Assembly: GCF_900141795.1 (NCBI RefSeq)
Contig: NZ_FSRE01000003.1
Coordinates: 248,001 to 312,000, forward strand
Length of the DNA stretch: 64,000 nucleotides
Origin: Sulfurivirga caldicuralii
GTDB lineage: Bacteria > Pseudomonadota > Gammaproteobacteria > Thiomicrospirales > Thiomicrospiraceae
Direction of reading: 5' to 3'
The position numbers were made by a program, and so were the translations under genes. A model generated the notes under the pieces. That model was not told the origin of the DNA. It made no database searches and saw nothing but the letters and a program-made list of their open reading frames with translations. Below, in pieces: positions 1 through 64,000 of the stretch; positions within the stretch are counted from its first letter, which is position 1, and each line of letters opens with the position of its first letter.

Positions 1-2
1 AC

Positions 3-641
3 GGCGTGATCTACGTGCTTGATGCCGCCCACGCCGATCCACAAGAACTGATCCGCTGGCAGAGCGTGCTCAACCAGCTCACACTGGCCGATCTGGTGCT
101 ACTCAACAAGACCGATCTGGCGCCGCCCGGCCGCTGTGATGCGCTTGAACGGGTGCTGGACAGCCTTTACCCACCCAAAACCGTGCTGCGCACGCAAAAT
201 GGTACGCTGGATCTCGCCACGCTGGAGGCGCTGCAGCCCTACCGCGGACCGCGCTTTATGCCCCCCGCTGCCCCGCACCAGCACGGTGGTGCTGTCACCA
301 CCACAACGCTGCAAAACTGGCCCCACGGCGGCGAAAAGCGCATCCAGCAGGGCATTTCGGCCTCCACTGGCTGGTTATGGCCACCTGAAACCGCTTTCGA
401 CTGGCGTGGCGCAAAACGGCTGCTGGAAAAAGTCGGGGACCCCCCTTATGGAGACGTGCAGCGCCTCAAGGCGGTGCTGCATATCGGCGAGGGGCGCTGG
501 ATGGCATTTCAATGGATGCATGGTCAGCTGACGCGCGAGCTAAGCAGCTGGCGGCGGGATTCACGGCTGGAGATTATCCACGGAGCGTCCTTTGATACCT
601 CGGCCTTTGAACAGGCCCTGCGGCAAACCTGCATCCGCTGA
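3..641 (+). CDS. CobW/COG0523-family GTP-binding protein, C-terminal part (5' end outside window)
   Basis: The reading frame is already open at the window edge, so only the last ~212 residues are seen. It carries the G4 guanine-specificity motif NKTD (about residues 34-37 of the visible part), a short His-containing stretch (HQHGG), and the CobW C-terminal domain pattern with a conserved FQWMHG block. Proteins of this family use GTP to deliver or insert metals (Zn, Co, Fe) in the cytoplasm; the particular metal cannot be read from this fragment. The N-terminal Walker A and CxCC-type metal motif lie upstream of the window. An oddity is that a copy of the dispersed AAAAAGTCGGGGACCCC repeat lies in frame at 427-445 and encodes the EKVGDPP stretch between a helix and a strand of the C-terminal domain. 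The next gene, nrdA, has its own promoter. Confidence 0.85.
   Translation, partial: GVIYVLDAAHADPQELIRWQSVLNQLTLADLVLLNKTDLAPPGRCDALERVLDSLYPPKTVLRTQNGTLDLATLEALQPYRGPRFMPPAAPHQHGGAVTTTTLQNWPHGGEKRIQQGISASTGWLWPPETAFDWRGAKRLLEKVGDPPYGDVQRLKAVLHIGEGRWMAFQWMHGQLTRELSSWRRDSRLEIIHGASFDTSAFEQALRQTCIR
427..445 (+). repeat. Dispersed repeat copy 1, inside the CobW-like gene
   Basis: AAAAAGTCGGGGACCCCCC. This is one of six near-identical copies seen in the window (others at 3444, 13841, 22494, 29188 and 51132). It is the only copy inside a convincing reading frame, and it is read in frame. Confidence 0.85.
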
Positions 642-737
642 CTTGCTCATCTTTCGCCAACCTCTTCACCCAGATCAGGATTTATACATCCCCCCCAAAA
701 AATTTTTATGAGCCCGTCCTTGCGATCATGCACAAAG

Positions 738-746
738 TTATCCACA
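738..746 (+). promoter_or_regulatory. DnaA box upstream of the nrdA promoter
   Basis: TTATCCACA, an exact match to the strong DnaA box consensus, about 80 bases upstream of the predicted -35 element. DnaA control of nrdAB is known in E. coli; its use here is inferred. Confidence 0.6.
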
Positions 747-823
747 GGCCGATCCCTCTGATCACGCCGTCTGCGCCCCCGTCATGGGGATAAATGCCTG
801 TGAACAAGGGCCAATTTTTGCCG

Positions 824-852
824 TTGCACCGCCTGCGCAATTACACTATATT
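824..852 (+). promoter_or_regulatory. Predicted sigma-70 promoter of nrdA
   Basis: The -35 element TTGCAC (824-829) and -10 element TATATT (847-852) are separated by 17 bases. The first NrdR box overlaps the -10 element, which fits repression by occlusion. Confidence 0.6.
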
Positions 853-889
853 TGGAAACCTTGCATGACGTCACAACTATATATAGCGC
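843..889 (+). promoter_or_regulatory. Tandem NrdR boxes
   Basis: Box 1 at 843-858 starts ACACTATATTTGG and box 2 at 874-889 is CAACTATATATAGCGC. They match the 16-base NrdR consensus (ACACWATATATWGTGT) at about 11 and 12 positions. Their starts are 31 bases apart, the three-helical-turn phasing known for NrdR pairs. NrdR represses ribonucleotide reductase genes when dATP is high. Confidence 0.75.
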
Positions 890-1002
890 TTTTTCGCAAA
901 TTCGCACACAAGACGTTAGCACCCGGTTCTTAACATGCGCTGCCACCTGCTGCAGCCAAGTTATTGAGCGCCGGTGCAAGGGTTTGTTTTTATAGCCGCC
1001 AG

Positions 1003-1011
1003 TTATTCACA
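1003..1011 (+). promoter_or_regulatory. Second DnaA box just before nrdA
   Basis: TTATTCACA matches the relaxed DnaA consensus TTATNCACA. It lies in the transcribed leader immediately upstream of the nrdA ribosome binding site. Confidence 0.45.
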
Positions 1012-1021
1012 GGATCGCAGC

Positions 1022-3289
1022 ATGACCGAACAGCAGATACTCGTCACCAAACGCGACGGCCGCAAGGAGCCGCTCGATCTGGAAAAGATTCACCGCGTGA
1101 TCACCTGGGCCGCCGAAGGGCTGGAGGATGTTTCCGTCTCCGAGGTGGAATTGCGCGCCCATATCCAGTTCTACGACGGCATGACCACCTCCGAGATCCA
1201 CGAGACCATCATCAAGTCCGCTGCCGACCTGATTTCGGAAAAGGCGCCGGACTATCAACACCTGGCCGCCCGTCTGGCGATCTTCCATCTGCGCAAACGG
1301 GCCTTCGGCCGCTTTACCCCGCCGTCGCTGTTCGAGCACGTAAACAAGATGGTGCGCGCCGGCCGCTATGACAAGCACCTGCTGGATGACTACACCCGCG
1401 AGGAGTTCGCCGAGCTGGACGAGCACATCGACCACGAGCGCGACATGAACTTCTCCTACGCCGCGGTAAAGCAGCTGGAAGGCAAGTATCTGGTGCAGAA
1501 CCGCGTCACCGGCGAGATCTACGAGTCGCCGCAGTTCATCTACATGCTGATCCCCATGTGCCTATTTGCCCACTATCCAAAAGAGCAGCGCCTCGATCTG
1601 ATCAAGCGCTTCTACGACGCCGCCAGCCAGTTCAAGCTGAGCCTGCCCACGCCGATCATGTCCGGCGTGCGCACGCCCACGCGCCAGTTCAGCTCCTGCG
1701 TGCTCATCGAGTGCGATGACTCGCTGGATTCCATCAACGCCACCGCATCGGCCATCGTGAAATACGTTTCCCAGCGCGCCGGCATCGGCGTCAATATCGG
1801 CCGCATCCGCGCACTGGGCTCGCCCATCCGCGGCGGCGAGGCATTCCACACCGGGCTGATTCCGTTCATCAAGCACTTCCAAACGGCGGTGAAGTCCTGT
1901 TCCCAGGGCGGCGTGCGCGGCGGTGCAGCCACGCTGTTCTACCCCATCTGGCATCTGGAAGTGGAAAGCCTGCTGGTGCTGAAGAACAACCGCGGTGTGG
2001 AAGAGAACCGCGCTCGCCATCTGGACTATGGCGTGCAGATCAACCGCCTCATGTACAAGCGCCTGATCGAAGGCGGCGAGATCACCCTGTTCAGCCCCTC
2101 TGACGTGCCCGGGCTGTACGACGCTTTCTTCAACGATCAGGACAAATTCGAACGCCTGTACCACATCTACGAAGCGGATGACTCCATTCGCAAGAAGCGC
2201 ATCAAGGCGATCGACCTATTCACCATGCTGGCGCAGGAGCGCGCCCAGACCGGCCGTATTTACGTGCAGAACGTGGACCACTCCAACACCCACAGCGCCT
2301 TCGACGAGCAGGTAGCGCCGGTGCGTCAGTCCAACCTGTGCATGGAAATCACCCTGCCCACCAAGCCGCTGGAAGAGGTGAACGACCCCAATGGCGAGAT
2401 CGCGCTGTGCACCCTGTCCGCCTTTAACCTGGGCGCACTGGAGAATCTCGACGAGCTGGAAGAGCTGTCCGAGCTGATCGTGCGCGCGCTGGATGCCCTG
2501 CTGGACTATCAGGACTACCCCATCCCGGCGGCCAAGCGCGGCAGCCTCAACCGCCGCACCCTTGGCGTGGGTGTGACCAACCTGGCCTACTATCTGGCCA
2601 AGCACGGCACGCGCTACTCCGACGGCTCCGCCAACGGGCTGGTGCACCGCACCTTCGAGGCGATCCAGTACTATCTGATCAAGGCGTCGGTCAATCTGGC
2701 CAAGGAACAGGGACCGGCGCCGTGGTTCAACGAAACCAAGTACGCCCAAGGCATTCTGCCCATTGACACCTACAAGGACGATGTCAACGAGATCTGTGAC
2801 GAGCCGCTGCATCTGGACTGGGACAGCCTGCGCGAAGAAATCAAACAGCACGGCATGCGCAACTCCACCCTCACCGCGCTGATGCCGTGCGAAACCTCCT
2901 CGCAGATCACCAACTCCACCAACGGGATCGAGCCGCCGCGCGGCTACGTCTCCGTCAAGGCGTCCAAGGACGGCATCCTCAAGCAGGTGGTGCCCGAGTT
3001 CAAGACGCTGCGCGACAACTACGAGCTGCTGTGGCAGATTCCGGACAACAAGGGCTATCTGCAGCTGGTGGCCATCATGCAGAAGTTCGTGGATCAGTCC
3101 ATCTCGGCCAACACCAACTACGATCCCAAGCGCTTCCCGGACGAAAAGGTGCCCATCAAGGCGATCCTGAAGGACATCCTCTACGCCTACAAGCTGGGTG
3201 TGAAGACGCTCTACTACCACAACACCCGCGACGGCGTTTCCGACGCGCAGGAAGACGACGGCTGCGCCGGCGGCGCCTGCAAGCTGTAA
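1022..3289 (+). CDS. nrdA: Ribonucleoside-diphosphate reductase class Ia, alpha subunit
   Basis: This is the large subunit of aerobic ribonucleotide reductase, which reduces NDPs to dNDPs in the cytoplasm together with the radical-bearing NrdB. It is 755 residues long, close to E. coli NrdA, and nearly colinear with it. Visible landmarks are the N-terminal ATP-cone (VTKRDGRKE), the redox cysteine in FSSCVLIEC (near 226), the active-site block QSNLCMEI, the second redox cysteine in CTLSAFN, the radical-transfer tyrosines in LYYHNTRDG, and the C-terminal swinging-arm pair in GCAGGACKL. The start at 1022 is preferred over one 16 codons upstream because AGGA sits 7 bases before it and it matches the family N-terminus. 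Regulation by NrdR and DnaA is suggested by the upstream sites. nrdB does not follow: a strong terminator comes directly after the stop, which is unusual for this family. Confidence 0.98.
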   Translation: MTEQQILVTKRDGRKEPLDLEKIHRVITWAAEGLEDVSVSEVELRAHIQFYDGMTTSEIHETIIKSAADLISEKAPDYQHLAARLAIFHLRKRAFGRFTPPSLFEHVNKMVRAGRYDKHLLDDYTREEFAELDEHIDHERDMNFSYAAVKQLEGKYLVQNRVTGEIYESPQFIYMLIPMCLFAHYPKEQRLDLIKRFYDAASQFKLSLPTPIMSGVRTPTRQFSSCVLIECDDSLDSINATASAIVKYVSQRAGIGVNIGRIRALGSPIRGGEAFHTGLIPFIKHFQTAVKSCSQGGVRGGAATLFYPIWHLEVESLLVLKNNRGVEENRARHLDYGVQINRLMYKRLIEGGEITLFSPSDVPGLYDAFFNDQDKFERLYHIYEADDSIRKKRIKAIDLFTMLAQERAQTGRIYVQNVDHSNTHSAFDEQVAPVRQSNLCMEITLPTKPLEEVNDPNGEIALCTLSAFNLGALENLDELEELSELIVRALDALLDYQDYPIPAAKRGSLNRRTLGVGVTNLAYYLAKHGTRYSDGSANGLVHRTFEAIQYYLIKASVNLAKEQGPAPWFNETKYAQGILPIDTYKDDVNEICDEPLHLDWDSLREEIKQHGMRNSTLTALMPCETSSQITNSTNGIEPPRGYVSVKASKDGILKQVVPEFKTLRDNYELLWQIPDNKGYLQLVAIMQKFVDQSISANTNYDPKRFPDEKVPIKAILKDILYAYKLGVKTLYYHNTRDGVSDAQEDDGCAGGACKL

Positions 3290-3317
3290 GACCCTGCAGC
3301 AGCGCAGGCCACTGACG

Positions 3318-3340
3318 AACCGCGCTCCGGCGCGGTTTTT
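3318..3340 (+). terminator. Intrinsic terminator after nrdA
   Basis: An 8-bp stem, AACCGCGC/GCGCGGTT, with a TCCG loop is followed by a run of T. It shows that nrdA is probably monocistronic. Confidence 0.85.
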
Positions 3341-3361
3341 TATTCCTCTGCCGAAAACAGC

Positions 3362-3396
3362 CCTGCTGTGCATGCACGAACGGCCCGTGCACCAGC
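3362..3396 (+). repeat. Hairpin repeat, copy A
   Basis: CCTGCTGTGCATGCA and GGCCCGTGCACCAGC form an imperfect inverted repeat (TGCTG-TGCA against TGCACCAGCA). A second copy at 22421-22470 shares both arms. Both copies lie just past a terminator and 48 and 24 bases before a copy of the AAAAAGTCGGGGACCCC repeat. Confidence 0.55.
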
Positions 3397-3443
3397 AACG
3401 AATGGTTTCAGGAAAATGCTGCCGCCAAGCGGTGCTCTGCGAA

Positions 3444-3461
3444 GGGGTCCCCGACTTTTTT
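3444..3461 (-). repeat. Dispersed repeat copy 2
   Basis: GGGGTCCCCGACTTTTTT on the plus strand is the reverse complement of AAAAAAGTCGGGGACCCC. It lies in the convergent gap between nrdA and the ygjP-like gene. Confidence 0.85.
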
Positions 3462-3488
3462 GAGCGGCAATTTTTTTCGCCCCTCACC

Positions 3489-4055
3489 TCAGGGCTGCAG
3501 AGGTCCGATGCGCCGGCCCCAATCGCGCAATTGGGTCCGCAAGGTCTGATAATCCGGGAGCTGGGCGGCCACATGGGCCCAGAAACGGGAGGAGTGGTTC
3601 ATTTCATGCAAATGGGCCAGCTCGTGCACGATGACATAGTCCACCAGCGGCTTAGGCACCTGTGCAAGATTGAGTGCAAAGGCCACACGCCCACGACTGG
3701 AGCAGCTGCCCCAGCGGCTTTTCATGTTGGTAATGACCACACGGTTCGGTTCACACCCCATGCGCGCGCTCCATACTGGAAGCCGCTCCGACAAATACAC
3801 TTGCAGGGCATCGCGGGCGTCAATGCTGGTCAGCGGATGCGACACACCCCAAAGAAAGGTTTGTCGCGGTGTCTGCCGGGACAGCGCGCTCTCGATCCAG
3901 GCATGGTTGGCCACCACGAAAGCTTCGATGGTGCGGCGGGACGCGTGCGGTGGCACGCGCACCTCCACGCCGGTATCGGTCATTACCAACGCCATGCGCC
4001 GCCGTCGTGGATGCACCTTGACCGGAATCTGAAAGGGTGGGCTGTGAATCATCAT
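3489..4055 (-). CDS. YgjP/COG1451-type zinc metallopeptidase-like protein
   Basis: This 188-residue protein has the SprT-like/M48-related fold signature. The zinc motif HELAH (in IVHELAHLHEMNH, about residues 141-145) is followed by a downstream conserved H and W/F block (NHSSRFWAHV). The central SRWGSCSSRG pattern is typical of the YgjP (DUF45) family. The family is cytoplasmic and its physiological substrate is uncertain; UTP-pyrophosphatase and peptidase roles have both been proposed. The gene is divergent from yigZ with only 20 bases between the start codons, so their promoters must overlap. Two adjacent ATG codons open the frame and I take the first. There is no sign of truncation. Confidence 0.85.
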   Translation of the reverse strand: MMIHSPPFQIPVKVHPRRRRMALVMTDTGVEVRVPPHASRRTIEAFVVANHAWIESALSRQTPRQTFLWGVSHPLTSIDARDALQVYLSERLPVWSARMGCEPNRVVITNMKSRWGSCSSRGRVAFALNLAQVPKPLVDYVIVHELAHLHEMNHSSRFWAHVAAQLPDYQTLRTQLRDWGRRIGPLQP

Positions 4056-4063
4056 AGCGCGAT

Positions 4064-4069
4064 TATAAT
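4064..4069 (+). promoter_or_regulatory. Consensus -10 box abutting the yigZ start
   Basis: A perfect TATAAT ends 6 bases before the yigZ ATG and no Shine-Dalgarno sequence is visible between them. If used, transcription would begin at or very near the start codon, giving a leaderless mRNA. No good -35 element is visible. Confidence 0.4.
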
Positions 4070-4075
4070 GCGCCC

Positions 4076-4666
4076 ATGGCCTATCTGACCCTTGCCGCCC
4101 CGGCCGATGCCGAAATCGAAATCAGGAAAAGTCGCTTCCATGCGTTTGCCTTCCCAATTACCGACCGTGAACAGGCCCTGCAAGAAGTAAATGCGCTCAA
4201 AGCCCGCTACCCAGATGCGCGACATCACTGCTGGGCCTATCTGCTCGGCAATCCGGCGGGCAGCGCTTCCGCCGGCATGGACGACAACGGCGAACCCGCC
4301 GGCACCGCCGGTCGCCCCATTCTGAACGTGCTGCAGCACAAAAAAGTGGGCGATACCCTCATTGTGGTGGTGCGCTGGTTTGGCGGCATCAAGCTCGGTG
4401 CCGGCGGGTTAACACGCGCCTACAGTCAGGCCGCCCAATCGGTGCTCGACCACGCCGAGCTGGTGGAACGCGCGCCCATGCAGCGGCTGCACATTGCGCT
4501 CCCATTTTCAGACGAACATGCGTTACGACACCTGCTCGCTCAGTACGGCGGCACGCTGGATACCCTCACCTATGAGAGCCAGGGTATCGCAGCAGAGGTA
4601 TCCCTTCCCGAATCGTCCGGCAGCCAGGCCGAGTGGCCGCATACATGGCAGATCACACCCGTCTGA
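4076..4666 (+). CDS. yigZ: YigZ/IMPACT-family protein (UPF0029)
   Basis: This 196-residue protein has the UPF0029 N-terminal domain and a C-terminal DUF1949-like part. The family signatures are KSRFHAFAFPI near residue 20, HHCWAYLLG near 50, the DDNGEPAGTAGRPIL block near 65-80, and VVRWFGGIKLGAGGLTRAY near 100-118. IMPACT/YigZ proteins are cytoplasmic and linked to translation or nucleic-acid binding, but the biochemical role in bacteria is not settled. The gene stands alone, divergent from the ygjP-like gene. The ATG has no obvious ribosome binding site and follows directly on a TATAAT box, so it may be read from a leaderless message. Confidence 0.93.
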   Translation: MAYLTLAAPADAEIEIRKSRFHAFAFPITDREQALQEVNALKARYPDARHHCWAYLLGNPAGSASAGMDDNGEPAGTAGRPILNVLQHKKVGDTLIVVVRWFGGIKLGAGGLTRAYSQAAQSVLDHAELVERAPMQRLHIALPFSDEHALRHLLAQYGGTLDTLTYESQGIAAEVSLPESSGSQAEWPHTWQITPV

Positions 4667-4834
4667 AAGTGCGCCCTGCCTGAATTTGCTGGGTACCTTC
4701 TCTTTCAAGCCATGGCGCATAATCTCTGCGCTGTCTGCGGGCAATACTGCGTACACGGCTGCACATTTGAACGGGAACAAAAACGAAAACGAAATGATTT
4801 ACAGTACCTTCAGGCGTGGACAAGGAAGGGGGTA

Positions 4835-4908
4835 TGCCCCCTGCTGGACTCGAACCAGCGACCTACCGATTATGAGTCGGCAGCTCTAACCAACTGAGCT
4901 AAGGGGGC
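4835..4908 (-). tRNA. tRNA with anticodon CAT, most likely tRNA-Ile2 (lysidine-type)
   Basis: The minus strand folds into a 74-nt cloverleaf. It has acceptor GCCCCCT/AGGGGGC, D arm GCTC/GAGC, anticodon loop CTCATAA and T arm GCTGG/CCAGC. The CAT anticodon could mean Met or minor Ile. The acceptor has C4-G69 and C5-G68 and the T arm equals that of E. coli ileX, which favours tRNA-Ile2 (C34 modified to lysidine by TilS to read AUA). CCA is not encoded: the sequence after the discriminator A is TACC. It lies downstream of the rpoD terminator. Confidence 0.9.
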
Positions 4909-4954
4909 ATAATACGGGCAGAACAACAGCAGCCATTTCGCAAGAAGCGGCCAC

Positions 4955-4978
4955 AAAAAAGCCGCCCGAAGGCGGCTT
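4955..4978 (-). terminator. Intrinsic terminator of the rpoD operon
   Basis: An 8-bp stem, AAGCCGCC/GGCGGCTT, with a CGAA loop is followed on the minus strand by six T. It lies 30 bases past the rpoD stop. Confidence 0.85.
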
Positions 4979-5008
4979 GGCATTATACCCGAACGGCTGA
5001 TAAACCGC

Positions 5009-6790
5009 TTATTCGAGAAAGCTCTTGAGGCGATCCGCCCGCGAGGGGTGGCGCAGCTTGCGCAGCGCCTTGGCTTCGATCTGACGGATGCGCTCGCGGG
5101 TGACATCGAACTGCTTGCCCACTTCCTCAAGGGTGTGGTCGGTGTTCATGCCGATACCAAAGCGCATCTGCAGCACCTTGGCCTCGCGCGGCGACAGGGA
5201 AGCCAGCATTTCGTGCACGGTTTCGGACATGGCTTCCCTGTCTGCCACTTCGGACGGGTTGGGAATATTGGTGTCCTCGATAAAATCGCCCAGTGAGCTG
5301 TCTTCGTCGTCCCCCACCGGGGTTTCCATGGAGATGGGCTCCTTGGCGATCTTCATCACCTTGCGCACCTTGTCTTCCGGCATTTCCATCTCTTCGGCCA
5401 GCTCTTCCGGCGTGGGCTCGCGGCCCAGCTTCTGGATGAGCACACGCTGCACGCGGTTGAGCTTGTTGATGGTCTCGATCATGTGCACCGGAATACGGAT
5501 GGTGCGCGCCTGGTCGGCGATGGAGCGGGTAATCGCCTGCCGGATCCACCAGGTGGCATAGGTGGAGAACTTGTAGCCGCGGCGGTATTCGAACTTGTCC
5601 ACCGCCTTCATCAGGCCGATATTGCCCTCCTGAATCAGGTCGAGGAACTGCAGGCCACGGTTGGTGTACTTCTTGGCGATGGAAATCACCAGGCGCAGGT
5701 TGGCCTCCACCATTTCACGCTTGGCGGCGCGCATCTTCTGCTCGTGGCGACTGATGTCCTTGTACAGCTCCTTGAAGTGGCTGATGGGCATGCGGCTTTC
5801 GATCATCTTGAGACGCTTCTGCGCCCGGTTGATCTCGGGACGCAGCGCCTCCAGCTGCTCGGCCTTCTGGGGAAAGCGCTCGATGAGGCGATCGACGAAG
5901 TCGCGATCAATTTCGTGCCCCACGTAGAGCTCGAGGAAGTCCTTGCGCGAAATGCCGGCCTGATTGACCACCAGATCGAGAATAACGCGCTCGAACTTGC
6001 GGATCTCGGAAATCTTGCCCTTCAGCTCAGCCAGGAACGCATTGGTGAAGTTAGGGGTGAGCTTGGCCATTTTCAGGTGCTCGACCACCGCTTCCCGCTT
6101 CTTGCGCGCACGCTCATCGTCTGCACCGTATTTCTGCTCGGCCTTTTCCGCGGCCGTATGCAGCTTGCGAAGCTTGTCCACGAACGCCTTGACCTCTTTC
6201 GGGTCCATGCCGTCCTTGTCCATCTTGTCGATATCCGGGTTGAGCTTTTCGTCCGGAATATCCTCGAAATCTTCGGGGCGCAGGAAGCCCTGAACAACGT
6301 CAGCCAGTTTGCCTTCGCCCTCGTCCATGCGCTCAAAGGCTTCGAGAATGCGCTCCGCCAGCAGCGGGTAGCGGGCCAGGCCGCTCATCATGCCGCGCTG
6401 ACCGGCTTCGATGCGTTTGGCGATTTCAATCTCGCCCTTGCGGCTGAGCAGTTCCACCGAGCCCATTTCGCGCATGTACATGCGGACCGGGTCGGTGGTG
6501 CGGCCGAATTCCGAGTCCACTTCAGACAGGGCGATCATCGCGGCTTCGGCGGCCTTTTCATCAAAGACGCCGCCTTCCACGGTCATCAACTCGTCAGAGT
6601 CGGGCGTGGATTCAAAGAAGGGGATGCCAAAGTCCTTGAGAATGGTGATAACCTGATTGACCTGATCCTCTTCCGCATCTTCCGGCATGACGTCGTTGAC
6701 GTCGGAATAGGTCAGATAGCCAAGTTCCTTGGCACGTTCGATCAGGTCGATGAGTTGCTGTTTGCGTTCTTGACGAGTAGCCTGGGCCAT
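5009..6790 (-). CDS. rpoD: RNA polymerase primary sigma factor (sigma-70)
   Basis: This 593-residue housekeeping sigma factor directs RNA polymerase to -35/-10 promoters. Region 1.1 ([16 protein letters not shown]) is near residues 23-38 and region 1.2 ([11 protein letters not shown]) near 100. A non-conserved insert with acidic and coiled-coil character occupies 130-370. Region 2 ([19 protein letters not shown], then [14 protein letters not shown]) lies about 380-440, and region 4 ([29 protein letters not shown]) is near the end. The start at 6790 is chosen over one 18 codons upstream because it begins [10 protein letters not shown] next to region 1.1 and GGAGG lies upstream, although at a rather long spacing of about 13 bases. 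It is the last gene of the rpsU-yqeY-dnaG-rpoD operon, 267 bases after dnaG, so an internal promoter is plausible. Confidence 0.98.
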
Positions 6791-7057
6791 AGTTGTGCTG
6801 TGTCCTCCACAATTGCAATCGGTGTCCAGCTGGGGACGGGTCACGCATGTTCGCCAGTTTTGAGCTCAAAAGCCAACCGGTGACACACTCGCTGAGGTGC
6901 CGCGACGGGATCACGCTTCAGGGGGTCAGTCCGGAAATGTTCGGGCGACTACTCTGCTAACCAATAAGTCGGATCAAATGATAAATTATAACACCTTTCA
7001 ACAGCTTATCGGCATCCACGCCGAAAAACTTGAACGGTCATGCCGTGTAAATAGGGC

Positions 7058-8779
7058 CTATTCACCCCGTTTCAAGGCGGCGATGGCGGAAATATCGTCG
7101 GTGGTCGCCAGCTCGATGGCCTCGATCAGTCGCTGCAGCAGCGCCTGAAACTCGGCATCGCGATTTTCGCCGGGCGGAGGCAGCTCCAGCCGCTGCAGGA
7201 TCGTCACCAGCGCCTCCTGTCCATGTTCTCGCAAGGCCTGCACCACGGTGGCCTCGTCCGCGTCATTCAGAAGCGTTTCGATCAGCCACGCCAGCATGGG
7301 TGCGCCCTCCACCGGCGCCGCCCGCAACAGTGCCACATCGTCTGCACTGAACCAGGCGCGCGCCCTCGCAGGTTCCGCCAGCAGATGACGCGCCAGACGA
7401 TGCGCCAGCCCCACCACCGGCGGCGCCTGCCACTGGGGTTTCTTCACGCCTTCGCTGCGGGCATAGGGCAGATAGATGCCCAGCTCCCTGCCCAGCCGCC
7501 ATGCCGGAATGCCCAATGCACCGGCCGCCTGCTCGGCCAGCGCGGACTGATACCACCCCTTCGCCCGCTGCAGCCACGGTTTGATTTCCGCCAGAAACAG
7601 CCGCCGTCCCTCCTGCTCGCTCAGCGGCACCGGCAACGCGGCGACGATCTGCTCGACCACAAAGTCGACCAGCGGCGGGGCCGAATCGAGCTGCTGCTGA
7701 AAACCCGCCTTGCCCTGCTTGCGCACCCAGCTGTCGGGATCTTCACCCGGGGGCAGAAACAGAAAACGCGCACTCTGCCTTTCGTTCAAGCGCGGCAACA
7801 GCAGCTCCACGGCCTTCCAAGCCGCCTTGCGTCCGGCAGCATCGCCGTCAAAGCTGAACACCACCGTATTCACTTCGCGATACAACCGATCCAGATGCGC
7901 TTCGGTCACGGCGGTGCCCAACGTCGCCACGGCATTGGGAAAGCCGTGCTGCGCGAGGGCGATCACGTCCATATAGCCTTCCACCACGATGATGAGATCG
8001 GCTTTGACCCGTGCCTGGTGCATTTCATAAAGGCCATAGAGCACCTGCCCCTTGTGAAAAATGGGGCTTTCCGGCGAATTGAGGTACTTGGGCTTTTCAT
8101 CGCCCAGCACGCGCCCGCCAAAGCCCAGTACGCGGCCGCGCACATCACGGATAGGGAACATGATGCGGTTGCGGAAGCGATCATAGGTTCCCTGCTTGCC
8201 TTCCTTGCGGATGCGCAGCCCCACCGTTTCCAGCGCCTCCTCGTAGTCTGTGATGGGCGTAAAGGCACGATCGAGACTGCTCCAGCCGGGTGGCGCGAAC
8301 CCCAGGTAATAGCGCTTGGCGATTTCGGGGGTTAGGCCACGCTGACGCAGATAGGCCTTGGCCGCTTCCGCATCGGGATGGTCGCGCAACTGCTGGCGGT
8401 AGAAGCGCGCGGCGTGTGCCATCAGATCGTAGAGTGTGGCCTGCGCCTTCTGACGCTGCGCCTGCTCCGGCGTCAGCTTCTGATAGGGCACCTGCAGGCC
8501 TACCTGCTGCGCCAGCGCCTCAACGGCATCGGTAAAGCTAAGCCCATCGTATTCCTGCAGGAACTTGATGGCATCCCCGCTGGCACCGCAGCCGAAGCAG
8601 TGATAGAACTGCTTGGAGGGAATGACATTAAACGATGGCGTCTTTTCGCTGTGGAAGGGACAGCAGGCCACGTAATTGCGCCCCGCCTTTTTCAGCGGCA
8701 CGCGCTGGCCGATAACCTGAACGATATCAGTCTGCGCCAGCAGTTGCTCGATAAACGCCCGCGGGATCTGACCGGCCAT
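7058..8779 (-). CDS. dnaG: DNA primase
   Basis: This 573-residue protein synthesises RNA primers for Okazaki fragments at the replication fork. The N-terminal zinc finger is visible as CCPFH followed by CFGCG (about residues 39-64). The RNA polymerase core follows, with the TOPRIM motifs VVEGYMDVIAL (about 265) and FSFDGDAAGRKAAWKA (about 310). The C-terminal ~140 residues are the DnaB-interacting helicase-binding domain and are less conserved. It is the third gene of the macromolecular synthesis operon. A strong stem-loop at 8826-8851 between yqeY and dnaG probably limits how much transcription reaches it, as a terminator between rpsU and dnaG does in E. coli. Confidence 0.97.
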   Translation of the reverse strand: MAGQIPRAFIEQLLAQTDIVQVIGQRVPLKKAGRNYVACCPFHSEKTPSFNVIPSKQFYHCFGCGASGDAIKFLQEYDGLSFTDAVEALAQQVGLQVPYQKLTPEQAQRQKAQATLYDLMAHAARFYRQQLRDHPDAEAAKAYLRQRGLTPEIAKRYYLGFAPPGWSSLDRAFTPITDYEEALETVGLRIRKEGKQGTYDRFRNRIMFPIRDVRGRVLGFGGRVLGDEKPKYLNSPESPIFHKGQVLYGLYEMHQARVKADLIIVVEGYMDVIALAQHGFPNAVATLGTAVTEAHLDRLYREVNTVVFSFDGDAAGRKAAWKAVELLLPRLNERQSARFLFLPPGEDPDSWVRKQGKAGFQQQLDSAPPLVDFVVEQIVAALPVPLSEQEGRRLFLAEIKPWLQRAKGWYQSALAEQAAGALGIPAWRLGRELGIYLPYARSEGVKKPQWQAPPVVGLAHRLARHLLAEPARARAWFSADDVALLRAAPVEGAPMLAWLIETLLNDADEATVVQALREHGQEALVTILQRLELPPPGENRDAEFQALLQRLIEAIELATTDDISAIAALKRGE

Positions 8780-8825
8780 ACGCCTCCTGATGGGTGCGGC
8801 ACCCCTTTACAGGTACCAGAAACAG

Positions 8826-8851
8826 AAAAGCCTGCACATCGGCAGGCTTTT
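8826..8851 (-). terminator. Internal terminator/attenuator between yqeY and dnaG
   Basis: A 10-bp stem, AAAAGCCTGC/GCAGGCTTTT, with a 6-base loop is followed by T on the minus strand. It lies inside the operon, after yqeY and before dnaG, so it should act as a partial terminator that lowers DnaG relative to S21. Confidence 0.75.
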
Positions 8852-8877
8852 CATTGAACAGTGATTCCGGCGTTTTT

Positions 8878-9327
8878 TCAACCGGCCAGTTTCGCCTTCA
8901 CCTTCTTGCTGACTTCAGCCATGTCGGCACGTCCCTGCATTTTCGGCTTGAGCACGCCCATGACCTGTCCCATGCCCTGCATGCCACTGGCACCGGTTTC
9001 GGCGATGGCCGCCTCGATCATGGCGTCGATCTCGGCTTCGCTCAGAGGCTGCGGCAGGAACTCCTGAATGACTTCCATCTCGTAGCGTTCCTGCTCGGCC
9101 AGCTCGGGGCGTCCGGCATTTTCATACTGCTCGATGGAATCGCGGCGCTGCTTGACCTGCTTGTCGAGCACGGCAATGATGTCGTCATCGCTCAGGTGTT
9201 TCTGGCTGTCCACTTCCACCTGCTTGATGGCGGCCAGCATGCTGCGGATGACGCCCAGACGCTTCTTGTCGCCTGCCTTCATGCAGGCTTTCATTTCCTG
9301 AGTCAGCTGCGCCTTGAGATCAGACAT
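8878..9327 (-). CDS. yqeY: GatB/YqeY domain-containing protein
   Basis: This 149-residue, largely helical protein of the YqeY family has the usual length and hallmarks: RLGVIRSMLAAIKQVEVD near residues 23-40, VKQRRDSIEQYENAGRPELAEQE in the middle, and the C-terminal GQVMGVLKPKMQGRADM block. The domain resembles the tRNA-binding tail of GatB and suggests contact with tRNA or amidotransferase partners, but its exact role is not established. The gene lies 12 bases after rpsU and before dnaG, the arrangement seen in Pseudomonas and relatives, whereas E. coli lacks yqeY in this operon. It ends just before an internal terminator, so it is probably expressed with rpsU more strongly than dnaG and rpoD. 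Confidence 0.93.
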   Translation of the reverse strand: MSDLKAQLTQEMKACMKAGDKKRLGVIRSMLAAIKQVEVDSQKHLSDDDIIAVLDKQVKQRRDSIEQYENAGRPELAEQERYEMEVIQEFLPQPLSEAEIDAMIEAAIAETGASGMQGMGQVMGVLKPKMQGRADMAEVSKKVKAKLAG

Positions 9328-9339
9328 GGTCTGGACCGA

Positions 9340-9561
9340 TCAGTGACGGCGGTTCTGCATCATGCGGCGACGCTCGCGTGACAGGCGCTTGGCCAGACGC
9401 TTGATCGCAGCAGCTTTCTTGCGCTTGCGCGCCCAGGTGGGCTTTTCGTAATACTCGCGGCGACGCGCTTCGGCGATGATGCCGGCCTTTTCACATGCAC
9501 GCTTGAAACGACGCAGGGCGACGTCAAACGGCTCGGTTTCACGAATCTTGACTACTGGCAT
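9340..9561 (-). CDS. rpsU: 30S ribosomal protein S21
   Basis: This 73-residue, strongly basic protein begins [21 protein letters not shown], the family N-terminus, and contains the [19 protein letters not shown] block and an Arg-rich tail. S21 binds the 30S subunit near the 3' end of 16S rRNA and helps in initiation. It opens the rpsU-yqeY-dnaG-rpoD operon, behind a good promoter at 9604-9632. In many gammaproteobacteria tsaD is divergent from rpsU; here the divergent neighbour is ispB, while tsaD is found at 51.2 kb. Confidence 0.97.
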
Positions 9562-9603
9562 AATTCTGTTTCCGTCCTGTTAAGGGTTTTCAAAGAAAGG
9601 CGA

Positions 9604-9632
9604 ATTATAACCATGGCGTTAAGTCATTGCAA
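9604..9632 (-). promoter_or_regulatory. Predicted promoter of the rpsU-yqeY-dnaG-rpoD operon
   Basis: On the minus strand, -35 TTGCAA (9627-9632) and -10 TATAAT (9604-9609) are separated by 17 bases, about 43 bases upstream of the rpsU start. Confidence 0.7.
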
Positions 9633-9844
9633 ACGTTTACACAATTTCAGTTTTCACGCCGCGCTGGCATGCCCATGCTGAACGAATAACGCCTGCCTCA
9701 AGCATGCCGGCCACGGACTGCACACGCTCCCCTCTCCATAACCTTTATACAGCTATTCAGCGCATGCATTTGTGCGTCAGCGCAAACCCTCGACCAGACG
9801 CTTTTGGCTACAATGTAGCGACTCAAGATTAACGGACGCCGTGC

Positions 9845-10813
9845 ATGAATCTGGAATCCATTCGCACCCTGATTAAAGATGACATAAAAGCCACCGATGC
9901 GTTGATCCTCAATCGCCTCGCCTCCGATGTCGTGCTGATCAACCAGATTGGGCACTACATTATCAACAGTGGTGGCAAGCGCTTCCGCCCCCTGCTGGTC
10001 CTGCTTGGCGCCCGGGCGTGTGGCTACGAAGGGACACACCATCATGTCATGGCGGCGGCCATCGAGTTCATTCACACCTCCACGCTTCTGCACGACGATG
10101 TGGTGGATGAATCCCATACCCGCCGCGGACGGCGCACCGCCAACGACGTCTGGGGCAACGCAGCCAGCGTACTGGTGGGGGATTACCTTTATTCACGCTC
10201 GTTTCAGCTGATGGTGGAACCCGGCTCCATGCGTCTGATGGAGATGATGGCGGAAGCCACCAACGTCATTGCCATGGGTGAGGTGATGCAACTGCTCAAT
10301 ATCCACAACGCCGATGTGGATGAAGCCACCTACATGGAAGTGATTAATCGCAAGACGGCCAAGCTGTTCGAGGCCGGCCTGCGCGTGGGCCCCATTCTGG
10401 TGGACCGCCCCGACTGGGAAGAGGTGCTGGCTCTGTATGGCTGCCATCTGGGGGCCGCCTTTCAGCTGGTGGACGATGCGCTGGACTATATGGGCGACCC
10501 GCAAACCTTGGGCAAGAACGTGGGCGACGACCTGGCGGAGGGCAAGCCGACCCTGCCACTGATTCACGTGCTGCATCAGGGCAATGAAGCGGATCGTGCG
10601 CTCATCCGGAAAGCCATCGAATCCGAAGACGGTGCGCAGTATCTGAACGAGGTCATCGAAGTGATCAAGCGCAGCGGCGCGCTGGACTATACGCTGCAGC
10701 GTGCCCGTGAAGAAGCCGACAAGGCGAAGAAGCTGCTGTTTGTTCTGCCGGAATCCCCCTATCGGGACGCCCTGGCTTCCCTGGCCGAACTGGCCGTCCA
10801 ACGGGATCACTGA
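9845..10813 (+). CDS. ispB: Long-chain trans-polyprenyl diphosphate synthase (octaprenyl type)
   Basis: This 322-residue enzyme condenses isopentenyl diphosphate onto an allylic primer to make the side chain of ubiquinone or menaquinone. The first aspartate-rich motif DDVVDE (about residues 83-88), the GGKRFRP block (about 43), and the second aspartate motif (VDDALDY with GDDLAEGK downstream, about 210-235) are all intact. A small residue (T) a few positions before the first Asp motif fits a long product, but chain length is inferred from the family only. A TACAAT -10 box lies at 9809-9814. The gene is divergent from rpsU, whereas its common partner in relatives is rplU. Confidence 0.95.
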   Translation: MNLESIRTLIKDDIKATDALILNRLASDVVLINQIGHYIINSGGKRFRPLLVLLGARACGYEGTHHHVMAAAIEFIHTSTLLHDDVVDESHTRRGRRTANDVWGNAASVLVGDYLYSRSFQLMVEPGSMRLMEMMAEATNVIAMGEVMQLLNIHNADVDEATYMEVINRKTAKLFEAGLRVGPILVDRPDWEEVLALYGCHLGAAFQLVDDALDYMGDPQTLGKNVGDDLAEGKPTLPLIHVLHQGNEADRALIRKAIESEDGAQYLNEVIEVIKRSGALDYTLQRAREEADKAKKLLFVLPESPYRDALASLAELAVQRDH

Positions 10814-10833
10814 ACCACCGAAAACCCTGGCGA

Positions 10834-11466
10834 CTATCCGTTCGCCGCGCGCCCGCGCCCCATGATATTTCTGACCTGACGGTGCTCATTCAGCTCGCGC
10901 AGCTGACGGTGCAGGCGCTCATCACGGGTGCGCACGAACAGCTTGTACAGGTCCAGATTGCGCAAGCGTGTCTTCTTCCAGTCGATGCGGTCGATAATCC
11001 AGTGGGCGATAAAGCGAATGATGTGGCACTCGTCGCGGTGCGCATAGATCAGTTTGGGCACATAGTCGGGCCCTCTGAGCCGCTCCACTACAATCTTGCC
11101 TCGTTTGGGATCCGGATAGATGCGCAGGAAGCTGTTGTCCTCATCGCGCACACTGATGCCCTCGTAAAGCCGGACCACGCCCCCCATGGAAAAGCTCACC
11201 TTGGTAATGAGCAGACTTTCCGACTTGCCGCTCCACCCCGGCACAAACACAAAGATGTTCTGCTGGCGCACCTGACGCATGAACTTTTCCACCAACTCAA
11301 AGGAAACAAAATGGTGGCTGTCCGCCTGCTCAAACTCGCGCACCATGGCGCGGTCTTCCGCCCGCTCCAGCAGGCGCATAAAATAGAATAGCGCCGGTTG
11401 CGCCGGCAATTCGTTCTTGCGCCGACGCTGTCTGCGATCCTGAGTTTCCTTTTTCTGCTTTGCCAT
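10834..11466 (-). CDS. Hypothetical protein, basic, with an atypical N-terminus
   Basis: I do not recognise this 210-residue protein. It starts with a Lys/Arg-rich tract (MAKQKKETQDRRQRRRKN) that may bind nucleic acid. A mixed alpha/beta middle with repeated aromatic-acidic patterns follows, and then a helical, His- and Arg-rich end. There is no signal peptide, transmembrane segment or clear catalytic motif. The start at 11466 is supported by GGAG ten bases upstream; an upstream alternative adds 15 residues with no better site. It is convergent with ispB (20 bases between stops) and divergent from apbE. Codon use looks like that of its neighbours, so it is probably a real, lineage-specific gene. 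Confidence 0.7.
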   Translation of the reverse strand: MAKQKKETQDRRQRRRKNELPAQPALFYFMRLLERAEDRAMVREFEQADSHHFVSFELVEKFMRQVRQQNIFVFVPGWSGKSESLLITKVSFSMGGVVRLYEGISVRDEDNSFLRIYPDPKRGKIVVERLRGPDYVPKLIYAHRDECHIIRFIAHWIIDRIDWKKTRLRNLDLYKLFVRTRDERLHRQLRELNEHRQVRNIMGRGRAANG

Positions 11467-11531
11467 CGTTTCTCCACTCCCGATACTCTCACTATCGGCC
11501 GATGCAGGCAAAACTGGAGAGTAGCAGCGGC

Positions 11532-11537
11532 TAAAAT
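11532..11537 (+). promoter_or_regulatory. -10-like box abutting the apbE start
   Basis: TAAAAT ends 6 bases before the apbE ATG with no Shine-Dalgarno sequence between, the same geometry as at yigZ. A leaderless transcript is possible. The -35 element is not clear. Confidence 0.35.
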
Positions 11538-11543
11538 GCCCTC

Positions 11544-12545
11544 ATGCGCCCGATCATCCTATTTTTACTTGTTTTCCTGACTGCCTGCAGCCAGGCACCC
11601 GCGCCCCACAGCCGAACGTTCTATGTCTTCGGCACGCAAGTCAACGTGACGCTCTATGCCGACGATCCTCGACAGGCTGAACAGGCCTTTGCGGCATTGA
11701 ACCAGCGCTTTCAGCACTTTCATCACGACTGGCACGCCTGGGAACCGGGCGGCATTGTGGCCAGAATCAATGCCTCCATCGCTTCAGGCCAGCCCATCGA
11801 AGTGCCCACTTCCGTCAAGGCGTTCATTCTGAAATCACAGCAGCTGTGCCGTGCCTCAGGCGGCCTGTTCGACCCGGGCATTGGTGCGCTGATCGACCTG
11901 TGGGGCTTTCATGGCGAAGACTGGCACGGCCCGCCTCCACCTCAGCATGAGATTGACAGATGGCGCAAACAGCGTCCCTCCATCTGCGACCTCGCCTTTC
12001 AGGGCGGCCGCCTCATCAGCCGCAACCCCACTGTCCGTCTCGACTTTGGCGGCAATGCCAAGGGACTGGCGCTGGACATGGCGCTGGAAACCCTGCAGCA
12101 GTTCGGCATTCGCCATGCAATCGTCAATATCGGCGGCGACATGAAGGCACTGGGCAGCAAGTCAGACGGCACGCCCTGGCACATTGGCGTGGAAGATCCC
12201 TTTCAGCCGCGTCAGATTCTGGCACGCATCGACCTGCGCGATGGGGAGGCGGTGGTCACCTCCGGCACCTATGAACGCTATTTCGACTGGCAGGGCACCC
12301 GCTACAGTCACATCCTCGACCCCACCACCGGCTGGCCCGCCCATGGACTGGTCTCGGTGACGGTCATCCACCCGGATGCCACCACTGCCGATGCAGCCGC
12401 CACCGCCCTGCTGGTAGCCGGCCCCAAACGCTGGCGCGCGGCGGCCAAACGCATGGGCGTCACCACCGCCGCGGTCATCGATCAGCACGGCATGATCCAG
12501 ATGACCCCCGCCATGCAGGCACGCTGGCACCCCATGCCTCCCTGA
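11544..12545 (+). CDS. apbE: FAD:protein FMN transferase (ApbE), lipoprotein
   Basis: This 333-residue periplasmic enzyme attaches FMN through a phosphoester bond to Thr/Ser in target proteins such as NqrC, RnfG, NosR and other FMN-bind domain proteins. A lipoprotein signal with lipobox LTACS places the cysteine at residue 15. The ApbE fold is shown by FYVFGTQVNVTLY, by LFDPGIGALIDLWGF (FAD site), and by the VNIGGDMKALG and DPTTGWPAHGLVSVTVIHP blocks, the last with the metal and catalytic region followed by DATTADAAATALLV. No flavinylated redox complex lies beside it, but an FMN-bind protein with a fitting DGITGAT site occurs at 53.5 kb. The start codon has no Shine-Dalgarno sequence. Confidence 0.96.
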   Translation: MRPIILFLLVFLTACSQAPAPHSRTFYVFGTQVNVTLYADDPRQAEQAFAALNQRFQHFHHDWHAWEPGGIVARINASIASGQPIEVPTSVKAFILKSQQLCRASGGLFDPGIGALIDLWGFHGEDWHGPPPPQHEIDRWRKQRPSICDLAFQGGRLISRNPTVRLDFGGNAKGLALDMALETLQQFGIRHAIVNIGGDMKALGSKSDGTPWHIGVEDPFQPRQILARIDLRDGEAVVTSGTYERYFDWQGTRYSHILDPTTGWPAHGLVSVTVIHPDATTADAAATALLVAGPKRWRAAAKRMGVTTAAVIDQHGMIQMTPAMQARWHPMPP

Positions 12546-12584
12546 CCCTGAAAGGTGCCCCCCCCAAGAAGGCTGCGCAAGACT

Positions 12585-12794
12585 TCAGAGTGTGCTCGTT
12601 ACCAGTGCAATGATGGCAACCGATTTAAGGCGGATTATATGTTGCTCGATTCGCGCCGCGTTTTGCGCCGCATCGCGCGCCTCTTCAGTCTGCGCCTTGC
12701 CCTGTTTTGCGTCTGGGTCTTCCAGATAGTCAAGCGCAACCTGAGCCACTGCAACGACATCCGTTGCTTCATTAAAGGCGTTTTGCGGCATCAT
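12585..12794 (-). CDS. Small hypothetical protein, phage-like
   Basis: I do not recognise this 69-residue protein. It begins MMPQNAFNEATDVVAVAQ and is Ala/Glu-rich and helical, ending in a hydrophobic stretch. An AAGG-type ribosome binding site precedes the ATG pair. It follows the stop of the preceding 69-codon ORF by 12 bases on the same strand, so the two are probably co-transcribed. Its tiny size, helical composition and position in an AT-rich patch suggest phage or plasmid ancestry, but no function can be assigned. Confidence 0.45.
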   Translation of the reverse strand: MMPQNAFNEATDVVAVAQVALDYLEDPDAKQGKAQTEEARDAAQNAARIEQHIIRLKSVAIIALVTSTL

Positions 12795-12806
12795 CGGCCT
12801 TCACCA

Positions 12807-13016
12807 TCAATCAATCGCACGGTAAACCTGAATAAATGGAAGCTTTCTAATCGCTCCGTAATCATCCTCAAGGATAAGGTCAATGAGATGTTCGCGCTCT
12901 TCTGGCGTTAAATCTCTGGTGATTATATGATCAAGATACCTAAAATATCCGGCTGATTTTGATTCATCTACCATCTTCTCCACGATTTTTCGCAGCTCTG
13001 GGTCTTCCTTTCTCAT
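12807..13016 (-). CDS. Small hypothetical protein, acidic, phage-like
   Basis: This 69-residue protein begins MRKEDPELRKIVEKMVDES and has a charged, mostly helical composition. I do not recognise it. The start at 13016 is well supported: GGAGG stands 7 bases upstream and the ATG overlaps the stop of a 28-codon ORF as ATGA, indicating translational coupling. A longer upstream start would overlap that ORF completely. The overlapping chain of tiny genes with good ribosome sites resembles early regions of phages. Codon use is more AT-rich than in the flanking core genes. Confidence 0.55.
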   Translation of the reverse strand: MRKEDPELRKIVEKMVDESKSAGYFRYLDHIITRDLTPEEREHLIDLILEDDYGAIRKLPFIQVYRAID

Positions 13017-13099
13017 TTTGCAACCTCCATTTGTTTGCGTTTCTCTTCTGCCCATTCAAGAATGCCAAGGTAGCGCGTCAGCAGGTCTTTATCTGCCAT
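13013..13099 (-). CDS. Very small ORF (28 codons) coupled to the next gene
   Basis: It begins MADKDLLTRYLGILEWAEEK, preceded by GGGGAT. Its TGA overlaps the ATG of the next ORF. Too short to identify; the coupling and ribosome sites suggest it is translated. Confidence 0.4.
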   Translation of the reverse strand: MADKDLLTRYLGILEWAEEKRKQMEVAK

Positions 13100-13330
13100 G
13101 ATCCCCAAAAACCGCTTTGGGCCCCTTCATATTTGTGTTTGTGAAGGCCTTGGCGTATGCCAGCGCCTCGTGCATCCCGGTGATTAACTCGCTGAATACA
13201 ATGTTATCAATTGAAAATCTTTCTTACTGTCTATCTTATAGCCGCGATACATGTAAGCCGCCGCTGCTTCTCGCTGCAAGGTAAACCATCAGGCGGAAAG
13301 ATATACTCTTGCGAAGCGCCCTGATATTTG
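13089..13330 (-). pseudogene. Decayed small gene with frameshifts
   Basis: Reading on the minus strand, coherent protein-like stretches occur in successive frames. One contains EYIFPPDGLPCSEK, the next AAAAYMYRGYKIDSKKDF, and the last SELITGMHEALAYAKAF, ending at the TAA at 13089-13091. Each is broken by a stop or frame change within 20 to 40 codons. It lies directly upstream of the 28-codon ORF in the same direction. I read it as a formerly intact small accessory gene, probably of phage origin, disrupted by at least two frameshifts. The reading is by eye and could be chance in AT-rich DNA. Confidence 0.35.
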
Positions 13331-13840
13331 GTTTTTTTCTCATCGGGAGCCCTTTTGGGTATTTTCTAATTCGCGCCCTGTGGAATTCTTGCAAGCCATA
13401 TTAAAGCCTTACGGAAGAGGAAGGGGTCGCTTTAAATTTTGCACCCCCACATTTTTGTTTGTGGCCGATTATGAACTGACGCGCGCAAACCGAAATTGAA
13501 AACACTTTGAAATGATTTCAGGGGAGCTCTCTTTTCTGATTTAAGCAGCCACAATCTCGCAAACTCTTTGAAATAATGATGTGACCACTTGTATCAAGAT
13601 CCCTTAAAGAGAGAATAAGGCAGATCGGTGCCCTCTTCCCTTTCACTGCTCACCGGTTATATTCCTTTCTTATTACACATAGTGTCAGTTCTACTGACGG
13701 CTGCTGGCCGTTGCCAGACAATCCCTGAGAAAAAACTTCTGAACTTCCCCAATTTTTTGAAGACGCCATAGGAAACCCTTTGCAAATACCAGAGTGCTCA
13801 TTCTAATCCTAACCTATGGGCTCACTCGTAAGTCTGCATC

Positions 13841-13860
13841 GGGGGTCCCCGACTTTTTTT
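13841..13860 (-). repeat. Dispersed repeat copy 3
   Basis: GGGGGTCCCCGACTTTTTTT on the plus strand. It lies a few bases downstream of the RND operon terminator, at the right edge of the accessory patch. Confidence 0.85.
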
Positions 13861-13868
13861 CAAGGCAC

Positions 13869-13894
13869 AAAAAACCCCGCCGGGCGGCGGGGTT
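13869..13894 (-). terminator. Intrinsic terminator of the RND efflux operon
   Basis: A 9-bp stem, AACCCCGCC/GGCGGGGTT, with a GGGC loop is followed on the minus strand by T6. Confidence 0.85.
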
Positions 13895-13918
13895 GATATG
13901 GCATGCTGAAAGGGCCTA

Positions 13919-16900
13919 TCAGGCCTGTTTCAGTTCCTTTTCCAGCATGGATGGATCCGCCTGCGGATCCTCGTCGCCGAAATAAAGCTGCCAGATGTAA
14001 TACAGCAGCGGAATGATGAACAGCGTCAGCAGGGTGGACGACAGGGTGCCGAAGATTAACGACACTGCCAGCCCGCCAAACACCGGATCGGTGATCATGA
14101 TGGCGGAACCAAAGATGATCGCCAGCGCGGTCAGGATGATCGGGCGCGCCCGCACCTTGCCGGCTTCGATCACCGCATCCTTGAGGCTGTAGCCCTGCTT
14201 GCGGTAGTCCAGGATAAAGTCGATCAGCAGCAGCGAGTTGCGCACCACGATTCCCGCCAGCGCGATCACCCCGATCATGGAGGTGGCAGTAAACGCCTGA
14301 TCGGTGAGCCAGTGGCCCGGGAACACGCCGATCATGGTGAGCGGAATCGCGCCCATCACGATCACCGGAATCATGAAGGAGCGGTAGTAAGCCACCAGAA
14401 TCAGGTAGATAAAGATCAGCGCCACGATGAACGCGCTGCCCATGTCGCGGAACACGTCCAGCGTCAGGCGCATCTCGCCGCCCCACAGAACGGTGTAGTC
14501 GGTGATGTCCTTCGGCTGCGCTTCCACAAAGCCCAGGTTGGCGGTATGGAAGGTGAGCCCGGACTTCGGCAGCGGCTGTCCGTCCAGCCACTTGTCCAGC
14601 GTCAGCACGGCATACACCGGACTGGATTTCAGCAGCTCGCCGCCCACCATCACCATCTGATGCTGATCGCGATCCAGAATCGGCTTGGCCTGAATCACCT
14701 TCTCGATTTTGGCCACGGCGCTCACTGGCACTGCCGCACCGGTACGCGAGGCCACACGCAAGCTCATCAGCTGCTCCGGCGCCGAGCGCTCGGAGCGTGG
14801 CAGGCGCACCACAATATGCACCGGCTCGCGGGCGTCATCCAGGTGCATGGCGCCAATCTTGAAGCCGGAGACATAGTCGTGCAGCATCTTGCCCACCTGC
14901 GCCGGCGCGACGCCCAGCAGGTTGGCCTGATCGCGGTCAATGACGATGCGGTAGGTTTCCACATTGGCAGTGACCGTGTCGTTGACGTTGATCATGCCAT
15001 ACACCTGCTTGAACAGGCCGTTCACCTCGCGGGCCGCAGTGCGCAGCTGATCATAGTCCGGCCCATACAGCTCGGCCAGAATCTGTTTGGGCACCGGCGG
15101 GCCCGGCGGGGTTTCGTAGATGTTCAGCTCCGCTTCCGGATAGATGGTGCGCACCTTGTCCAGCGCCTTGTTCAGGCGCTGCGCGATTTCGTGGGAGCTG
15201 ACATCGCGATGGTGCTTGTTGACCAGATTGACACGAATCTGCGCCAGATAGGCCCCCATCTTGAGCAGGTCACCTCGCACCAGTGCCGCAAAGTCCACCG
15301 GTGCGGTAATGCCCAGATAGGTGCTGTAGTCGGTCACAAACTGGGTATCACGCAGCACGTCGCCCACGGCACGGGCCACCTGATCGGTAGCTTCGATGGC
15401 TGCGTCCTCCGGCATCTTCACTTCCACCAGCAGGGTGTTGGTGTTGTCGTAGGGCAGCATCTTCACTTCCACGCCCATGGGCGGCAGCGGGCCGTTCAGA
15501 TCCTTCTGCAGGAACGGCAGCGCCGGCTGCAACAATGCCAGAATCAGCGCCAGCAGGGTGGCACCAAAGAACAGATTGCGCTTGGTGCGGCTTTCGATCA
15601 GCGGCACGATCCAGCGCTCGTAACCACGCTGCAGCCAGTCTTCCTTGCGCTCCTCTTCTTCCAGCAGGGACTCACGCTTCTCCATTTCGGCGATGGCGCG
15701 CCTGCCCATCCAGTGATAGACCGCATAGGGCACAAGGATGTAGGCAATGACCAACGAGGCGATCATGGCCACCGGCACATTGAAGGGAATCGGCGCCATA
15801 AACGGCCCCATCATGCCAGTTACGAACAGCATGGGGATAAACGCCAGAATCACCGCCAGTGTGGCAATATTGGTGGGGTTGCCGATCTCGTTGGTGGCTT
15901 GGATCAGCATCTGATCGAAGCGCTTGGGATCGAAGCCCTCGTGAATGTGGCGGTGAATATTCTCGATCACCACGATGGCAGCATCCACCAGCAGGCCCAG
16001 CGACAGAATCAGCGCGAACAGGGTAATACGGTTGATGGTCTGCCCTGCCACCAGGCCCACCACCAATACCACAAACAGGATCAGCGGCACGGTCAGGGTG
16101 ACGATACCGGCTTCACGCCAGCCGAGGAAGATCATCAGGATAATCACCACCGAGCCCACAGCGATGCCCAGATGCTCCACCAGCGTGTTGACGGCATCGT
16201 CGGCCTTTTCGCCATCGTTACGGGTCACGACTACCTCGACGCCCTGCGGAATCACGGAGCGCTTCATCTCTTCCAGTTTGGCCAGTACGCGGTTGGCCAC
16301 GGTCACCGCATTGGTCCCCGGCTTCTTGGCGATAGTAATGGTCACCTGCGGGATCTCCTCATGCAGGCCCGCCTTGTCGCCGTCCGGGCCAAAACCGATA
16401 CGGGTGTCCTGATCAATCTCCATGGGGCCATCGACGATATGGGCGATGTCTTTCAGGAAAATGGGGCGGCCCTGCACCACGCCAATGATGATGTCGCCCA
16501 CTTCATCCACATTTTTCAGATAGCCGGAGACGCGCACCGGATGGGCCTTGTTGCTGTTGATCAGCTCGCCCACGGGTAGCGAGGCGTTGTTGCCCTTGAG
16601 CATGTCGCGGATCTGATCCAGCGACAGCCCGGTCATGGCGATCTTCTGTGCATCCAGCCACACATTGATGGCACGCGGCTTGCCGCCCACCACATTGGTG
16701 AAGGAGACATCGGGAATATTGCGGATATGCTCCACCAGCTTCAGCGCTACATCGCGCAGCGCAAAGCTGGACAGGTGCTCGGAGCTCACCGCCAGGGTCA
16801 TGATGGGCACATCGTCCACATTGATGGGCTTGATAATCGGCTGCAGCGTATCCGGCGGGATCTCGTTGATGTGCTGCATCACCTGGTTGTAGAGGTTCAC

Positions 16901-17251
16901 CAGCGAACGGGTCTGATCCTCGCCCACCTCGAACTGCACGGTGACGATGCCCACATCATTCATGGCCATGCCGTAGGTGTGATCCACCCCGGGCAGGGCG
17001 TTCATGATGCTCTCCAGCGGCTTGACCACCATGTTTTCCACTTCCTGCGGCGTCGCACCCGGCTTGGGCACGATGATATTGGCCGCCGGCACCACGATCT
17101 GCGGGTTGTACTCCCGCGGCGTCAGCACCAGCGCCAGCATGCCGGCCAGAAACAGCGCCAGCATGATCAGCAGGGTAATCTTGGAGTGGATGAACATGGC
17201 GGCCAGCTTGCCCGCCAGATTCAGCTCCTGTGTATGGGTTTCGTGTGCCAT
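13919..17251 (-). CDS. RND-family efflux transporter, inner-membrane permease subunit
   Basis: This 1110-residue protein is slightly longer than AcrB. A single transmembrane helix near residues 25-47 (TLLIMLALFLAGMLALVL) is followed by the large periplasmic porter domain. Two membrane bundles come next, the first with GSVVIILMIFLGWREAGIVTL and LLVDAAIVVIENIHRH, which carries the Asp/Glu pair typical of TM4-like RND segments. The C-terminal bundle has AGIVVRNSLLLIDFI. RND pumps use the proton gradient to expel drugs, metals or other compounds across both membranes with an adaptor and a TolC channel. The substrate cannot be deduced. It is the last gene of the outer-membrane factor/adaptor/pump operon, 3 bases after the adaptor gene, and ends at a strong terminator. 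Confidence 0.95.
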   Translation of the reverse strand: MAHETHTQELNLAGKLAAMFIHSKITLLIMLALFLAGMLALVLTPREYNPQIVVPAANIIVPKPGATPQEVENMVVKPLESIMNALPGVDHTYGMAMNDVGIVTVQFEVGEDQTRSLVNLYNQVMQHINEIPPDTLQPIIKPINVDDVPIMTLAVSSEHLSSFALRDVALKLVEHIRNIPDVSFTNVVGGKPRAINVWLDAQKIAMTGLSLDQIRDMLKGNNASLPVGELINSNKAHPVRVSGYLKNVDEVGDIIIGVVQGRPIFLKDIAHIVDGPMEIDQDTRIGFGPDGDKAGLHEEIPQVTITIAKKPGTNAVTVANRVLAKLEEMKRSVIPQGVEVVVTRNDGEKADDAVNTLVEHLGIAVGSVVIILMIFLGWREAGIVTLTVPLILFVVLVVGLVAGQTINRITLFALILSLGLLVDAAIVVIENIHRHIHEGFDPKRFDQMLIQATNEIGNPTNIATLAVILAFIPMLFVTGMMGPFMAPIPFNVPVAMIASLVIAYILVPYAVYHWMGRRAIAEMEKRESLLEEEERKEDWLQRGYERWIVPLIESRTKRNLFFGATLLALILALLQPALPFLQKDLNGPLPPMGVEVKMLPYDNTNTLLVEVKMPEDAAIEATDQVARAVGDVLRDTQFVTDYSTYLGITAPVDFAALVRGDLLKMGAYLAQIRVNLVNKHHRDVSSHEIAQRLNKALDKVRTIYPEAELNIYETPPGPPVPKQILAELYGPDYDQLRTAAREVNGLFKQVYGMINVNDTVTANVETYRIVIDRDQANLLGVAPAQVGKMLHDYVSGFKIGAMHLDDAREPVHIVVRLPRSERSAPEQLMSLRVASRTGAAVPVSAVAKIEKVIQAKPILDRDQHQMVMVGGELLKSSPVYAVLTLDKWLDGQPLPKSGLTFHTANLGFVEAQPKDITDYTVLWGGEMRLTLDVFRDMGSAFIVALIFIYLILVAYYRSFMIPVIVMGAIPLTMIGVFPGHWLTDQAFTATSMIGVIALAGIVVRNSLLLIDFILDYRKQGYSLKDAVIEAGKVRARPIILTALAIIFGSAIMITDPVFGGLAVSLIFGTLSSTLLTLFIIPLLYYIWQLYFGDEDPQADPSMLEKELKQA

Positions 17252-17254
17252 AGA

Positions 17255-18367
17255 TCAGGCTCCCTTGTCGCTGTCCAGCGTTTTCACAACCTTGACCGGC
17301 TCGTCGTTCATCAGCGTCTTGTTGTTGGGGCTGACGACGATACGTTCGCCCAGGCTCAGGCCGGCCTGCACCTCGATCATGTCGTCAATGCGACGACCGG
17401 GTCGGATCATGCGGAAATGTGCCTTGTTGTCGCTATCCACCACAAACACGCCCGTGATGCCGGCGCGCACCACCATTGCCTGCGCAGGAATCATCATGGC
17501 CTGACGCTCGCCCACCTTGAAGCTGACACGCACGAAGGTGCCGGAGTTGATGTTCTTCAGATCCTTGGGCAGGCTGAGCTTGACGGTGTGGGTGCGGGTT
17601 TTCGGATCAGCGGCGGAGACCATGGTGTAGATCACACCCTTGACCGGATGATCCACGCCGTCGATCCACATGGTGGCCTCATCCCCGATACGCAGGCGCG
17701 CATACAGGTCTTCCGCCACATCGGTCTGTACCGACATGGTCTCCAGGTTTTCGACGATCAGCACCGGCTTGCCCGGCGCGGCCAGGTCACCGTTGGCGGC
17801 CATTTTCTTCACCACCACACCGTCAAACGGCGCTTTCACGTGCGCATATTTCAGCTGCGCCCGGGCTTGATCAAATGCAGCCTTGGCAGCGGCCAGGTTC
17901 TGCTGCGCCACCTGATACTGCAGACGTACCTTGTCGAACTGCTGCTTGGAGACGGAGGCTTCCTTGTAGAGCTTCTTGAAGCGCTCGTAATCGGCCAGCG
18001 CATCATCCAACGCCGCCTTCGCCTGACGGTAAGCCGCCTCCGCCTGGGCGATCTGGCTCTTCACGTCAGTGGGGTCAACCGTGAACAGCAGTTGGCCCTT
18101 CTTGACGTGATCGCCTTCCTTCACGTTCAGATCGTGAATAAAACCCATCAGGCGCGAGGCGATCTGGGCCTGCTCATCGGGCACCACCGCCCCGGGGACG
18201 ACGACGGTTAGGGGCACGGTCCCCAGATTGACCTTGGTAACAGTGACATCAGCCGTTTCCATAGGCGCTGCGCTTTTGGCAGCCGTTTCCTTTTGCCCGG
18301 ACTGGCAGCCAACCAGCCCGATGGTGGCCGCCAGCAGGGTCAACAATGCAAACTGTCGTGCTTTCAT
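17255..18367 (-). CDS. RND efflux periplasmic adaptor (membrane fusion protein), lipoprotein
   Basis: This 370-residue adaptor of the HlyD/AcrA type has an N-terminal lipoprotein signal (MKARQFALLTLLAATIGLVGC) with the lipobox cysteine near residue 21. The biotinyl-lipoyl half motifs (VPDEQAQIASRLMGFIHDLNVKEGD, and KAPFDGVVVKKMAANGD after the hairpin) and a coiled-coil alpha hairpin between them (AEAAYRQAKAALDDALADYERF and similar) are clear. It links the inner-membrane pump to the TolC-like channel. The start at 18367 is preferred over ATG and GTG codons 2 and 3 codons upstream because AAGGAG then lies 8 bases away. It is 12 bases after the channel gene. Confidence 0.94.
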   Translation of the reverse strand: MKARQFALLTLLAATIGLVGCQSGQKETAAKSAAPMETADVTVTKVNLGTVPLTVVVPGAVVPDEQAQIASRLMGFIHDLNVKEGDHVKKGQLLFTVDPTDVKSQIAQAEAAYRQAKAALDDALADYERFKKLYKEASVSKQQFDKVRLQYQVAQQNLAAAKAAFDQARAQLKYAHVKAPFDGVVVKKMAANGDLAAPGKPVLIVENLETMSVQTDVAEDLYARLRIGDEATMWIDGVDHPVKGVIYTMVSAADPKTRTHTVKLSLPKDLKNINSGTFVRVSFKVGERQAMMIPAQAMVVRAGITGVFVVDSDNKAHFRMIRPGRRIDDMIEVQAGLSLGERIVVSPNNKTLMNDEPVKVVKTLDSDKGA

Positions 18368-18379
18368 CGTCATCACTCC

Positions 18380-19747
18380 TTAAAAACTATCCGGGGTCAT
18401 GGTGCCGGTCAGCAGGCGCAGTTTCGCCTTCTGAATATTGGCGTCATAAATGGCGGCCACGTGATCGGCACGCGCCTTGTCCAGCTGGGCCTGGCTGGCC
18501 AGCAATTCGGTAATGGTGGAAATACCCGCCTCATAGCGCTTGCGGATCAGGCGGTTCGCTTCTTGCGCCTGACGCTGGTTAAGATCCGTGGTGAGAATGC
18601 GGCGGTTGGCGATCTTGAGCTTCCGCCACGCCTGAATGACTTCCAGACGCGTCTGGTTTTCTGCCGAGGCCAGCTTGCTCATGCGGGTAGAGGCCTTGGC
18701 ACGCATGCGGCTGACGGCGGCATCAGTGACGCCGAAGTCAGTCAGCTTCCACTTGGCCTGCGCTGCAACGGTATAGGCATACTCGCCCAGCCCGGCGTGG
18801 TCGGAATAGGCGTTCTCCTCCGCCAGCATGTTCAGATGAGGGTACTTGTCAGCGCGGGCAATTTTCACTTCAGCCAGATCGGCTTCATACTGCTTGCGCA
18901 TCGCCTTCAGCTTGGGGTTGTCGCTCAATGCCATGCTGACCATCTCGGCGACATCCTCGGAAGGCAGTTCCAGCTTCACGCGCTGGGCCACATCCAGTTC
19001 GTGGCTTTCGTCCAGTGCCAACAGGGTACGCAGCGCGGCCAGCGCCAGCTGCTCCTGATTCTGCGCTGTTTCCAATGCCAGCGCCGCTTCGGAACGGTGC
19101 ACCTCGGCGCGCAGCAGCTCAGCCTTGACCACCACACCCTCTTCCACCAGGTTGCGAGTTGTCTTCACATAGCTTTCAGCGGCTTTCAGCGCCTTTTTGG
19201 ACACTTCGATATAGGCGCGGGCCGTGTGTACGGCGTCGTAGGCGCGGAAGACGTTATAGGCGAGAAACTGACGCACCGCCTCCTTGCCATATTGAGCCGC
19301 TTCCATCAGTGCACCGGCCTGATCCTGGAAACCGCTGATCTTGCCGCCGTTCCAGATGGGGATGAGCAGCTGCAGCTTGCCGTTGTAATGGGTCCAGTCA
19401 CCGGGCTGGTTGAGGTTTTTCGGCTTGACGCCCAGCGCACTCGGCCCCGTGAATTCATTGGCACCAAAGTCGTTGAAGGTGGCACGGCGCTCCTGCAGCT
19501 TCATGCCAAATACATTCAACGCATCGTTGCTGTTGATAACGTTCAGTTCCAGATTGATCTGCGGCAGTCGCGAGCGCTTCGCAGCCTTCAGCGCAGCCGC
19601 CGCCTGCTGGATCTGACCATCCGCCGCGGCGATCTCGGGATTGTTTTGCAGCGCCTGCTGCACACAGGCTTTCAGGCTCAACACTTCGGCTTGGGCCCAC
19701 AAAGGCAGACTCAGGGCCACAGCGGCCACCAGGGGTCGAAGTTTCAT
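18380..19747 (-). CDS. TolC-family outer-membrane efflux channel
   Basis: This 455-residue outer-membrane factor begins with a signal peptide (MKLRPLVAAVALSLPLWAQA, cleavage after AQA). Two OEP repeats follow, each with long helical coiled-coil stretches (QALQNNPEIAAADGQIQQAAAALKAAKR and VAEMVSMALSDNPKLKAMRKQYEADLAEVK). It forms the trimeric exit duct for the pump encoded downstream. The start at 19747 follows GAGGAT at a suitable distance and gives a proper signal sequence; an upstream start would add 11 residues before it. It is the first gene of the three-gene efflux operon. An AT-rich region with a perfect 8-bp inverted repeat about 105 bases upstream is a candidate operator. Confidence 0.94.
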   Translation of the reverse strand: MKLRPLVAAVALSLPLWAQAEVLSLKACVQQALQNNPEIAAADGQIQQAAAALKAAKRSRLPQINLELNVINSNDALNVFGMKLQERRATFNDFGANEFTGPSALGVKPKNLNQPGDWTHYNGKLQLLIPIWNGGKISGFQDQAGALMEAAQYGKEAVRQFLAYNVFRAYDAVHTARAYIEVSKKALKAAESYVKTTRNLVEEGVVVKAELLRAEVHRSEAALALETAQNQEQLALAALRTLLALDESHELDVAQRVKLELPSEDVAEMVSMALSDNPKLKAMRKQYEADLAEVKIARADKYPHLNMLAEENAYSDHAGLGEYAYTVAAQAKWKLTDFGVTDAAVSRMRAKASTRMSKLASAENQTRLEVIQAWRKLKIANRRILTTDLNQRQAQEANRLIRKRYEAGISTITELLASQAQLDKARADHVAAIYDANIQKAKLRLLTGTMTPDSF

Positions 19748-19851
19748 CGGCTTATCCTCGCGTTGTGCGACAGTTGGCAAATGGATTCAGGGTAAACCGC
19801 CCTGATTCATAACTCAAACTTATCGCCATATAAGAAAATGCTGATTATTTT

Positions 19852-19871
19852 ATATTAGAGAAATCTAATAT
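19852..19871. promoter_or_regulatory. Perfect inverted repeat upstream of the efflux operon
   Basis: ATATTAGA-GAAA-TCTAATAT. It overlaps the stop codon of the alpha/beta hydrolase gene and lies upstream of the TolC-like gene. It could be a regulator-binding site for the efflux operon or a weak hairpin ending the hydrolase transcript. Confidence 0.35.
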
Positions 19872-20476
19872 TCCAGCTTTATCACCTCACGCAGCCAGAT
19901 CAGCTGCCGGTGAAAGAAGTGCGACACACCGTCGCGCCAGTACAGGGTTGGTCGCCGCTCCAGTGAAGACAGCCAGTCCCACACGGCACCGGGCGCCACC
20001 ACCTCGTCAGCCCCCCCCTGAATCACCACCCACGGGCACTCGGGGGTGCGGATGGCATCGAAGGGCCACAAGCCCACCGGCGGCGCCAGCGACAGCAGCT
20101 GCTGCGGCGCGATCTGCGGCCAGGCGCTCAGGCTGATATAGGCCCCAAAGGAAAAGCCGCCCAGCAGCAGGTGAGCCATGCCGTGCTGATCCTGCAGATG
20201 GCGGTGCACCGCCAGCAGGTCCAGTCGCTCACCCTGCCCGCCGCTGTATTCACCGGCACTCTCGCCCACGCCGCGGAAATTGAACACGCAGGTACTCCAC
20301 CCTTTCTGCTGCAGCGCGCGCTCTGTAGTCACGATCACCTTGTTGTCCATGCTGCCGCCATACAGCGGATGGGGATGGCACAGCAGCGCCCAACGCCCGC
20401 CGCCGTTGTCTAAAATACGGGTCTGCAACGGCCCGGCAGGCCCTTCGACAAACCGCTCTTCAGCCTTGGGATGCAT
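19865..20476 (-). CDS. Alpha/beta-hydrolase (COG2945-like)
   Basis: This 203-residue short alpha/beta hydrolase has an N-terminal WALLCHPHPLYGGSMDNKVI block, the RGVGESAGEY loop, and the nucleophile elbow GFSFGAY (a GxSxGxY type, serine near residue 114). A late Asp in VIQGGADEVV and a His in DGVSHFFH complete a plausible triad. It is cytoplasmic with unknown substrate. Of the two closely spaced starts, 20476 has GGAGG 8 bases upstream and 20482 has it only 2 bases away, so the shorter form is chosen. It is divergent from pdxB with almost no space between the genes, so each promoter must lie within the other gene or its leader. Confidence 0.88.
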   Translation of the reverse strand: MHPKAEERFVEGPAGPLQTRILDNGGGRWALLCHPHPLYGGSMDNKVIVTTERALQQKGWSTCVFNFRGVGESAGEYSGGQGERLDLLAVHRHLQDQHGMAHLLLGGFSFGAYISLSAWPQIAPQQLLSLAPPVGLWPFDAIRTPECPWVVIQGGADEVVAPGAVWDWLSSLERRPTLYWRDGVSHFFHRQLIWLREVIKLEY

Positions 20477-20480
20477 GCTC

Positions 20481-21623
20481 ATGTCCTCCAGTAAACCCTT
20501 GCGCCGCATTGTAATTGACGACGCCGTACCCCACGCCGAAACCCTGTTCGGCGATCTGGGTGAATGCACCCTGCTGCCCGGCCGGGCCATCGATGCCGAG
20601 GCGGTGAAGGAGGCGGACGCACTGATCGTGCGTTCGCGCACGCAGGTCAATGCCAGCTTGCTGGCCGGCAGCCGCGTGCGCTTTGTGGGCAGCACGGTGG
20701 TGGGGCTGGATCATGTGGATCAGCCCTGGCTGAGGCAGGCAGGCATCCACTTCTTTTCCGCCCAGGGCTGCAACAGTGTCGCGGTGGCGGAATATGTGAT
20801 CTTTGCGCTACTGGACTGGGCCCATCGCCACGGCACCACCCTGCGAGGCAGGACACTGGGCATTATCGGTGTGGGTCATGTGGGGCGAGAAGTGCTCAAG
20901 CGCGCCGAGGCGCTCGGCCTGCGCTGTCTGCTCAACGATCCGCCCCGCGCCGAAAGAGAAGCCGATTTTCCCCATACACCGTTGGAAACCCTACTGCCGC
21001 AGGTGGATCTGCTCACGGTGCACACCCCTCTAATCACAACCGGCACACATCCCACGCACCATCTACTGAATGCCGAACGGCTGGCACGCGTGCCGCCCCA
21101 GACACTGATTATCAATGCAGCTCGGGGCGGCATCATCGACGAAACCGCCTGGCTCGAGCATCCAGGCGACAAGGTGGTGGACTGCTGGGAAAACGAGCCG
21201 CAGATCAATGCTGCGCTGCTTTCGGCCGCTCAACTGGCCACACCTCATATCGCCGGCCACAGCCTCGATGCCAAGCTGCGCGGCGGTGTCATGGCCAGCA
21301 ATGCCCTGCGCCGCTTTCTGGGGCTGCCAGTGCTGGAGGCTGATGTCGTGGATGGCTGCCTGCCGCCTGCCCCGCCCCCCCTGCGAGCACCCGCCGCGTG
21401 TCAGGGAGAAGCCCTGCTGCACTGGGCCGTGCAGCAGGCGTATGACTTTTATCAGGACGATGCCCAGCTGCGGCAGCCGAACATTGAAGAAACCCATGCA
21501 CACTTCGAATACTACCGCCGCCACTATCCCCCTCGACGTGAATGGGCAGCCTGGCAAGTGGCACAAATCGCACAGGAAGACGGACGTAAGCGCTTGTGCG
21601 CATTGGATTTTTCCACCTATTAA
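20481..21623 (+). CDS. pdxB: Erythronate-4-phosphate dehydrogenase
   Basis: This 380-residue member of the D-isomer-specific 2-hydroxyacid dehydrogenase family oxidises 4-phosphoerythronate in pyridoxal phosphate synthesis. The N-terminal lid starts RRIVIDDAVPHAETLFGDLGE. The NAD-binding glycine motif is GIIGVGHVGREV (about residues 124-135), the substrate-binding Arg lies in NAARGGIIDE, and the catalytic His is in ATPHIAGHSLDAKLRG. A PdxB-specific C-terminal dimerisation domain of ~85 residues is present. The ATG at 20481 is taken as start; a TTG five codons later would give a more typical N-terminus. No strong ribosome site is visible for either. It overlaps the 5' end of the divergent hydrolase gene. 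Confidence 0.92.
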   Translation: MSSSKPLRRIVIDDAVPHAETLFGDLGECTLLPGRAIDAEAVKEADALIVRSRTQVNASLLAGSRVRFVGSTVVGLDHVDQPWLRQAGIHFFSAQGCNSVAVAEYVIFALLDWAHRHGTTLRGRTLGIIGVGHVGREVLKRAEALGLRCLLNDPPRAEREADFPHTPLETLLPQVDLLTVHTPLITTGTHPTHHLLNAERLARVPPQTLIINAARGGIIDETAWLEHPGDKVVDCWENEPQINAALLSAAQLATPHIAGHSLDAKLRGGVMASNALRRFLGLPVLEADVVDGCLPPAPPPLRAPAACQGEALLHWAVQQAYDFYQDDAQLRQPNIEETHAHFEYYRRHYPPRREWAAWQVAQIAQEDGRKRLCALDFSTY

Positions 21624-21776
21624 GAATTGCTAATTTAACTGTATAAGCAATCCTTTATAAGTAAAAGTTATGAAAACGACAAATTTTTCAAATTTGCAAT
21701 AGCCCTGATGGGGCGTAAGCTACCACCCTATGCTTTACGCATGACAACGGGCCTAAATTACAACGAGGAGCACCCT

Positions 21777-22364
21777 ATGAAAGTAATGAATCTGATCAAG
21801 CTCGGTTTCCTGACCGCCGCGATCGCCACCCTGTCTGCCTGCGGCACCATGAAAGCGGTCAGCAACCTGGAAGACGGCGCTGGCGAAACCGCCATGCAGC
21901 TGTGGGACAAATGGGTTGAGTGTGGCGGCGAAATCGCCTGCGCCACAACCTGGGAGCGCAAGGTTGAAGAGGGCATCACCCCCGAAGACATCGAAGACGC
22001 CCTGATGTCCGTGGCCACCGAAATGGGTATCAAGCCGGTCGGCACCCTACCCCTGTCTGACGAACTGAAGGCGCGCGGCATCGAAACCGGCTACCTGAAA
22101 GTGTATTCCTTCTGTAACCCGGTTACTGCTCGCCACATGGTCAGCTTCTCACCCCACATGGCGGCCTACTTGCCCTGCCGTATCGTTGTGGTCGAGCGCA
22201 AGAACGAAAAGACCGGCAAGAACGAACTGTGGCTCTACACCCTCAACATGGATATGATGGTGAAGATGGGCAAGAAACTGCCTCCGGAGCTGAAAAAGGA
22301 AGCTATCAAGGTACGTGACACCATCGCCAAGATGATGGAAGCGGGTGCTACTGGCGCCTTCTAA
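21777..22364 (+). CDS. DUF302-domain lipoprotein
   Basis: This 195-residue exported lipoprotein has the signal MKVMNLIKLGFLTAAIATLSAC, with lipobox LSAC at about residue 22. The mature part contains a DUF302 domain: IEDALMSVATEMGIKPVG, then VYSFCNPVTARHMVSFSPHMAAYLPCRIVVVE and LWLYTLNMDMMV. DUF302 proteins are small alpha/beta proteins of unknown function, common in sulfur-oxidising and other proteobacteria. The two conserved cysteines (SFCNP and LPCRI) may matter. The start at 21777 is fixed by GAGGAG 6 bases upstream. A strong terminator follows and the gene seems monocistronic. Confidence 0.85.
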   Translation: MKVMNLIKLGFLTAAIATLSACGTMKAVSNLEDGAGETAMQLWDKWVECGGEIACATTWERKVEEGITPEDIEDALMSVATEMGIKPVGTLPLSDELKARGIETGYLKVYSFCNPVTARHMVSFSPHMAAYLPCRIVVVERKNEKTGKNELWLYTLNMDMMVKMGKKLPPELKKEAIKVRDTIAKMMEAGATGAF

Positions 22365-22392
22365 GTTCGACCCCGAACATCATCGATCATCC

Positions 22393-22416
22393 AACCCCGC
22401 CTCGCGCGGGGTTTTT
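22393..22416 (+). terminator. Intrinsic terminator after the DUF302 lipoprotein gene
   Basis: An 8-bp stem, AACCCCGC/GCGGGGTT, with a 5-base loop is followed by T5. Confidence 0.85.
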
Positions 22417-22420
22417 ATTG

Positions 22421-22470
22421 CCTGCTGTGCACGCAAGGGCCCTTTTGCCCTTCTTGGCCCGTGCACCAGC
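22421..22470 (+). repeat. Hairpin repeat, copy B
   Basis: CCTGCTGTGCACGCA and GGCCCGTGCACCAGC flank an inner AAGGGC-CCTTTT-GCCCTT hairpin. Copy A (3362-3396) shares the outer arms but lacks the inner hairpin. Confidence 0.55.
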
Positions 22471-22493
22471 GAGTGCGCAAAAAACGCCTTTTC

Positions 22494-22510
22494 AAAAAGT
22501 CGGGGACCCC
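22494..22510 (+). repeat. Dispersed repeat copy 4
   Basis: AAAAAGTCGGGGACCCC, in the convergent gap between the DUF302 gene and proA, just after hairpin repeat copy B. Confidence 0.85.
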
Positions 22511-22607
22511 TCTCCTGCAAGGGGCAGCAGCGATACGGCTGTCCATTTTTCCCCTCCCGAAAACTTTCCCGTCCCACAAATCGCCAGCACACAGCACAGG
22601 CCCGATA

Positions 22608-22634
22608 ATAAAAAACGCCCCATTTGGGGCGTTT
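22608..22634 (-). terminator. Intrinsic terminator of the leuS-lptE-holA-proA operon
   Basis: A 9-bp stem, AAACGCCCC/GGGGCGTTT, with an ATTT loop is followed by T on the minus strand. It lies 26 bases past the proA stop. Confidence 0.85.
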
Positions 22635-22660
22635 CGTATTTGGATGAGTCTAAGGTACTG

Positions 22661-23917
22661 TTATTCGCGAATGGTGCCGTCGCCCAACACGATCCACTTC
22701 TGCGAAGTCAGCCCTTCCAGCCCAACCGGACCACGGGCGTGGAATTTATCAGTGGAAATGCCGATTTCTGCGCCCAGCCCGTATTCAAACCCATCGGCAA
22801 AGCGGGTGGAGGCATTCACCATTACCGAGCTGGAGTCCACCTCGGCCAAAAAGCGCCGTGCGGTGGTGAAGTTTTCCGTAATGATGGATTCAGTGTGGCC
22901 GGAGCTGTACTGCGCGATATGATCCATGGCCGCATCCACATCATCCACCACGCGGATGGAGAGAATCGGCCCCAGATATTCGCTGGCCCAGTCCTCTTCC
23001 GTGGCCGGTTTGGCATCGATAATGGCACGGGTGCGCTCACAGCCGCGCAGCTCCACGCCCTTTTCCGCATACAGCTTCGCCAGCGGCGGCAGCACGGTTG
23101 CGGCAATATCGTCGTCCACCAGCAGGGTTTCCATGGCGTTGCACACACCGTAGCGCTGCGTCTTGGCATTAAAGGCCACCTTAATGGCCTTGTCCACGTC
23201 CGCGTCCCGGTCGATATACACATGGCAGATGCCATCCAGATGCTTGATCACCGGTACGCGCGCGTCACGGCTGATGCGCTCAATCAGTCCCTTGCCGCCG
23301 CGGGGGATGATTACATCCACATATTCCGGCATGGTGATCAGCTCACCCACCGCGGCGCGATCGGTGGTCTCCACCACCTGCACGGTGGCCGACGGCAGAC
23401 CCGCCTGCTCAACGCCGGTGCGGATACACTCGGCCAGCGCACGGTTGGAGTGAATGGCCTCGCTGCCACCGCGCAGAATGGCGGCATTGCCCGACTTCAG
23501 ACACAGCGCCGCCGCATCCACGGTGACATTGGGACGCGATTCGTAGATGATGCCCACCACGCCCAGCGGCACACGCATCTTGCCCACCTGAATGCCGGAC
23601 GGACGCATGCGCATGTCGGTGATCTCGCCCACCAGGTCAGGCAACTGCGCAATCTGCTTCAGGCCGTCGATCATGGTGTCGATGACCTTGTCGGAAAGCT
23701 CGAGACGATCCAACAATGCCACATCCAGCCCGTTGGCACGGCCTGCTTCCAGATCCCGGGCGTTTTCCGCCTGCAGGGTTTCCCGCTTGCGGGCGATCTC
23801 GTCCGCAATGGCTTGCAGCGCCGCATTCTTCTGCGCGGTGGAGACACGGCGCAGCGTCCGGGACGCTTCGCGCGCCTGTGCACCCAATTGCTGCATGTAC
23901 TGCTTGACGTCGTTCAT
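22661..23917 (-). CDS. proA: Glutamate-5-semialdehyde dehydrogenase (gamma-glutamyl phosphate reductase)
   Basis: This 418-residue enzyme is the second step of proline synthesis and uses NADPH to reduce glutamyl-5-phosphate. It has the aldehyde dehydrogenase fold with [30 protein letters not shown] (NADP-binding region, about residues 105-135) and the catalytic cysteine in [12 protein letters not shown] (near 258). The late block is [17 protein letters not shown]. The start at 23917 overlaps the holA stop as ATGA and has GGAG upstream; the longer frame would run into holA. It is the last gene of a leuS-lptE-holA-proA operon. Its partners proB (48.0 kb) and proC (32.9 kb) are elsewhere in the window. 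Confidence 0.97.
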
Positions 23918-24897
23918 AGTGTTTCTCCGCAAATCGTGTTCACGATACCATCCAGCGCGATCCACGGATCGCCGCTGCGAATGCCCTTATTCATCTGATC
24001 GATCTCTCCCAATTGTGCCAGCGCCGCCGCCCAGCGTGCCGGGTCAAGGCGCTGTGCCGCCGCCTGGTAACGCGCCTGCTGAGTGCGCCAGATCTTCAAT
24101 GCCTGTGCGCTGCGCCCCAACGCCAGCTGATAATAGAGACGTATTTCCCGCGCCAGCAGCCATACGATCAAAGTGGCGTCGGTACCAGTCTGGCGCAGGC
24201 GCTGCAAGGTGTGCAGCGCCTGACCCACTTCGCCGAACAGCAGCGCATCGCCCAGGGCGAACAGCTGATAGTGCGCCTCGTCCACCACATTGTCACGTAC
24301 CTCTGGCACGTCGATGGTGGCGCCCTCGCCGTAGCGCAGCGCCAGAATTTCCAGCGCCTGCGCCGCCGCCAGCAGGTTGCCCTCCACCCGCTCTGCCAGC
24401 AACGCGGCTGCATCCGGCGTAAGCGTCAGCCCGTGGGCCTGCGCCTGCTGGATGCACCAGTTGGGCAGCTGCATGGGAGGCACTTCACGTGCCTGAATCA
24501 CCAGCCCCGCCTGCTCGATCGCCTGCACCCAGGCACTCTTTAGCTGGCGGCCGTCCAGCCGTCCGCTGAAGATGGCCAGCACGGCATCGGCAGGCGGCTG
24601 CTGCGCCCACTGGCGGAAAAACGCGGCGCCGTCCTTTCCGGGCGTGCCCTTGGGCAGGTCCAGCTGAAAATACTGACCGGCGGAAAACAGGCTGCCTGAC
24701 TGCGTCTGCTGGGCAATGGCATCCCAGTCGCTGTCGGCGCCCACCTCGATGCTGATGCGCTCGCTCAACCTCCTTTCCTGCGCCTGCCGCCACAGGGCAT
24801 CGCGCACCTGCTGCTGGTGCCAGGGCTCATCCCCATGCACCAGCACAATTGGCGGCAAGGGCAACGGATTGCGCAAGTAGGCGTCAGCAGGGATCAT
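23914..24897 (-). CDS. holA: DNA polymerase III, delta subunit (clamp-loader wrench)
   Basis: This 327-residue member of the HolA family opens the beta clamp as part of the gamma/tau-delta-delta' loader. Recognisable features are the N-terminal [21 protein letters not shown] block near residue 20, the beta-interacting region around [15 protein letters not shown] (the LF pair), the middle [31 protein letters not shown] helix set, and the domain III collar-type helices at the end. Overall conservation is low, as is usual for this family, but the context leuS-lptE-holA is a standard gammaproteobacterial arrangement. Its stop overlaps the proA start by 4 bases. Confidence 0.93.
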
Positions 24898-24939
24898 ACA
24901 TGCGTGTCCTCATGCTGCATCGGCTCGGGCACCCGCACC

Positions 24940-28043
<3,104 letters not shown>

Positions 28044-28061
28044 TTATAACGGGAGACCCCT

Positions 28062-28451
28062 ATGCTCAACGAACAACAGAAACGCGCCTATGCTGCCCTG
28101 CTCAAGCGCGCGCAGGAAGCAGCAAAGGAAGCCGAAGACAGAATCCTTGAGACCATGCACGAGGTGATCGACAAGGCCTCGGAAGTGGAAGCCGAATTTG
28201 CCGAGCTGAGCAAGGAAGAGCTGGAAAAGGTCAAGGCAGCCCTGAAAGAGGACCTCAACGCCGTTGCCAACTACTTTGAAGAAGTGGGCGAAGGGCTGGA
28301 AGAGATCCTCACCATGGATGCGGCCTATCTGGAAGAGAAGTTTCTCGAGCTGTCGGAAAAGCTGGCCGACCCGGCGCAGCTGGAACTGCTCAAGCTGCGC
28401 TTGCTCGCAGCCATGAAAACGCACGCAAAGCACGATACGTCCAAATCGTAA
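28062..28451 (+). CDS. YbeL/DUF1451-like helical protein lacking the zinc ribbon
   Basis: This 129-residue, highly acidic, all-helical protein (MLNEQQKRAYAALLKRAQE, then SKEELEKVKAALKEDLNAVANYFEEVGEGLEE) corresponds in pattern and position to the N-terminal part of the YbeL (DUF1451) family, which is also divergent from leuS in E. coli. That family normally ends in a zinc ribbon with two CxxC pairs; this protein contains no cysteine at all and stops where the ribbon would begin. Its function is unknown in any organism. A good GGGAG ribosome site precedes the ATG. The gene is convergent with the SIMPL gene, and their stops lie about 20 bases apart. Confidence 0.75.
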   Translation: MLNEQQKRAYAALLKRAQEAAKEAEDRILETMHEVIDKASEVEAEFAELSKEELEKVKAALKEDLNAVANYFEEVGEGLEEILTMDAAYLEEKFLELSEKLADPAQLELLKLRLLAAMKTHAKHDTSKS

Positions 28452-28469
28452 TCGCCCTTTCTGATCGTT

Positions 28470-29159
28470 CTACCGCATCACGCACGCCTGCACATGCGCT
28501 GAAACGCGCACATCCTGCGTGCCCGCCTGAATGGCGGGCGCAGGCGCTGCGTCCATCATTTTGGCCATGGCGGCCCGAAACACGGGGCGTGGCGCCTCAC
28601 CACCGGAAAGATTAACCGTCTGAATCGCCACTTCGCTGCGGCCCAGCGCCTGCCCATGAGCTTCGGCCCGCTTGCGGGCCTCCTTGAGTACGGCCAGCTC
28701 GAGCGCTTCCCTTGCAGCACGACGCCGTAGCTCGGACACCACTGGCGTAATCCCCGACAGGGTCAGGTAACGCTGCAGCGCCGCCAGCGCGCGGGTGGTC
28801 TGATCCGCCACCGGCCCCTTGAGCAGAACCCCATAGCGCCCGCGCCAGGCAATGATCACCTTGCGCTTGCTGTCATAGACCGGCCAGCTGCTAAAGGTGC
28901 GTGTCTGCACCTCTACCTCCGGCGCATAAGGCTCTGCCGCCGCCTTAACCTGTTGGGAAATGCGGTTGAGCTGGCGGTTGATAGTCGCCACATTGCCTGC
29001 CTGCACTTCCACATACAGCTTGGCGTGCAGACGATCCACCTCAACCGACTGGCTGCGCGCCACACTGAAGCTGATCTGCGTGCCGGCACAGTCCGTCGCC
29101 TGACTTACTGGGCTCAAAAGCAGCAAAAACGCGCTTAAAAGGGCAATATAACGGGGCAT
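28470..29159 (-). CDS. Exported SIMPL (DUF541) domain protein
   Basis: This 229-residue protein has a signal peptide (MPRYIALLSAFLLLLSPVSQA, cleavage after SQA) and a SIMPL-type domain. That domain is shown by VEVDRLHAKLYVEVQAGNVATINRQLNRI, a long LxKxG-like middle, and the typical ALELAVLKEARKRAEAHGQALG helix followed by VAIQTVNLSGG. SIMPL/YggE-like proteins are periplasmic, form rings, and have been linked to oxidative stress tolerance; the molecular role is unclear. The start at 29159 is chosen because it gives the signal sequence. The open frame further upstream only arises from the dispersed repeat and the neighbouring gene. Confidence 0.85.
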   Translation of the reverse strand: MPRYIALLSAFLLLLSPVSQATDCAGTQISFSVARSQSVEVDRLHAKLYVEVQAGNVATINRQLNRISQQVKAAAEPYAPEVEVQTRTFSSWPVYDSKRKVIIAWRGRYGVLLKGPVADQTTRALAALQRYLTLSGITPVVSELRRRAAREALELAVLKEARKRAEAHGQALGRSEVAIQTVNLSGGEAPRPVFRAAMAKMMDAAPAPAIQAGTQDVRVSAHVQACVMR

Positions 29160-29187
29160 GAAAGCATCTCCGGAAAAAGTGGCTTTG

Positions 29188-29205
29188 AAAAAGTCGGGGA
29201 CCCCC
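29188..29205 (+). repeat. Dispersed repeat copy 5
   Basis: AAAAAGTCGGGGACCCCC in the 49-base gap between the PEBP-like gene and the SIMPL gene. It separates two genes that read in the same direction. Confidence 0.85.
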
Positions 29206-29208
29206 GTC

Positions 29209-29682
29209 TTAGCTGCGCTCAAAGCGCGCCATGATGGTGGCGGAATCCAGCGCATGCCCCTCGATCCAGCGTGCGGCCTGCTCGGGCGGTGTATCCACCG
29301 TGAGCGGCGCCTTGGCCACCGGCAGTGCCCACACGGTAATGTAGTAACGGTGCGGCCCATGCCCCACGGGCGGACAGGGGCCGCCATAGCCGGGCTCGCC
29401 AAAGGTGGTCACGCTTTCCACCGCACCCAGTTCCCGCAGCCAGGGCCCCGCCCCTTCCGGGAGACTGTGCAAGGTGGACGGAATATCGAATACGATCCAG
29501 TGCCACCAGCCACCGGGGTGAGGCGCATCCGGATCGTGCATGGTGATGGCAAAGCTCTGCGTACCGGGCGGCTCGCCACGCCACTCCAGCGGTGGCGACA
29601 GGTTATCCCCCGTACAGCCGTAGCCGCGATACACATAGCGCAGCGGGAACCATTCACCCAGCGCTGGACTTCTCAACTCCAT
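29209..29682 (-). CDS. PEBP-family protein (YbhB/YbcL-like)
   Basis: This 157-residue phosphatidylethanolamine-binding-protein-like protein has the ligand-pocket motifs DPDAPHPGGWWHWIVFDIP (about residues 50-68) and GPCPPVGHGPHRYYITVWAL (about 100-119). Both are canonical for the bacterial YbhB/YbcL group. There is no signal peptide, so it is probably cytoplasmic. Bacterial members have no firmly assigned substrate, and some inhibit serine proteases or kinases. The start at 29682 follows AAGGAGGG closely. It lies upstream of the SIMPL gene on the same strand with a dispersed repeat between. Confidence 0.93.
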   Translation of the reverse strand: MELRSPALGEWFPLRYVYRGYGCTGDNLSPPLEWRGEPPGTQSFAITMHDPDAPHPGGWWHWIVFDIPSTLHSLPEGAGPWLRELGAVESVTTFGEPGYGGPCPPVGHGPHRYYITVWALPVAKAPLTVDTPPEQAARWIEGHALDSATIMARFERS

Positions 29683-29917
29683 GACACCCTCCTTTTGCCA
29701 CGTTTGACAGTTTCATGTTACGCCCACGGAGGCAAAAAGAGAAGCCATTGTCTTATGCGAACGGGCTAAGCTTTCCATTCGCAAAAGCTGTTGCCCGCCC
29801 GTCACAATAGAGCGAGAAGATGATGGCACTCGCCTCGCGTGTGTCAGGCCACATTCCCAAAAGCACCGCCGCATCCCACGCCGCTGGCGCACAGGCTGCG
29901 CAACGGTACCCCAGGCA

Positions 29918-30151
29918 TCAGAGCTCTTCGCTGAGAATACGCTCTTCCTGACGGAACTCATGCGCCAGCGTTTCGAGACGCTTGGCCACATCGTGCATGG
30001 TGGTGGCATAGACATCCCCAATGGCCGCCTCCACCAGCAGCAACAGTTCATCAAAGTGCTCACGGTCGATGGTTTGCGCCACCTCATCAGGCAGCATTTC
30101 TTCAAAACGCTGCACCACCCCTTCAGCTCGCTTGCGGATTTGTGTTCTCAT
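29918..30151 (-). CDS. Small conserved-looking protein downstream of PPK2
   Basis: This 77-residue acidic helical protein begins MRTQIRKRAEGVVQRFEEML. I do not recognise it. It starts 3 bases after the ppk2 stop on the same strand with GGAGG upstream, so it is almost certainly co-translated with ppk2 and could be a partner or regulator of the kinase. No domain, transmembrane helix or cysteine pattern is visible. The 235 bases between its stop and the PEBP gene hold nothing I can support. Confidence 0.65.
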   Translation of the reverse strand: MRTQIRKRAEGVVQRFEEMLPDEVAQTIDREHFDELLLLVEAAIGDVYATTMHDVAKRLETLAHEFRQEERILSEEL

Positions 30152-30154
30152 TAC

Positions 30155-30952
30155 TCAGTCCTCCTTGAAAATATCGTCGCCACTGGCCAGAATCAGCGGA
30201 TCGGGCTGCCCGACCACCTCCTGATCCTTGCCATCATAATCGAAATGGCTCAGTACATAGCGCATGGCCGCCAGACGGGCGCGTTTCTTGTCGTCCGACT
30301 TGATCACCGTCCACGGTGCATGCTTGGTGTTGGTATAGAAGAACATGTCTTCCTTCGCATTGGTGTAGTCGTCCCAGCGGTCCAGCGAGGCCAGGTCCAT
30401 GGGACTCAGTTTCCACTGCTTGAGTGGGTCCTTCTTGCGCGCGTTGAAGCGCCGCAACTGCTCTTTGCGGCTCACCGAGAACCAGAACTTCATGAAGTGG
30501 ATGCCTTCCTCCACGATCATCTTCTCCAGCTCGGGCGCCTGATGCAAAAACTGGTTGTACTCGCTGGGGGTACAGAAGCCCATCACCCGCTCCACGCCGG
30601 CACGGTTGTACCAGGAACGGTCGAAGAACACCATCTCGCCCGAGGTGGGGAAATGGCTGATATAGCGCTGAAAATACCACTGCCCCTTTTCGATTTCGGA
30701 GGGCTTGTCCAGCGCCACCACGCGTGCGCCACGGGGATTCAGGTGTTCCATGAAGCGCTTGATGGTGCCCCCCTTGCCGGCTGCATCGCGCCCTTCAAAC
30801 AGGATCATCAGCCGCTCGCCGGACTCCTTGATCCACTTCTGCAGCTTGAGCAGCTCAATCTGCAGCAGGCGCTTCTGCGCCTCGTACTCATTGCGCGACA
30901 TCTTTTCTTCGTAAGGGTAGCCGTTCTGGCTTGATACAATCTTTTTACCCAT
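30155..30952 (-). CDS. ppk2: Polyphosphate kinase 2 (PPK2 class I)
   Basis: This 265-residue PPK2 has the Walker A-like EGRDAAGKGGTIKRF (about residues 50-64) and the Walker B-like FFDRSWYNRAGVERVMGFC (about 109-127). The lid module DPLKQWKLSPMD comes later. A single PPK2 domain of this size is class I, which uses polyphosphate to phosphorylate nucleoside diphosphates (NDP to NTP) and the reverse; the preferred nucleotide is not evident. It is cytoplasmic. It forms a two-gene unit with the 77-residue protein downstream and is divergent from yggS, with an AT-rich 58-base promoter region between. Confidence 0.95.
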   Translation of the reverse strand: MGKKIVSSQNGYPYEEKMSRNEYEAQKRLLQIELLKLQKWIKESGERLMILFEGRDAAGKGGTIKRFMEHLNPRGARVVALDKPSEIEKGQWYFQRYISHFPTSGEMVFFDRSWYNRAGVERVMGFCTPSEYNQFLHQAPELEKMIVEEGIHFMKFWFSVSRKEQLRRFNARKKDPLKQWKLSPMDLASLDRWDDYTNAKEDMFFYTNTKHAPWTVIKSDDKKRARLAAMRYVLSHFDYDGKDQEVVGQPDPLILASGDDIFKED

Positions 30953-31010
30953 TGATAGTGACTCCTCTCTTATCAGCGATAAACTATTAATTATATAAGT
31001 TAGAGTTTAT

Positions 31011-31751
31011 ATGAATCTTGATCCAGATCAATTTGAAAGCGAAGCACGCCAACGTCTTGAAACGGTACAGAGCCGCATTGCCCGTGCCTGCGAACAGGCC
31101 GGGCGTAATCCGGCCGACATTACCCTGCTGGCGGTCAGCAAGACCAAACCCATCGAAATGGTCAATGCCTATGCGAAACTGGGACTGAAGCACTTCGGCG
31201 AGAACTACGTGCAGGAAGGTGTGGACAAGCAGATGCAACGTCCCGACCTGTGCTGGCACATGATTGGCCCCATTCAATCCAACAAGACCAAGCTGATCGC
31301 GCAACATTTCGACTGGGTGCACAGCATCGATCGCCTCAAGATCGCCCGGCGGCTCAACGAACAGCGCCCGCCCGAAAAGGGGCCATTACCCGTCCTGATT
31401 GAAGTCAATACCAGTGGCGAGGCCAGCAAGGCGGGTGTGCCACCCGAGCAGGTAGAAGAACTGGCCCAGGCCATTGCCAAAATGGACAGCCTGCAGTTGC
31501 GCGGCCTGATGACCATTCCTGCGCGCAGCACCACACTGGAGGAACAGCGCAGCCCTTTTCGCATGCTGCGCGAGCTGCTGGAACAGCTCAATCAGCGCGG
31601 CCTGCAGCTGGACACCCTTTCCATGGGCATGAGCGCCGATCTGGAAGCCGCCATTCTCGAAGGCGCCACCATTGTGCGCATCGGCACCGACCTGTTCGGC
31701 CCGCGGGATTACGGAGCGCAAAAACAAGAAACCCCGCACAAGGCGGGGTGA
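31011..31751 (+). CDS. yggS: Pyridoxal phosphate homeostasis protein (YggS/PROSC)
   Basis: This 246-residue alanine-racemase-fold protein binds PLP and keeps free PLP and amino acid pools in balance. The PLP lysine lies in LLAVSKTKP (about residue 44). The HFGENYVQE, WHMIGPIQSNKTK and STLSMGMSADLEAAI-like blocks (LDTLSMGMSADLEAA) and the C-terminal VRIGTDLFGPRDY are all standard. Unlike the common order, it is separated from proC-yggT-yggU by one gene on the opposite strand. The 3' end of the gene overlaps a terminator that serves the convergent gene. Confidence 0.96.
   Translation: MNLDPDQFESEARQRLETVQSRIARACEQAGRNPADITLLAVSKTKPIEMVNAYAKLGLKHFGENYVQEGVDKQMQRPDLCWHMIGPIQSNKTKLIAQHFDWVHSIDRLKIARRLNEQRPPEKGPLPVLIEVNTSGEASKAGVPPEQVEELAQAIAKMDSLQLRGLMTIPARSTTLEEQRSPFRMLRELLEQLNQRGLQLDTLSMGMSADLEAAILEGATIVRIGTDLFGPRDYGAQKQETPHKAG
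31720..31749 (-). terminator. Terminator of the 31780-32793 gene, embedded in the yggS 3' end
   Basis: A 7-bp stem, ACCCCGC/GCGGGGT, is followed on the minus strand by TTCTTGTTTTT. It coincides with the last codons of yggS on the plus strand. Confidence 0.6.
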
Positions 31752-31779
31752 TCTCCTTTTTGAAAGCCGGGCCCAACCG

Positions 31780-32793
31780 TCAGGCGGTTGATGTCTCCGG
31801 ACGCGGGGTATTTGCCTCCGCCCGCGCAGCGGAGGATTCAACGGATTCCTGCTCAGCAGCCTGCGCCGCTGACGCCTGATCGGCTGCCGCCTCACCTGTC
31901 TGCTCGTTTTCTTCGCCCGTTTCAGTCTCATTTGCAGTCGGCGCATCCAGCCTGGTGCCAAGCAGTTCGGCCATCTGCTGACGCAGCTGCTGGATAACCT
32001 GGGTCAAGGCATCCACATCCTGACCATCCTCACTGCCCAAGGCAGCCATCATGCCTTCCACAGAGGTATCGGCAAACCTGAAGTGGGCGCTGAGCGACTG
32101 CTCCGCCTGCGTCATCTGTGCCTGCCACTGCTCCACACGCAATTGCTGCACCAGCGGATGGGCGGGTCGCGGTCCATGCCCCGGGCGCACCACTTGCTGA
32201 TATACCTGCACCGCCGCCTGCTGACGCTGATGCACCTGTACGCGTTGGCGCATGTTCAGATCAAAATAGGCCAGCTGGCTTTTATCGAAGTGCATCTGGC
32301 TCAGCTCATCCAGTGCACCCTGCATGTCGCCATTGAAAAAGTCCTGCGCCAGCTCGCCCACCTGCTTCATCACCGCCTGCAGCGCCGCAAGCTCGTCTTC
32401 GTTGAGATCGCCCTGTACATGGATACCGATGCCCGCTTCAAACTGCCCGGCCTGCAGCTGAGAAAGGCTGCCCACCAGTGCGGTGTTCTGTCCATCTGTC
32501 GCACCTGCGGCCACCAGGGTTGTCTGCTGCATGGCCCCCAGCTTCTGGCGCACGCTCACCTGCACACGGTCCCCTTCCTGCGTAGTCAGCTCGAAGGTGA
32601 GGGTATTGCTCATGCGCACCTGCCACATTGACTGGGCACCAATGGCCGCAGCCGTGATGGGGCGGCGGGATGGGTGACCATGCTCTGCATGATGTGGTGC
32701 CGGTTTCTGACGAGCTCCGGCAAGCAGTGGGTTATCGCGGTTCGGCTCGGCCAGAGCGCCGAGGAGTGATGAGGCAGATGCAATGTTGTTCAT
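31780..32793 (-). CDS. Uncharacterised Gln/Ala-rich protein, DUF5610-like
   Basis: This 337-residue protein begins MNNIASASSLLG. The middle (GIHVQGDLNEDELAALQAVMKQ, then LAQDFFNGDMQGALDELSQM) reads like a compact domain I associate with DUF5610-type proteins, though only from memory. The rest is Gln/Ala-rich with a low-complexity acidic tail. There is no signal peptide or transmembrane helix. The start at 32793 has a GGGAG-type site about 10 bases upstream; the 58 residues further upstream would overlap the proC leader and are not coding. It is divergent from proC and convergent with yggS, interrupting the usual yggS-proC neighbourhood. Function unknown. Confidence 0.75.
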   Translation of the reverse strand: MNNIASASSLLGALAEPNRDNPLLAGARQKPAPHHAEHGHPSRRPITAAAIGAQSMWQVRMSNTLTFELTTQEGDRVQVSVRQKLGAMQQTTLVAAGATDGQNTALVGSLSQLQAGQFEAGIGIHVQGDLNEDELAALQAVMKQVGELAQDFFNGDMQGALDELSQMHFDKSQLAYFDLNMRQRVQVHQRQQAAVQVYQQVVRPGHGPRPAHPLVQQLRVEQWQAQMTQAEQSLSAHFRFADTSVEGMMAALGSEDGQDVDALTQVIQQLRQQMAELLGTRLDAPTANETETGEENEQTGEAAADQASAAQAAEQESVESSAARAEANTPRPETSTA

Positions 32794-32899
32794 GGCCCGT
32801 TCTCCCTGCTGCCTGAAGGCTATCGGCAGCAGCAAGAAAACCTTGAGAAGCCTCTTGCAGCCACTAAAATGAGGATAACCTTTCAATGGATGGACAAGC

Positions 32900-33739
32900 A
32901 TGGACGCAACCATCGCTTTTATCGGCGCCGGCAACATGGCACGCAGCCTGATCGGCGGACTGATCAACAGCAGTTATGACCGCCAGCGCCTGCTGGCGAC
33001 GGATCCCAACGAGGACGCCCGCCAGCAGCTCACCAGCACACTGGGCATCAGCGCTCTGGCAGACAACCACGAGGCCGCCGGCAAGGCCGATGTGGTGGTG
33101 CTGGCGGTCAAGCCGCAGCAGCTGCAGGCCGTGTGCCGCGAGCTGGCGGACACCGTGCAGCAGCACAAGCCGCTGATCGTTTCCATTGCTGCCGGCATCC
33201 GCTCGGACGACATCGACCGCTGGCTGGGCGGCAGCATGGCCATCGTGCGCGCCATGCCCAATACACCTGCGCTGGTGGGCAGTGGTGCCAGCGGTTTGTA
33301 CGCCAATGCAGCGGTGACACCGGAACAGAAGGAGCTGGCGGAAAATATTCTTCGCGCCGTCGGCATCACCGTATGGGTCAACAAGGAAACCCTGCTGGAT
33401 GCCGTCACTGCAGTATCCGGCAGCGGGCCGGCTTACTTTTTCCTGTTCATGGAGGCGCTCAGCGAAGCCGGCGAACGGCTCGGCCTCGAGGCAGAGGATG
33501 CTCGCCTGCTGACCCTGCAAACCGCACTGGGCGCGGCACGCATGGCCATGGAAAGCGAAGAGCCATTTGCCACGCTGCGGCAGAAAGTCACTTCACCGGG
33601 CGGCACCACCGAAGCCGCACTGAAGGTATTTGGCCGCGAAGGCTGCAGCGAAATCATCGATCAGGCGGCACAGGCCGCCTATCAGCGCGCTGGTGAACTG
33701 GCCGAACAACTTGGCCGCGATACAAAGGAGACAAACTGA
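32900..33739 (+). CDS. proC: Pyrroline-5-carboxylate reductase
   Basis: This 279-residue enzyme catalyses the last step of proline synthesis, reducing P5C with NAD(P)H. It has the N-terminal Rossmann motif IAFIGAGNMARSLIGGL-like (TIAFIGAGNMARSLIGG, residues 4-20) and the VVVLAVKPQQL strand. The P5CR signature in the C-terminal helical domain (AVSGSGPAYFFLFMEALSEAGERLGL and SPGGTTEAALKVF) is intact. Its stop overlaps the start of yggT by one base (TGATG), so proC-yggT-yggU are translationally linked, the order common in gammaproteobacteria. Confidence 0.97.
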   Translation: MDATIAFIGAGNMARSLIGGLINSSYDRQRLLATDPNEDARQQLTSTLGISALADNHEAAGKADVVVLAVKPQQLQAVCRELADTVQQHKPLIVSIAAGIRSDDIDRWLGGSMAIVRAMPNTPALVGSGASGLYANAAVTPEQKELAENILRAVGITVWVNKETLLDAVTAVSGSGPAYFFLFMEALSEAGERLGLEAEDARLLTLQTALGAARMAMESEEPFATLRQKVTSPGGTTEAALKVFGREGCSEIIDQAAQAAYQRAGELAEQLGRDTKETN

Positions 33740-34317
33740 TGGGCGCAGGCACACAGGCACTGGTATTTCTGCTGCAGGTCGTTTTCGGCCTGGTGGTCTT
33801 TCTGTTTATCGTGCGCTTTCTCATGCGCGCCACCTTTGTGGACTGGCGCCTGCCGCTGGTGCACGTGGTCGCACGCCTCACCAACTGGGCATGTGCACCG
33901 CTGGGACGCATTATTCCTATCCGAGGCCGCTGGGATCTGGCCGCGCTGGCCGCCGCATTCCTGATCGAAATGGTCTATGTGCTGCTCATCGGCACTGTCA
34001 CCGGCCGCAGTTTTGGCGTGGGCGTTGTCTTTATCGCACTGGCAGAAACGCTGAATGTCCTGCTGGATACGCTCTTTTGGCTGGTGATCATTGCGGTGAT
34101 TCTCAGCTGGATTCAGCCCGGCTACAACCCCAACCTGGCCATTTTTCAGCAAATGGCCGAGCCGATCCTGCGCCCCTTCCAGCGTCTGATCCCGCCCTTG
34201 GGCGGGCTGGACCTGTCGCCAATCGTCGCCATTGTGGCCATCAAGCTGGCGCAGATTCTGCTGGTCGGCCCCTTGGCTGGCTTTGCACAGGGCTTCGTGC
34301 CACCCATGGGCATGTGA
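33739..34317 (+). CDS. yggT: YggT-family integral membrane protein
   Basis: This 192-residue protein has two YGGT repeats, each a pair of hydrophobic helices. The first is near residues 8-30 (FLLQVVFGLVVFLFIVRFLMR) with a second helix near 75, and the other pair lies near 95-130 and 165-185. Each repeat ends in a characteristic loop, seen as RLTNWACAPLGRIIP and MAEPILRPFQRLIPPLGGLDLSPIVA. It is an inner-membrane protein of unknown biochemical role, linked in various bacteria to osmotic or cation stress and envelope organisation. It overlaps proC by one base and precedes yggU by 3 bases. Confidence 0.94.
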   Translation: MGAGTQALVFLLQVVFGLVVFLFIVRFLMRATFVDWRLPLVHVVARLTNWACAPLGRIIPIRGRWDLAALAAAFLIEMVYVLLIGTVTGRSFGVGVVFIALAETLNVLLDTLFWLVIIAVILSWIQPGYNPNLAIFQQMAEPILRPFQRLIPPLGGLDLSPIVAIVAIKLAQILLVGPLAGFAQGFVPPMGM

Positions 34318-34320
34318 GCC

Positions 34321-34593
34321 ATGCGCTGGGACGGCGAGGATCTGATTCTATCCATTCTGTTGCAGCCCAAGGCCAGCTGCGACAAGATTGTCGGCTGGCA
34401 GGGCGATGAGCTGAAAATCGCCATCACCGCCCCGCCGGTGGATGGCAAGGCCAACGCCCATCTGCTCAAGTTTCTCAGCAAGCAGTTCAAGGTAGCCAAA
34501 AGCGCCATCACGCTGGAAGCGGGCGAATTGAACCGCCACAAGCGCGTGCGCATTCACGCACCGCAAAAACTGCCGCCGCAACTGCAGCTCTGA
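34321..34593 (+). CDS. yggU: YggU family protein (DUF167/UPF0235)
   Basis: This 90-residue small alpha/beta protein has the family pattern [17 protein letters not shown] at the start, [24 protein letters not shown] in the middle, and a KRVRIHAP end. The fold is known but the function is not. It is the third gene of proC-yggT-yggU and uses the same spacing as in other gammaproteobacteria. Nothing is unusual in it. Confidence 0.93.
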
Positions 34594-34699
34594 GCGGACC
34601 CACTGCGCCCTCATGCCGAATCACCGGGAGCGACGAAGTGAAACAGAGACAAAAGAGGGTTAACCTGTATGCCTTCACGCAAATCGGAGCACTGCCCCC

Positions 34700-34930
34700 A
34701 TGGTCGAGAATGCCGACAGCAGCCCATCGCCGGAAATTCATCTGATCGACTATGCGCGAAATGGTTTTCTGGAGATCGATGACGCCGACCTGGATGAAAT
34801 CGCCGAGCGCCTCAAGTCGGCGAGCAACTCCTGGCTGAGAATCTGTGGTCTGCCAGAAGAGCGGTGGCTGAAGCGCTTTGGCGACCTGATCGAACTGCGC
34901 CAGCGGGGAAAGCGCTTGAGCAGCGCCTGA
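34700..34930 (+). pseudogene. N-terminal fragment of a CorA-like cation transporter
   Basis: This is a 76-codon frame. The part IHLIDYARNGFLEIDDADLDEI followed by NSWLRICGLPEERWLKRFGDL closely follows the start of the CorA/ZntB cytoplasmic domain (a D-Y strand, then the W-I/L-x-V/I-x-G-L strand and E-x-L-x-R/K-x-G helix). The membrane part with the GMN motif is absent. After about 34890 the frame runs into DNA that, on the other strand, matches the start of a DedA protein, so the last 12 or so codons are fusion product. I read it as a corA-like gene cut off by a rearrangement. It might still be translated as a short stub. Homology was judged by eye. Confidence 0.5.
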
Positions 34931-35131
34931 GTGCGATAGCGGCCCAGAAAAAACCAGAGCTGATCGGCCCGTCAATGAACCGACAAAAGCGCTGACGATA
35001 ACCCACTGCAGCTCGAGATAGCCGAGGCGGGCGGCCACCGCTCCAAGAACCAGAATGGTCTCGCCCTCGAAAAAGGTGCCCTCGATAATGGCGAGATACC
35101 CGCACTCACTGATCAGCGTTTAGAGGTTCAT
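34885..35131 (-). pseudogene. N-terminal fragment of a DedA-family membrane protein gene
   Basis: On the minus strand from ATG at 35131, translation gives MNL, then a TAA stop, then TLISECGYLAIIEGTFFEGE and LVLGAVAARLGYLELQWVIVSAFVGS, the hallmark start of DedA proteins. One frame shift near 34965 then allows DQLWFFLGRYRTQALLKRFPRW, the next conserved DedA segment. The match ends near 34885-34900, where the truncated corA-like frame begins on the opposite strand. In-frame stop, frameshift and truncation together mark a dead gene. A GGAG-type ribosome site still precedes the ATG. Confidence 0.7.
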
Positions 35132-35227
35132 GGCGCTCCGGGCGTTGATTCATGCGGTGTCGTGAGGGCGCAAGCCGATAGGCTGCGGGCGCCGCCAAGG
35201 GGGTGCCGGGGTGCGGGCGGCCACACC

Positions 35228-36385
35228 TCAGCCGCGCTGTTCCAGCGGGATATAGCAGCGCGGGCCGGGGCCGGTATAGATCTGCGTAGGACGGAAGATC
35301 TTGTTGTTCTGCAGCTGTTCGCGCCAGTGGGCCATCCAGCCGGCTGTGCGCGCCACCGCAAAGATAGACGTGAACATCAGCGGATCGAAGCCCATCTCCC
35401 GGTAGAGAATGCCGGAGTAGAAGTCCACATTGGGATAGACGCCCTTGGGCCCCAGATACTCTTCGCACACCCGCCCTACTTCGCGGGCAATCTCGAAGGT
35501 CTTGGACAGCCCTGCCTTGTCGCGCAGCACCTCCTCAGCCAGCTTCTGCAGAATGGTGGCGCGAGGATCCTTGGTCTTGTATTCGCGATGCCCCATGCCC
35601 CAGATGACCTGCTTGTTCTTGAGGCGCTTTTCGATATAGGGGCGCACGTTTTTCACGTCGCCGATCTCGTCGAGCATTTCGATCACTTTTTGGTTTGCGC
35701 CGCCGTGCAGCGGACCGGACAGCGCGCCAATGGCAGCGGACATGACCGAACAGGGGTTGGCCAGCGTGGAGCCCACCACCAGCGTGGTAAAGGTGGAGGC
35801 GTTAATGGTGTGCTCGGCGTGCAGCACCAAACAGGCATCCAGAAGCCGCGCCCATTCCGGGTCGGGCTCTTCGCCGTTGAGCATGTAGAGGAAGTTTTCC
35901 GCGTAGGTGAGGTCCTTGCGCGGCTCGATGGGATCATAGCCGTGGCGCAGGTGCTCCCACATGGCCACCAGCGTGGCCATGTGCGCGATGATCTTGATGG
36001 TCACCTCGTTGATATAGTCGCGGCTCTCCTCGCCCCCTTCCAGGTATTCGGTGCTGGGGTAGAAGCTGGCCAGCGACGCCACCGCCGTCTGCAGCATGTG
36101 CATGGGGTGGGTGGTGTGCGGCAGGTTTTTCATCAGCTCGCGCAGGTTGTACTTGACGCGGCGGTTTTCACGCATCTGCTGATCGAAGGCCTCCAACTCC
36201 GCTCTGTTGGGCAGCTCGCCGTAGAGCAGCAGCAGCGTGGTTTCCTCGAAGGTGGAGTTTTCTGCCAGATCGGCAATATCGTAGCCGCGATAGGTGAGGA
36301 TGCCCTTTTCACCGTCGATGCAGGAGATGGCCGACTTGGTGGCGGGCACCCCCGCCAGACCGGGAATATATTCTTTACAACTCAT
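35228..36385 (-). CDS. gltA: Citrate synthase, short (type I) form
   Basis: This 385-residue citrate synthase joins acetyl-CoA and oxaloacetate. Catalytic-site landmarks are LHGGANQ (about residue 231), the His in WGMGHREYKTKDPR (about 270), and the Asp in NVDFYSGILYREMG (about 320), with the C-terminal NNKIFRPTQIYTGPGPR CoA region. The length and the N-terminus (IPGLAGVPATKSAISCIDGEKGILTYRGYDI) are those of the dimeric type also seen in Gram-positives, cyanobacteria and many chemolithotrophs, not the ~430-residue NADH-regulated hexamer of E. coli. A 2-methylcitrate synthase role is possible but no prp genes are near. It is on the minus strand, with its start 10 bases after the erpA stop. Confidence 0.9.
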   Translation of the reverse strand: MSCKEYIPGLAGVPATKSAISCIDGEKGILTYRGYDIADLAENSTFEETTLLLLYGELPNRAELEAFDQQMRENRRVKYNLRELMKNLPHTTHPMHMLQTAVASLASFYPSTEYLEGGEESRDYINEVTIKIIAHMATLVAMWEHLRHGYDPIEPRKDLTYAENFLYMLNGEEPDPEWARLLDACLVLHAEHTINASTFTTLVVGSTLANPCSVMSAAIGALSGPLHGGANQKVIEMLDEIGDVKNVRPYIEKRLKNKQVIWGMGHREYKTKDPRATILQKLAEEVLRDKAGLSKTFEIAREVGRVCEEYLGPKGVYPNVDFYSGILYREMGFDPLMFTSIFAVARTAGWMAHWREQLQNNKIFRPTQIYTGPGPRCYIPLEQRG

Positions 36386-36394
36386 GGATCGCTC

Positions 36395-36739
36395 TCAGAC
36401 GCTGAAGGAACTGCCGCAGCCGCACGTGGTGGTAGCGTTGGGGTTTTCGATCACGAAACGGGCGCCCTGCAGATCTTCCAGATAGTCGATCTTGGCACCG
36501 ACCAGATACTGGAAGCTCATGGGGTCGATCAGGAGGGTGACGCCGTTCTTCTCTACCACGGTGTCGTCTTCCGCCTGGTTTTCGTCAAAGGTAAAACCAT
36601 ACTGGAAGCCCGAGCAGCCGCCGCCGGTGATATACACGCGCAACTTGAGGTTGGGATTGCCCTCGTCCTCGATAAGGCTTTTCACCTTGTTGGCCGCAGC
36701 ATCGGTAAAGATGACCGTATCCTTGGGCAGTTCGCTCAT
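36395..36739 (-). CDS. erpA: Iron-sulfur cluster insertion protein ErpA
   Basis: This 114-residue A-type Fe-S carrier delivers clusters to targets such as IspG/IspH. It has the HesB/IscA fold with the three cluster-binding cysteines in [14 protein letters not shown] (about residue 42) and the C-terminal CGCGSSF (two cysteines near 107 and 109). The [22 protein letters not shown] segment is typical of ErpA. It is cytoplasmic. It lies between argC and gltA on the same strand and precedes gltA by 9 bases, so gltA is probably co-transcribed with it. Confidence 0.96.
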
Positions 36740-36800
36740 GGCCTGCTCCTTCCTGTTCGGGATAATCGAAATAAGGGCGCTATTCTAACATGCCCGCCTA

Positions 36801-37856
36801 TCAGGGCAGCAGCGCCGGCGCCTCCAGACCCAGGGTTTCATCCAGATCGAACATCAGATTCATGTTCTGCACCGCCTGTCCGGATGCACCCTTGACCAGA
36901 TTGTCGATCACGCAGGTGACCACCACCGTATCGCGCCCCTGCGGGCGGTACACGGCCATGCGGCACATGTTGGAACCCTTGACCATGCGCGTATCCGGCA
37001 GGCTGCCGCGCGGCATCACATCCACAAACGGCTCTTCGGCGTAGGTTTCCTCAAAAATATGCTGCAGTTCGTCCTCGGAAATGCTGCGGGTCAGCTTGCC
37101 ATACAGCGTGGCCTCGATGCCACGGATCATGGGTACCAGATGCGGCACAAAGGTGAGGTTAACATGAGTCTGCGCCATGTGGTTGAGCTGCTGTTCGATT
37201 TCCGGCAGATGGCGGTGACCGTGAATGCCATAGGCCTTGAAGCTTTCGGAGGTTTCCGCTGCCAGCGAGCCCACCTTGGCACCGCGCCCGGCACCGCTGA
37301 CGCCGGACTTCGCATCCGCCACCAGATGATCCACATCCACCAGCCTGTGCTTGAGCAATGGCCAGAAGCCCAGCTGCACCGCAGTGGGATAGCAGCCCGG
37401 GTTGGCGATGATGCGCGCCGTGCGGATACGCTCGCGGTTTAGCTCGGGCAGGCCATACACCACCTCCTCCATCAATTCCGGTGCTGCATGGGGCATGCCG
37501 TAGAAGTTTTCCCACACGCGCAGGTCATTGATGCGGAAGTCAGCCGCCAGATCGATGATCTTCACGCCGTTTTCCACCAGCTCGGGCGCCAGCTTCATGG
37601 CCACGCCATGGGGCGTGGCGAAAAAGACCACGTCGCAACGCTTGAGCTTCTCAACATCCGGCTCGCTGTACTGCAGGTCGGGATAGGCCTCGCGCAGGTT
37701 GGCAAACAGCTCCCACACGTACAGCCCCGTCTCGGAACGGGAGGTGATCACCTTTACGAACGCCTTCGGATGCTGCGCCAGAATACGCAACAGCTCCACA
37801 CCGGTATAGCCGGTGCCGCCCACAATGCCGATTTCCAGTTTGCCGTTCTCAGTCAT
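36801..37856 (-). CDS. argC: N-acetyl-gamma-glutamyl-phosphate reductase
   Basis: This 351-residue enzyme is the third step of arginine synthesis (NADPH-dependent). It has the N-terminal Rossmann motif [17 protein letters not shown] (about residues 8-24). The catalytic cysteine is in [15 protein letters not shown] (about 155), and [13 protein letters not shown] and the [14 protein letters not shown] block follow. The start at 37856 is 4 bases after the stop of a ModE-like regulator gene, so the two are probably co-transcribed. In many gammaproteobacteria argC precedes erpA on the same strand, as here. Confidence 0.96.
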
Positions 37857-37860
37857 GTCT

Positions 37861-38262
37861 TCATTCCTCATTGAGCCAGTGCGCCAGCCAGCGCGCCTCG
37901 AGTTCCTGCGCCTGCCGGGCCAGATCCTGCTGCAGGCCATGATACACGGCCAGCGTACGCTCGCCAAAAGGGGTCAGCCGCGCACCACCACCGGCGCGCC
38001 CGCCCGCCTCCTTTTCCACCATGGGTTTAGGTCCCAGTGCATTCAAGGCCTGAACCAACGTCCATGCCCGCTTGTAGGACATGCCCATCTCCTTCGCTGC
38101 CTGGCGAATGGAACCGGTGCGGGCAATCGCTTCCAGCAGGGCCACGCGCCCCTTGCCCACATATTCGCCCGTTTCCGGGTTTACCAGCCAGAAGCGGGCA
38201 CGCAGATGAGCCGTATAAGCATCGCCTGGCAACTTGTTGCCTGTCTTGGGTGCCGCACACAT
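37861..38262 (-). CDS. ModE-type winged-helix regulator (N-terminal domain only)
   Basis: This 133-residue protein has a LysR/ModE-type winged helix-turn-helix: [53 protein letters not shown], ending in the beta wing ([21 protein letters not shown]). It lacks the C-terminal molybdate-binding (MOP/TOBE) domains of full-length ModE, so the signal it senses is unknown. Such short ModE-like proteins are common near molybdate or formate dehydrogenase genes, but here it is directly upstream of argC (4-base gap). The start at 38262 gives MCAAPKTGN; the longer version would add 19 residues without a better ribosome site. It is divergent from a small membrane protein gene. Confidence 0.85.
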
Positions 38263-38367
38263 TCTTTTATTATGGCACGCCGGGGTTAAGCGGTTGCTAA
38301 TCTGTTTGACAAAATCCACCGTTTCTCGCTAAATTCAATCATGCAATTCATCAAGAGGAGAATAGAC

Positions 38368-38568
38368 ATGAACGTATGCGGACTGGATCGCTGGCTGCGC
38401 ATTCTTGTGGGCATTATTCTGGTCGGCCTGGCTGCTGCCGGAGCCATTGGCGTCTGGGGCTGGATCGGACTCATTCCACTGCTGACCGGACTGTTCCGCT
38501 GGTGCCCGCTGTATGCCATATTTGGTTTTCAGACCTGCGGCCTGGCCGAGCAGAAATACGGTAGCTGA
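38368..38568 (+). CDS. Small membrane protein, YgaP-like (DUF2892)
   Basis: This 66-residue protein begins MNVCGLDRWLRILVGIILVGLA. It has two hydrophobic helices (about residues 8-28 and 31-50) ending in the DUF2892 signature LTGLFRWCPLYAIFGFQTCGL. DUF2892 helices occur alone or as membrane anchors of rhodanese proteins such as YgaP; the function alone is unknown. The start at 38368 is fixed by GAGGAG 8 bases upstream. A bidirectional terminator lies between it and ssb. Confidence 0.9.
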   Translation: MNVCGLDRWLRILVGIILVGLAAAGAIGVWGWIGLIPLLTGLFRWCPLYAIFGFQTCGLAEQKYGS

Positions 38569-38589
38569 TCTTAACGATAACCCTTCAAC

Positions 38590-38620
38590 AAAAAAACCGG
38601 AGCGCTGCTCCGGTTTTTTT
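38590..38620. terminator. Bidirectional terminator between the DUF2892 gene and ssb
   Basis: The inverted repeat ACCGGAGC-GCT-GCTCCGGT is flanked by A6 on the left and T7 on the right, so it can stop transcription from both sides. Confidence 0.85.
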
Positions 38621-38634
38621 ACCTCAGGTGCACT

Positions 38635-39222
38635 TCAGAAGGGTACATCATCGTCATCAAAATCCATGCCGGCCGGTGTCGGTGGCGGCGGTGCGAAGTT
38701 GGCGGGTTGCGTCTGCTGCTGTGCCGCAGGCCTGGGCTGGCCAGCAGGCTGCTGAGCGGGCGCCGCGCCCTGCGATGGCTGAGCAGGCATGCCTTCACCG
38801 CCTATACCGCCTGCCGGTGCGTCACCATAGGCCGCGCCGTCATCAAAGGGCACATCGCCGCCTTGGCCACGGCCACCACCGCCACCCAGCATTTGCATGG
38901 TGCCACGCTGATCCACGACCACTTCGGTGGTATAGCGATCCATGCCATTCTGGTCGGTCCACTTTCGCGTCTGCAGCTTGCCTTCCAGATAGACCTGCTG
39001 GCCCTTGCGCAAATACTGCGCCGCAATTTCCGCCAGCTTGCCGAAAAGTACCACGCGATGCCACTCGGTGCGCTCCTGGCGCTGCCCGGTCTGACGGTCG
39101 CTCCACTGTTCGCTGGTGGCCACGCTCAGGTTGGCAATGGCATTGCCATTGGCCGCATAACGCACTTCGGGGTCACGCCCCAAGGTGCCCACTAGAATAA
39201 CCTTGTTAACGCCTCTCGCCAT
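38635..39222 (-). CDS. ssb: Single-stranded DNA-binding protein
   Basis: This 195-residue protein has an N-terminal OB fold (about residues 1-112: [22 protein letters not shown], then [21 protein letters not shown]). A Gly/Pro/Gln-rich disordered linker follows, and the acidic tip [10 protein letters not shown] recruits replication and repair proteins. All features of a canonical bacterial SSB are present. It overlaps the 3' end of the MFS transporter gene by 17 bases on the same strand, so the two are coupled. A terminator follows. Confidence 0.98.
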
Positions 39223-40624
39223 CTTTTACATCCTTGTCTTCATTTGAGTCTTCGAGCACCTCGCCCAGAATCACCTCGTTGGTGACCTTGCGGTCGATCT
39301 TCACGTAAGCGGTGTTTTCCTCCGGAACCACGACAGCGGCCGCTACACCCGGCTGCTCACTGATCAGCAGTTCCACCAGCGTCTTGTTGGTTTCGGTCAC
39401 CGCAAAGGGAATGGGGATGGACGCGATACTCAAAGGTTGTGGTTTCTCCATTGTAATGGCCACACCCAGCCACAGCAAACTCAGCAACGCCACGCCCCAG
39501 AAGACCGCTTCCATGCCGTAATACTGATAGAGCCAACCGCCCAAAGCACCACCGAGTGCAGCACCGAGGAACTGACTGGTGGAATAGACGCCTGAGGCGG
39601 TGCCTTTTTTATCCGGCGGGGCCAGCTTGACCACCAGCGATGGCAGCGAAGCTTCCAGCAAATTGAAAGCAGTAAAGAACACCATCAACAGGATAAACAG
39701 GCTCCAGTAACCGGGCGCCACCAGGTTGAAGGCAATGTTTACCAGCCCCAGGGTTGCAATGGCGCCGATGAAAATCTGCTTCATGCGCCCCTTGCTTTCC
39801 GCCTGAATAATGAAGGGCACCATGAGCAGGAAGGAAAGCAACATCACAGGGAGATAGAGCTTCCAGTGGTGTTGTGTATCCAGACCGGCCTTGTGCGCGA
39901 TCAACAGCGGCACCACCACGAACATCGCTGTGAGCATCGCATGCAGGCTGAAGACACCGAAATCCAGACGCAACAACTGAGGATGCCTGAGCACCTCGCC
40001 GATCATGCGTGGATCCACTTCGGCCTCGCGCTGGAACTTGTGTGTTTTTGGCGTGGGCACCACAAAAATCACCAGCAGCATGCCGATCACAGCCAATGCC
40101 GCGATGGCCCAGAAGATGCCGCGCACACCCCAGAACTGGGACAGAATCGGACCCAGAATCAAGGACAGAGTAAACGACAGGCCAATGGTCATGCCGACGA
40201 TGGACATGGCGCGCAGGCGCAGCGGCTCGCGCACCAGGTCTGCGACCAAAGCAGTCAATACTGCGGCTACGGCACCCATGCCCTGCACGGCACGCCCAAA
40301 AATCATGGTTTCCATATCCGGCGCCACGGCACAGATCACCGAGCCGATGGCAAATACCAGCATGCCGCCGATAATCAGTGGCTTGCGCCCCCACTTGTCA
40401 GAGGCCAGTCCGAACGGAATCTGCAGCAGGGCCTGCGTCAGGCCGTAGATTCCCATGGCCAGCCCGATCTGCGTGCCGGTGGCTTCCGCAAAGGCCTGGT
40501 GGGCGAAAATGGCGAACACCGGAAAAATCATGAACAGACCCAGCATGCGCGTGGCAAATACGCCCGCAATGGCAAAGGTGGCCTTGCGCTCTTCTGGCGT
40601 CATGCTCAAGGGAATTTGTTTCAT
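39206..40624 (-). CDS. MFS transporter of the YajR type
   Basis: This 472-residue protein has 12 transmembrane segments in the major facilitator pattern. The loop 2-3 signature is [16 protein letters not shown] (about residues 73-88) and the RVQGMGAV-like [16 protein letters not shown] lies near 115. After the last helix comes a ~75-residue hydrophilic tail ([20 protein letters not shown], then VILGEVLED) that resembles the ferredoxin-like YAM domain of YajR. The transported substrate is unknown; a drug or proton antiporter role is usual for the group. It lies directly upstream of ssb with a 17-base overlap, an arrangement seen in other gammaproteobacteria. Confidence 0.85.
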
Positions 40625-40650
40625 AAGACTTGAACCATCCTGGTTAAACG

Positions 40651-40677
40651 AAAAACGCCCGGTCTAAGCCGGGCGTT
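40651..40677 (-). terminator. Intrinsic terminator after fba
   Basis: A 9-bp stem, AACGCCCGG/CCGGGCGTT, with a 6-base loop is followed by T5 on the minus strand. It ends the tkt-gap-pgk-pyk-fba block. Confidence 0.85.
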
Positions 40678-40698
40678 GTCATAAGGTCTGAAACCGTA

Positions 40699-41763
40699 TC
40701 AGTTAACTTTCTGATCCAGTTCACCAGACTCGTAGCGCTGGTACATGACTTCCAGACCCAGCGGCTTGATCTTGTCGGCATGGCCGGCAGAACCGAAGGC
40801 TTCGAAGCGTGCCTTACAGATTTCCTTCATGGCGTCCTGTGCCGCCTTCAGGAATTTACGCGGATCGAAGTTGGATGGGTTTTCCGCCAGATGCTTGCGG
40901 ATTGCACCCGTAGAGGCCATGCGCAGATCTGTATCAATGTTCACCTTGCGCACGCCATACTTGATGCCTTCCACGATGGCTTCAACTGGCACACCGTAGG
41001 TCTGACCCATGTCACCACCGTAGTTGTTGATGATTTCCAGCCACTCTTCCGGTACGGAAGAAGAACCGTGCATGACCAGGTGCGTGGTGGGGATGCGCTC
41101 GTGGATTTCCTTGATGCGGTCGATACGCAGCACGTCACCAGACGGTTTCTTGGTGAACTTGTAAGCACCGTGAGAGGTACCTACAGCAACCGCCAGGGCG
41201 TCAACGTTGGTCTGCTTAACGAAATCTGCTGCCTCGTCGGGGTCAGTCAGCAGCTGAGAGTGATCCAATACGCCGTCCGCGCCGTGACCGTCTTCTTCAC
41301 CCATCTTGCCGGTTTCCAGTGAACCCAAGCAGCCCAGCTCACCTTCCACGGATACACCGCCAGAGTGCGCCATTTCAACCACCTTGCGGGTTACTTCCAC
41401 GTTGTATTCGTAGGTGGATGGGGTCTTCATGTCAGGCATCAGAGAGCCGTCCATCATTACAGAAGTGAAGCCGGACTGGATCGCACGCAGACATACGCCC
41501 GGATCAGAACCGTGGTCCTGGTGCATGACGATCGGAATATCAGGATACATTTCAACGGCTGCCGCTACCAGGTGACGCAGGAAAGGCTCGCCTGCGTACT
41601 TGCGCGCACCGGCAGAACCCTGCAGGATAACCGGCGAGTTGGTTTCCTTGGCCGCTTCCATGATGGCCTTGACCTGCTCCATGTTGTTCACGTTGAACGC
41701 CGGCATGCCAAAGCCATGCTCTGCCGCGTAATCCATCAGCTCACGCAATGTAATCATTGCCAT
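40699..41763 (-). CDS. fba: Fructose-bisphosphate aldolase, class II
   Basis: This 354-residue zinc-dependent aldolase interconverts fructose-1,6-bisphosphate and two triose phosphates. Zinc ligands and catalytic residues are visible in [10 protein letters not shown] (about residues 79-88, catalytic Asp and zinc His), [11 protein letters not shown] (about 140), SHGAYKF (about 196) and [10 protein letters not shown] (about 232). The length and the [18 protein letters not shown] stretch are those of the CbbA-like subgroup found in autotrophs and many proteobacteria. It is the last gene of tkt-gap-pgk-pyk-fba on one strand, which supports a joint role in glycolysis/gluconeogenesis or the Calvin cycle. 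Confidence 0.96.
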
Positions 41764-41818
41764 AGGTCGGACTCCTTAATGGTTTTCAAAATGCAAAAAA
41801 GTCTATCGAGCTATCTTA

Positions 41819-43270
41819 TCAGGGGACTTTGACGATTTCCATTCTGTTGGTACCGCCCAGTACACCTCGCGCAGCGCCACGGGTCATGATGACCAGATCG
41901 CCGGACGCCACCACACCATAGCCTTTCAGCGTCTCCAGAACGCGATTCTGCAATGCTGCATCGTCCTCGTCACCGTATTCGAAGGTGGAGGGGTACACGC
42001 CGCGATACAGCGTGACCTTGCGGCGTGTTTCCAGATGCGGCGTCATCGCATAAATTGGGATGCCGGAGCTGATGCGGCTCATCAGGAGTGCCGTATTACC
42101 GGACTCAGTCAGTGCTGCGATGGCGCGCACGCCCGGAAAGTGATTGGCGGCGTACATGGTGGCCATGGCGATGGTTTCGTCGATAGCCGCGAAGCTTTCA
42201 TCGATACGGTGCGTGGATTCGCGCGTGATGCGCGCCTTTTCCGCCTCCTTGCAGATGCGTCCCATGGACTCCACCACCAGCGCCGGGAACTTGCCGGTTG
42301 CGGTTTCTCCGGACAGCATCACCGCATCAGTGCCGTCCATGACCGCGTTGGCCACGTCGAACACTTCGGCGCGGGTCGGGATGGGGTTGTTGATCATGGA
42401 CTCCATCATCTGCGTCGCGGTAATGCTCACGCGATTGAGCTGCCGGGCACGCTTAATGATTTTCTTCTGAATGGCGGGCAGCTGCGCGTCGCCGATTTCC
42501 ACGCCCAGGTCGCCGCGGGCAATCATGACCGCATCGGACGCCAGAATAATGCTGTCCAGTGTATAGTCATCGGCGACGGCTTCGGCGCGCTCGATCTTGG
42601 AGACAATGCCTGCATTCAGGCCGGCTTCCAGCGCCAGGCGGCGACACTCTTCCACGTCTTCGGCGCTGCGAGGGAAGGAGAGCGCCAGATAATCGGCACC
42701 GATCACCGCGGCCGTTTTGATGTCCTCCTTGTCCTTTTCGGTAATGGCCGAAGCCGACAGACCGCCGCCGCGCAGGTTGATGCCCTTGTTGTTGGACAAC
42801 TGGCCACCCACGATCACGGTGGTGTTGACGCGGGTGCCTTCAACGGAATCAACGCGCAGCACCAGGCGACCGTCGTCCAGCAGCAATTCGTCGCCTGGCT
42901 CCACATCGTTGGGCAGCTCCTTGTAGGTCAGCCCGACGATATGCTCATCGCCTTCATTGGGATCCCATTCGCTGTCCAGCGCAAACTTTGCGCCTTCCAT
43001 CAGCTCCACCACACCCTCGCGGAACCGGGCGATGCGAATCTTGGGGCCCTGCAGATCCACCAGGATCCCCACCTGGCGATCCACCTTGTTGGCAATTTCA
43101 CGCACCTTGGCTGCACGATCAATGTGATCCTGCGCCTCGCCGTGAGACATGTTGATGCGAACCACATCGACGCCAGCCTTGATCAGCCGCTCCAATTCAC
43201 CGGGCTTGTCCGTTGCTGGGCCGAGCGTGGCAACAATTTTGGTGCGACGCAAAACGGGACGGGTGCTCAT
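41819..43270 (-). CDS. pyk: Pyruvate kinase
   Basis: This 483-residue enzyme converts phosphoenolpyruvate and ADP to pyruvate and ATP. It has the N-terminal RRTKIVATLGPATDKPGELERLI and the substrate and potassium site RINMSHGEAQDH. The active-site block SKIERAEAVADD (Lys and Glu, about residues 220-230) is followed by MIARGDLGVEIG and the late SGETATGKFP. The regulatory C-domain follows (AIAALTESGNTALLMSRI). It lies between pgk and fba on the same strand with a 55-base gap to fba and 134 bases to pgk. Confidence 0.97.
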   Translation of the reverse strand: MSTRPVLRRTKIVATLGPATDKPGELERLIKAGVDVVRINMSHGEAQDHIDRAAKVREIANKVDRQVGILVDLQGPKIRIARFREGVVELMEGAKFALDSEWDPNEGDEHIVGLTYKELPNDVEPGDELLLDDGRLVLRVDSVEGTRVNTTVIVGGQLSNNKGINLRGGGLSASAITEKDKEDIKTAAVIGADYLALSFPRSAEDVEECRRLALEAGLNAGIVSKIERAEAVADDYTLDSIILASDAVMIARGDLGVEIGDAQLPAIQKKIIKRARQLNRVSITATQMMESMINNPIPTRAEVFDVANAVMDGTDAVMLSGETATGKFPALVVESMGRICKEAEKARITRESTHRIDESFAAIDETIAMATMYAANHFPGVRAIAALTESGNTALLMSRISSGIPIYAMTPHLETRRKVTLYRGVYPSTFEYGDEDDAALQNRVLETLKGYGVVASGDLVIMTRGAARGVLGGTNRMEIVKVP

Positions 43271-43404
43271 AGGATTGCTTATCCTTTTTCAATGATATTT
43301 GTCAGAATGCTTTCAAAAGGGCTATTTTGGAAGCATTCTGCCATGCGTTGCATGACAGAACGATGAACACGCCTGCACATGTGGCAGACGTGTTCTATCA
43401 GAGA

Positions 43405-44607
43405 TTAAAGGCCCAGTTCTGCGGCTTTCTTCTCCAGCATTTCAACGGCGGGCAGTTTCTTGCCCTCCAGGAACTCCAGGAATGCACCACCACCAGTAGA
43501 AATGTAGGACACGCCGTCTTCCACGCCATACTTGTCGATGGCGGCCAGCGTGTCACCACCCCCTGCGATGGAGAAGGCCTTGGAGGCAGCAATCGCCTTG
43601 GCGATGGTTTCGGTTCCCTTCCCGAACTGATCGAACTCGAACACGCCCACGGGACCGTTCCACACCACTGTGCCCGCCTGCATGATAATGTCGGCCAGCT
43701 CCTTAGCGGACTCGGGACCAATATCGAAGATCATGTCGTCGTCAGCCACTTCATCCACCTTCTTCAGCGTAGCTTCGGCGTCTTCAGCGAACGCCTTGGC
43801 GACGACCACGTCCTTGGCGATGGGCACGCCTGCACCACGGGCTTCCATGGTTTCCATCAGGCGCTTCGCGGTGGGAATCAGATCGGGCTCATACAGGGAC
43901 TTGCCCACGTTGTAGCCCGCAGCGGCGATAAAGGTGTTGGCGATGCCGCCACCCACAACCAGCTGATCCACCTTTTCTGCCAGGGATTCCAGCACGGTCA
44001 GCTTGGTAGACACCTTGGAACCACCCACGATGGCCACCATGGGGCGATCCGGGTTTTCCAGCGCCTTGCCCAGCGCTTCCAGCTCGGCTGCCAGCAACGG
44101 ACCGGCTGCCGCGATCGGTGCGTAAACGCCGACACCATAGGTGGACGCCTGTGCACGGTGGGCAGTACCAAATGCATCCATGACAAATACGTCGCACAGG
44201 GCGGCGTATTTCTTCGCCAGCGCTTCATCGTTCTTTTTCTCGCCCACATTGAAGCGGACGTTTTCCAGCAGCACCACTTCGCCTTCACCCACTTCAACGT
44301 TACCGTCCAGGTAATCCTTGATCAGCGGCACTTCGCGACCCAGCTTTTCGGACAGGTCTGCAGCGACGGGCGCCAGAGAATACTGCTCGTCGTATTCACC
44401 TTCAGTGGGACGGCCGAGGTGGGACATCAGCATCACTTTCGCACCGGCGTCCATTGCCATCTTGATAGTGGGCAGGGATGCCACGATACGCTTGTCAGAG
44501 GTGACCTTGCCGTCCTTGACGGGTACGTTCAGGTCTTCGCGGATCAGCACGCGCTTGCCGGCCAGCTTGCCTTCTTTGGCCAGATCTTCCATTTTGATGA
44601 TTGCCAT
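43405..44607 (-). CDS. pgk: Phosphoglycerate kinase
   Basis: This 400-residue enzyme transfers phosphate between 1,3-bisphosphoglycerate and ADP. It has the N-terminal [23 protein letters not shown] (substrate site), [20 protein letters not shown], the mid-gene [19 protein letters not shown] hinge, and the ATP-site block [17 protein letters not shown] with the final GGGDTLAAI helix region. All catalytic arginines and lysines expected are in place. It is co-directional with gap (105 bases upstream) and pyk. Confidence 0.98.
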
Positions 44608-44646
44608 GATGCGGCTCCTTTAAGGTTGGTCTGAATTCATTCACCA

Positions 44647-44672
44647 AACCCCACCGCGACTGCGATGGGGTT
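44647..44672 (-). other. Stem-loop between gap and pgk
   Basis: AACCCCA and TGGGGTT form a 7-bp stem, with CGC/GCG pairing inside. The T run after it is poor, so it may be a partial terminator or an mRNA processing or stability element that sets the gap/pgk ratio. Confidence 0.4.
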
Positions 44673-44712
44673 CAGTGAATGGGGTACCAAAGCACCCCTC
44701 ATGCAGGCATGA

Positions 44713-45798
<1,086 letters not shown>

Positions 45799-47802
45799 TT
45801 ACTTGTTCTTTTCCAGCAGGGTTTCGGCGTGGGCCACGACATTGTCCACGGTGAAGCCGAACTCCTTAAACAGTTCACCGGCCGGTGCGGATTCGCCGAA
45901 GCGATCCATGCCCACGATTTCGCCGTTCAGACCGACATACTTGTACCAGCTGTCGGACACGCCGGCTTCCACCGCCATCTTCGGCACATCAGCCGGCAGG
46001 ACAATGTCCTTGTAGGCTTGCGGCTGCGCGTCGAAACGCTTGGTGGAGGGCATAGACACCACGCGCGCCTTGATGCCCTTTTCAGCCAGCACTTTGGCGG
46101 CATCAGCAGCCAGAGCCACTTCGGAGCCCGTGGCGATGATAATCAGATCCGGCTTACCGTCCGTATCCACCAGAATGTAGCCACCCTTGCTGATGTTTTC
46201 CAACTGCGCATCGTCACGCTGCTGATGCTGCAGATTCTGGCGAGAGAAGATCAGGCAGGTAGGCCCGTCCTTGCGGTCCATCGCTTCTTTCCATGCGATG
46301 ACGGATTCAACCGCATCACACGGACGCCACTCTTCCATGTTGGGGATCACACGCAGCGTGGCGATCTGCTCAACCGGCTGGTGGGTTGGTCCGTCTTCAC
46401 CCAGACCGATGGAGTCGTGGGTATAGACGAAGATGGTCGGAACCTTCATAAGCGCAGCCATACGCACCGCATTGCGCATGTATTCCATGAACATCAGGAA
46501 GGTGCCGCCATAGGGACGGAAACCGCCGTGCAACACGATACCGTTCATGATGTGCGCCATGCCGAACTCGCGCACGCCGTAGGAAATGTAGTTACCGTCG
46601 TGCACGGTGCGAGTAATCTTCCTGGAGCCGGACCACGCAGTCAGGTTGGACGGCGTCAGGTCGGCAGAACCGCCCAGCAGCTCGGGCACGATGGGCCCCA
46701 TCTTCTCGATGGCCATCTGTGACGCCTTGCGGGAGGCCACCACCGGACCCTCCTTCTGCAGCTCGCGCGCATAGTCCATCATCACCTGATCGAACTGCGC
46801 CGGCAGTTGCATGTTCATGCGGCGCTCGAACTCGGCGGCTAGTTCAGGGTATTCCTTGCGATAGGCTTCGAATTTCGCCTGCCATTCGTCTTCCAGCTTC
46901 TGACCCTTCTCGCGCGCATCCCAGCCGGCGTAGATTTCTTCCGGAATTTCAAACGGCGCATACGGCCAGTTCAGATTTTCGCGCGTCAGCTTGATCTCTT
47001 CCTCGCCCAGCGGCGCACCGTGGCAGTCGTGGGTGCCGCACAGGTTCGGCGCACCGAAACCAATGGTCGTCTTGGTCTGAATCAGCGTCGGCTTGTCGTT
47101 GACCGCTTTCGCTTCGCGGATTGCCTGATCAACCGCTTCCGCATCGTGGCCATCCACGTCACGGATCACATGCCAGCCATAGGCTTCGAAGCGCTTGGGC
47201 ACATCTTCGGAGAACCAGTCGTCCACGTGACCGTCGATGGAAATGTTATTGTCATCCCAGAAGGCGATCAGCTTGCCCAGCCCCATGGTGCCGGCAAAGG
47301 AGCAGGCCTCGTGCGAGATGCCTTCCATCAGACAACCGTCGCCCATGAACACATAGGTGTAGTGGTCAACGATGTCGTGACCCGGACGGTTGAATGTAGC
47401 CGCCAGGGTACGCTCGGCCAGGGCAAAGCCCACGGCGTTGGTAATGCCCTGACCCAGCGGGCCTGTGGTGGTTTCCACGCCCGGTGTGTAGCCATATTCG
47501 GGGTGGCCAGGCGTCTTGGAGTGCAGCTGACGGAACTGCTTGAGGTCCTCCATGGACACGTCATAGCCGGTCAGATGCAGAATGGAGTAGATCAGCATGG
47601 AGCCGTGACCATTGGAGAGCACGAAGCGGTCACGGTCAGCCCATTTGGGGTTGTTGGGGTTGTGGCGCATGTGGCTGTTCCACAGCACTTCGGCGATGTC
47701 CGCCATTCCCATGGGCGCACCCGGGTGGCCGGACTTGGCCTTCTGAACCGCATCCATGCTCAGGGCACGGATGGCATTGGCGAGATCTCTGCGTGTAGGC
47801 AT
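45799..47802 (-). CDS. tkt: Transketolase
   Basis: This 667-residue thiamine-diphosphate enzyme of the pentose phosphate pathway or Calvin cycle begins [41 protein letters not shown]. It has the ThDP motif [18 protein letters not shown] (about residues 154-171), the [18 protein letters not shown] block (about 475) and [11 protein letters not shown] near the end. The start at 47802 is supported by GAGGAGG upstream. It opens the tkt-gap-pgk-pyk-fba block. The 201-base gap to proB presumably carries its promoter, but I see no clear element in it. No rubisco, prk or cbbR lies in the window. Confidence 0.97.
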
Positions 47803-48003
47803 ACTACGCCTCCTCTTGACTAAAAGAATTAACACGTCTCTGCAGGCGCATTGGACGTCCGCACAGAGGTGTTCACTCAATATGGATACCACCCGGAATC
47901 GGCGCCAGGCCCGAAGCAGTGCAAAAACAATGCTTTATAGGGGCATTAGCCGGACATTTTCGCCGATTGGGGAAAAAGTTGCAAGGAAAGGGCGGGTTAA
48001 GCG

Positions 48004-49131
48004 TCAGTCCGCAAGAACGAGGTTGTCGCAGTGAATCAGCTCTTCTTCCGTCTCGAATCCGAGGATTTCGCGTGCCGCCCCGCTATCCCGCCCCGCGATC
48101 TGTCGCGCCTGCTCAGCGTCAAAGTTGACCAGGCCCCGCGCCACTTCCCGGCCATCCGGCCCCAGGCACGCCACCACATCCCCCGCGCGGAAATTGCCTT
48201 CGACACGGGTCACGCCCACGGGCAACAGACTGCGCCCCTTTTCCCGTAGAGCGCGTACCGCACCGGCATCCAGCCACACCCGACCCTTTACCTGCAGCTG
48301 ACTGGCAATCCAGCGCTTTCGTGCTGAATAGGGCTCAAGATCCGGCACAAACAGCGTGCCCAGCTCCTCACCGGCATGCAGGCGCAGTAGCACATCCTTC
48401 TCGCGCCCGTTGGCGATGAGCGTCGCCGTGCCGGATCTCGCTGCGCGCTTCGCCGCCAACACCTTGGTATACATGCCGCCGCGCCCCAGTGCACCGCCCT
48501 CGCTGCTGGCCATCTGCTCCAGACCCGGCTCGCTGGCCCTGACCTCGTGCAGCAGGCGCGCATCGGGGTGGGTACGGGGATTGGCTTCGTACAGGCCCTG
48601 CTGGTCAGTCAGAATCACCAGCACGTCCGCGCCGACCAGGTTGGCCGTCAGTGCCGCCAGGGTATCGTTGTCACCAAAACGGATTTCGTCGGTGACCACC
48701 GTGTCGTTTTCATTGATGACAGGTACTACCTGATTGTCCAGCAACGTGCGCAGGGTATTGCGGGCATTGAGATAACGCTGTCGGTCGGAGAGATCCGCAT
48801 GGGTCAGCAGAATCTGCGCAGTATGGTAATTATGCTCGCTGAAAGCCTGCTCATAGGCCCATACCAGCCCCATCTGCCCGACCGCCGCAGCCGCCTGCAG
48901 CTTGCTCAATTCACTGGGCCGCTCGGACCAGCCCAGCCGTTTGATACCTTCCGCAACCGAACCGGACGACACCACCAGCACCTCCACGCCCTGCTCGCGC
49001 AGCGCGGCCATCTGCCGCACCCAGTCGTGAATGGCGGGCAGGTTCAACCCGCGGCCGTCGTTGGTCAGCAGACTGGAGCCGATCTTGACCACCCAACGGC
49101 GGCTTTCGGGCAGGCGATCACGCCGGATCAT
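48004..49131 (-). CDS. proB: Glutamate 5-kinase with PUA domain
   Basis: This 375-residue enzyme phosphorylates glutamate as the committed, proline-inhibited step of proline synthesis. The amino acid kinase domain shows [17 protein letters not shown] (about residues 14-30), [39 protein letters not shown] and the late [16 protein letters not shown]. The C-terminal ~90 residues are a PUA domain ([20 protein letters not shown]). The start at 49131 lies inside the end of obgE (14-base overlap), giving translational coupling. The obgE-proB order is common in this class. Confidence 0.96.
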
Positions 49132-50209
49132 GGACTGTCGCCTCCTCCTGTTCAGCACTCGCCTGTTCTGCAGCAGCGTCATCCGCCTCGAAGGCTGCCT
49201 TGCGGCGGGCGGCCAGCGCTTTCGCCACGGCGTTCATCAAATCATCCGTGCCGCGGCGCTCGGCGGCGGAAATGGCGAACACCGGCCCTTTCCAGTCCAG
49301 CTGCTGCACAATCTCGTCCACCCGCGGCTGCACCTCATCCTCCGGCAGCAGATCGATCTTGTTGAAAACCAGCCAGCGTGGCTTGTTAGCCAGTTCTTCG
49401 CTGTACTGCGCCAGCTCGCGCTCCACAATGCGCACATTCTCCGCCGGATCGCTGCCGTCCATAGGGGCGATATCCACCACGTGCAGCAGCAGCCCGGTGC
49501 GCGACAGATGCTTGAGGAACTGCACCCCCAGCCCCACGCCTTCGGAAGCGCCCTCGATCAGTCCCGGAATGTCGGCGATAACAAAACTGAATTCGGGAGA
49601 AATGCGCACCACGCCCAGATTGGGGTACAGCGTGGTAAAGGGATAGTTGGCAATCTTGGGCCGCGCCGCGGAAACGGCTGCAATCAGGCTGGACTTGCCG
49701 GCATTGGGCAGGCCAAGCAGCCCCACGTCTGCCAGCACCTTCATTTCCAGCTTCAGGTTGCGCGCCTCACCCGGCTCACCCTTGGTGCACTGCCGTGGCG
49801 TGCGGTTGGTACTGGACTTGAAGTGCACGTTGCCCAGCCCGTGCTTGCCGCCCCGCGCCACCAGCAGCGTCTGCCCATCCTCGGTCAGATCACCAATCAC
49901 CTCCTGCGTATCCGCGTCGATGACCGTGGTGCCCACCGGCACCTTGATATAAAGATCTTCGCCGGAGCGGCCGGTTTTCTGCTGCCCCTGCCCGGGCCTG
50001 CCGTTTTCCGCCTTGTAGTCGCGCACATACTGGAAGTCCACCAGCGTGTTCAGATTGCGGTCAGCCACCAGATACACGCTGCCACCGTCGCCGCCGTCGC
50101 CACCATTGGGGCCGCCGAACGGAATGTATTTTTCACGCCGGAAGCTGACGATGCCGTCGCCGCCGCGACCGGCCTGCACGTGAATCGTGGCTTCATCTAC
50201 AAATTTCAT
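49118..50209 (-). CDS. obgE: GTPase ObgE/CgtA
   Basis: This 363-residue protein has the glycine-rich Obg fold ([27 protein letters not shown], residues 1-27, through about 158). The G domain follows with P-loop [14 protein letters not shown] (about 166), switch and G3 in [12 protein letters not shown] (about 213), and G4 NKID (about 283). Obg proteins bind the 50S subunit and act in ribosome assembly and stress signalling. The short acidic, Ala/Glu-rich tail is variable in the family. It follows rpmA after a terminator and precedes proB with overlap. Confidence 0.97.
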
Positions 50210-50325
50210 GCTGCCTATCCTTTCTGCAAGGATGCACTCCGCTGAATGTGGCATTCAGCGCAATACACCCATTCATTTTAATCCGCCCCCTGCACGCCTA
50301 CGGGGCATTTGCAGTCGGGCCATAC

Positions 50326-50350
50326 AAAAACGCCCCGACAAGCGGGGCGT
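50326..50350 (-). terminator. Intrinsic terminator between rpmA and obgE
   Basis: An 8-bp stem, ACGCCCCG/CGGGGCGT, is followed by T5 on the minus strand. It lies after rpmA, so the two ribosomal genes can be expressed far above obgE and proB. Confidence 0.85.
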
Positions 50351-50374
50351 ACTGCGTGCGATTGCGGCCGAATC

Positions 50375-50632
50375 TTATTCAGTCACAATGGTCACGTAGG
50401 TGCGAACCGGCTTGCCCTTGCGCACGAATGCTACCTTGCCGTCCGCCAGCGCGAACAGGGTATCGTCCTTGCCGCGACCAACATTGTCACCCGCGTGGAA
50501 CTTGGTGCCACGCTGACGCACGATGATGTTTCCGGCACGAACCGCTTCACCGCCAAAACGCTTGATACCAAGGCGTTTGGCGTTGGAATCGCGACCGTTA
50601 CGCGTAGAACCTGCTGCCTTCTTATGTGCCAT
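50375..50632 (-). CDS. rpmA: 50S ribosomal protein L27
   Basis: This 85-residue protein begins [31 protein letters not shown], the family N-terminus that reaches the peptidyl transferase centre, with no N-terminal extension of the Firmicute type. The [24 protein letters not shown] core is intact. It is the second gene of rplU-rpmA, 19 bases after rplU, and ends before a strong terminator. Confidence 0.98.
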
Positions 50633-50651
50633 GTCTCAAATCCTCTTGCAA

Positions 50652-50966
50652 TTATGCGGAAATCTTGGTGATTTCAACCTCGGTGAAGTTCTGACGATGA
50701 CCCTTCTTCAGACGAGAGCGGTTCTTGCGACGGCGGAACTTGATGATGGTGACCTTCTTGCCACGGCCGTGACCTTTGACCACTGCCTCAACCTTGGCAC
50801 CATCCACAACAGGTGCGCCCACCTTGATGTCTTCGCCTTCGCCGACCAGCAGAACCTCGTCGAACTCAACCTTGTCGCCTTCACCGGCCTCAATGGTTTC
50901 GATGCGCAGCACGTCGCCTTCGCGCACTTTATACTGCTTGCCACCGGTTTTAATGACTGCGTACAT
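50652..50966 (-). CDS. rplU: 50S ribosomal protein L21
   Basis: This 104-residue protein begins [23 protein letters not shown] and ends with the basic [24 protein letters not shown] block typical of L21, which binds 23S rRNA. An upstream ATG would add 45 residues of no family likeness, so 50966 is the start. It is driven by a near-consensus promoter at 51061-51089. In many gammaproteobacteria ispB is divergent from rplU; here the divergent gene is tsaD. Confidence 0.98.
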
Positions 50967-51060
50967 GTGTGTTTCTCCCACAACTTTCAAACGCCAGCGC
51001 GCCGGCTGACGCCGCTCAAATTCAGATGACTTGCGCTGCCATGCATTCAAGAAAAGCGGA

Positions 51061-51089
51061 ATTATAGCCATGAAAGCCTGTGAGGTCAA
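51061..51089 (-). promoter_or_regulatory. Predicted promoter of rplU-rpmA(-obgE-proB)
   Basis: On the minus strand, -35 TTGACC (51084-51089) and -10 TATAAT (51061-51066) are separated by 17 bases, one of the best sigma-70 matches in the window. Confidence 0.8.
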
Positions 51090-51131
51090 AACTTTAGCCA
51101 ACTTTTTGCAGGCGGCAAAAATCGCGCCGTG

Positions 51132-51149
51132 AAAAAGTCGGGGACCCCC
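51132..51149 (+). repeat. Dispersed repeat copy 6
   Basis: AAAAAGTCGGGGACCCCC, between the rplU promoter and the tsaD start. It produces a spurious upstream reading frame (MKKSGTP) in phase with tsaD. Confidence 0.85.
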
Positions 51150-51197
51150 GTGCGACGGTACCGGTTAGAATACCGCCAGCACCCACCGAGAAGCAAC

Positions 51198-52226
51198 ATG
51201 ATCACCCTGGGAATTGAATCCTCCTGCGACGAAACCGGCGTCGCGCTGTATCACGACACCGACGGCCTGCTGGCGCACACCCTGCACAGCCAGGTGGCGC
51301 TGCACGCCGAATACGGCGGTGTGGTACCGGAGCTGGCCTCGCGCGACCATATCCGTCGTGTCGTGCCACTGATTCAGGAAACGCTGCGCCAGGCCAATTG
51401 CACTCTGCAGGACATCAGCGGCATCGCCTACACCGCCGGCCCCGGCCTACTGGGCGCGCTGCTGGTCGGCGCGGGCGTCGCCCGCTCACTCGCCTACGCG
51501 CTGGATATTCCCGCCATCGGCGTGCACCACATGGAAGGCCATCTGCTCGCGCCCATGCTGGAGACCGACGCCATCCAACCCCCCTTTGTCGCGCTGCTGG
51601 TTTCCGGCGGGCATACCATGCTGGTGGGCGTCGAAGCACTGGGCCGCTACACCGTGCTGGGCGAAACCCTCGACGATGCCGCCGGCGAAGCCTTCGACAA
51701 GACCGCCAAACTGCTGGGACTGGGCTACCCCGGCGGCCCGGCCGTGTCAAAGCTGGCGCAACAGGGGGATCCCGACCGCTATACCTTCCCCCGTCCTATG
51801 GTGGATCGCCCCGGGCTGGACATGAGCTTTTCCGGCTTGAAAACCACCGTACTCAATACCTGGAACAAGGCGGTGACCGCCGGCGACGACAGCGAACAGA
51901 CAAAGGCAGACATCTGCCGCGCCTTTGAAACCGCCGTGGCCGAAACCCTCGCCATCAAGTGCAAGCGTGCGCTGCAGCAAACCGGTTACCGCACCTTAGT
52001 CGTATCCGGCGGCGTCAGCGCCAACACCACCATCCGCCAGCGCCTCACCCAGGTGGCAGAGGCCCTGCGCGGCGAAGCCTTCTTTCCCCGTCCCGAATTC
52101 TGCACCGACAATGGCGCCATGATCGCCTACGCCGGCCACCTGCGCCTCAAGGCCGGGCAACGCACCGGGCTCGACTTCTCTCCCAGAGCACGCTGGTCGC
52201 TGGAAGACCTGCCTCCCATCGCCTGA
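51198..52226 (+). CDS. tsaD: tRNA N6-adenosine threonylcarbamoyltransferase
   Basis: This 342-residue member of the Kae1/TsaD family transfers threonylcarbamoyl to A37 of ANN-decoding tRNAs together with TsaB and TsaE. It has ASKHA-fold ATPase landmarks: [17 protein letters not shown] at the start, the metal-binding HHMEGH (about residues 111-116), [32 protein letters not shown] and the late [14 protein letters not shown]. An open frame extends 23 codons upstream, but that part derives from the dispersed repeat; the start at 51198 gives the canonical N-terminus with GAGAAG upstream. Its usual divergent partner rpsU is 42 kb away. Confidence 0.97.
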
Positions 52227-52276
52227 GCTTTCCAGCACGCTCTCTTCTTTAACCACACCCTCTTGAAAATATTTTT

Positions 52277-52295
52277 GATAATCACTCCCATTTGC
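52277..52295 (+). promoter_or_regulatory. Candidate Fur box, upstream site
   Basis: It begins GATAATCACTCCCATTTGC and matches 12 of 19 positions of the Fur consensus (GATAATGATAATCATTATC). An overlapping alternative register scores similarly. It lies just upstream of the predicted -35 element. Confidence 0.45.
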
Positions 52296-52296
52296 A

Positions 52297-52324
52297 TTGA
52301 CACGCCGCCAGATGAATGCATAAT
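52297..52324 (+). promoter_or_regulatory. Predicted promoter of the porin/FMN-binding/PepSY operon
   Basis: A perfect -35 TTGACA (52297-52302) and -10 CATAAT (52319-52324) are separated by 16 bases. The promoter is bracketed by two Fur-like sites. Confidence 0.65.
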
Positions 52325-52338
52325 GCACACCCATTCCA

Positions 52339-52357
52339 GTTAATGGAAATCATTCTC
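52339..52357 (+). promoter_or_regulatory. Fur box, downstream site
   Basis: GTTAATGGAAATCATTCTC matches 15 of 19 positions of the Fur consensus. It lies just after the predicted transcription start and before the ribosome site, well placed for iron-dependent repression. Confidence 0.75.
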
Positions 52358-52384
52358 ACTTTCACTTACAAATGGAGTGTCAAT

Positions 52385-53488
52385 ATGAAGCGAACGGCAT
52401 CTGCGACTGTCGCCGCCCTGCTGGCAGCCGCCAGCCTGCCCGGCTGGGCACAAAATGACCTGGAAAAGAAGCAACTGGAACAGCGCATCCAGCAGCTGGA
52501 AGAAAAAGTGGATGCACTTGCTGCGACCCAAGTGCATCCGACCACCGCCCCCGCAACGTCCATTGGAGGGTATGGCGAACTTCACTATAACAATATTGAA
52601 GGCAAGTCACCAACCTTCGACTTCCACCGCTTCGTACTCTTTTTCAACCACACCTTCAGCGAAAACCTGAAGCTCTACTCCGAGCTTGAGCTGGAACACG
52701 CCATCAGCGGCGACGGCCAGAAAGGCGAAGTCGAACTGGAACAGGCCTATCTGGACTGGACACTGAATGACCGTGTCAGCCTGCAGGGTGGCGTCATGCT
52801 GCAGCCCATCGGCTTTCTTAACGAAACCCATGAACCGGATACTTTCTACGGCGTCGAACGCCCCATTGTGGAAAAGGACATCATCCCCACCACCTGGTGG
52901 GGCGCCGGCGTGGGCATGAAAGTCCGTAACAGCGGCACTGGCCAATGGCAGCTGATGGTGACCGAGGGCCTCTACGACCCCAGCGGCACTCAGATCCGCA
53001 AAGCGCGGCAAAAAAGCGCCAAGACCCGCTCCGAATCATTGGGCTACACCCTTGCCTACCGCGTCTCTCCTGCACCGGGCGTCAACCTGGGCGTCAGCCT
53101 CTTTTACCAGAACGATATCACCCAGGGTGATCGCTCAAAGACAAACGAAGCAGTCAGCGCCACGCTGGGGGAAGTCCACGGCCAGTTTGAGTTCGGCAAC
53201 GCAACCCTGAAAGCGCTCTATGCCCAGTGGCGCCTGTCGGGCACCGCCGCGCGACAGGCCAACCGGGATGAGCAGACCGGCTACTATCTGGAGCCCAGCT
53301 ACAAGCTGACCGAAAAGCTGGGCGCCTTTGCCCGCTACAGCAACTGGTACACCGATGCGGACGACAAGAAGGATCGCTGGGACGTGGGCGTCAACTACTG
53401 GCTGCACCCCCGTGCCGTGCTGAAGGCCGACTATCAATCCCAGAAGGATAACAGCGGCTTCAACCTTGGTATTGGTTACAGCTTCTGA
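52385..53488 (+). CDS. Outer-membrane porin-like beta-barrel with coiled-coil N-terminus
   Basis: This 367-residue protein has a signal peptide (MKRTASATVAALLAAASLPGWA, cleavage after GWA). A short trimerising coiled coil (EKKQLEQRIQQLEEKVDAL, about residues 28-46) follows, and then a barrel of alternating strands starting IGGYGELHYNN and ending in aromatic YSF, the C-terminal Phe signature for BAM insertion. Its layout resembles phosphate-selective/DcaP-like porins. It is the first gene of a predicted Fur-repressed operon with an FMN-binding protein (45 bases later) and a PepSY protein, so a role in passage of iron or an electron-carrying ligand under iron limitation is an inference. GGAG precedes the ATG by 7 bases. 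Typical TonB-dependent receptor features (plug, TonB box) are absent. Confidence 0.82.
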   Translation: MKRTASATVAALLAAASLPGWAQNDLEKKQLEQRIQQLEEKVDALAATQVHPTTAPATSIGGYGELHYNNIEGKSPTFDFHRFVLFFNHTFSENLKLYSELELEHAISGDGQKGEVELEQAYLDWTLNDRVSLQGGVMLQPIGFLNETHEPDTFYGVERPIVEKDIIPTTWWGAGVGMKVRNSGTGQWQLMVTEGLYDPSGTQIRKARQKSAKTRSESLGYTLAYRVSPAPGVNLGVSLFYQNDITQGDRSKTNEAVSATLGEVHGQFEFGNATLKALYAQWRLSGTAARQANRDEQTGYYLEPSYKLTEKLGAFARYSNWYTDADDKKDRWDVGVNYWLHPRAVLKADYQSQKDNSGFNLGIGYSF

Positions 53489-53533
53489 TCAACCCGCCCG
53501 GCCAACGGGTCGGGCCTTTTCAGCGATTGCATT

Positions 53534-54031
53534 ATGAAATGGATACTGCTCACACTCGGTTTGTGCGTGTCGGCCGGAGCAACGGCGGGCCAATATGACG
53601 ACTTCCTTCAACAATGGATCGATGCCCCCGAGCGACACCAAAAGGTATTCTGGTTTACCGGAAAACACAAGCAGGCCGCCATCCGCATCCTCGGCCATCC
53701 CTATCCACGTCTTGCCGTGCCTTATTGGCAGCAGGGGTCTCGTACAGTCTGGATTCTGCAGGAAAAAGGCAAGGATGAATACTTTATCGCCGGCATTGTC
53801 ATTGAAAATGGGCGCGTCATCACCACCCGCATTCTCGAATTCAAGGAACCGCGTGGCTGGGAGATCATGGACCCCGGCTATCTGCGCCAATATCGGGGCA
53901 TTGAACTGACCGATGACCAGCGCCTGTCCCGCACCATCGACGGCATTACCGGCGCCACCCTGTCGGTTCGCGGTCTAAAACGCCTCGTGCGCCTGGCCCT
54001 CTATCTGCACCGGCAGGTGATACGCCCATGA
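53534..54031 (+). CDS. Periplasmic FMN-binding (FMN-bind domain) protein
   Basis: This 165-residue exported protein has signal MKWILLTLGLCVSAGATAG. The mature part ends with the FMN-bind motif DGITGATLSVRGLKR (about residues 139-153), which fits the DxxTGAT-type sequence whose Thr is flavinylated by ApbE in NqrC, RnfG and relatives. There are no heme motifs and only one cysteine, in the signal peptide. It is presumably a soluble or membrane-tethered periplasmic flavin electron carrier. It lies between a porin and a PepSY membrane protein whose start overlaps its stop (4 bases). An apbE gene is present at 11.5 kb. Its substrate is unknown. Confidence 0.82.
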   Translation: MKWILLTLGLCVSAGATAGQYDDFLQQWIDAPERHQKVFWFTGKHKQAAIRILGHPYPRLAVPYWQQGSRTVWILQEKGKDEYFIAGIVIENGRVITTRILEFKEPRGWEIMDPGYLRQYRGIELTDDQRLSRTIDGITGATLSVRGLKRLVRLALYLHRQVIRP

Positions 54032-54729
54032 AATGGCGTCGCTTTCATCACGCGCTGGCGCTGACGGGCGCCATCATCCTGCTTTTTCTTACCGGCACCG
54101 GCCTGCTGCTCAACCACAGCCACGACCTGAAACTGGATCAGCGCCTCCTGCCCAATGCCATAGCAACGTACCTTATGGATGCACAACATCCCCACATCCG
54201 TCAGAGCTGGATGCTGGCCAAAACACCGATCGTCAGCACAGACGCCGGTAGTCTGGTGTCCCCCCACTGGCTGGAGGAGATAACCCGAATCAGCGTTTAC
54301 ACCCTGTCCATTGGCTGGCTGGTGGTTGCTGGAGAGAAGTTGTTTTTATATGACAAAAACGGCGCGCTGATTACGCAACTGGGCAAACCACCCGGACAGC
54401 TGGCCGAAGCGTGGCCCATTACTTTTGACGACGAAAAAACCGGCTGCTCGCAACTGGACATGGCCACTCTGCAATGGCACCCCTGCTCTCGACCCCCTGT
54501 CGCATCTACGCTCCCACTTCCCGCCCAGGCGAGCGCATCCCTCATGGCACGGGAACAGGTTCTGCAGGCGTGGAAACGGGCGCAGCACCTGAGCTGGGAA
54601 ACGCTATTGCTAAAGCTGCACAACGGCACACTTTTTGGGCGTGCCGGGCCGTGGCTGCTGGACGCATTCGGCCTGCTGATCATCGCCATGATCCTCAGCG
54701 GGCTGGCGCTGCGCCGCCGCAAGCACTGA
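54028..54729 (+). CDS. PepSY-associated transmembrane protein
   Basis: This 233-residue protein has one helix at the N-terminus (RRFHHALALTGAIILLFLTGTGLLLNHS, about residues 4-31) and one at the C-terminus (GPWLLDAFGLLIIAMILSGLALRRRK). The periplasmic part between them holds the HNGTLFG block typical of PepSY_TM proteins. The His residues at HH (8-9), NHS and LHNG sit at membrane edges where related reductases bind heme, so electron transfer from the quinone pool to the flavin protein upstream is plausible but unproven. Its start overlaps the FMN-bind gene by 4 bases. Its stop directly abuts the convergent plsY stop with no bases and no terminator between. Confidence 0.8.
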   Translation: MKWRRFHHALALTGAIILLFLTGTGLLLNHSHDLKLDQRLLPNAIATYLMDAQHPHIRQSWMLAKTPIVSTDAGSLVSPHWLEEITRISVYTLSIGWLVVAGEKLFLYDKNGALITQLGKPPGQLAEAWPITFDDEKTGCSQLDMATLQWHPCSRPPVASTLPLPAQASASLMAREQVLQAWKRAQHLSWETLLLKLHNGTLFGRAGPWLLDAFGLLIIAMILSGLALRRRKH

Positions 54730-55341
54730 CTACCTCGACTGTGTCGGCGCCTTTTCCTCGCCGCGCAGCAGGCGCACGATATTACTGCGGTGGCGCCACC
54801 ACAACAGCACCGCCATCAGCGTGATCACCGCTGTCAGCGCCTGATCCTGCCCCGACAACCACCACACGTACAGCGGCGACAGGGCGCTGGCCGCCAGGGC
54901 AGCGGCCGAGGAAATCTTCAGCACCTTGGCAACAAACAGCCAGATCACGGCAAACGCCAGCCCCATCAACGGGTTCAGGCCAAACAGCACACCGAGAAAC
55001 GTGGCCACGCCCTTGCCGCCGCGAAACCCGAAAAAGAGCGGATAGAGATGACCGAGAAATGCGGCAAAACCGACCACACCCAGTTGCCAGCCCTCCAGAC
55101 CCGCCCAGCGCGCCGCCAGCACCGCCACGAGGCCCTTGAGCAGATCACCCAGCAGCGTAATCGCCGCGGCCAGCTTGCCGCGCTCGCCACCAATGCGCAG
55201 CACATTGGTCGCACCCGGGTTGCCGGAACCTGCTTCGCGCGGATCGCCCAGCCCCATCAGCCGGCAGACAATAATGGCCGACGAAACCGAACCCAGCAGA
55301 TAGGCGAGTGCACTCAATCCCCACAGCATCGGTGATACCAT
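54730..55341 (-). CDS. plsY: Glycerol-3-phosphate acyltransferase PlsY
   Basis: This 203-residue inner-membrane enzyme acylates glycerol-3-phosphate from acyl-phosphate in the first step of phospholipid synthesis. The three conserved motifs are SGNPGATNVLR (about residues 38-48), GHLYPLFFGFRGGKGVAT (about 100-117) and a late GLNPLMGLAFAVIW block, with about five hydrophobic helices. The start at 55341 has AGGGGA very close upstream; a later ATG (55329) is possible. It is divergent from folB, the pairing common in gammaproteobacteria near tsaD. Here three extra genes sit between tsaD and plsY. Confidence 0.95.
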   Translation of the reverse strand: MVSPMLWGLSALAYLLGSVSSAIIVCRLMGLGDPREAGSGNPGATNVLRIGGERGKLAAAITLLGDLLKGLVAVLAARWAGLEGWQLGVVGFAAFLGHLYPLFFGFRGGKGVATFLGVLFGLNPLMGLAFAVIWLFVAKVLKISSAAALAASALSPLYVWWLSGQDQALTAVITLMAVLLWWRHRSNIVRLLRGEEKAPTQSR

Positions 55342-55371
55342 TCCCCTGTAAAAATGAACGGAGATTTTAGC

Positions 55372-55740
55372 ATGCAGGCGCAAACGCCCATGGATCGCAT
55401 CTTTATCGAACAGCTGGAAGTGAAGTGCATTATCGGCATCCTGCCGTGGGAAAAGCAGGTGCCGCAACCATTGCGTTTTGATATTGAGCTGCTGCTTCCG
55501 CTCAGGGCAGCGGGCGAAGAAAATGACCTGTCAAAAACGGTGGACTATGCCGAGGTGGCGCAGCGTATCGAATCCCTGTTAAGCACGCCCCACGAACTGA
55601 TCGAAACCGTGGCGGAAAAGGTCTGCCATGCGCTGCTGAGCACCTACCCGGCCGTACAGCAGGTACACCTGCGTGTGCACAAGCCCGCGGCAGTGCAGGC
55701 TGCGCGCAGCGTGGGTGTGGAGATCTGGCGGGGGCGCTGA
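55372..55740 (+). CDS. folB: Dihydroneopterin aldolase
   Basis: This 122-residue protein has the FolB tunnel fold. It shows DRIFIEQLEVKCIIGILPWEKQVPQPLRFDIELLLP at the start (with the Glu and the conserved GI-x-x-W/Y-E motif), TVDYAEVAQRIESLL, and the C-terminal HLRVHKPAAVQAARSVGVEI with the catalytic-region Lys. It cleaves dihydroneopterin to glycolaldehyde and hydroxymethyldihydropterin in folate synthesis. Among three in-frame ATGs, 55372 has GGAG 8 bases upstream and is chosen; 55390 would match E. coli most closely in length. Confidence 0.95.
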   Translation: MQAQTPMDRIFIEQLEVKCIIGILPWEKQVPQPLRFDIELLLPLRAAGEENDLSKTVDYAEVAQRIESLLSTPHELIETVAEKVCHALLSTYPAVQQVHLRVHKPAAVQAARSVGVEIWRGR

Positions 55741-55743
55741 CGC

Positions 55744-56211
55744 TTATTCCTTCGCCATCTGCGCTTCCAGCGCCTTCTGCTCCTGCGCAATCTTCTTGAG
55801 CACCGGCACGATCTGTTCCATATAAATGACCGCCTGGTGCTCAGTAATGCGGTTGAGCCGGGCGTAATCCTCTTCAAACTGGCGTCGGTTGGTCTTGGAA
55901 AGATTGCGCTCGATCTTACGCAGCACCGCCTCACCGCCGAGACGCGCCAGTGTCACCAGCTGCTCGGCGGTCAACTGCGACAACATGCGCTGCATGATGC
56001 GGTCATCCACCGCCGCCAGCTTCTTTGCCAGATCGCTAAATACTGCCAGCTTCTTCTTGATGGCTGCCCGCTCCTTTTCACCGCAGGCGTTCAGACGCGC
56101 ATCCAGCGCCTGCTGCAGCGCCTTGATCACCGCAGGCTGCAGATTGAGCATCACCCTGCCGAAATCCAGCTGAATCTCACCGTTTTTCAGGCGTCTAACC
56201 TCAATATCCAT
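55744..56211 (-). CDS. FliG-C-like helical protein, second of a coupled pair
   Basis: This 155-residue, all-helical protein begins MDIEVRRLKNGEIQLDFG. Its middle (FSDLAKKLAAVDDRIMQRMLSQLTAEQLVTLARLGG, then AVLRKIERNLSKTNRRQFEEDYARL) follows the helical-repeat pattern of the FliG C-terminal/middle domains, including an N-x-S-x-x-x-R-like turn (NLSKTNRRQF). No charged torque helix equal to that of flagellar FliG can be assigned with confidence. It overlaps the upstream partner gene by one base (TGATG) and so is translationally coupled to it. There are no flagellar, chemotaxis or secretion genes in the window. Function unknown; a structural or switch role by pairing with its partner is inferred. 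Confidence 0.7.
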   Translation of the reverse strand: MDIEVRRLKNGEIQLDFGRVMLNLQPAVIKALQQALDARLNACGEKERAAIKKKLAVFSDLAKKLAAVDDRIMQRMLSQLTAEQLVTLARLGGEAVLRKIERNLSKTNRRQFEEDYARLNRITEHQAVIYMEQIVPVLKKIAQEQKALEAQMAKE

Positions 56212-56675
56212 CAGATATACTCCGTCACCGCCGTCTGAAACTCGATCTCGCCGCGTGCCTCCATTTCAAAGGCGGTGCGCATGATCCGCTCGATGGCCGC
56301 CTTGGCCGCCTCCACATCCAGCGGCGCGTCCATGTGCAGATCCCGCTCCAGCTGCTTGGCCAGCAGCGGGCCCACATTGCGCAGGATGCGGGCGCGAAAA
56401 TCCCCCTCATTCAAGGCACGCAGCATCAGCACCAGATCCCGATCACTGACCGCCCGCAACACCTTCTGCAAATCCTCATCGCTGAGCAGGTCCAGCTTGT
56501 GCGCCAGCTTGATAAACCCGGCCAGCAGGTTGTACTCACCGCCTTCACTCAGACGCACCCCTTCCTGCAGCAGGATATTGAGCAGTTCCACCTCAAAGTA
56601 GTTGAGCCGTACCGTCGCACAGCCGGCCTCCACCCACCATTCATCCTCATGCACCTTGCGTATGCCCACTTTCAT
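56211..56675 (-). CDS. FliG-C-like protein, first of a coupled pair
   Basis: This 154-residue protein begins MKVGIRKVHEDEWWVEAGC. From about residue 60 it matches the layout of the FliG C-terminal domain: LDLLSDEDLQKVLRAVSDRDLVLMLRAL, RARILRNVGPLLAKQLERDL, and then DVEAAKAAIERIMRTAFEMEARGEIEF. In FliG this run is L-x-x-V-D-x-x-x-L-A-L-A-L-K, then I-L-x-N-x-S-x-R, then V-x-x-A-Q-x-x-I and E-E-x-G-E-I. The N-terminal ~55 residues form a different beta-rich start and there are no FliG N or M domains. The start at 56675 is the only one giving a coherent protein. It lies back to back with the MidA-type gene, with 76 bases between. Confidence 0.72.
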   Translation of the reverse strand: MKVGIRKVHEDEWWVEAGCATVRLNYFEVELLNILLQEGVRLSEGGEYNLLAGFIKLAHKLDLLSDEDLQKVLRAVSDRDLVLMLRALNEGDFRARILRNVGPLLAKQLERDLHMDAPLDVEAAKAAIERIMRTAFEMEARGEIEFQTAVTEYI

Positions 56676-56751
56676 CGTACAATCACCGCGCGATTTCTGA
56701 ATAGTGCAATCATAGCAAGCATTGCGCCAAAAAAGGCCTTGCGAGACCATC

Positions 56752-57930
56752 ATGAAAAAACAGCTCAACCTGCCCACGCCCGACCCCGACGCCCTGCAGC
56801 GCAGCGAAACCCTGCGCGAACGCATTGTGCGCGCCATCCGCCAGAACGGCCCCATGCCCTTTTCCGAATACATGCAGCGCGCGCTGTACACACCCGGTCT
56901 CGGCTATTACAGCAATGGCCTGCCCAAACTGGGGCCGACGGGCGACTTCACCACCGCACCGGAAAGCTCGCCTCTGTTCGGCCAATGCGTGGCGCGGCAG
57001 CTGGATCAGATCCTGGGAGCACTGGGCGGCGGCAATATTCTCGAGTTCGGTGCCGGCTCCGGGCGCATGGCGCGGGACATCCTGCTTACGCTGGCCGATG
57101 CGGACGCCCTGCCGGAACGCTACCAGATTCTCGACCTGAGCGCCGACCTACGCGCCCGCCAGCAGGCCTTTCTGCAGGAATCGCTCCCGCCCGAGCTGTA
57201 TGCGCGGGTCGAATGGCTGGAGCGTCTGCCCGCCCCCGGCTGGCGCGGTGTGGTGGTGGCCAACGAAGTACTGGACGCCATGCCGGTGGAACGCTTCTAT
57301 CTGGAACCGGGCACCAGCTGGCGTATGGGCGTGGATGCCGATGAAAGCGGTCAACTGATCTGGACGCAGCTGCCCATCAGCGATGCCACCTTGCAGCGGG
57401 TTGTCAATGGCCTGCGCAGCCTGATCAAGCCCACATCGCTGGGCTACAAGGCGGAAGTGAACCTCAACATTCACCCCTGGCTCAAAAGCCTGAGCGACTT
57501 TATGGCGGCCGGCGCCGTGCTGCTCATCGACTACGGTTTTCCGCAGCAGGAGCTCTATCAGAAGGAACGGCTCAACGGCACCCTGCGCTGCTTTTACCAG
57601 CACCGCGTGCACGACAACCCGCTGTTGTGGCCGGGATTGCAGGATATCACCGCCCATGTGGACTTCACCGAAGTGGCGGAGTCGGGCTTCGACGCCGGTT
57701 TCCGCGTGGCGGGCTTCACCACCCAGGCACATTTTCTGATGAGCACCGGCCTGCTGGAAAGCATCCCCGCCGACCTGCCTGTGACCGAACAGCTCAAGCT
57801 GAGCCAGCAGATCAAGACGCTCACCCTTCCGGATGAAATGGGCGAAATCTTCAAGGTGATGGCGCTGACCAAGGGAGTGGATACGCCGTTGATGGGCTTT
57901 CAGCTGGTGGATCTGCGTGACAGGCTTTAG
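56752..57930 (+). CDS. SAM-dependent methyltransferase of the MidA/NDUFAF7 family (COG1565)
   Basis: This 392-residue protein begins in the family style: ERIVRAIRQNGPMPFSEYMQRALYTPGLGYYSNG (about residues 23-56), then TTAPESSPLFGQCVARQLDQIL. The SAM-binding motif is ILEFGAGSGRMARDIL (about 98-113), and VVVANEVLDAMPVERF and LLIDYGFPQQELY follow. The mitochondrial homologue methylates an arginine of complex I subunit NDUFS2; the bacterial target is not established. It is cytoplasmic. The ATG at 56752 has no strong ribosome site. It is divergent from the FliG-like pair. Confidence 0.9.
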   Translation: MKKQLNLPTPDPDALQRSETLRERIVRAIRQNGPMPFSEYMQRALYTPGLGYYSNGLPKLGPTGDFTTAPESSPLFGQCVARQLDQILGALGGGNILEFGAGSGRMARDILLTLADADALPERYQILDLSADLRARQQAFLQESLPPELYARVEWLERLPAPGWRGVVVANEVLDAMPVERFYLEPGTSWRMGVDADESGQLIWTQLPISDATLQRVVNGLRSLIKPTSLGYKAEVNLNIHPWLKSLSDFMAAGAVLLIDYGFPQQELYQKERLNGTLRCFYQHRVHDNPLLWPGLQDITAHVDFTEVAESGFDAGFRVAGFTTQAHFLMSTGLLESIPADLPVTEQLKLSQQIKTLTLPDEMGEIFKVMALTKGVDTPLMGFQLVDLRDRL

Positions 57931-58013
57931 ATCGACCCGAAATTCATACAATAGCGGGACGCCTGTCGGTTAAGCGGGCTTACGACTTACCTTTTTATGA
58001 CTGGAGTGTTTGC

Positions 58014-58574
58014 GTGCGCATCTTGTCCATCCACCCCGCTTCAGGCCTCCGCCTTGTCCTGTTTTTGGCCGGTCTGCTTCTCGCCAGCGCCTTTCCCGCT
58101 GTCTATGCCGCCGGGACCCTGCAGGCACAGCTGGATCAGCTTGCCCGCAAGATTCAGACGGCGCAGCAGGCGCTGAACAACGCCACGGACGCCGCGGCCA
58201 AATCACAATCCGCCCTGTTGGCGCAGGCGCAGGCGCACCCCAAGGTCCTGCGCAACCCCCGTCCGTCCGCCGGGTTCAGCGGCTTTGGCGACAACACCCT
58301 CAATCTGGTGCTCCGAGCCTACATCGACAACATCGACGACCTCTTCACCATTCGCTCGGAGCTGAATCAGTCCATCAACGACCGCTTCAAAAAGGCGAGC
58401 ATCGTCATCGCCTTCCCGCAGCGGGATGTGCACCTGGATGTCGTCAAGCCCATCGAAGTGGTGCTGCGCCGCAATCACGGCGAGGGGGAACCCCCGTCCG
58501 CGTGCCAACGCCACCCCAACCGCAAAACTGAGGAGACTCCATGGATCTGTTGCAAGCCGCCATCCTGGGCCTGA
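58014..58574 (+). pseudogene. Collapsed MscS/KefA-type mechanosensitive channel gene (internal deletion)
   Basis: This 186-codon GTG-started frame has a GGAG site 8 bases upstream. It begins with a signal peptide (LVLFLAGLLLASAFPAVYAAG) and a coiled-coil start (LQAQLDQLARKIQTAQQAL), as in large KefA-type channels. It then jumps at about codon 68 to the far C-terminal MscS domain: AHPKVLRNPRPSAGFSGFGDNTLNLVLRAYI, then FTIRSELNQSINDRFKKASIVIAFPQRDVHL. The whole transmembrane pore and most of the periplasmic region are missing, in frame. After EVVLRR the tail runs past the expected end and overlaps uppP by 34 bases, and a frame change in the CCCCC run near 58493 would restore a stop at 58531. 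A functional channel is impossible; an exported soluble remnant could still be made. Confidence 0.75.
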
Positions 58575-59305
58575 TCGAGGGCCTGACCGAATATCTGCCC
58601 ATTTCCTCCACCGGGCATCTCATCATTGTGGCCGACTGGCTCGGCCTGCCGCAGAACGCCGAAAACAAGGCGTTCGAAGTCATTATCCAGCTGGGCGCCA
58701 TTCTTGCGGTCATTACCCACTACCGCGACAAGTTCTCTGTCGAGCACCTGCCACTGTGGTTCAAGGTGGCGGTGTCCTTTGTGCCCATCGGCGCGCTGGG
58801 GCTGCTGTTTCACCATCAGATCAAGGCGCTGTTCACGGTGGAAGTGGTGGCGTGGATGTTCATTATTGGCGGCATCGTGTTTCTCATTATGGAAGCGCTC
58901 TATAATGAAGGCACCCACCGCACCCGCGACATCGAAAAGGTCTCCCTGCGCCAGGCGCTGTGGATCGGCGTGTTTCAGGCCTTTGCACTGATCCCGGGCA
59001 CGAGCCGGGCCGGTGCATCCATTGTGGGCGGCGTGGTGGCCGGGCTGGACCGCAAGACGGCGGCGGAGTTTTCTTTCCTGCTGGCCCTGCCGGTTCTGGC
59101 TGGCGCTTGCGGCTTTGATCTGGTGAAGCATTACGATGACTTTGCCACCACCGGCTGGGCACCGCTGGCGGTGGGCTTTGCCGTGGCCTTTATCACCGCC
59201 TGGCTCACCATGAAGCTGTTTCTGGAATTTCTGCAACGCTTTACCTTCCGCGCCTTCGGCTGGTACCGTATCGCCTTTGGAGTCCTGCTGCTGTGGCTGT
59301 ACTGA
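58541..59305 (+). CDS. uppP: Undecaprenyl-diphosphatase UppP (BacA)
   Basis: This 254-residue inner-membrane phosphatase recycles the undecaprenyl carrier lipid for peptidoglycan and other envelope polymers. Both catalytic signatures are present: [23 protein letters not shown] (about residues 14-36) and the P-G-x-S-R motif [14 protein letters not shown] (about 151-164), with about eight hydrophobic helices. GAGGAG precedes the ATG by 5 bases, and the start lies inside the end of the MscS-type remnant. It overlaps the nnr start by 13 bases. Confidence 0.97.
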
Positions 59306-60741
59306 ACCTCTATAGCGCCGAACAGGCCCGCACCATCGACCGCATCGCCATCGAACAGGCGGGCGTGCCCGGCATTCTGCTGATGAAACGGGCCGCCTTC
59401 AGCGCCTTTCAACACCTGCGTGCCCACTGGCCTCAGGCGCAGCGCATCGCCGTGGTCTGCGGTGTAGGCAATAATGGCGGCGACGGCTTTGCGCTGGCGC
59501 AATACGCCACTCTTGCCGGCCTGCAGGTGGATGTGCTGCAGGTGGGCCCCACCCATAAAATCCGTGGCGATGCGCTCACCATGCTGCACGAAATGGCCGA
59601 TCTGGGCCTGAGCGGTCTGCCGTTTGACACCAATACCCTCGCCGAGGCGGATGTCATTGTGGACGCCCTGCTGGGCACCGGGCTGGATCGCCCGGTTGAA
59701 GGCGCCTACCGCGACTCCATTGAGGCCATCAACGCCAGCGGCAGACCGGTGCTGGCGCTGGACATTCCTTCCGGTCTTTCCGCCGACACCGGCCAGGTAT
59801 TGGGCAGCGCCGTCAAGGCCCATCTGACCACCACCTTCATCGTGCCCAAGGTGGGCCTCTATATGGAGCAGGGACGGGAATGCGCCGGAAAAATCGTTTG
59901 CGAAAATTTAGGCGTCCCCCTTCATACCCTTGCCATGCAAACGCCAGTGGCACGCGGTCTTCGCTGGCAGGATTGCGTTTTACCGCCTCGTCCGGCCCAT
60001 GCCCACAAGGGCCGCTGCGGCACCGCCCTGCTCATCGGCGGCGACGCACTGGCGGGCGCCATTGCACTGACGGCGGAAGCCGCCCTGCACGCCGGTGCAG
60101 GACTCACGCAGGTGGTGACCCGAGCCGAACACCGCACTGCCCTGCTGTGCCGCAATCCGGCGCTCATGGTGTACGACACCCTGTCGCCAGACCGTATAGA
60201 AGCGGCAAGCGCCATTGGCATCGGCCCCGGACTGGGACAAAACGACTGGGGACGACAGTTGCTGCGCCAGATTTTGCATCGCGACACGCCGCGGGTACTG
60301 GACGCCGACGCTCTCAACTTGCTGGCACAGACAGCCATGCGGGCCGACAACTGGATTCTCACCCCACACCCCGGGGAAGCGGCGCGCCTGCTCGGCTGCA
60401 GCGTGGCCGAGGTGCAGGCCGACCGCATTCAGGCAGTGCGCAAACTGCAGCAGCGTTATGGTGGCGTGATCGTGCTCAAGGGCGCCGGCACCCTGATTGA
60501 TGATGGCGAACATGTTGATCTGTGTCTGCACGGCAATGCCGGCATGGCCACCGGCGGCATGGGGGATGTACTCACCGGCATCCTCACCGCCCTGATTGCC
60601 CAAGGGCTGCCGCTGCCCGAGGCCGCCCGCAGCGGTGTCTGCCTGCACGCTGCGGCGGCTGATCTGGCTGCGGCTCAGCACGGCACGCGCGGGCTTGATC
60701 CCACACAGCTGCTCGCCCCGATGCAGCATCTGTTAAATTAG
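59293..60741 (+). CDS. nnr: Bifunctional NAD(P)H-hydrate epimerase/dehydratase
   Basis: This 482-residue fusion repairs damaged NADH/NADPH. The N-terminal YjeF_N epimerase (about residues 1-205) has [19 protein letters not shown] and [17 protein letters not shown]. The C-terminal ADP-dependent dehydratase (about 215-480) shows [46 protein letters not shown] and the catalytic [18 protein letters not shown]. It starts with GTG inside the end of uppP (13-base overlap), so translation is probably coupled. A later ATG would truncate the epimerase. In other gammaproteobacteria nnr is usually next to tsaE; no tsaE is seen here. Confidence 0.95.
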
Positions 60742-60745
60742 CTCC

Positions 60746-61213
60746 ATGAAACGGGAAACAGCCTACTTCGCTGCAGGGTGCTTCTGGGGCGTGCAGGCGC
60801 GCCTCGATGCCCTGCCGGGCGTGGTGGAAACGCAAGTCGGCTATATGGGCGGGCACCTGCCCAATCCGGACTACCGCAGCGTGTGCAGCGGCGCCACCGG
60901 CCATGCGGAAACGGTCAAGGCGGTGTTCGACCCGGAGCAGATCGCCTATGTGGATCTGCTGGACGCCTTCTTTCAGCTGCACGACCCCACCCAGCTGAAC
61001 CGACAGGGTCCCGACATCGGCACCCAGTACCGCAGCGCCATTTTTCCCGTCAATGACCGCCAGCGCGCCGAAGCGGAAGCGGGTATTCAGCGCTGGCAGG
61101 GGCATTTCCCTCGCCCCATCGTCACCACCATTGAAACCGCCGACACCTTCTGGCCGGCGGAAGACTACCACCAGCACTATCTCAAGCGCCGTGGCGGCCA
61201 CTGCCACCTGTAA
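60746..61213 (+). CDS. msrA: Peptide-methionine (S)-S-oxide reductase
   Basis: This 155-residue MsrA has the catalytic GCFWG motif (AAGCFWGVQARLD, Cys near residue 12) and the GY-M-G-G block (QVGYMGGHLPNPDYRSVCSGATGHAE). DIGTQYRSAIF and the C-terminal resolving-type Cys in GGHCHL are also present. It repairs oxidised methionine. No signal peptide is present, so it is cytoplasmic. It starts 4 bases after nnr, completing uppP-nnr-msrA as one unit. An AT-rich 138-base gap with a possible new promoter follows. Confidence 0.95.
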   Translation: MKRETAYFAAGCFWGVQARLDALPGVVETQVGYMGGHLPNPDYRSVCSGATGHAETVKAVFDPEQIAYVDLLDAFFQLHDPTQLNRQGPDIGTQYRSAIFPVNDRQRAEAEAGIQRWQGHFPRPIVTTIETADTFWPAEDYHQHYLKRRGGHCHL

Positions 61214-61351
61214 ATTTCCACACATACTCTAATAAAAAATTTATTAATACCTGCAGTTCAATAATTTCTATTTAATAAATTTTGTTGATACCTCTATTAT
61301 CTACACTGAAACCCTGACTTTTTTTAATGCGGGCAATAAGGAGTCATTATC

Positions 61352-62719
61352 ATGGAACTGATCAGCCTCTATCCCACCTGGTATGATCCGGCCATGGGAT
61401 CCGGCTACTGGATTGCGCTCATCGCGACGATCCACGTGCTCTTTTCCCATACCTCGGTCGGGGCGGCGATCTTCTTCGCCTATCTGGTAAACAAGGCGTA
61501 TCGCGAAGATCGGCCGGAGCTGCTGGAATTCGTCAAGAAATACGGTATTTTCCTGCTCATTTTCTCCTATGTAATGGGCTCCATCACCGGGCCGGGTATC
61601 TGGTACTCCACCACGGTCGGCTCGCCGAAGGGGATCTCCGCCCTGATTCACTCCTTCGTATGGAAATGGGCAACCGAATGGGTCTTCTTCGTCATTGAGG
61701 TAGTGGGCGTCTATCTGGTGATATACCTGGTCGGCAAGGTGGACAAGCGGACACACACCTATATTGCATTCATCTTCGCCGCGGCATCATATGCCACCAT
61801 GATGCTGATCCTGGGTATCCTCTCCTTCATGATGTGGCCTGGCTCACCAGAGTGGTTCGAGAAAGGCGGCACCTTGTATTCCTTCTTTGGCCAGAACACC
61901 TTTGCCCAATTGATGATCCGCACCGGTTTTGCCATGGCGGTCACTGCAGTAGTGGGCAGCATCATTGCATCCGCCTTCAAGGATGACGCGCTCAAGGATG
62001 AAGTGCTGCGCAAGCTGGCCGGCTTCGGGCTGCTGGGCGTCAGCATTATGATCGGTACCTACTTCTGGTACGTGCAGACCGTTCCCGCCAATGCACTGGA
62101 AGTGATGCATAACCGCATGCCGAGCTGGTTCGCGCCGGCCATCATCGCCACTTTCGGACTGATGCTGCTCTACTTCATCGTCGCCCTGTTCAACACTCGG
62201 CTGCTGACGCCGGTAATTGCCGGGGCGATGGTGGTGGTGATTACCGTGCTGGGTCTGTTCCCGGAAGAGATTACCCGCGAGTCCATGCGCAAGCCTTATG
62301 TGGCCGGGCAGTATGTCTACTCCAACCAGATCATCGCTCGCGACGTTCCGGGCATGGGCATCAAGGCGGAACTGCCCAAGGTAGAGAAATATGGCATTCT
62401 GAAGGTTCACCCTTTCCTGCCGGATAATCTGCGCACCGTGACAGCCGAGAACAAGCTGGCCGTGGGCAAGCAGATCGCCGTGGTGATGTGTTCCAACTGC
62501 CACCAGGTCACCAAAACGGAAGGCATCCGCCCGCTGACCGACTACTTTGGGGGTGAAACCAATGTGGATCGCATCAAGCGTTATCTGAAGGGCACCGTGG
62601 TGGCCGGCAACATCATGTACATGCCGCGCATTCCGCTGAAGGAGGCCGAACTGGACGCACTGGCCACCTATATCGCCCATCTCAATGGCGATAACGCCAA
62701 AACGCTTGCAGCGAAATAA
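61352..62719 (+). CDS. Cytochrome bd-superfamily-like membrane subunit with C-terminal heme c
   Basis: This 455-residue inner-membrane protein has about nine hydrophobic helices. Helix 1 carries two His (IATIHVLFSHTSVGAAIFFAY, about residues 25-45). The next pair has SYVMGSITGPGIWYSTTVG, followed by WKWATEWVFFVIEVVGVYLV with two acidic residues. This is the pattern of CydA helices 1-4, with its heme-ligand His and the E99/E107-type pair, except that the spacing between the Glu residues is one shorter than in E. coli. Near 325 RKPYVAGQYVY stands where CydA has GRQPW. After the last helix a short c-type domain follows with one heme site, CSNCH (about 381-385), and a likely Met ligand in IMYMPRIPL. 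It resembles bd-like oxidoreductases with fused heme c rather than a quinol oxidase. The next gene, 14 bases later, encodes a second bd-like subunit. Confidence 0.78.
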   Translation: MELISLYPTWYDPAMGSGYWIALIATIHVLFSHTSVGAAIFFAYLVNKAYREDRPELLEFVKKYGIFLLIFSYVMGSITGPGIWYSTTVGSPKGISALIHSFVWKWATEWVFFVIEVVGVYLVIYLVGKVDKRTHTYIAFIFAAASYATMMLILGILSFMMWPGSPEWFEKGGTLYSFFGQNTFAQLMIRTGFAMAVTAVVGSIIASAFKDDALKDEVLRKLAGFGLLGVSIMIGTYFWYVQTVPANALEVMHNRMPSWFAPAIIATFGLMLLYFIVALFNTRLLTPVIAGAMVVVITVLGLFPEEITRESMRKPYVAGQYVYSNQIIARDVPGMGIKAELPKVEKYGILKVHPFLPDNLRTVTAENKLAVGKQIAVVMCSNCHQVTKTEGIRPLTDYFGGETNVDRIKRYLKGTVVAGNIMYMPRIPLKEAELDALATYIAHLNGDNAKTLAAK

Positions 62720-62733
62720 GGAGGAACCAAACA

Positions 62734-63957
62734 ATGGATATGAATCCAGCTGCAGTTCATGACATGCTGTATGCCCTGCGGGATCCTGCAGGCCTGCCCT
62801 TCTTCCCGTGGGCATTCTGGGGCGTAGGCATTCTCACCTTCGCCATGCACTTCTTTGCCGTGGCCGTGATGATCGGCGGTGCAGGCGTGGCCCTCTACGG
62901 CGTGCGCCAGGACAACCCCTACTGGCGCAAGCTGGGCTACGCCATGGCCGACGTGAGCAAGATCGCCGTGTCCGTCGCCATCGTGCTGGGCGTGGCGCCC
63001 CTGCTGGCCGTGCAGGTGTATTACGACCCCATGTGGTACACCTCCAACGTGCTCAGCGCCTACTGGGTCATTACCTTCGTGCTGGCGCTGATCGTGGCCT
63101 ACTCACTGCACTATGTGTTCTATTTCCGCAACAAGAAGCGCGAGGGCACGCCCAAGTCGCTGTGGTCACTGGGCGGTGCGCTGCTGGGCTACCTGCTGGT
63201 GGGCTTCATCATGCACAGCCTGGGTTATCAGACCCTGAGCCCGGAAAAGTGGCTGCAGTGGTATGCCCCCAATGGCGTGGTGGACAACAGTGGCACCAAG
63301 CTGCATGACTTCAACGTGATCCGCTATGTGTTCTTTATCCTGCTGAGCGTACCGGTGATCGGCACCTACCTGATGGCTTATGCCACTTACTGGTCCACCC
63401 GCAAGGATCAGGATGCGGCCTACCTTGAGTTCGCCTTTACCCTGGGTCGCAAGCTGGCCATGGTGGGGGCAGCGATTACCACAACACTGGCCATCGTCTA
63501 TCTGGCCACATTGCCCGAGAAACTGCATGCGTTCCAGACCTCCCTCTGGGCTGCGCTGTGGGTCATCGGCGCCCTGCTGCCTGCGCTAGTGGCCTGGCGT
63601 GCCGGCAAGGCCGGGTATCGCTGCGGCTACCGCCCGTTTATCGTGGCCTTTGTGGGCATGCTGCTGATTGCCATCGCCCGGGAAATGCTGCGCTATTATG
63701 CGGTTATCCCCTACTACAACTTCATGGACTACAAGGTGAATCTGGACTGGTTCACCACGGATGTGTTCCTGTTCACCTTCCTGGTACTCGGCTTCTCCAC
63801 TCTGGGTTATCTGCTGACCGTGGTATGGAAAGCCGGCAAGACCGAAGGCGTGTACGAAGCCTCGCCCATCATGCATGTATGGGCTCGCTTCAACATTGGT
63901 CTGATGGTCTTCTGGACCGCAGTCTATTTCCTGCTGATGACCATTCGCAGCTTCTGA
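62734..63957 (+). CDS. Second bd-superfamily-like membrane subunit
   Basis: This 407-residue integral membrane protein has about nine helices. The early segment FWGVGILTFAMHFFAVAVMIGGAGVALYG (about residues 27-55) has a single His in the position of the CydA helix-1 heme ligand. Later parts include SLHYVFYFRNKK, GFIMHSLGYQTLSPEKW, GTYLMAYATYWSTRK and AREMLRYYAVIPYYNFMDYKVNLDWF. It is not a typical CydB and has no CxxCH. I take it as a divergent CydA-like or CydB-like partner of the heme-c subunit upstream. GGAGG precedes the start, and the gene after it starts 13 bases later, so this is an operon of at least three genes. Confidence 0.68.
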   Translation: MDMNPAAVHDMLYALRDPAGLPFFPWAFWGVGILTFAMHFFAVAVMIGGAGVALYGVRQDNPYWRKLGYAMADVSKIAVSVAIVLGVAPLLAVQVYYDPMWYTSNVLSAYWVITFVLALIVAYSLHYVFYFRNKKREGTPKSLWSLGGALLGYLLVGFIMHSLGYQTLSPEKWLQWYAPNGVVDNSGTKLHDFNVIRYVFFILLSVPVIGTYLMAYATYWSTRKDQDAAYLEFAFTLGRKLAMVGAAITTTLAIVYLATLPEKLHAFQTSLWAALWVIGALLPALVAWRAGKAGYRCGYRPFIVAFVGMLLIAIAREMLRYYAVIPYYNFMDYKVNLDWFTTDVFLFTFLVLGFSTLGYLLTVVWKAGKTEGVYEASPIMHVWARFNIGLMVFWTAVYFLLMTIRSF

Positions 63958-63970
63958 GGGAGGGACGAAC

Positions 63971-64000
63971 ATGAAACGGATACTGCTTTTGAACCTGTTG
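63971..64000 (+). CDS. Start of a further gene of the bd-like operon (truncated by window end)
   Basis: Only ten codons are visible (MKRILLLNLL), preceded by GAGGGAGG at a good distance. The start looks like a signal peptide or membrane segment, compatible with an exported cytochrome or accessory subunit, but nothing more can be said. Confidence 0.6.
   Translation, partial: MKRILLLNLL

Follow-up and report, generated by a model that had tools for sequence, protein, structure and literature searches.

To our knowledge, the domain on which the stators of the flagellar motor push has been described so far only as a part of the rotor. Spirochetes possess extra FliG copies (FliG1 and FliG2), which are full-length FliG paralogues. 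Among the regulators of the motor, YcgR is a PilZ protein. One report describes it as a protein of small size whose action lies between FliG and MotA (PMC12713396), and another describes MotV and MotW of the polar flagellate Vibrio cholerae as non-core motility regulators, MotV being genetically tied to FliG and FliM (PMC8789113). On the FliG side, the torque helix is presented as the binding site of MotA/B (PMC11087270), and the stator-facing residues R281 and D288/D289 are placed, in a further report, one at each end of this helix (PMC11528121). Here, we analyzed a 64,000-nucleotide stretch of the Sulfurivirga caldicuralii genome (the window; kb 248 to 312 of contig C5), which contains two adjoining genes, referred to as A and B, whose products resemble the C-terminal domain of FliG.

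The gene pair and its likeness to FliG

Gene A (positions 56211 to 56675, minus strand, ATG start codon at 56675) encodes a protein of 154 amino acids, and gene B (55744 to 56211, minus strand, ATG at 56211) encodes one of 155 amino acids. As the preliminary description of this DNA had it, the two reading frames overlap by one base, which the stop codon of A and the start codon of B have in common (TGATG, 56209 to 56213, minus strand). In A, short strands and a helix (residues 1 to 45) are followed by a FliG-C-like helical domain (residues ~56 to 148) and a C-terminal YI; B follows the same plan, with a long helix at residues 26 to 67 and the FliG-C-like domain at residues ~60 to 147. The AlphaFold models had mean pLDDT values of 85.6 (A) and 82.7 (B), with low confidence for the N-terminal strands of B. 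The two proteins are homologues along most of their length (E value of 2e-5; hhalign 97.5%, 124 columns), and the N-terminal part of both, a short beta-alpha segment with invariant residues, is absent from FliG.

A search against Pfam assigned both proteins to the FliG_C family (PF01706), A with an E value of 7.2e-12 and 46 bits and B with an E value of 3.6e-9 and 37.3 bits, both above the curated cut-off of 23.3 bits. Nothing else in Pfam exceeded its cut-off; HrpB4, MnmE and other weak family matches all stayed below theirs, neither FliG_M nor FliG_N was among the matches of A or B, and PilZ was absent from them up to an E value of 1. When the models were compared with known structures, A superposed on the FliG-C structure 1lkv with a Z score of 15.2 (1.4 Å over 92 residues) and B on the FliG-C structure 8wo5 with a Z score of 10.7 (2.1 Å over 87 residues), against Z scores of 4.0 (A) and 5.1 (B) for the best non-FliG matches. 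By this comparison, the models of both proteins have the FliG-C fold. The resemblance to FliG noticed in the preliminary description was therefore borne out for the C domain by profile as well as structure, and the run ending in GEIEF was located in A; the M-domain layout that it also saw in both proteins found no counterpart among the Pfam matches. A viral structure library yielded no match at an E value of ≤0.001, and nothing matching A was found on plasmids.

Against the FliG equivalog TIGR00207, A and B scored 22.1 and 22.2 bits, far under the cut-off of 226.7. Reading of both sequences revealed no EHPQR, which serves as a motif name for FliG in PMC6290876; the genome's own FliG reads EHPQV. 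Judged by their sequences, A and B are FliG-C-like proteins and not FliG.

To compare the torque helix, we then aligned 26 FliG sequences with 24 of A and 22 of B, using Escherichia coli residue numbers that we assume to carry over through the FliG of this genome. Position 281, an arginine in 26/26 FliG sequences, is occupied by I, L or M in all 24 A and by Q or T in all 22 B sequences. D289, to which D112 of A and D115 of B correspond, is kept in every A (24/24) and B (22/22) and in 25/26 FliG sequences, an acidic residue occurs at position 288 in 19/22 B and 3/24 A sequences, and position 264 carries K or R in 22/22 B and R in 6/24 A sequences. Hence, neither protein has the full charge set of the FliG torque helix (R281, D288/D289), and, with R281 replaced and D289 kept, half of this charge pattern is retained.

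Both genes are under purifying selection, with dN/dS below 0.3 in all 12 comparisons with finite dS (18 gene comparisons in all). In a tree of the C domain, A, B and FliG formed one group each, with B on the side of FliG, apart from A and a third protein; the tree was built on 111 columns, has very long branches and does not fix the order of duplications. The third protein, encoded in the same genome (locus L004, 907 to 1785; contig C5, ~45.5 to 46.4 kb), has 292 amino acids, two hydrophobic stretches near residues 58 to 100 and a C-terminal FliG_C domain scoring 24.6 bits. It is present in three of the four genomes of the genus, and the tree places it, long-branched, together with A; it may possibly be a membrane-bound cousin of the pair.

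Distribution and genomic context of the pair

The 1.67-Mb genome carries a full-length fliG (337 amino acids) at 507 kb of contig C6, flhA at 494 kb and motA and motB at 501 to 503 kb of the same contig, together with sigma-54 activator genes at 511 and 514 kb that adjoin fliF- and fliD-like genes; names in this cluster other than fliG, flhA, motA and motB were assigned by reading translations. By this gene content (fliG, flhA and motAB), the S. caldicuralii genome is that of a flagellated organism, a point that the preliminary description had left to be checked. Its statement that flagellar genes are missing holds for the window, in which 15 proteins including A and B were searched against Pfam and the remaining open reading frames were read by eye, but not for the genome. 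The flagellar cluster does not lie within the window, all matches of the genome to FliG_C (besides the pair), FlhA and sigma-54 activators fall outside it, and so do the best two of the three MotB_plug matches.

Several other reading frames of the window deserve mention. The one at 58014 to 58574 matches the C-terminal MscS domain alone (PF21082), with no pore domain among its Pfam matches, and is possibly a truncated mechanosensitive channel gene. Two on the minus strand, at 10834 to 11478 (214 amino acids) and 31780 to 32967 (395 amino acids), gave no Pfam match at an E value of ≤0.001. The region from 61352 to 63957 encodes a polytopic membrane protein followed by a second membrane protein; the former gave a lone Pfam hint, under the cut-off, of a cytochrome c domain at its C terminus, and the two may represent an oxidase-like pair that includes a fused haem domain.

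Among the 62 genomes of this family of sulfur oxidizers (Sulfurivirga, Hydrogenovibrio, Thiomicrorhabdus and Thiomicrospira), a profile of A detected the pair in 55; it was not found in the other families sampled. A profile of B matched 22 of 369 genomes of the class at an E value of ≤1e-6; three of these are family members with a true B, and in the remaining 19 the open frames (334 to 368 amino acids) are FliG itself. The N-terminal part of A as the query retrieved 3 of the 369 genomes, all inside the family. A scan of named genomes yielded 23 loci from the same four genera and from metagenome-assembled genomes labelled as unclassified Thiotrichales, Piscirickettsiaceae or gammaproteobacterial, and A was followed by B in all 23. 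Within the literature searched, which did not extend to subscription papers, we found neither a description of the A-B pair nor a paper joining the FliG C-terminal domain with Thiomicrospira.

All 55 pair-bearing genomes carry a MotB gene. The only one of the 62 family genomes that lacks it, G008 of the Thiomicrospira group, is rated 100% complete on one contig and is also devoid of FliG, FlhA and the pair; this co-absence represents a single loss event, weak on its own, with the ancestral site of the pair being either that beside midA or that behind pomAB. A normal fliG was found in 57/62 genomes and not in G002, G003, G008, G058 and G070, of which G002 and G003 have FlhA, whereas the incomplete drafts G058 and G070 have MotB. 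Besides G008, the family genomes without A comprise four of genus g2, one of g5 and one of g3. In the g5 and g3 genomes (completeness of 85% and 79%), midA was not found either. The four g2 genomes possess fliG, flhA and MotB, which shows that the pair is not required for a flagellum.

In the window, A is flanked by a divergent midA-type methyltransferase gene (PF02636; 56752 to 57930, plus strand) and B by a convergent folB (55354 to 55740, plus strand), both of which we treat as context, with midA outside the system. The named loci have midA beside the pair in 23/23 cases and folB on the other side in 21/23 (in the remaining two, the contig stops before it), and the arrangement is repeated in the 15 loci L006 to L020, some of which come from the same genomes as the named ones. 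In G008, which retains midA, folB and plsY, folB and midA abut. Five members of the Thiomicrospira group (G015, G023, G073, G075 and G076; loci L195 to L199) have the pair examined there away from midA; our attention was drawn to them by held-out loci in which the DNA immediately before A encoded a MotB-like C terminus. All five loci have the order pomA/motA-pomB/motB-A-B on one strand, pomB and A overlapping by 4 bases at most and lying no more than ~20 bases apart, and this constitutes one apparent operon. At one of these loci, the stator was identified by its MotA_ExbB, MotB_plug and OmpA domains in Pfam, the best NCBIfam matches being PomA and a MotB family, both under their curated cut-offs; the other four loci are 81 to 96% (PomA) and 64 to 95% (PomB) identical to it. 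The B protein of the Pfam-checked locus scored 20.7 bits for FliG_C, slightly under the cut-off, and the tree places it with the other B proteins. Co-occurrence and synteny, which the preliminary description had named as a check, point to MotB in every case and to a stator operon in the smaller part of the loci, most of which lie between midA and folB. In a separate set of loci (L200 to L229), family genomes were seen to have up to seven MotB_plug genes apiece, several of which belong to PomAB-like stators with 31 to 43% identity to the pair-linked PomA.

Inspection of the region ahead of A revealed a sigma-54 -24/-12-like element, TGGCGCAATGCTTGCTA (56713 to 56729, minus strand), 54 bases ahead of the start codon. 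Its form, TGG-N8-TTGC, which we take to be the -24/-12 form of sigma-54 promoters, precedes A on the sense strand at 21 of 24 discovery loci and at 17 of 30 distinct held-out loci. Shuffled controls gave a mean of 0.84 loci per set and never more than 4 and 5, respectively; the antisense strand gave 1 and 1, and other spacings (4 to 7 and 9 to 12) occurred in at most 3 loci each. One of the 17 held-out matches (L187) is a pomAB-linked locus with the motif inside pomB and is probably due to chance; after subtraction of the five pomAB-linked loci, the held-out count is 16/25. The motif is missing before A in 13/30 held-out loci, and it was found before pomA in 0/5 pomAB-linked loci. Sigma-54-like sites also precede fliF and fliD-like genes (named by reading translations) in the flagellar cluster of this genome, which encodes four sigma-54 activators, two of them outside that cluster. 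In polar flagellates, rod and hook genes are under sigma-54 according to PMC7064773. A sigma-28 consensus was sought as well, and its best match upstream of A never had fewer than 3 mismatches in 24 loci.

Candidate functions at the motor

Collectively, the FliG-C fold and family assignment, the pomA-pomB-A-B operon, the sigma-54-like motif, the presence of MotB in every pair-bearing genome and the co-absence in G008 argue for a flagellar link of the pair, which we regard as well supported. We think it likely that A and B constitute a lineage-specific accessory flagellar-motor pair that acts at the stator-rotor interface through its FliG-C-like domains, be it as a clutch, a brake or a stator-recruitment factor. 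As for their exact action, we infer that A and B would act together, probably as a heteromer, and that their torque helix, similar to that of FliG-C, would most likely dock on the ring of MotA/PomA or next to FliG-C. Such docking could alter how stators are recruited and engaged, or speed or switching, and A and B might hold or release stators as a clutch or brake does, or aid their recruitment. Since R281 is replaced and D289 kept in all A and B proteins, we would expect a non-driving contact (clutch, brake or placeholder) and not a second rotor. The preliminary description's idea of a ring or scaffold outside the flagellum finds no support, given the flagellar genes of the genome, the stator operon in five relatives and the constant company of MotB, and A and B, which lack the domains that bind FliF and FliM, are unlikely to build a FliG-type ring; the regulator of something else, its other suggestion, is better read as a regulator of the flagellar motor. 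We count against the motor reading the g2 genomes, the position of most loci next to midA and folB (genes not known to serve the motor), the motif's absence before pomA and before A in part of the held-out loci, and the non-flagellar sigma-54 activators, none of which strongly favors another function.

The same FliG-C fold, and the basic residue at position 264, the acid at 288 and D289 that B retains, would also suit additional rotor subunits that form or extend a FliG-like ring of the C-ring and pass torque as FliG does. We hold this to be quite unlikely, as A and B, without domains for binding FliF or FliM, cannot occupy the C-ring the way FliG does, R281 is lost from every copy, and a normal fliG is present in most family genomes as well. 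Slightly less improbable, though still unlikely, are chaperones of stator assembly or polar targeting, which would bind MotA/PomA before incorporation and bring stators to the pole, leaving the running motor untouched. The stator operon in five genomes is compatible with such a role, as are the several MotB-type stators in most family genomes, among which stator choice may need sorting; a surface like the torque helix would be needless for a chaperone. No feature tells the chaperones apart from the accessory motor pair that we prefer.

A function tied to the midA-folB-plsY-tsaD neighborhood (respiratory complex, folate or lipid metabolism) draws on the constancy of midA and folB beside the named loci, and yet we judge it very improbable: G008 retains midA, folB and plsY without the pair, five genomes carry the pair elsewhere, behind pomAB, and the divergent orientation of midA and the convergent one of folB mean that they have no operon in common with A and B. 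That the two genes are decaying remnants of a fliG duplication, as their short length, divergence and long branches from FliG might suggest, can practically be dismissed; the pair is kept in most family genomes, A and B stand together in all named loci, the N-terminal part foreign to FliG has invariant residues, and the purifying selection makes such a decay unlikely.

A more specific form of the motor reading, which we advance tentatively and consider less probable than its negation, is that A and B are matched decoys, imitations of the FliG domain that receives torque, which occupy MotA/PomA but transmit none. If so, a cell could park, limit or exchange among several stator types, and the pair would represent a new class of motor regulator, made of two small proteins and encodable together with a stator. 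Free-standing paired copies behind stator genes would amount to a simple control of torque or stator exchange, and the family includes the culturable Hydrogenovibrio and Thiomicrorhabdus, which makes the idea of stator control testable.

The pair among described systems

Among the systems described, YcgR-type brakes are a candidate for a similar way of working and show that action at this site is within reach of small proteins, although they belong to a different family and no PilZ domain was among the matches of A or B. MotV and MotW differ in being membrane bound, with TPR or Ig-type parts, and are not FliG-C-like. The cytosolic N domain of MgtE has a distantly similar helical repeat, but it is a far weaker match (Z score of 4.0 with 2oux for A and of 4.6 with 2yvy for B). 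Like the spirochetes with FliG1 and FliG2, the organisms studied here have more than one FliG-related gene per flagellated genome; in contrast to the spirochete paralogues, A and B are pairs of the C domain only. With the C-terminal domain of FliG itself, the two proteins have in common the fold, the Pfam family FliG_C and D289 of the torque helix, whereas they differ from FliG by the lack of the N and M domains, the loss of R281, an N-terminal part of their own, the pairing of their genes and a length of 154 to 155 amino acids compared with the 337 of the genome's own FliG.

Follow-up and report, generated by a model that had tools for sequence, protein, structure and literature searches.

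The last genes of the window (the 64,000-nucleotide stretch of Sulfurivirga caldicuralii DNA analyzed here) belong to a five-gene operon that extends past its end and, on balance, codes for a sulfide oxidation chain that faces the periplasm and has a membrane oxidase of its own; electrons would run from sulfide to FAD, hemes c, a CydA-like di-heme site, and O2. In the proposed route, FccB would take two electrons from sulfide, yielding sulfur or polysulfide, and the electrons would pass through a diheme c4-like partner (FccA-like) and a monoheme cytochrome (c1) to the heme c domain of subunit A at the periplasmic face. From this heme c they would reach a di-heme site held by H28 and E310, where O2 would be reduced, and subunit B, itself of CydA type, would be the partner that takes over the position of CydB. 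The heme c domain would be the entry that replaces a lost quinol site and heme b558. Judging from the genes, sulfide very probably supplies the electrons via the adjacent flavocytochrome c sulfide dehydrogenase (FCSD), and O2 is most likely the acceptor; the donor assignment is based on the operon and its co-inheritance, and the acceptor assignment on the retained CydA active-site residues and the loss of the quinol site. We infer a physical complex, its heme content and topology, the use of O2 as the acceptor, and any proton-motive force. A sequence-only reading of the window had offered O2, nitrogen, or sulfur compounds as substrates, and the rest of the operon narrowed this choice to the donor and acceptor named above.

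The five genes (A, B, c1, fccB, and the diheme c4-like gene) are separated by gaps of 14, 13, 15, and 12 bases. Positions past 64000 were obtained from the flanking locus L001, with the window position being the L001 position plus 52000. The features are as follows.

61338..61344, + strand: strong Shine-Dalgarno-like sequence (taaggag) 5' of A
61352..62719, + strand: A, CydA-like membrane protein with a C-terminal heme c domain, 455 aa, 8 predicted TM helices; key residues H28, E109, E116, R190, E310, R313, C380-S-N-C383-H384, and M424
62734..63957, + strand: B, second CydA-fold subunit, without heme c, 407 aa; H39, E317, and R320
63971..64336 (L001 11971-12336), + strand: c1, exported monoheme cytochrome c, 121 aa, CSACH; only 63971..64000 lie inside the window
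Equivalent to 64352-65644 (L001 12352-13644): fccB, 430 aa, with a Tat/twin-arginine-like signal
Equivalent to 65657-66337 (L001 13657-14337): diheme c4-like cytochrome, 226 aa

A and B are located where the sequence-only reading had placed them. The third, exported gene that it had noticed starts at 63971, runs off the window, and encodes c1, and examination of the operon past 64000, which it had proposed, added fccB and the diheme cytochrome gene. A promoter scan returned a single weak site, which is below the number that chance would give, and a clear terminator was not identified.

The CydA likeness of A was faint in a profile search with its sequence (PF01654, E = 0.062, 12.3 bits) and clear by fold. 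Orthologues of A matched PF01654 with E-values down to 2e-6, one of them at the cut-off of 26.2 bits, and the A family profile matched that of 14 CydAs at 93.6% with an E-value of 2e-7 (hhalign); the sequence relation between A and CydA is weak but appears real. A search of PDB sequences retrieved no relative of A or B, and a fold search was needed. The model of A (mean pLDDT of 80, below 50 around residues 92-104 and 315-325) matched E. coli CydA with a Z of 26.6 over 305 residues at 3.2 A; each of the ten cytochrome bd entries scored a Z of at least 24. The next structural group for A comprised ACIII and PsrC subunits (Z 15-18; ACIII membrane subunits at 17-18 and PsrC at 14.8), and NrfD-like quinone-linked subunits resembled the fold of A and B at lower Z values (14-18). 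By homology in sequence and in modeled fold, A can be assigned to the CydA superfamily. The placement of both subunits outside this superfamily, named by the sequence-only reading as the result that would speak against it, was checked and not observed (A by PF01654 and hhalign, and both subunits by fold).

H28, E109, E116, R190, E310, R313, P315, and the CxxCH motif were invariant in 73 of 73 A sequences, and M424 was kept in 72. In relatives down to 26% identity, H28, E109, R190, E310, R313, the heme c motif, and M424 were likewise invariant. Chance was excluded for the features of A and B because they are conserved across more than 70 loci. H28 aligned with H19 of CydA and E116 with E107 (hhalign), and the spacing of E310-x-x-R313-x-P315 is that of E445, R448, and P450 in CydA. 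H28 and E310 (with R313) are thus the putative heme-binding equivalents of the active-site ligands H19 and E445 (R448). The sequence-only reading had pointed out an altered acidic pair and RKPYV in the place of GRQPW; the pair is E109/E116 in A, with a spacing of 7 versus 8 for E99/E107 in CydA, and the second segment reads E310-S-M-R313-K-P315, with E, R, and P in register with E445-x-G-R448-Q-P450.

The residues associated with quinol and heme b558 were not retained. The heme b558 histidine (H186 of CydA) is replaced by Arg190 in all 73 sequences, in a register assigned by hand from the helices, and the M393 region of A has no conserved Met or His, which leaves neither heme b558 ligand (H186 or M393) in place. 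The Q-loop with K252/E257 is absent from A, in which five residues connect the helix at 183-206 with that at 212-243. A-B is not a standard bd oxidase, as had been supposed from the sequence alone. These losses also bear on an alternative, which we consider unlikely, in which A-B would deliver FCSD electrons to the quinone pool (or to the other side of the membrane) instead of to O2, as a periplasmic sulfide:quinone route feeding reverse electron transport for CO2 fixation. Such a route would suit the many hosts from genera of sulfur-oxidizing autotrophs, which require electrons of low potential, and in the window's host a cbb3-like oxidase is already available to the cytochrome c pool; however, the quinol site residues and the Q-loop are missing, whereas the ligands of the O2-site di-heme are invariant in the 73 sequences. 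The ACIII and PsrC matches of A, which also favor the quinone route, are far exceeded by the CydA matches (Z 24-27). Of the cytochrome c or quinone link suggested by the sequence-only reading, the former is likely, and the latter is disfavored by the loss of the Q-loop and the heme b558 histidine.

The CSNCH heme site that had been noticed at the C-terminus of A lies in a domain with c-type cytochrome fold matches, in which M424 is the probable distal Met. Given 8 TM helices rather than 9, this domain would be periplasmic if the N-terminus is periplasmic as in CydA. Its top structural match was the NorC-type cytochrome of nitric oxide reductase (Z 6.2), which would be in keeping with A-B using sulfide electrons to reduce another small molecule (nitric oxide or peroxide) as a detoxifier. 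Denitrification occurs in some hosts, and activities toward peroxide and NO are known for bd oxidases; nevertheless, the NorC match is generic, as other c-type cytochromes also scored 5-6, and the conserved operon contains no nitrogen-oxide gene, making a detoxifying role improbable.

The model of B (pLDDT of 88.6) matched CydA with a Z of 24.7 over 343 residues at 4.2 A, in line with the earlier description of B as a second CydA-like subunit. The direct sequence relation of B to CydA was undetectable (only 1.4%, hhalign), and Pfam and NCBIfam searches of B gave chance-level matches only. B matched A at 95.5% at the family level (hhalign), and it reaches the superfamily by sequence only via A. 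CydB also matched, and CydA and CydB share a fold; the sequence-only claim that B has no CydB likeness was therefore too strong. The helix-1 His that it had reported is H39, found together with E317 and R320. Relatives of B kept H39 and R320, and mostly E317, and B may carry hemes of its own.

FccB has the flavoprotein domains of FCSD (FCSD_central PF21706, 1e-38; FCSD-flav_bind PF09242, 3e-7) and matched the FCSD structure 1fcd_A with E = 6e-98. The redox Cys pair is also present, its equivalents Cys193 and Cys370 being invariant in 81 of the 81 FccBs compared. The cytochrome subunit gene expected beside fccB in an FCSD is the diheme c4-like gene, whose product matched cytochrome c4 best (2e-21) and FccA more weakly (3.5e-6 and 6.6e-5). 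The system resembles known FCSDs (FccAB; 1fcd, 3vrd, and 5n1t) in the redox Cys-pair flavoprotein, the Tat-like signal, and the cytochrome partner gene, but the operonic FccBs branch as a clade of their own, half of them lack the covalent-FAD Cys, and they are tied to a bd-like membrane module. At residue 72, the position of this Cys in known FCSDs, the operonic FccBs have Cys (28), Pro (26), or Gly (3), and FAD is probably bound non-covalently in half of the family.

A scan of 84,980 genomes yielded 68 loci, most of them in genera known as sulfur oxidizers; the closest matches to the window genome (1.67 Mb) were Sulfurivirga MAGs with 81-82% protein identity. The gene order A-B-c1-fccB-c4 was found at 45 loci and c1-fccB-A-B-c4 at seven, in relatives of Halothiobacillus and Guyparkeria, and the gene order was incomplete at further loci cut by contig ends. 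fccB was located within 4 kb of A for 55 of 73 A genes, in Gamma-, Beta-, and Alphaproteobacteria. In the A tree, the fccB-linked genes occupied one side of a single branch (94/85; 94% of bootstrap trees), and in the FccB tree, the operonic FccBs formed one clade (99% SH-aLRT) separate from the standalone ones, and a single unlinked FccB, from Hydrogenophilus, fell inside it. In genome G220, 0.5 Mb separates A from fccB, and both still branch as sisters to their respective linked clades with moderate support (85-94). Among 39 relatives, FCSD genes were located within 2.8 kb of A in all 17 genomes with A and anywhere in the genome in six of the 22 without A (p = 2e-6). In a class sample of 369 genomes, FCSD was present in eight of nine genomes with a strong A match and in 124 of the 360 others (p = 0.0015); matches with E >1e-7 covered the heme c domain alone and were left out of the A count. 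Both p-values ignore relatedness and serve only as a guide.

These distributions also bear on whether the operon is a loose sulfur gene cluster, in which FCSD would use soluble cytochromes and the cbb3 oxidase and A-B would have an unrelated job. We consider this rather improbable, as the linkage has a single origin and survives a change in gene order, the operonic FccBs form a separate clade, and even the unlinked A and FccB of G220 occupy matching sister positions. The occurrence of A-B alone in Campylobacterota and elsewhere would fit a loose cluster, as would the finding that FCSD mostly occurs without A-B (132 of the 369 genomes had FCSD, and nine had full-length A).

In Thiomicrorhabdus heinhorstiae, the entire operon is present twice in tandem (L016 5909-16818), with identical A proteins and clearly different fccB copies (46% and 58% identity to the window's fccB), as if one membrane module served two sulfide dehydrogenases. 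Hydrogenophilus has a second c1-fccB-c4 cluster without A-B upstream of its complete operon (L015 4247-6504), and the FccB of this cluster falls in the operonic clade. In a Thiobacillus MAG (L066 2817-3961), the A gene was matched in two pieces, reflecting either a broken gene or a sequencing error.

A heme-copper oxidase was present in 33 of 34 A-bearing genomes, which indicates that the hosts probably respire O2; the exception was a Campylobacteraceae MAG with a canonical CydA. In the window genome, no CydA was found above the PF01654 cut-off, and the only other O2 reductase found was one heme-copper oxidase, cbb3-like by sequence, which could be an alternative taker of FCSD electrons. We tentatively suggest, as a possibility held with less confidence than the sulfide-to-O2 chain itself, that FCSD, the two periplasmic cytochromes, and a copper-free two-CydA-type oxidase form one sulfide:O2 complex that would bypass the quinone and general cytochrome c pools.

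A functional analogue, taking electrons from sulfide to O2 in one assembly, is the sulfide-to-oxygen supercomplex of Aquifex aeolicus, in which a quinone-linked SQR is joined to a heme-copper oxidase. The operon would instead combine FCSD with a bd-like module. The ba3 oxidase of Aquifex aeolicus has been described (PMC3128077). Canonical bd (CydAB, qOR1) shares with A-B the fold of both subunits, the helix-1 His, the E-x-x-R-x-P motif, and the E107 equivalent, whereas A-B lacks the heme b558 His, the Q-loop, and CydB, has an added heme c, and has 8 predicted TM helices in A versus 9.

OR-C enzymes, in the account of Murali, Gennis, and Hemp (2021), reportedly combine a CydA core, which keeps two ligands of active-site hemes, with a heme c domain expected to accept electrons from cytochrome c, and have no quinol site. 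Compared by description only, A is alike in its CydA core with the equivalents of the two active-site ligands, its heme c domain, and its lack of a quinol site, and A-B resembles the OR-C branch as the family is described. PMC13189123 divides the bd superfamily into qOR, OR-C, and OR-N, and the excerpts consulted of it and of PMC10839748 mention no coupling of OR-C to an FCSD operon. For the OR-N/CydAA'-type of Nitrospira and Nitrospinota, PMC10839748 and PMC12324825 propose two CydA-type subunits, loss of the quinol site, and a cytochrome c donor, and read the retained active site together with the lost quinol site as cytochrome c-fed O2 reduction, which is experimentally unproven; the electron donors are likewise proposed without experimental proof (PMC10839748). 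A-B has two CydA-type subunits and a likely cytochrome c donor, as proposed for OR-N, and likewise lacks the quinol site. It differs in the heme c domain that A carries and in the sulfide dehydrogenase encoded in the operon. In a comparison with a single OR-N-like sequence (L106), the sequence link to A was undetectable. This protein (L106 1255-3072, 606 aa) and another (L105 592-3009, 806 aa) are large CydA-like proteins of two Pseudomonadota genomes that pass PF01654 (about 1e-18), have no CxxCH motif, and are possibly of the OR-N type. A further PF01654 match (L107), a transporter-like gene, was judged to be a chance match.

A survey of the fccAB context in Thioalkalivibrio reported that the surrounding genes were not conserved in the sulfur oxidizers compared (PMC6382920), and our search of one open-access collection retrieved no link between FCSD and bd. 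The FCSD coupling of a bd-like module thus appears new, and a dedicated sulfide-to-oxygen route appears undescribed so far. The operon would name the electron donor for a quinol-less bd branch, for which donors have so far only been proposed, and the question becomes testable in sulfur-oxidizer isolates with the operon (Thiomicrorhabdus, Thiothrix, Guyparkeria, and Thiomonas). FCSD, whose acceptor is usually written just as cytochrome c, would gain a dedicated membrane partner.

A-B also occurs outside the FCSD clade: alone in Campylobacterota; with a c4-like or another cytochrome c in G220, G218, and Achromatium; and on plasmids of Methylosinus, Thermus, and Agrobacterium. As A-B is found elsewhere without FCSD, sulfide is not the sole possible electron source, and these occurrences mark the module as a general unit linked to cytochrome c, of which the FCSD operon is one specialized clade. 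Public annotation hides the system, as the names given in the plasmid records of relatives are "cytochrome c" or "c-type cytochrome" for A and "hypothetical protein" or "cytochrome C" for B.

Metal-related genes were observed near some A-B genes. In a raw count, ZnuA (zinc uptake) or CobW genes were located within approximately 10 kb of A-B at six of 76 loci from distant lineages (L001 16915-18575, L012, L019, L063, L140, and L163), and A-B of Methylosinus (L162) is near methanobactin genes and feoB. A-B perhaps serves as a copper-free oxidase under metal limitation.
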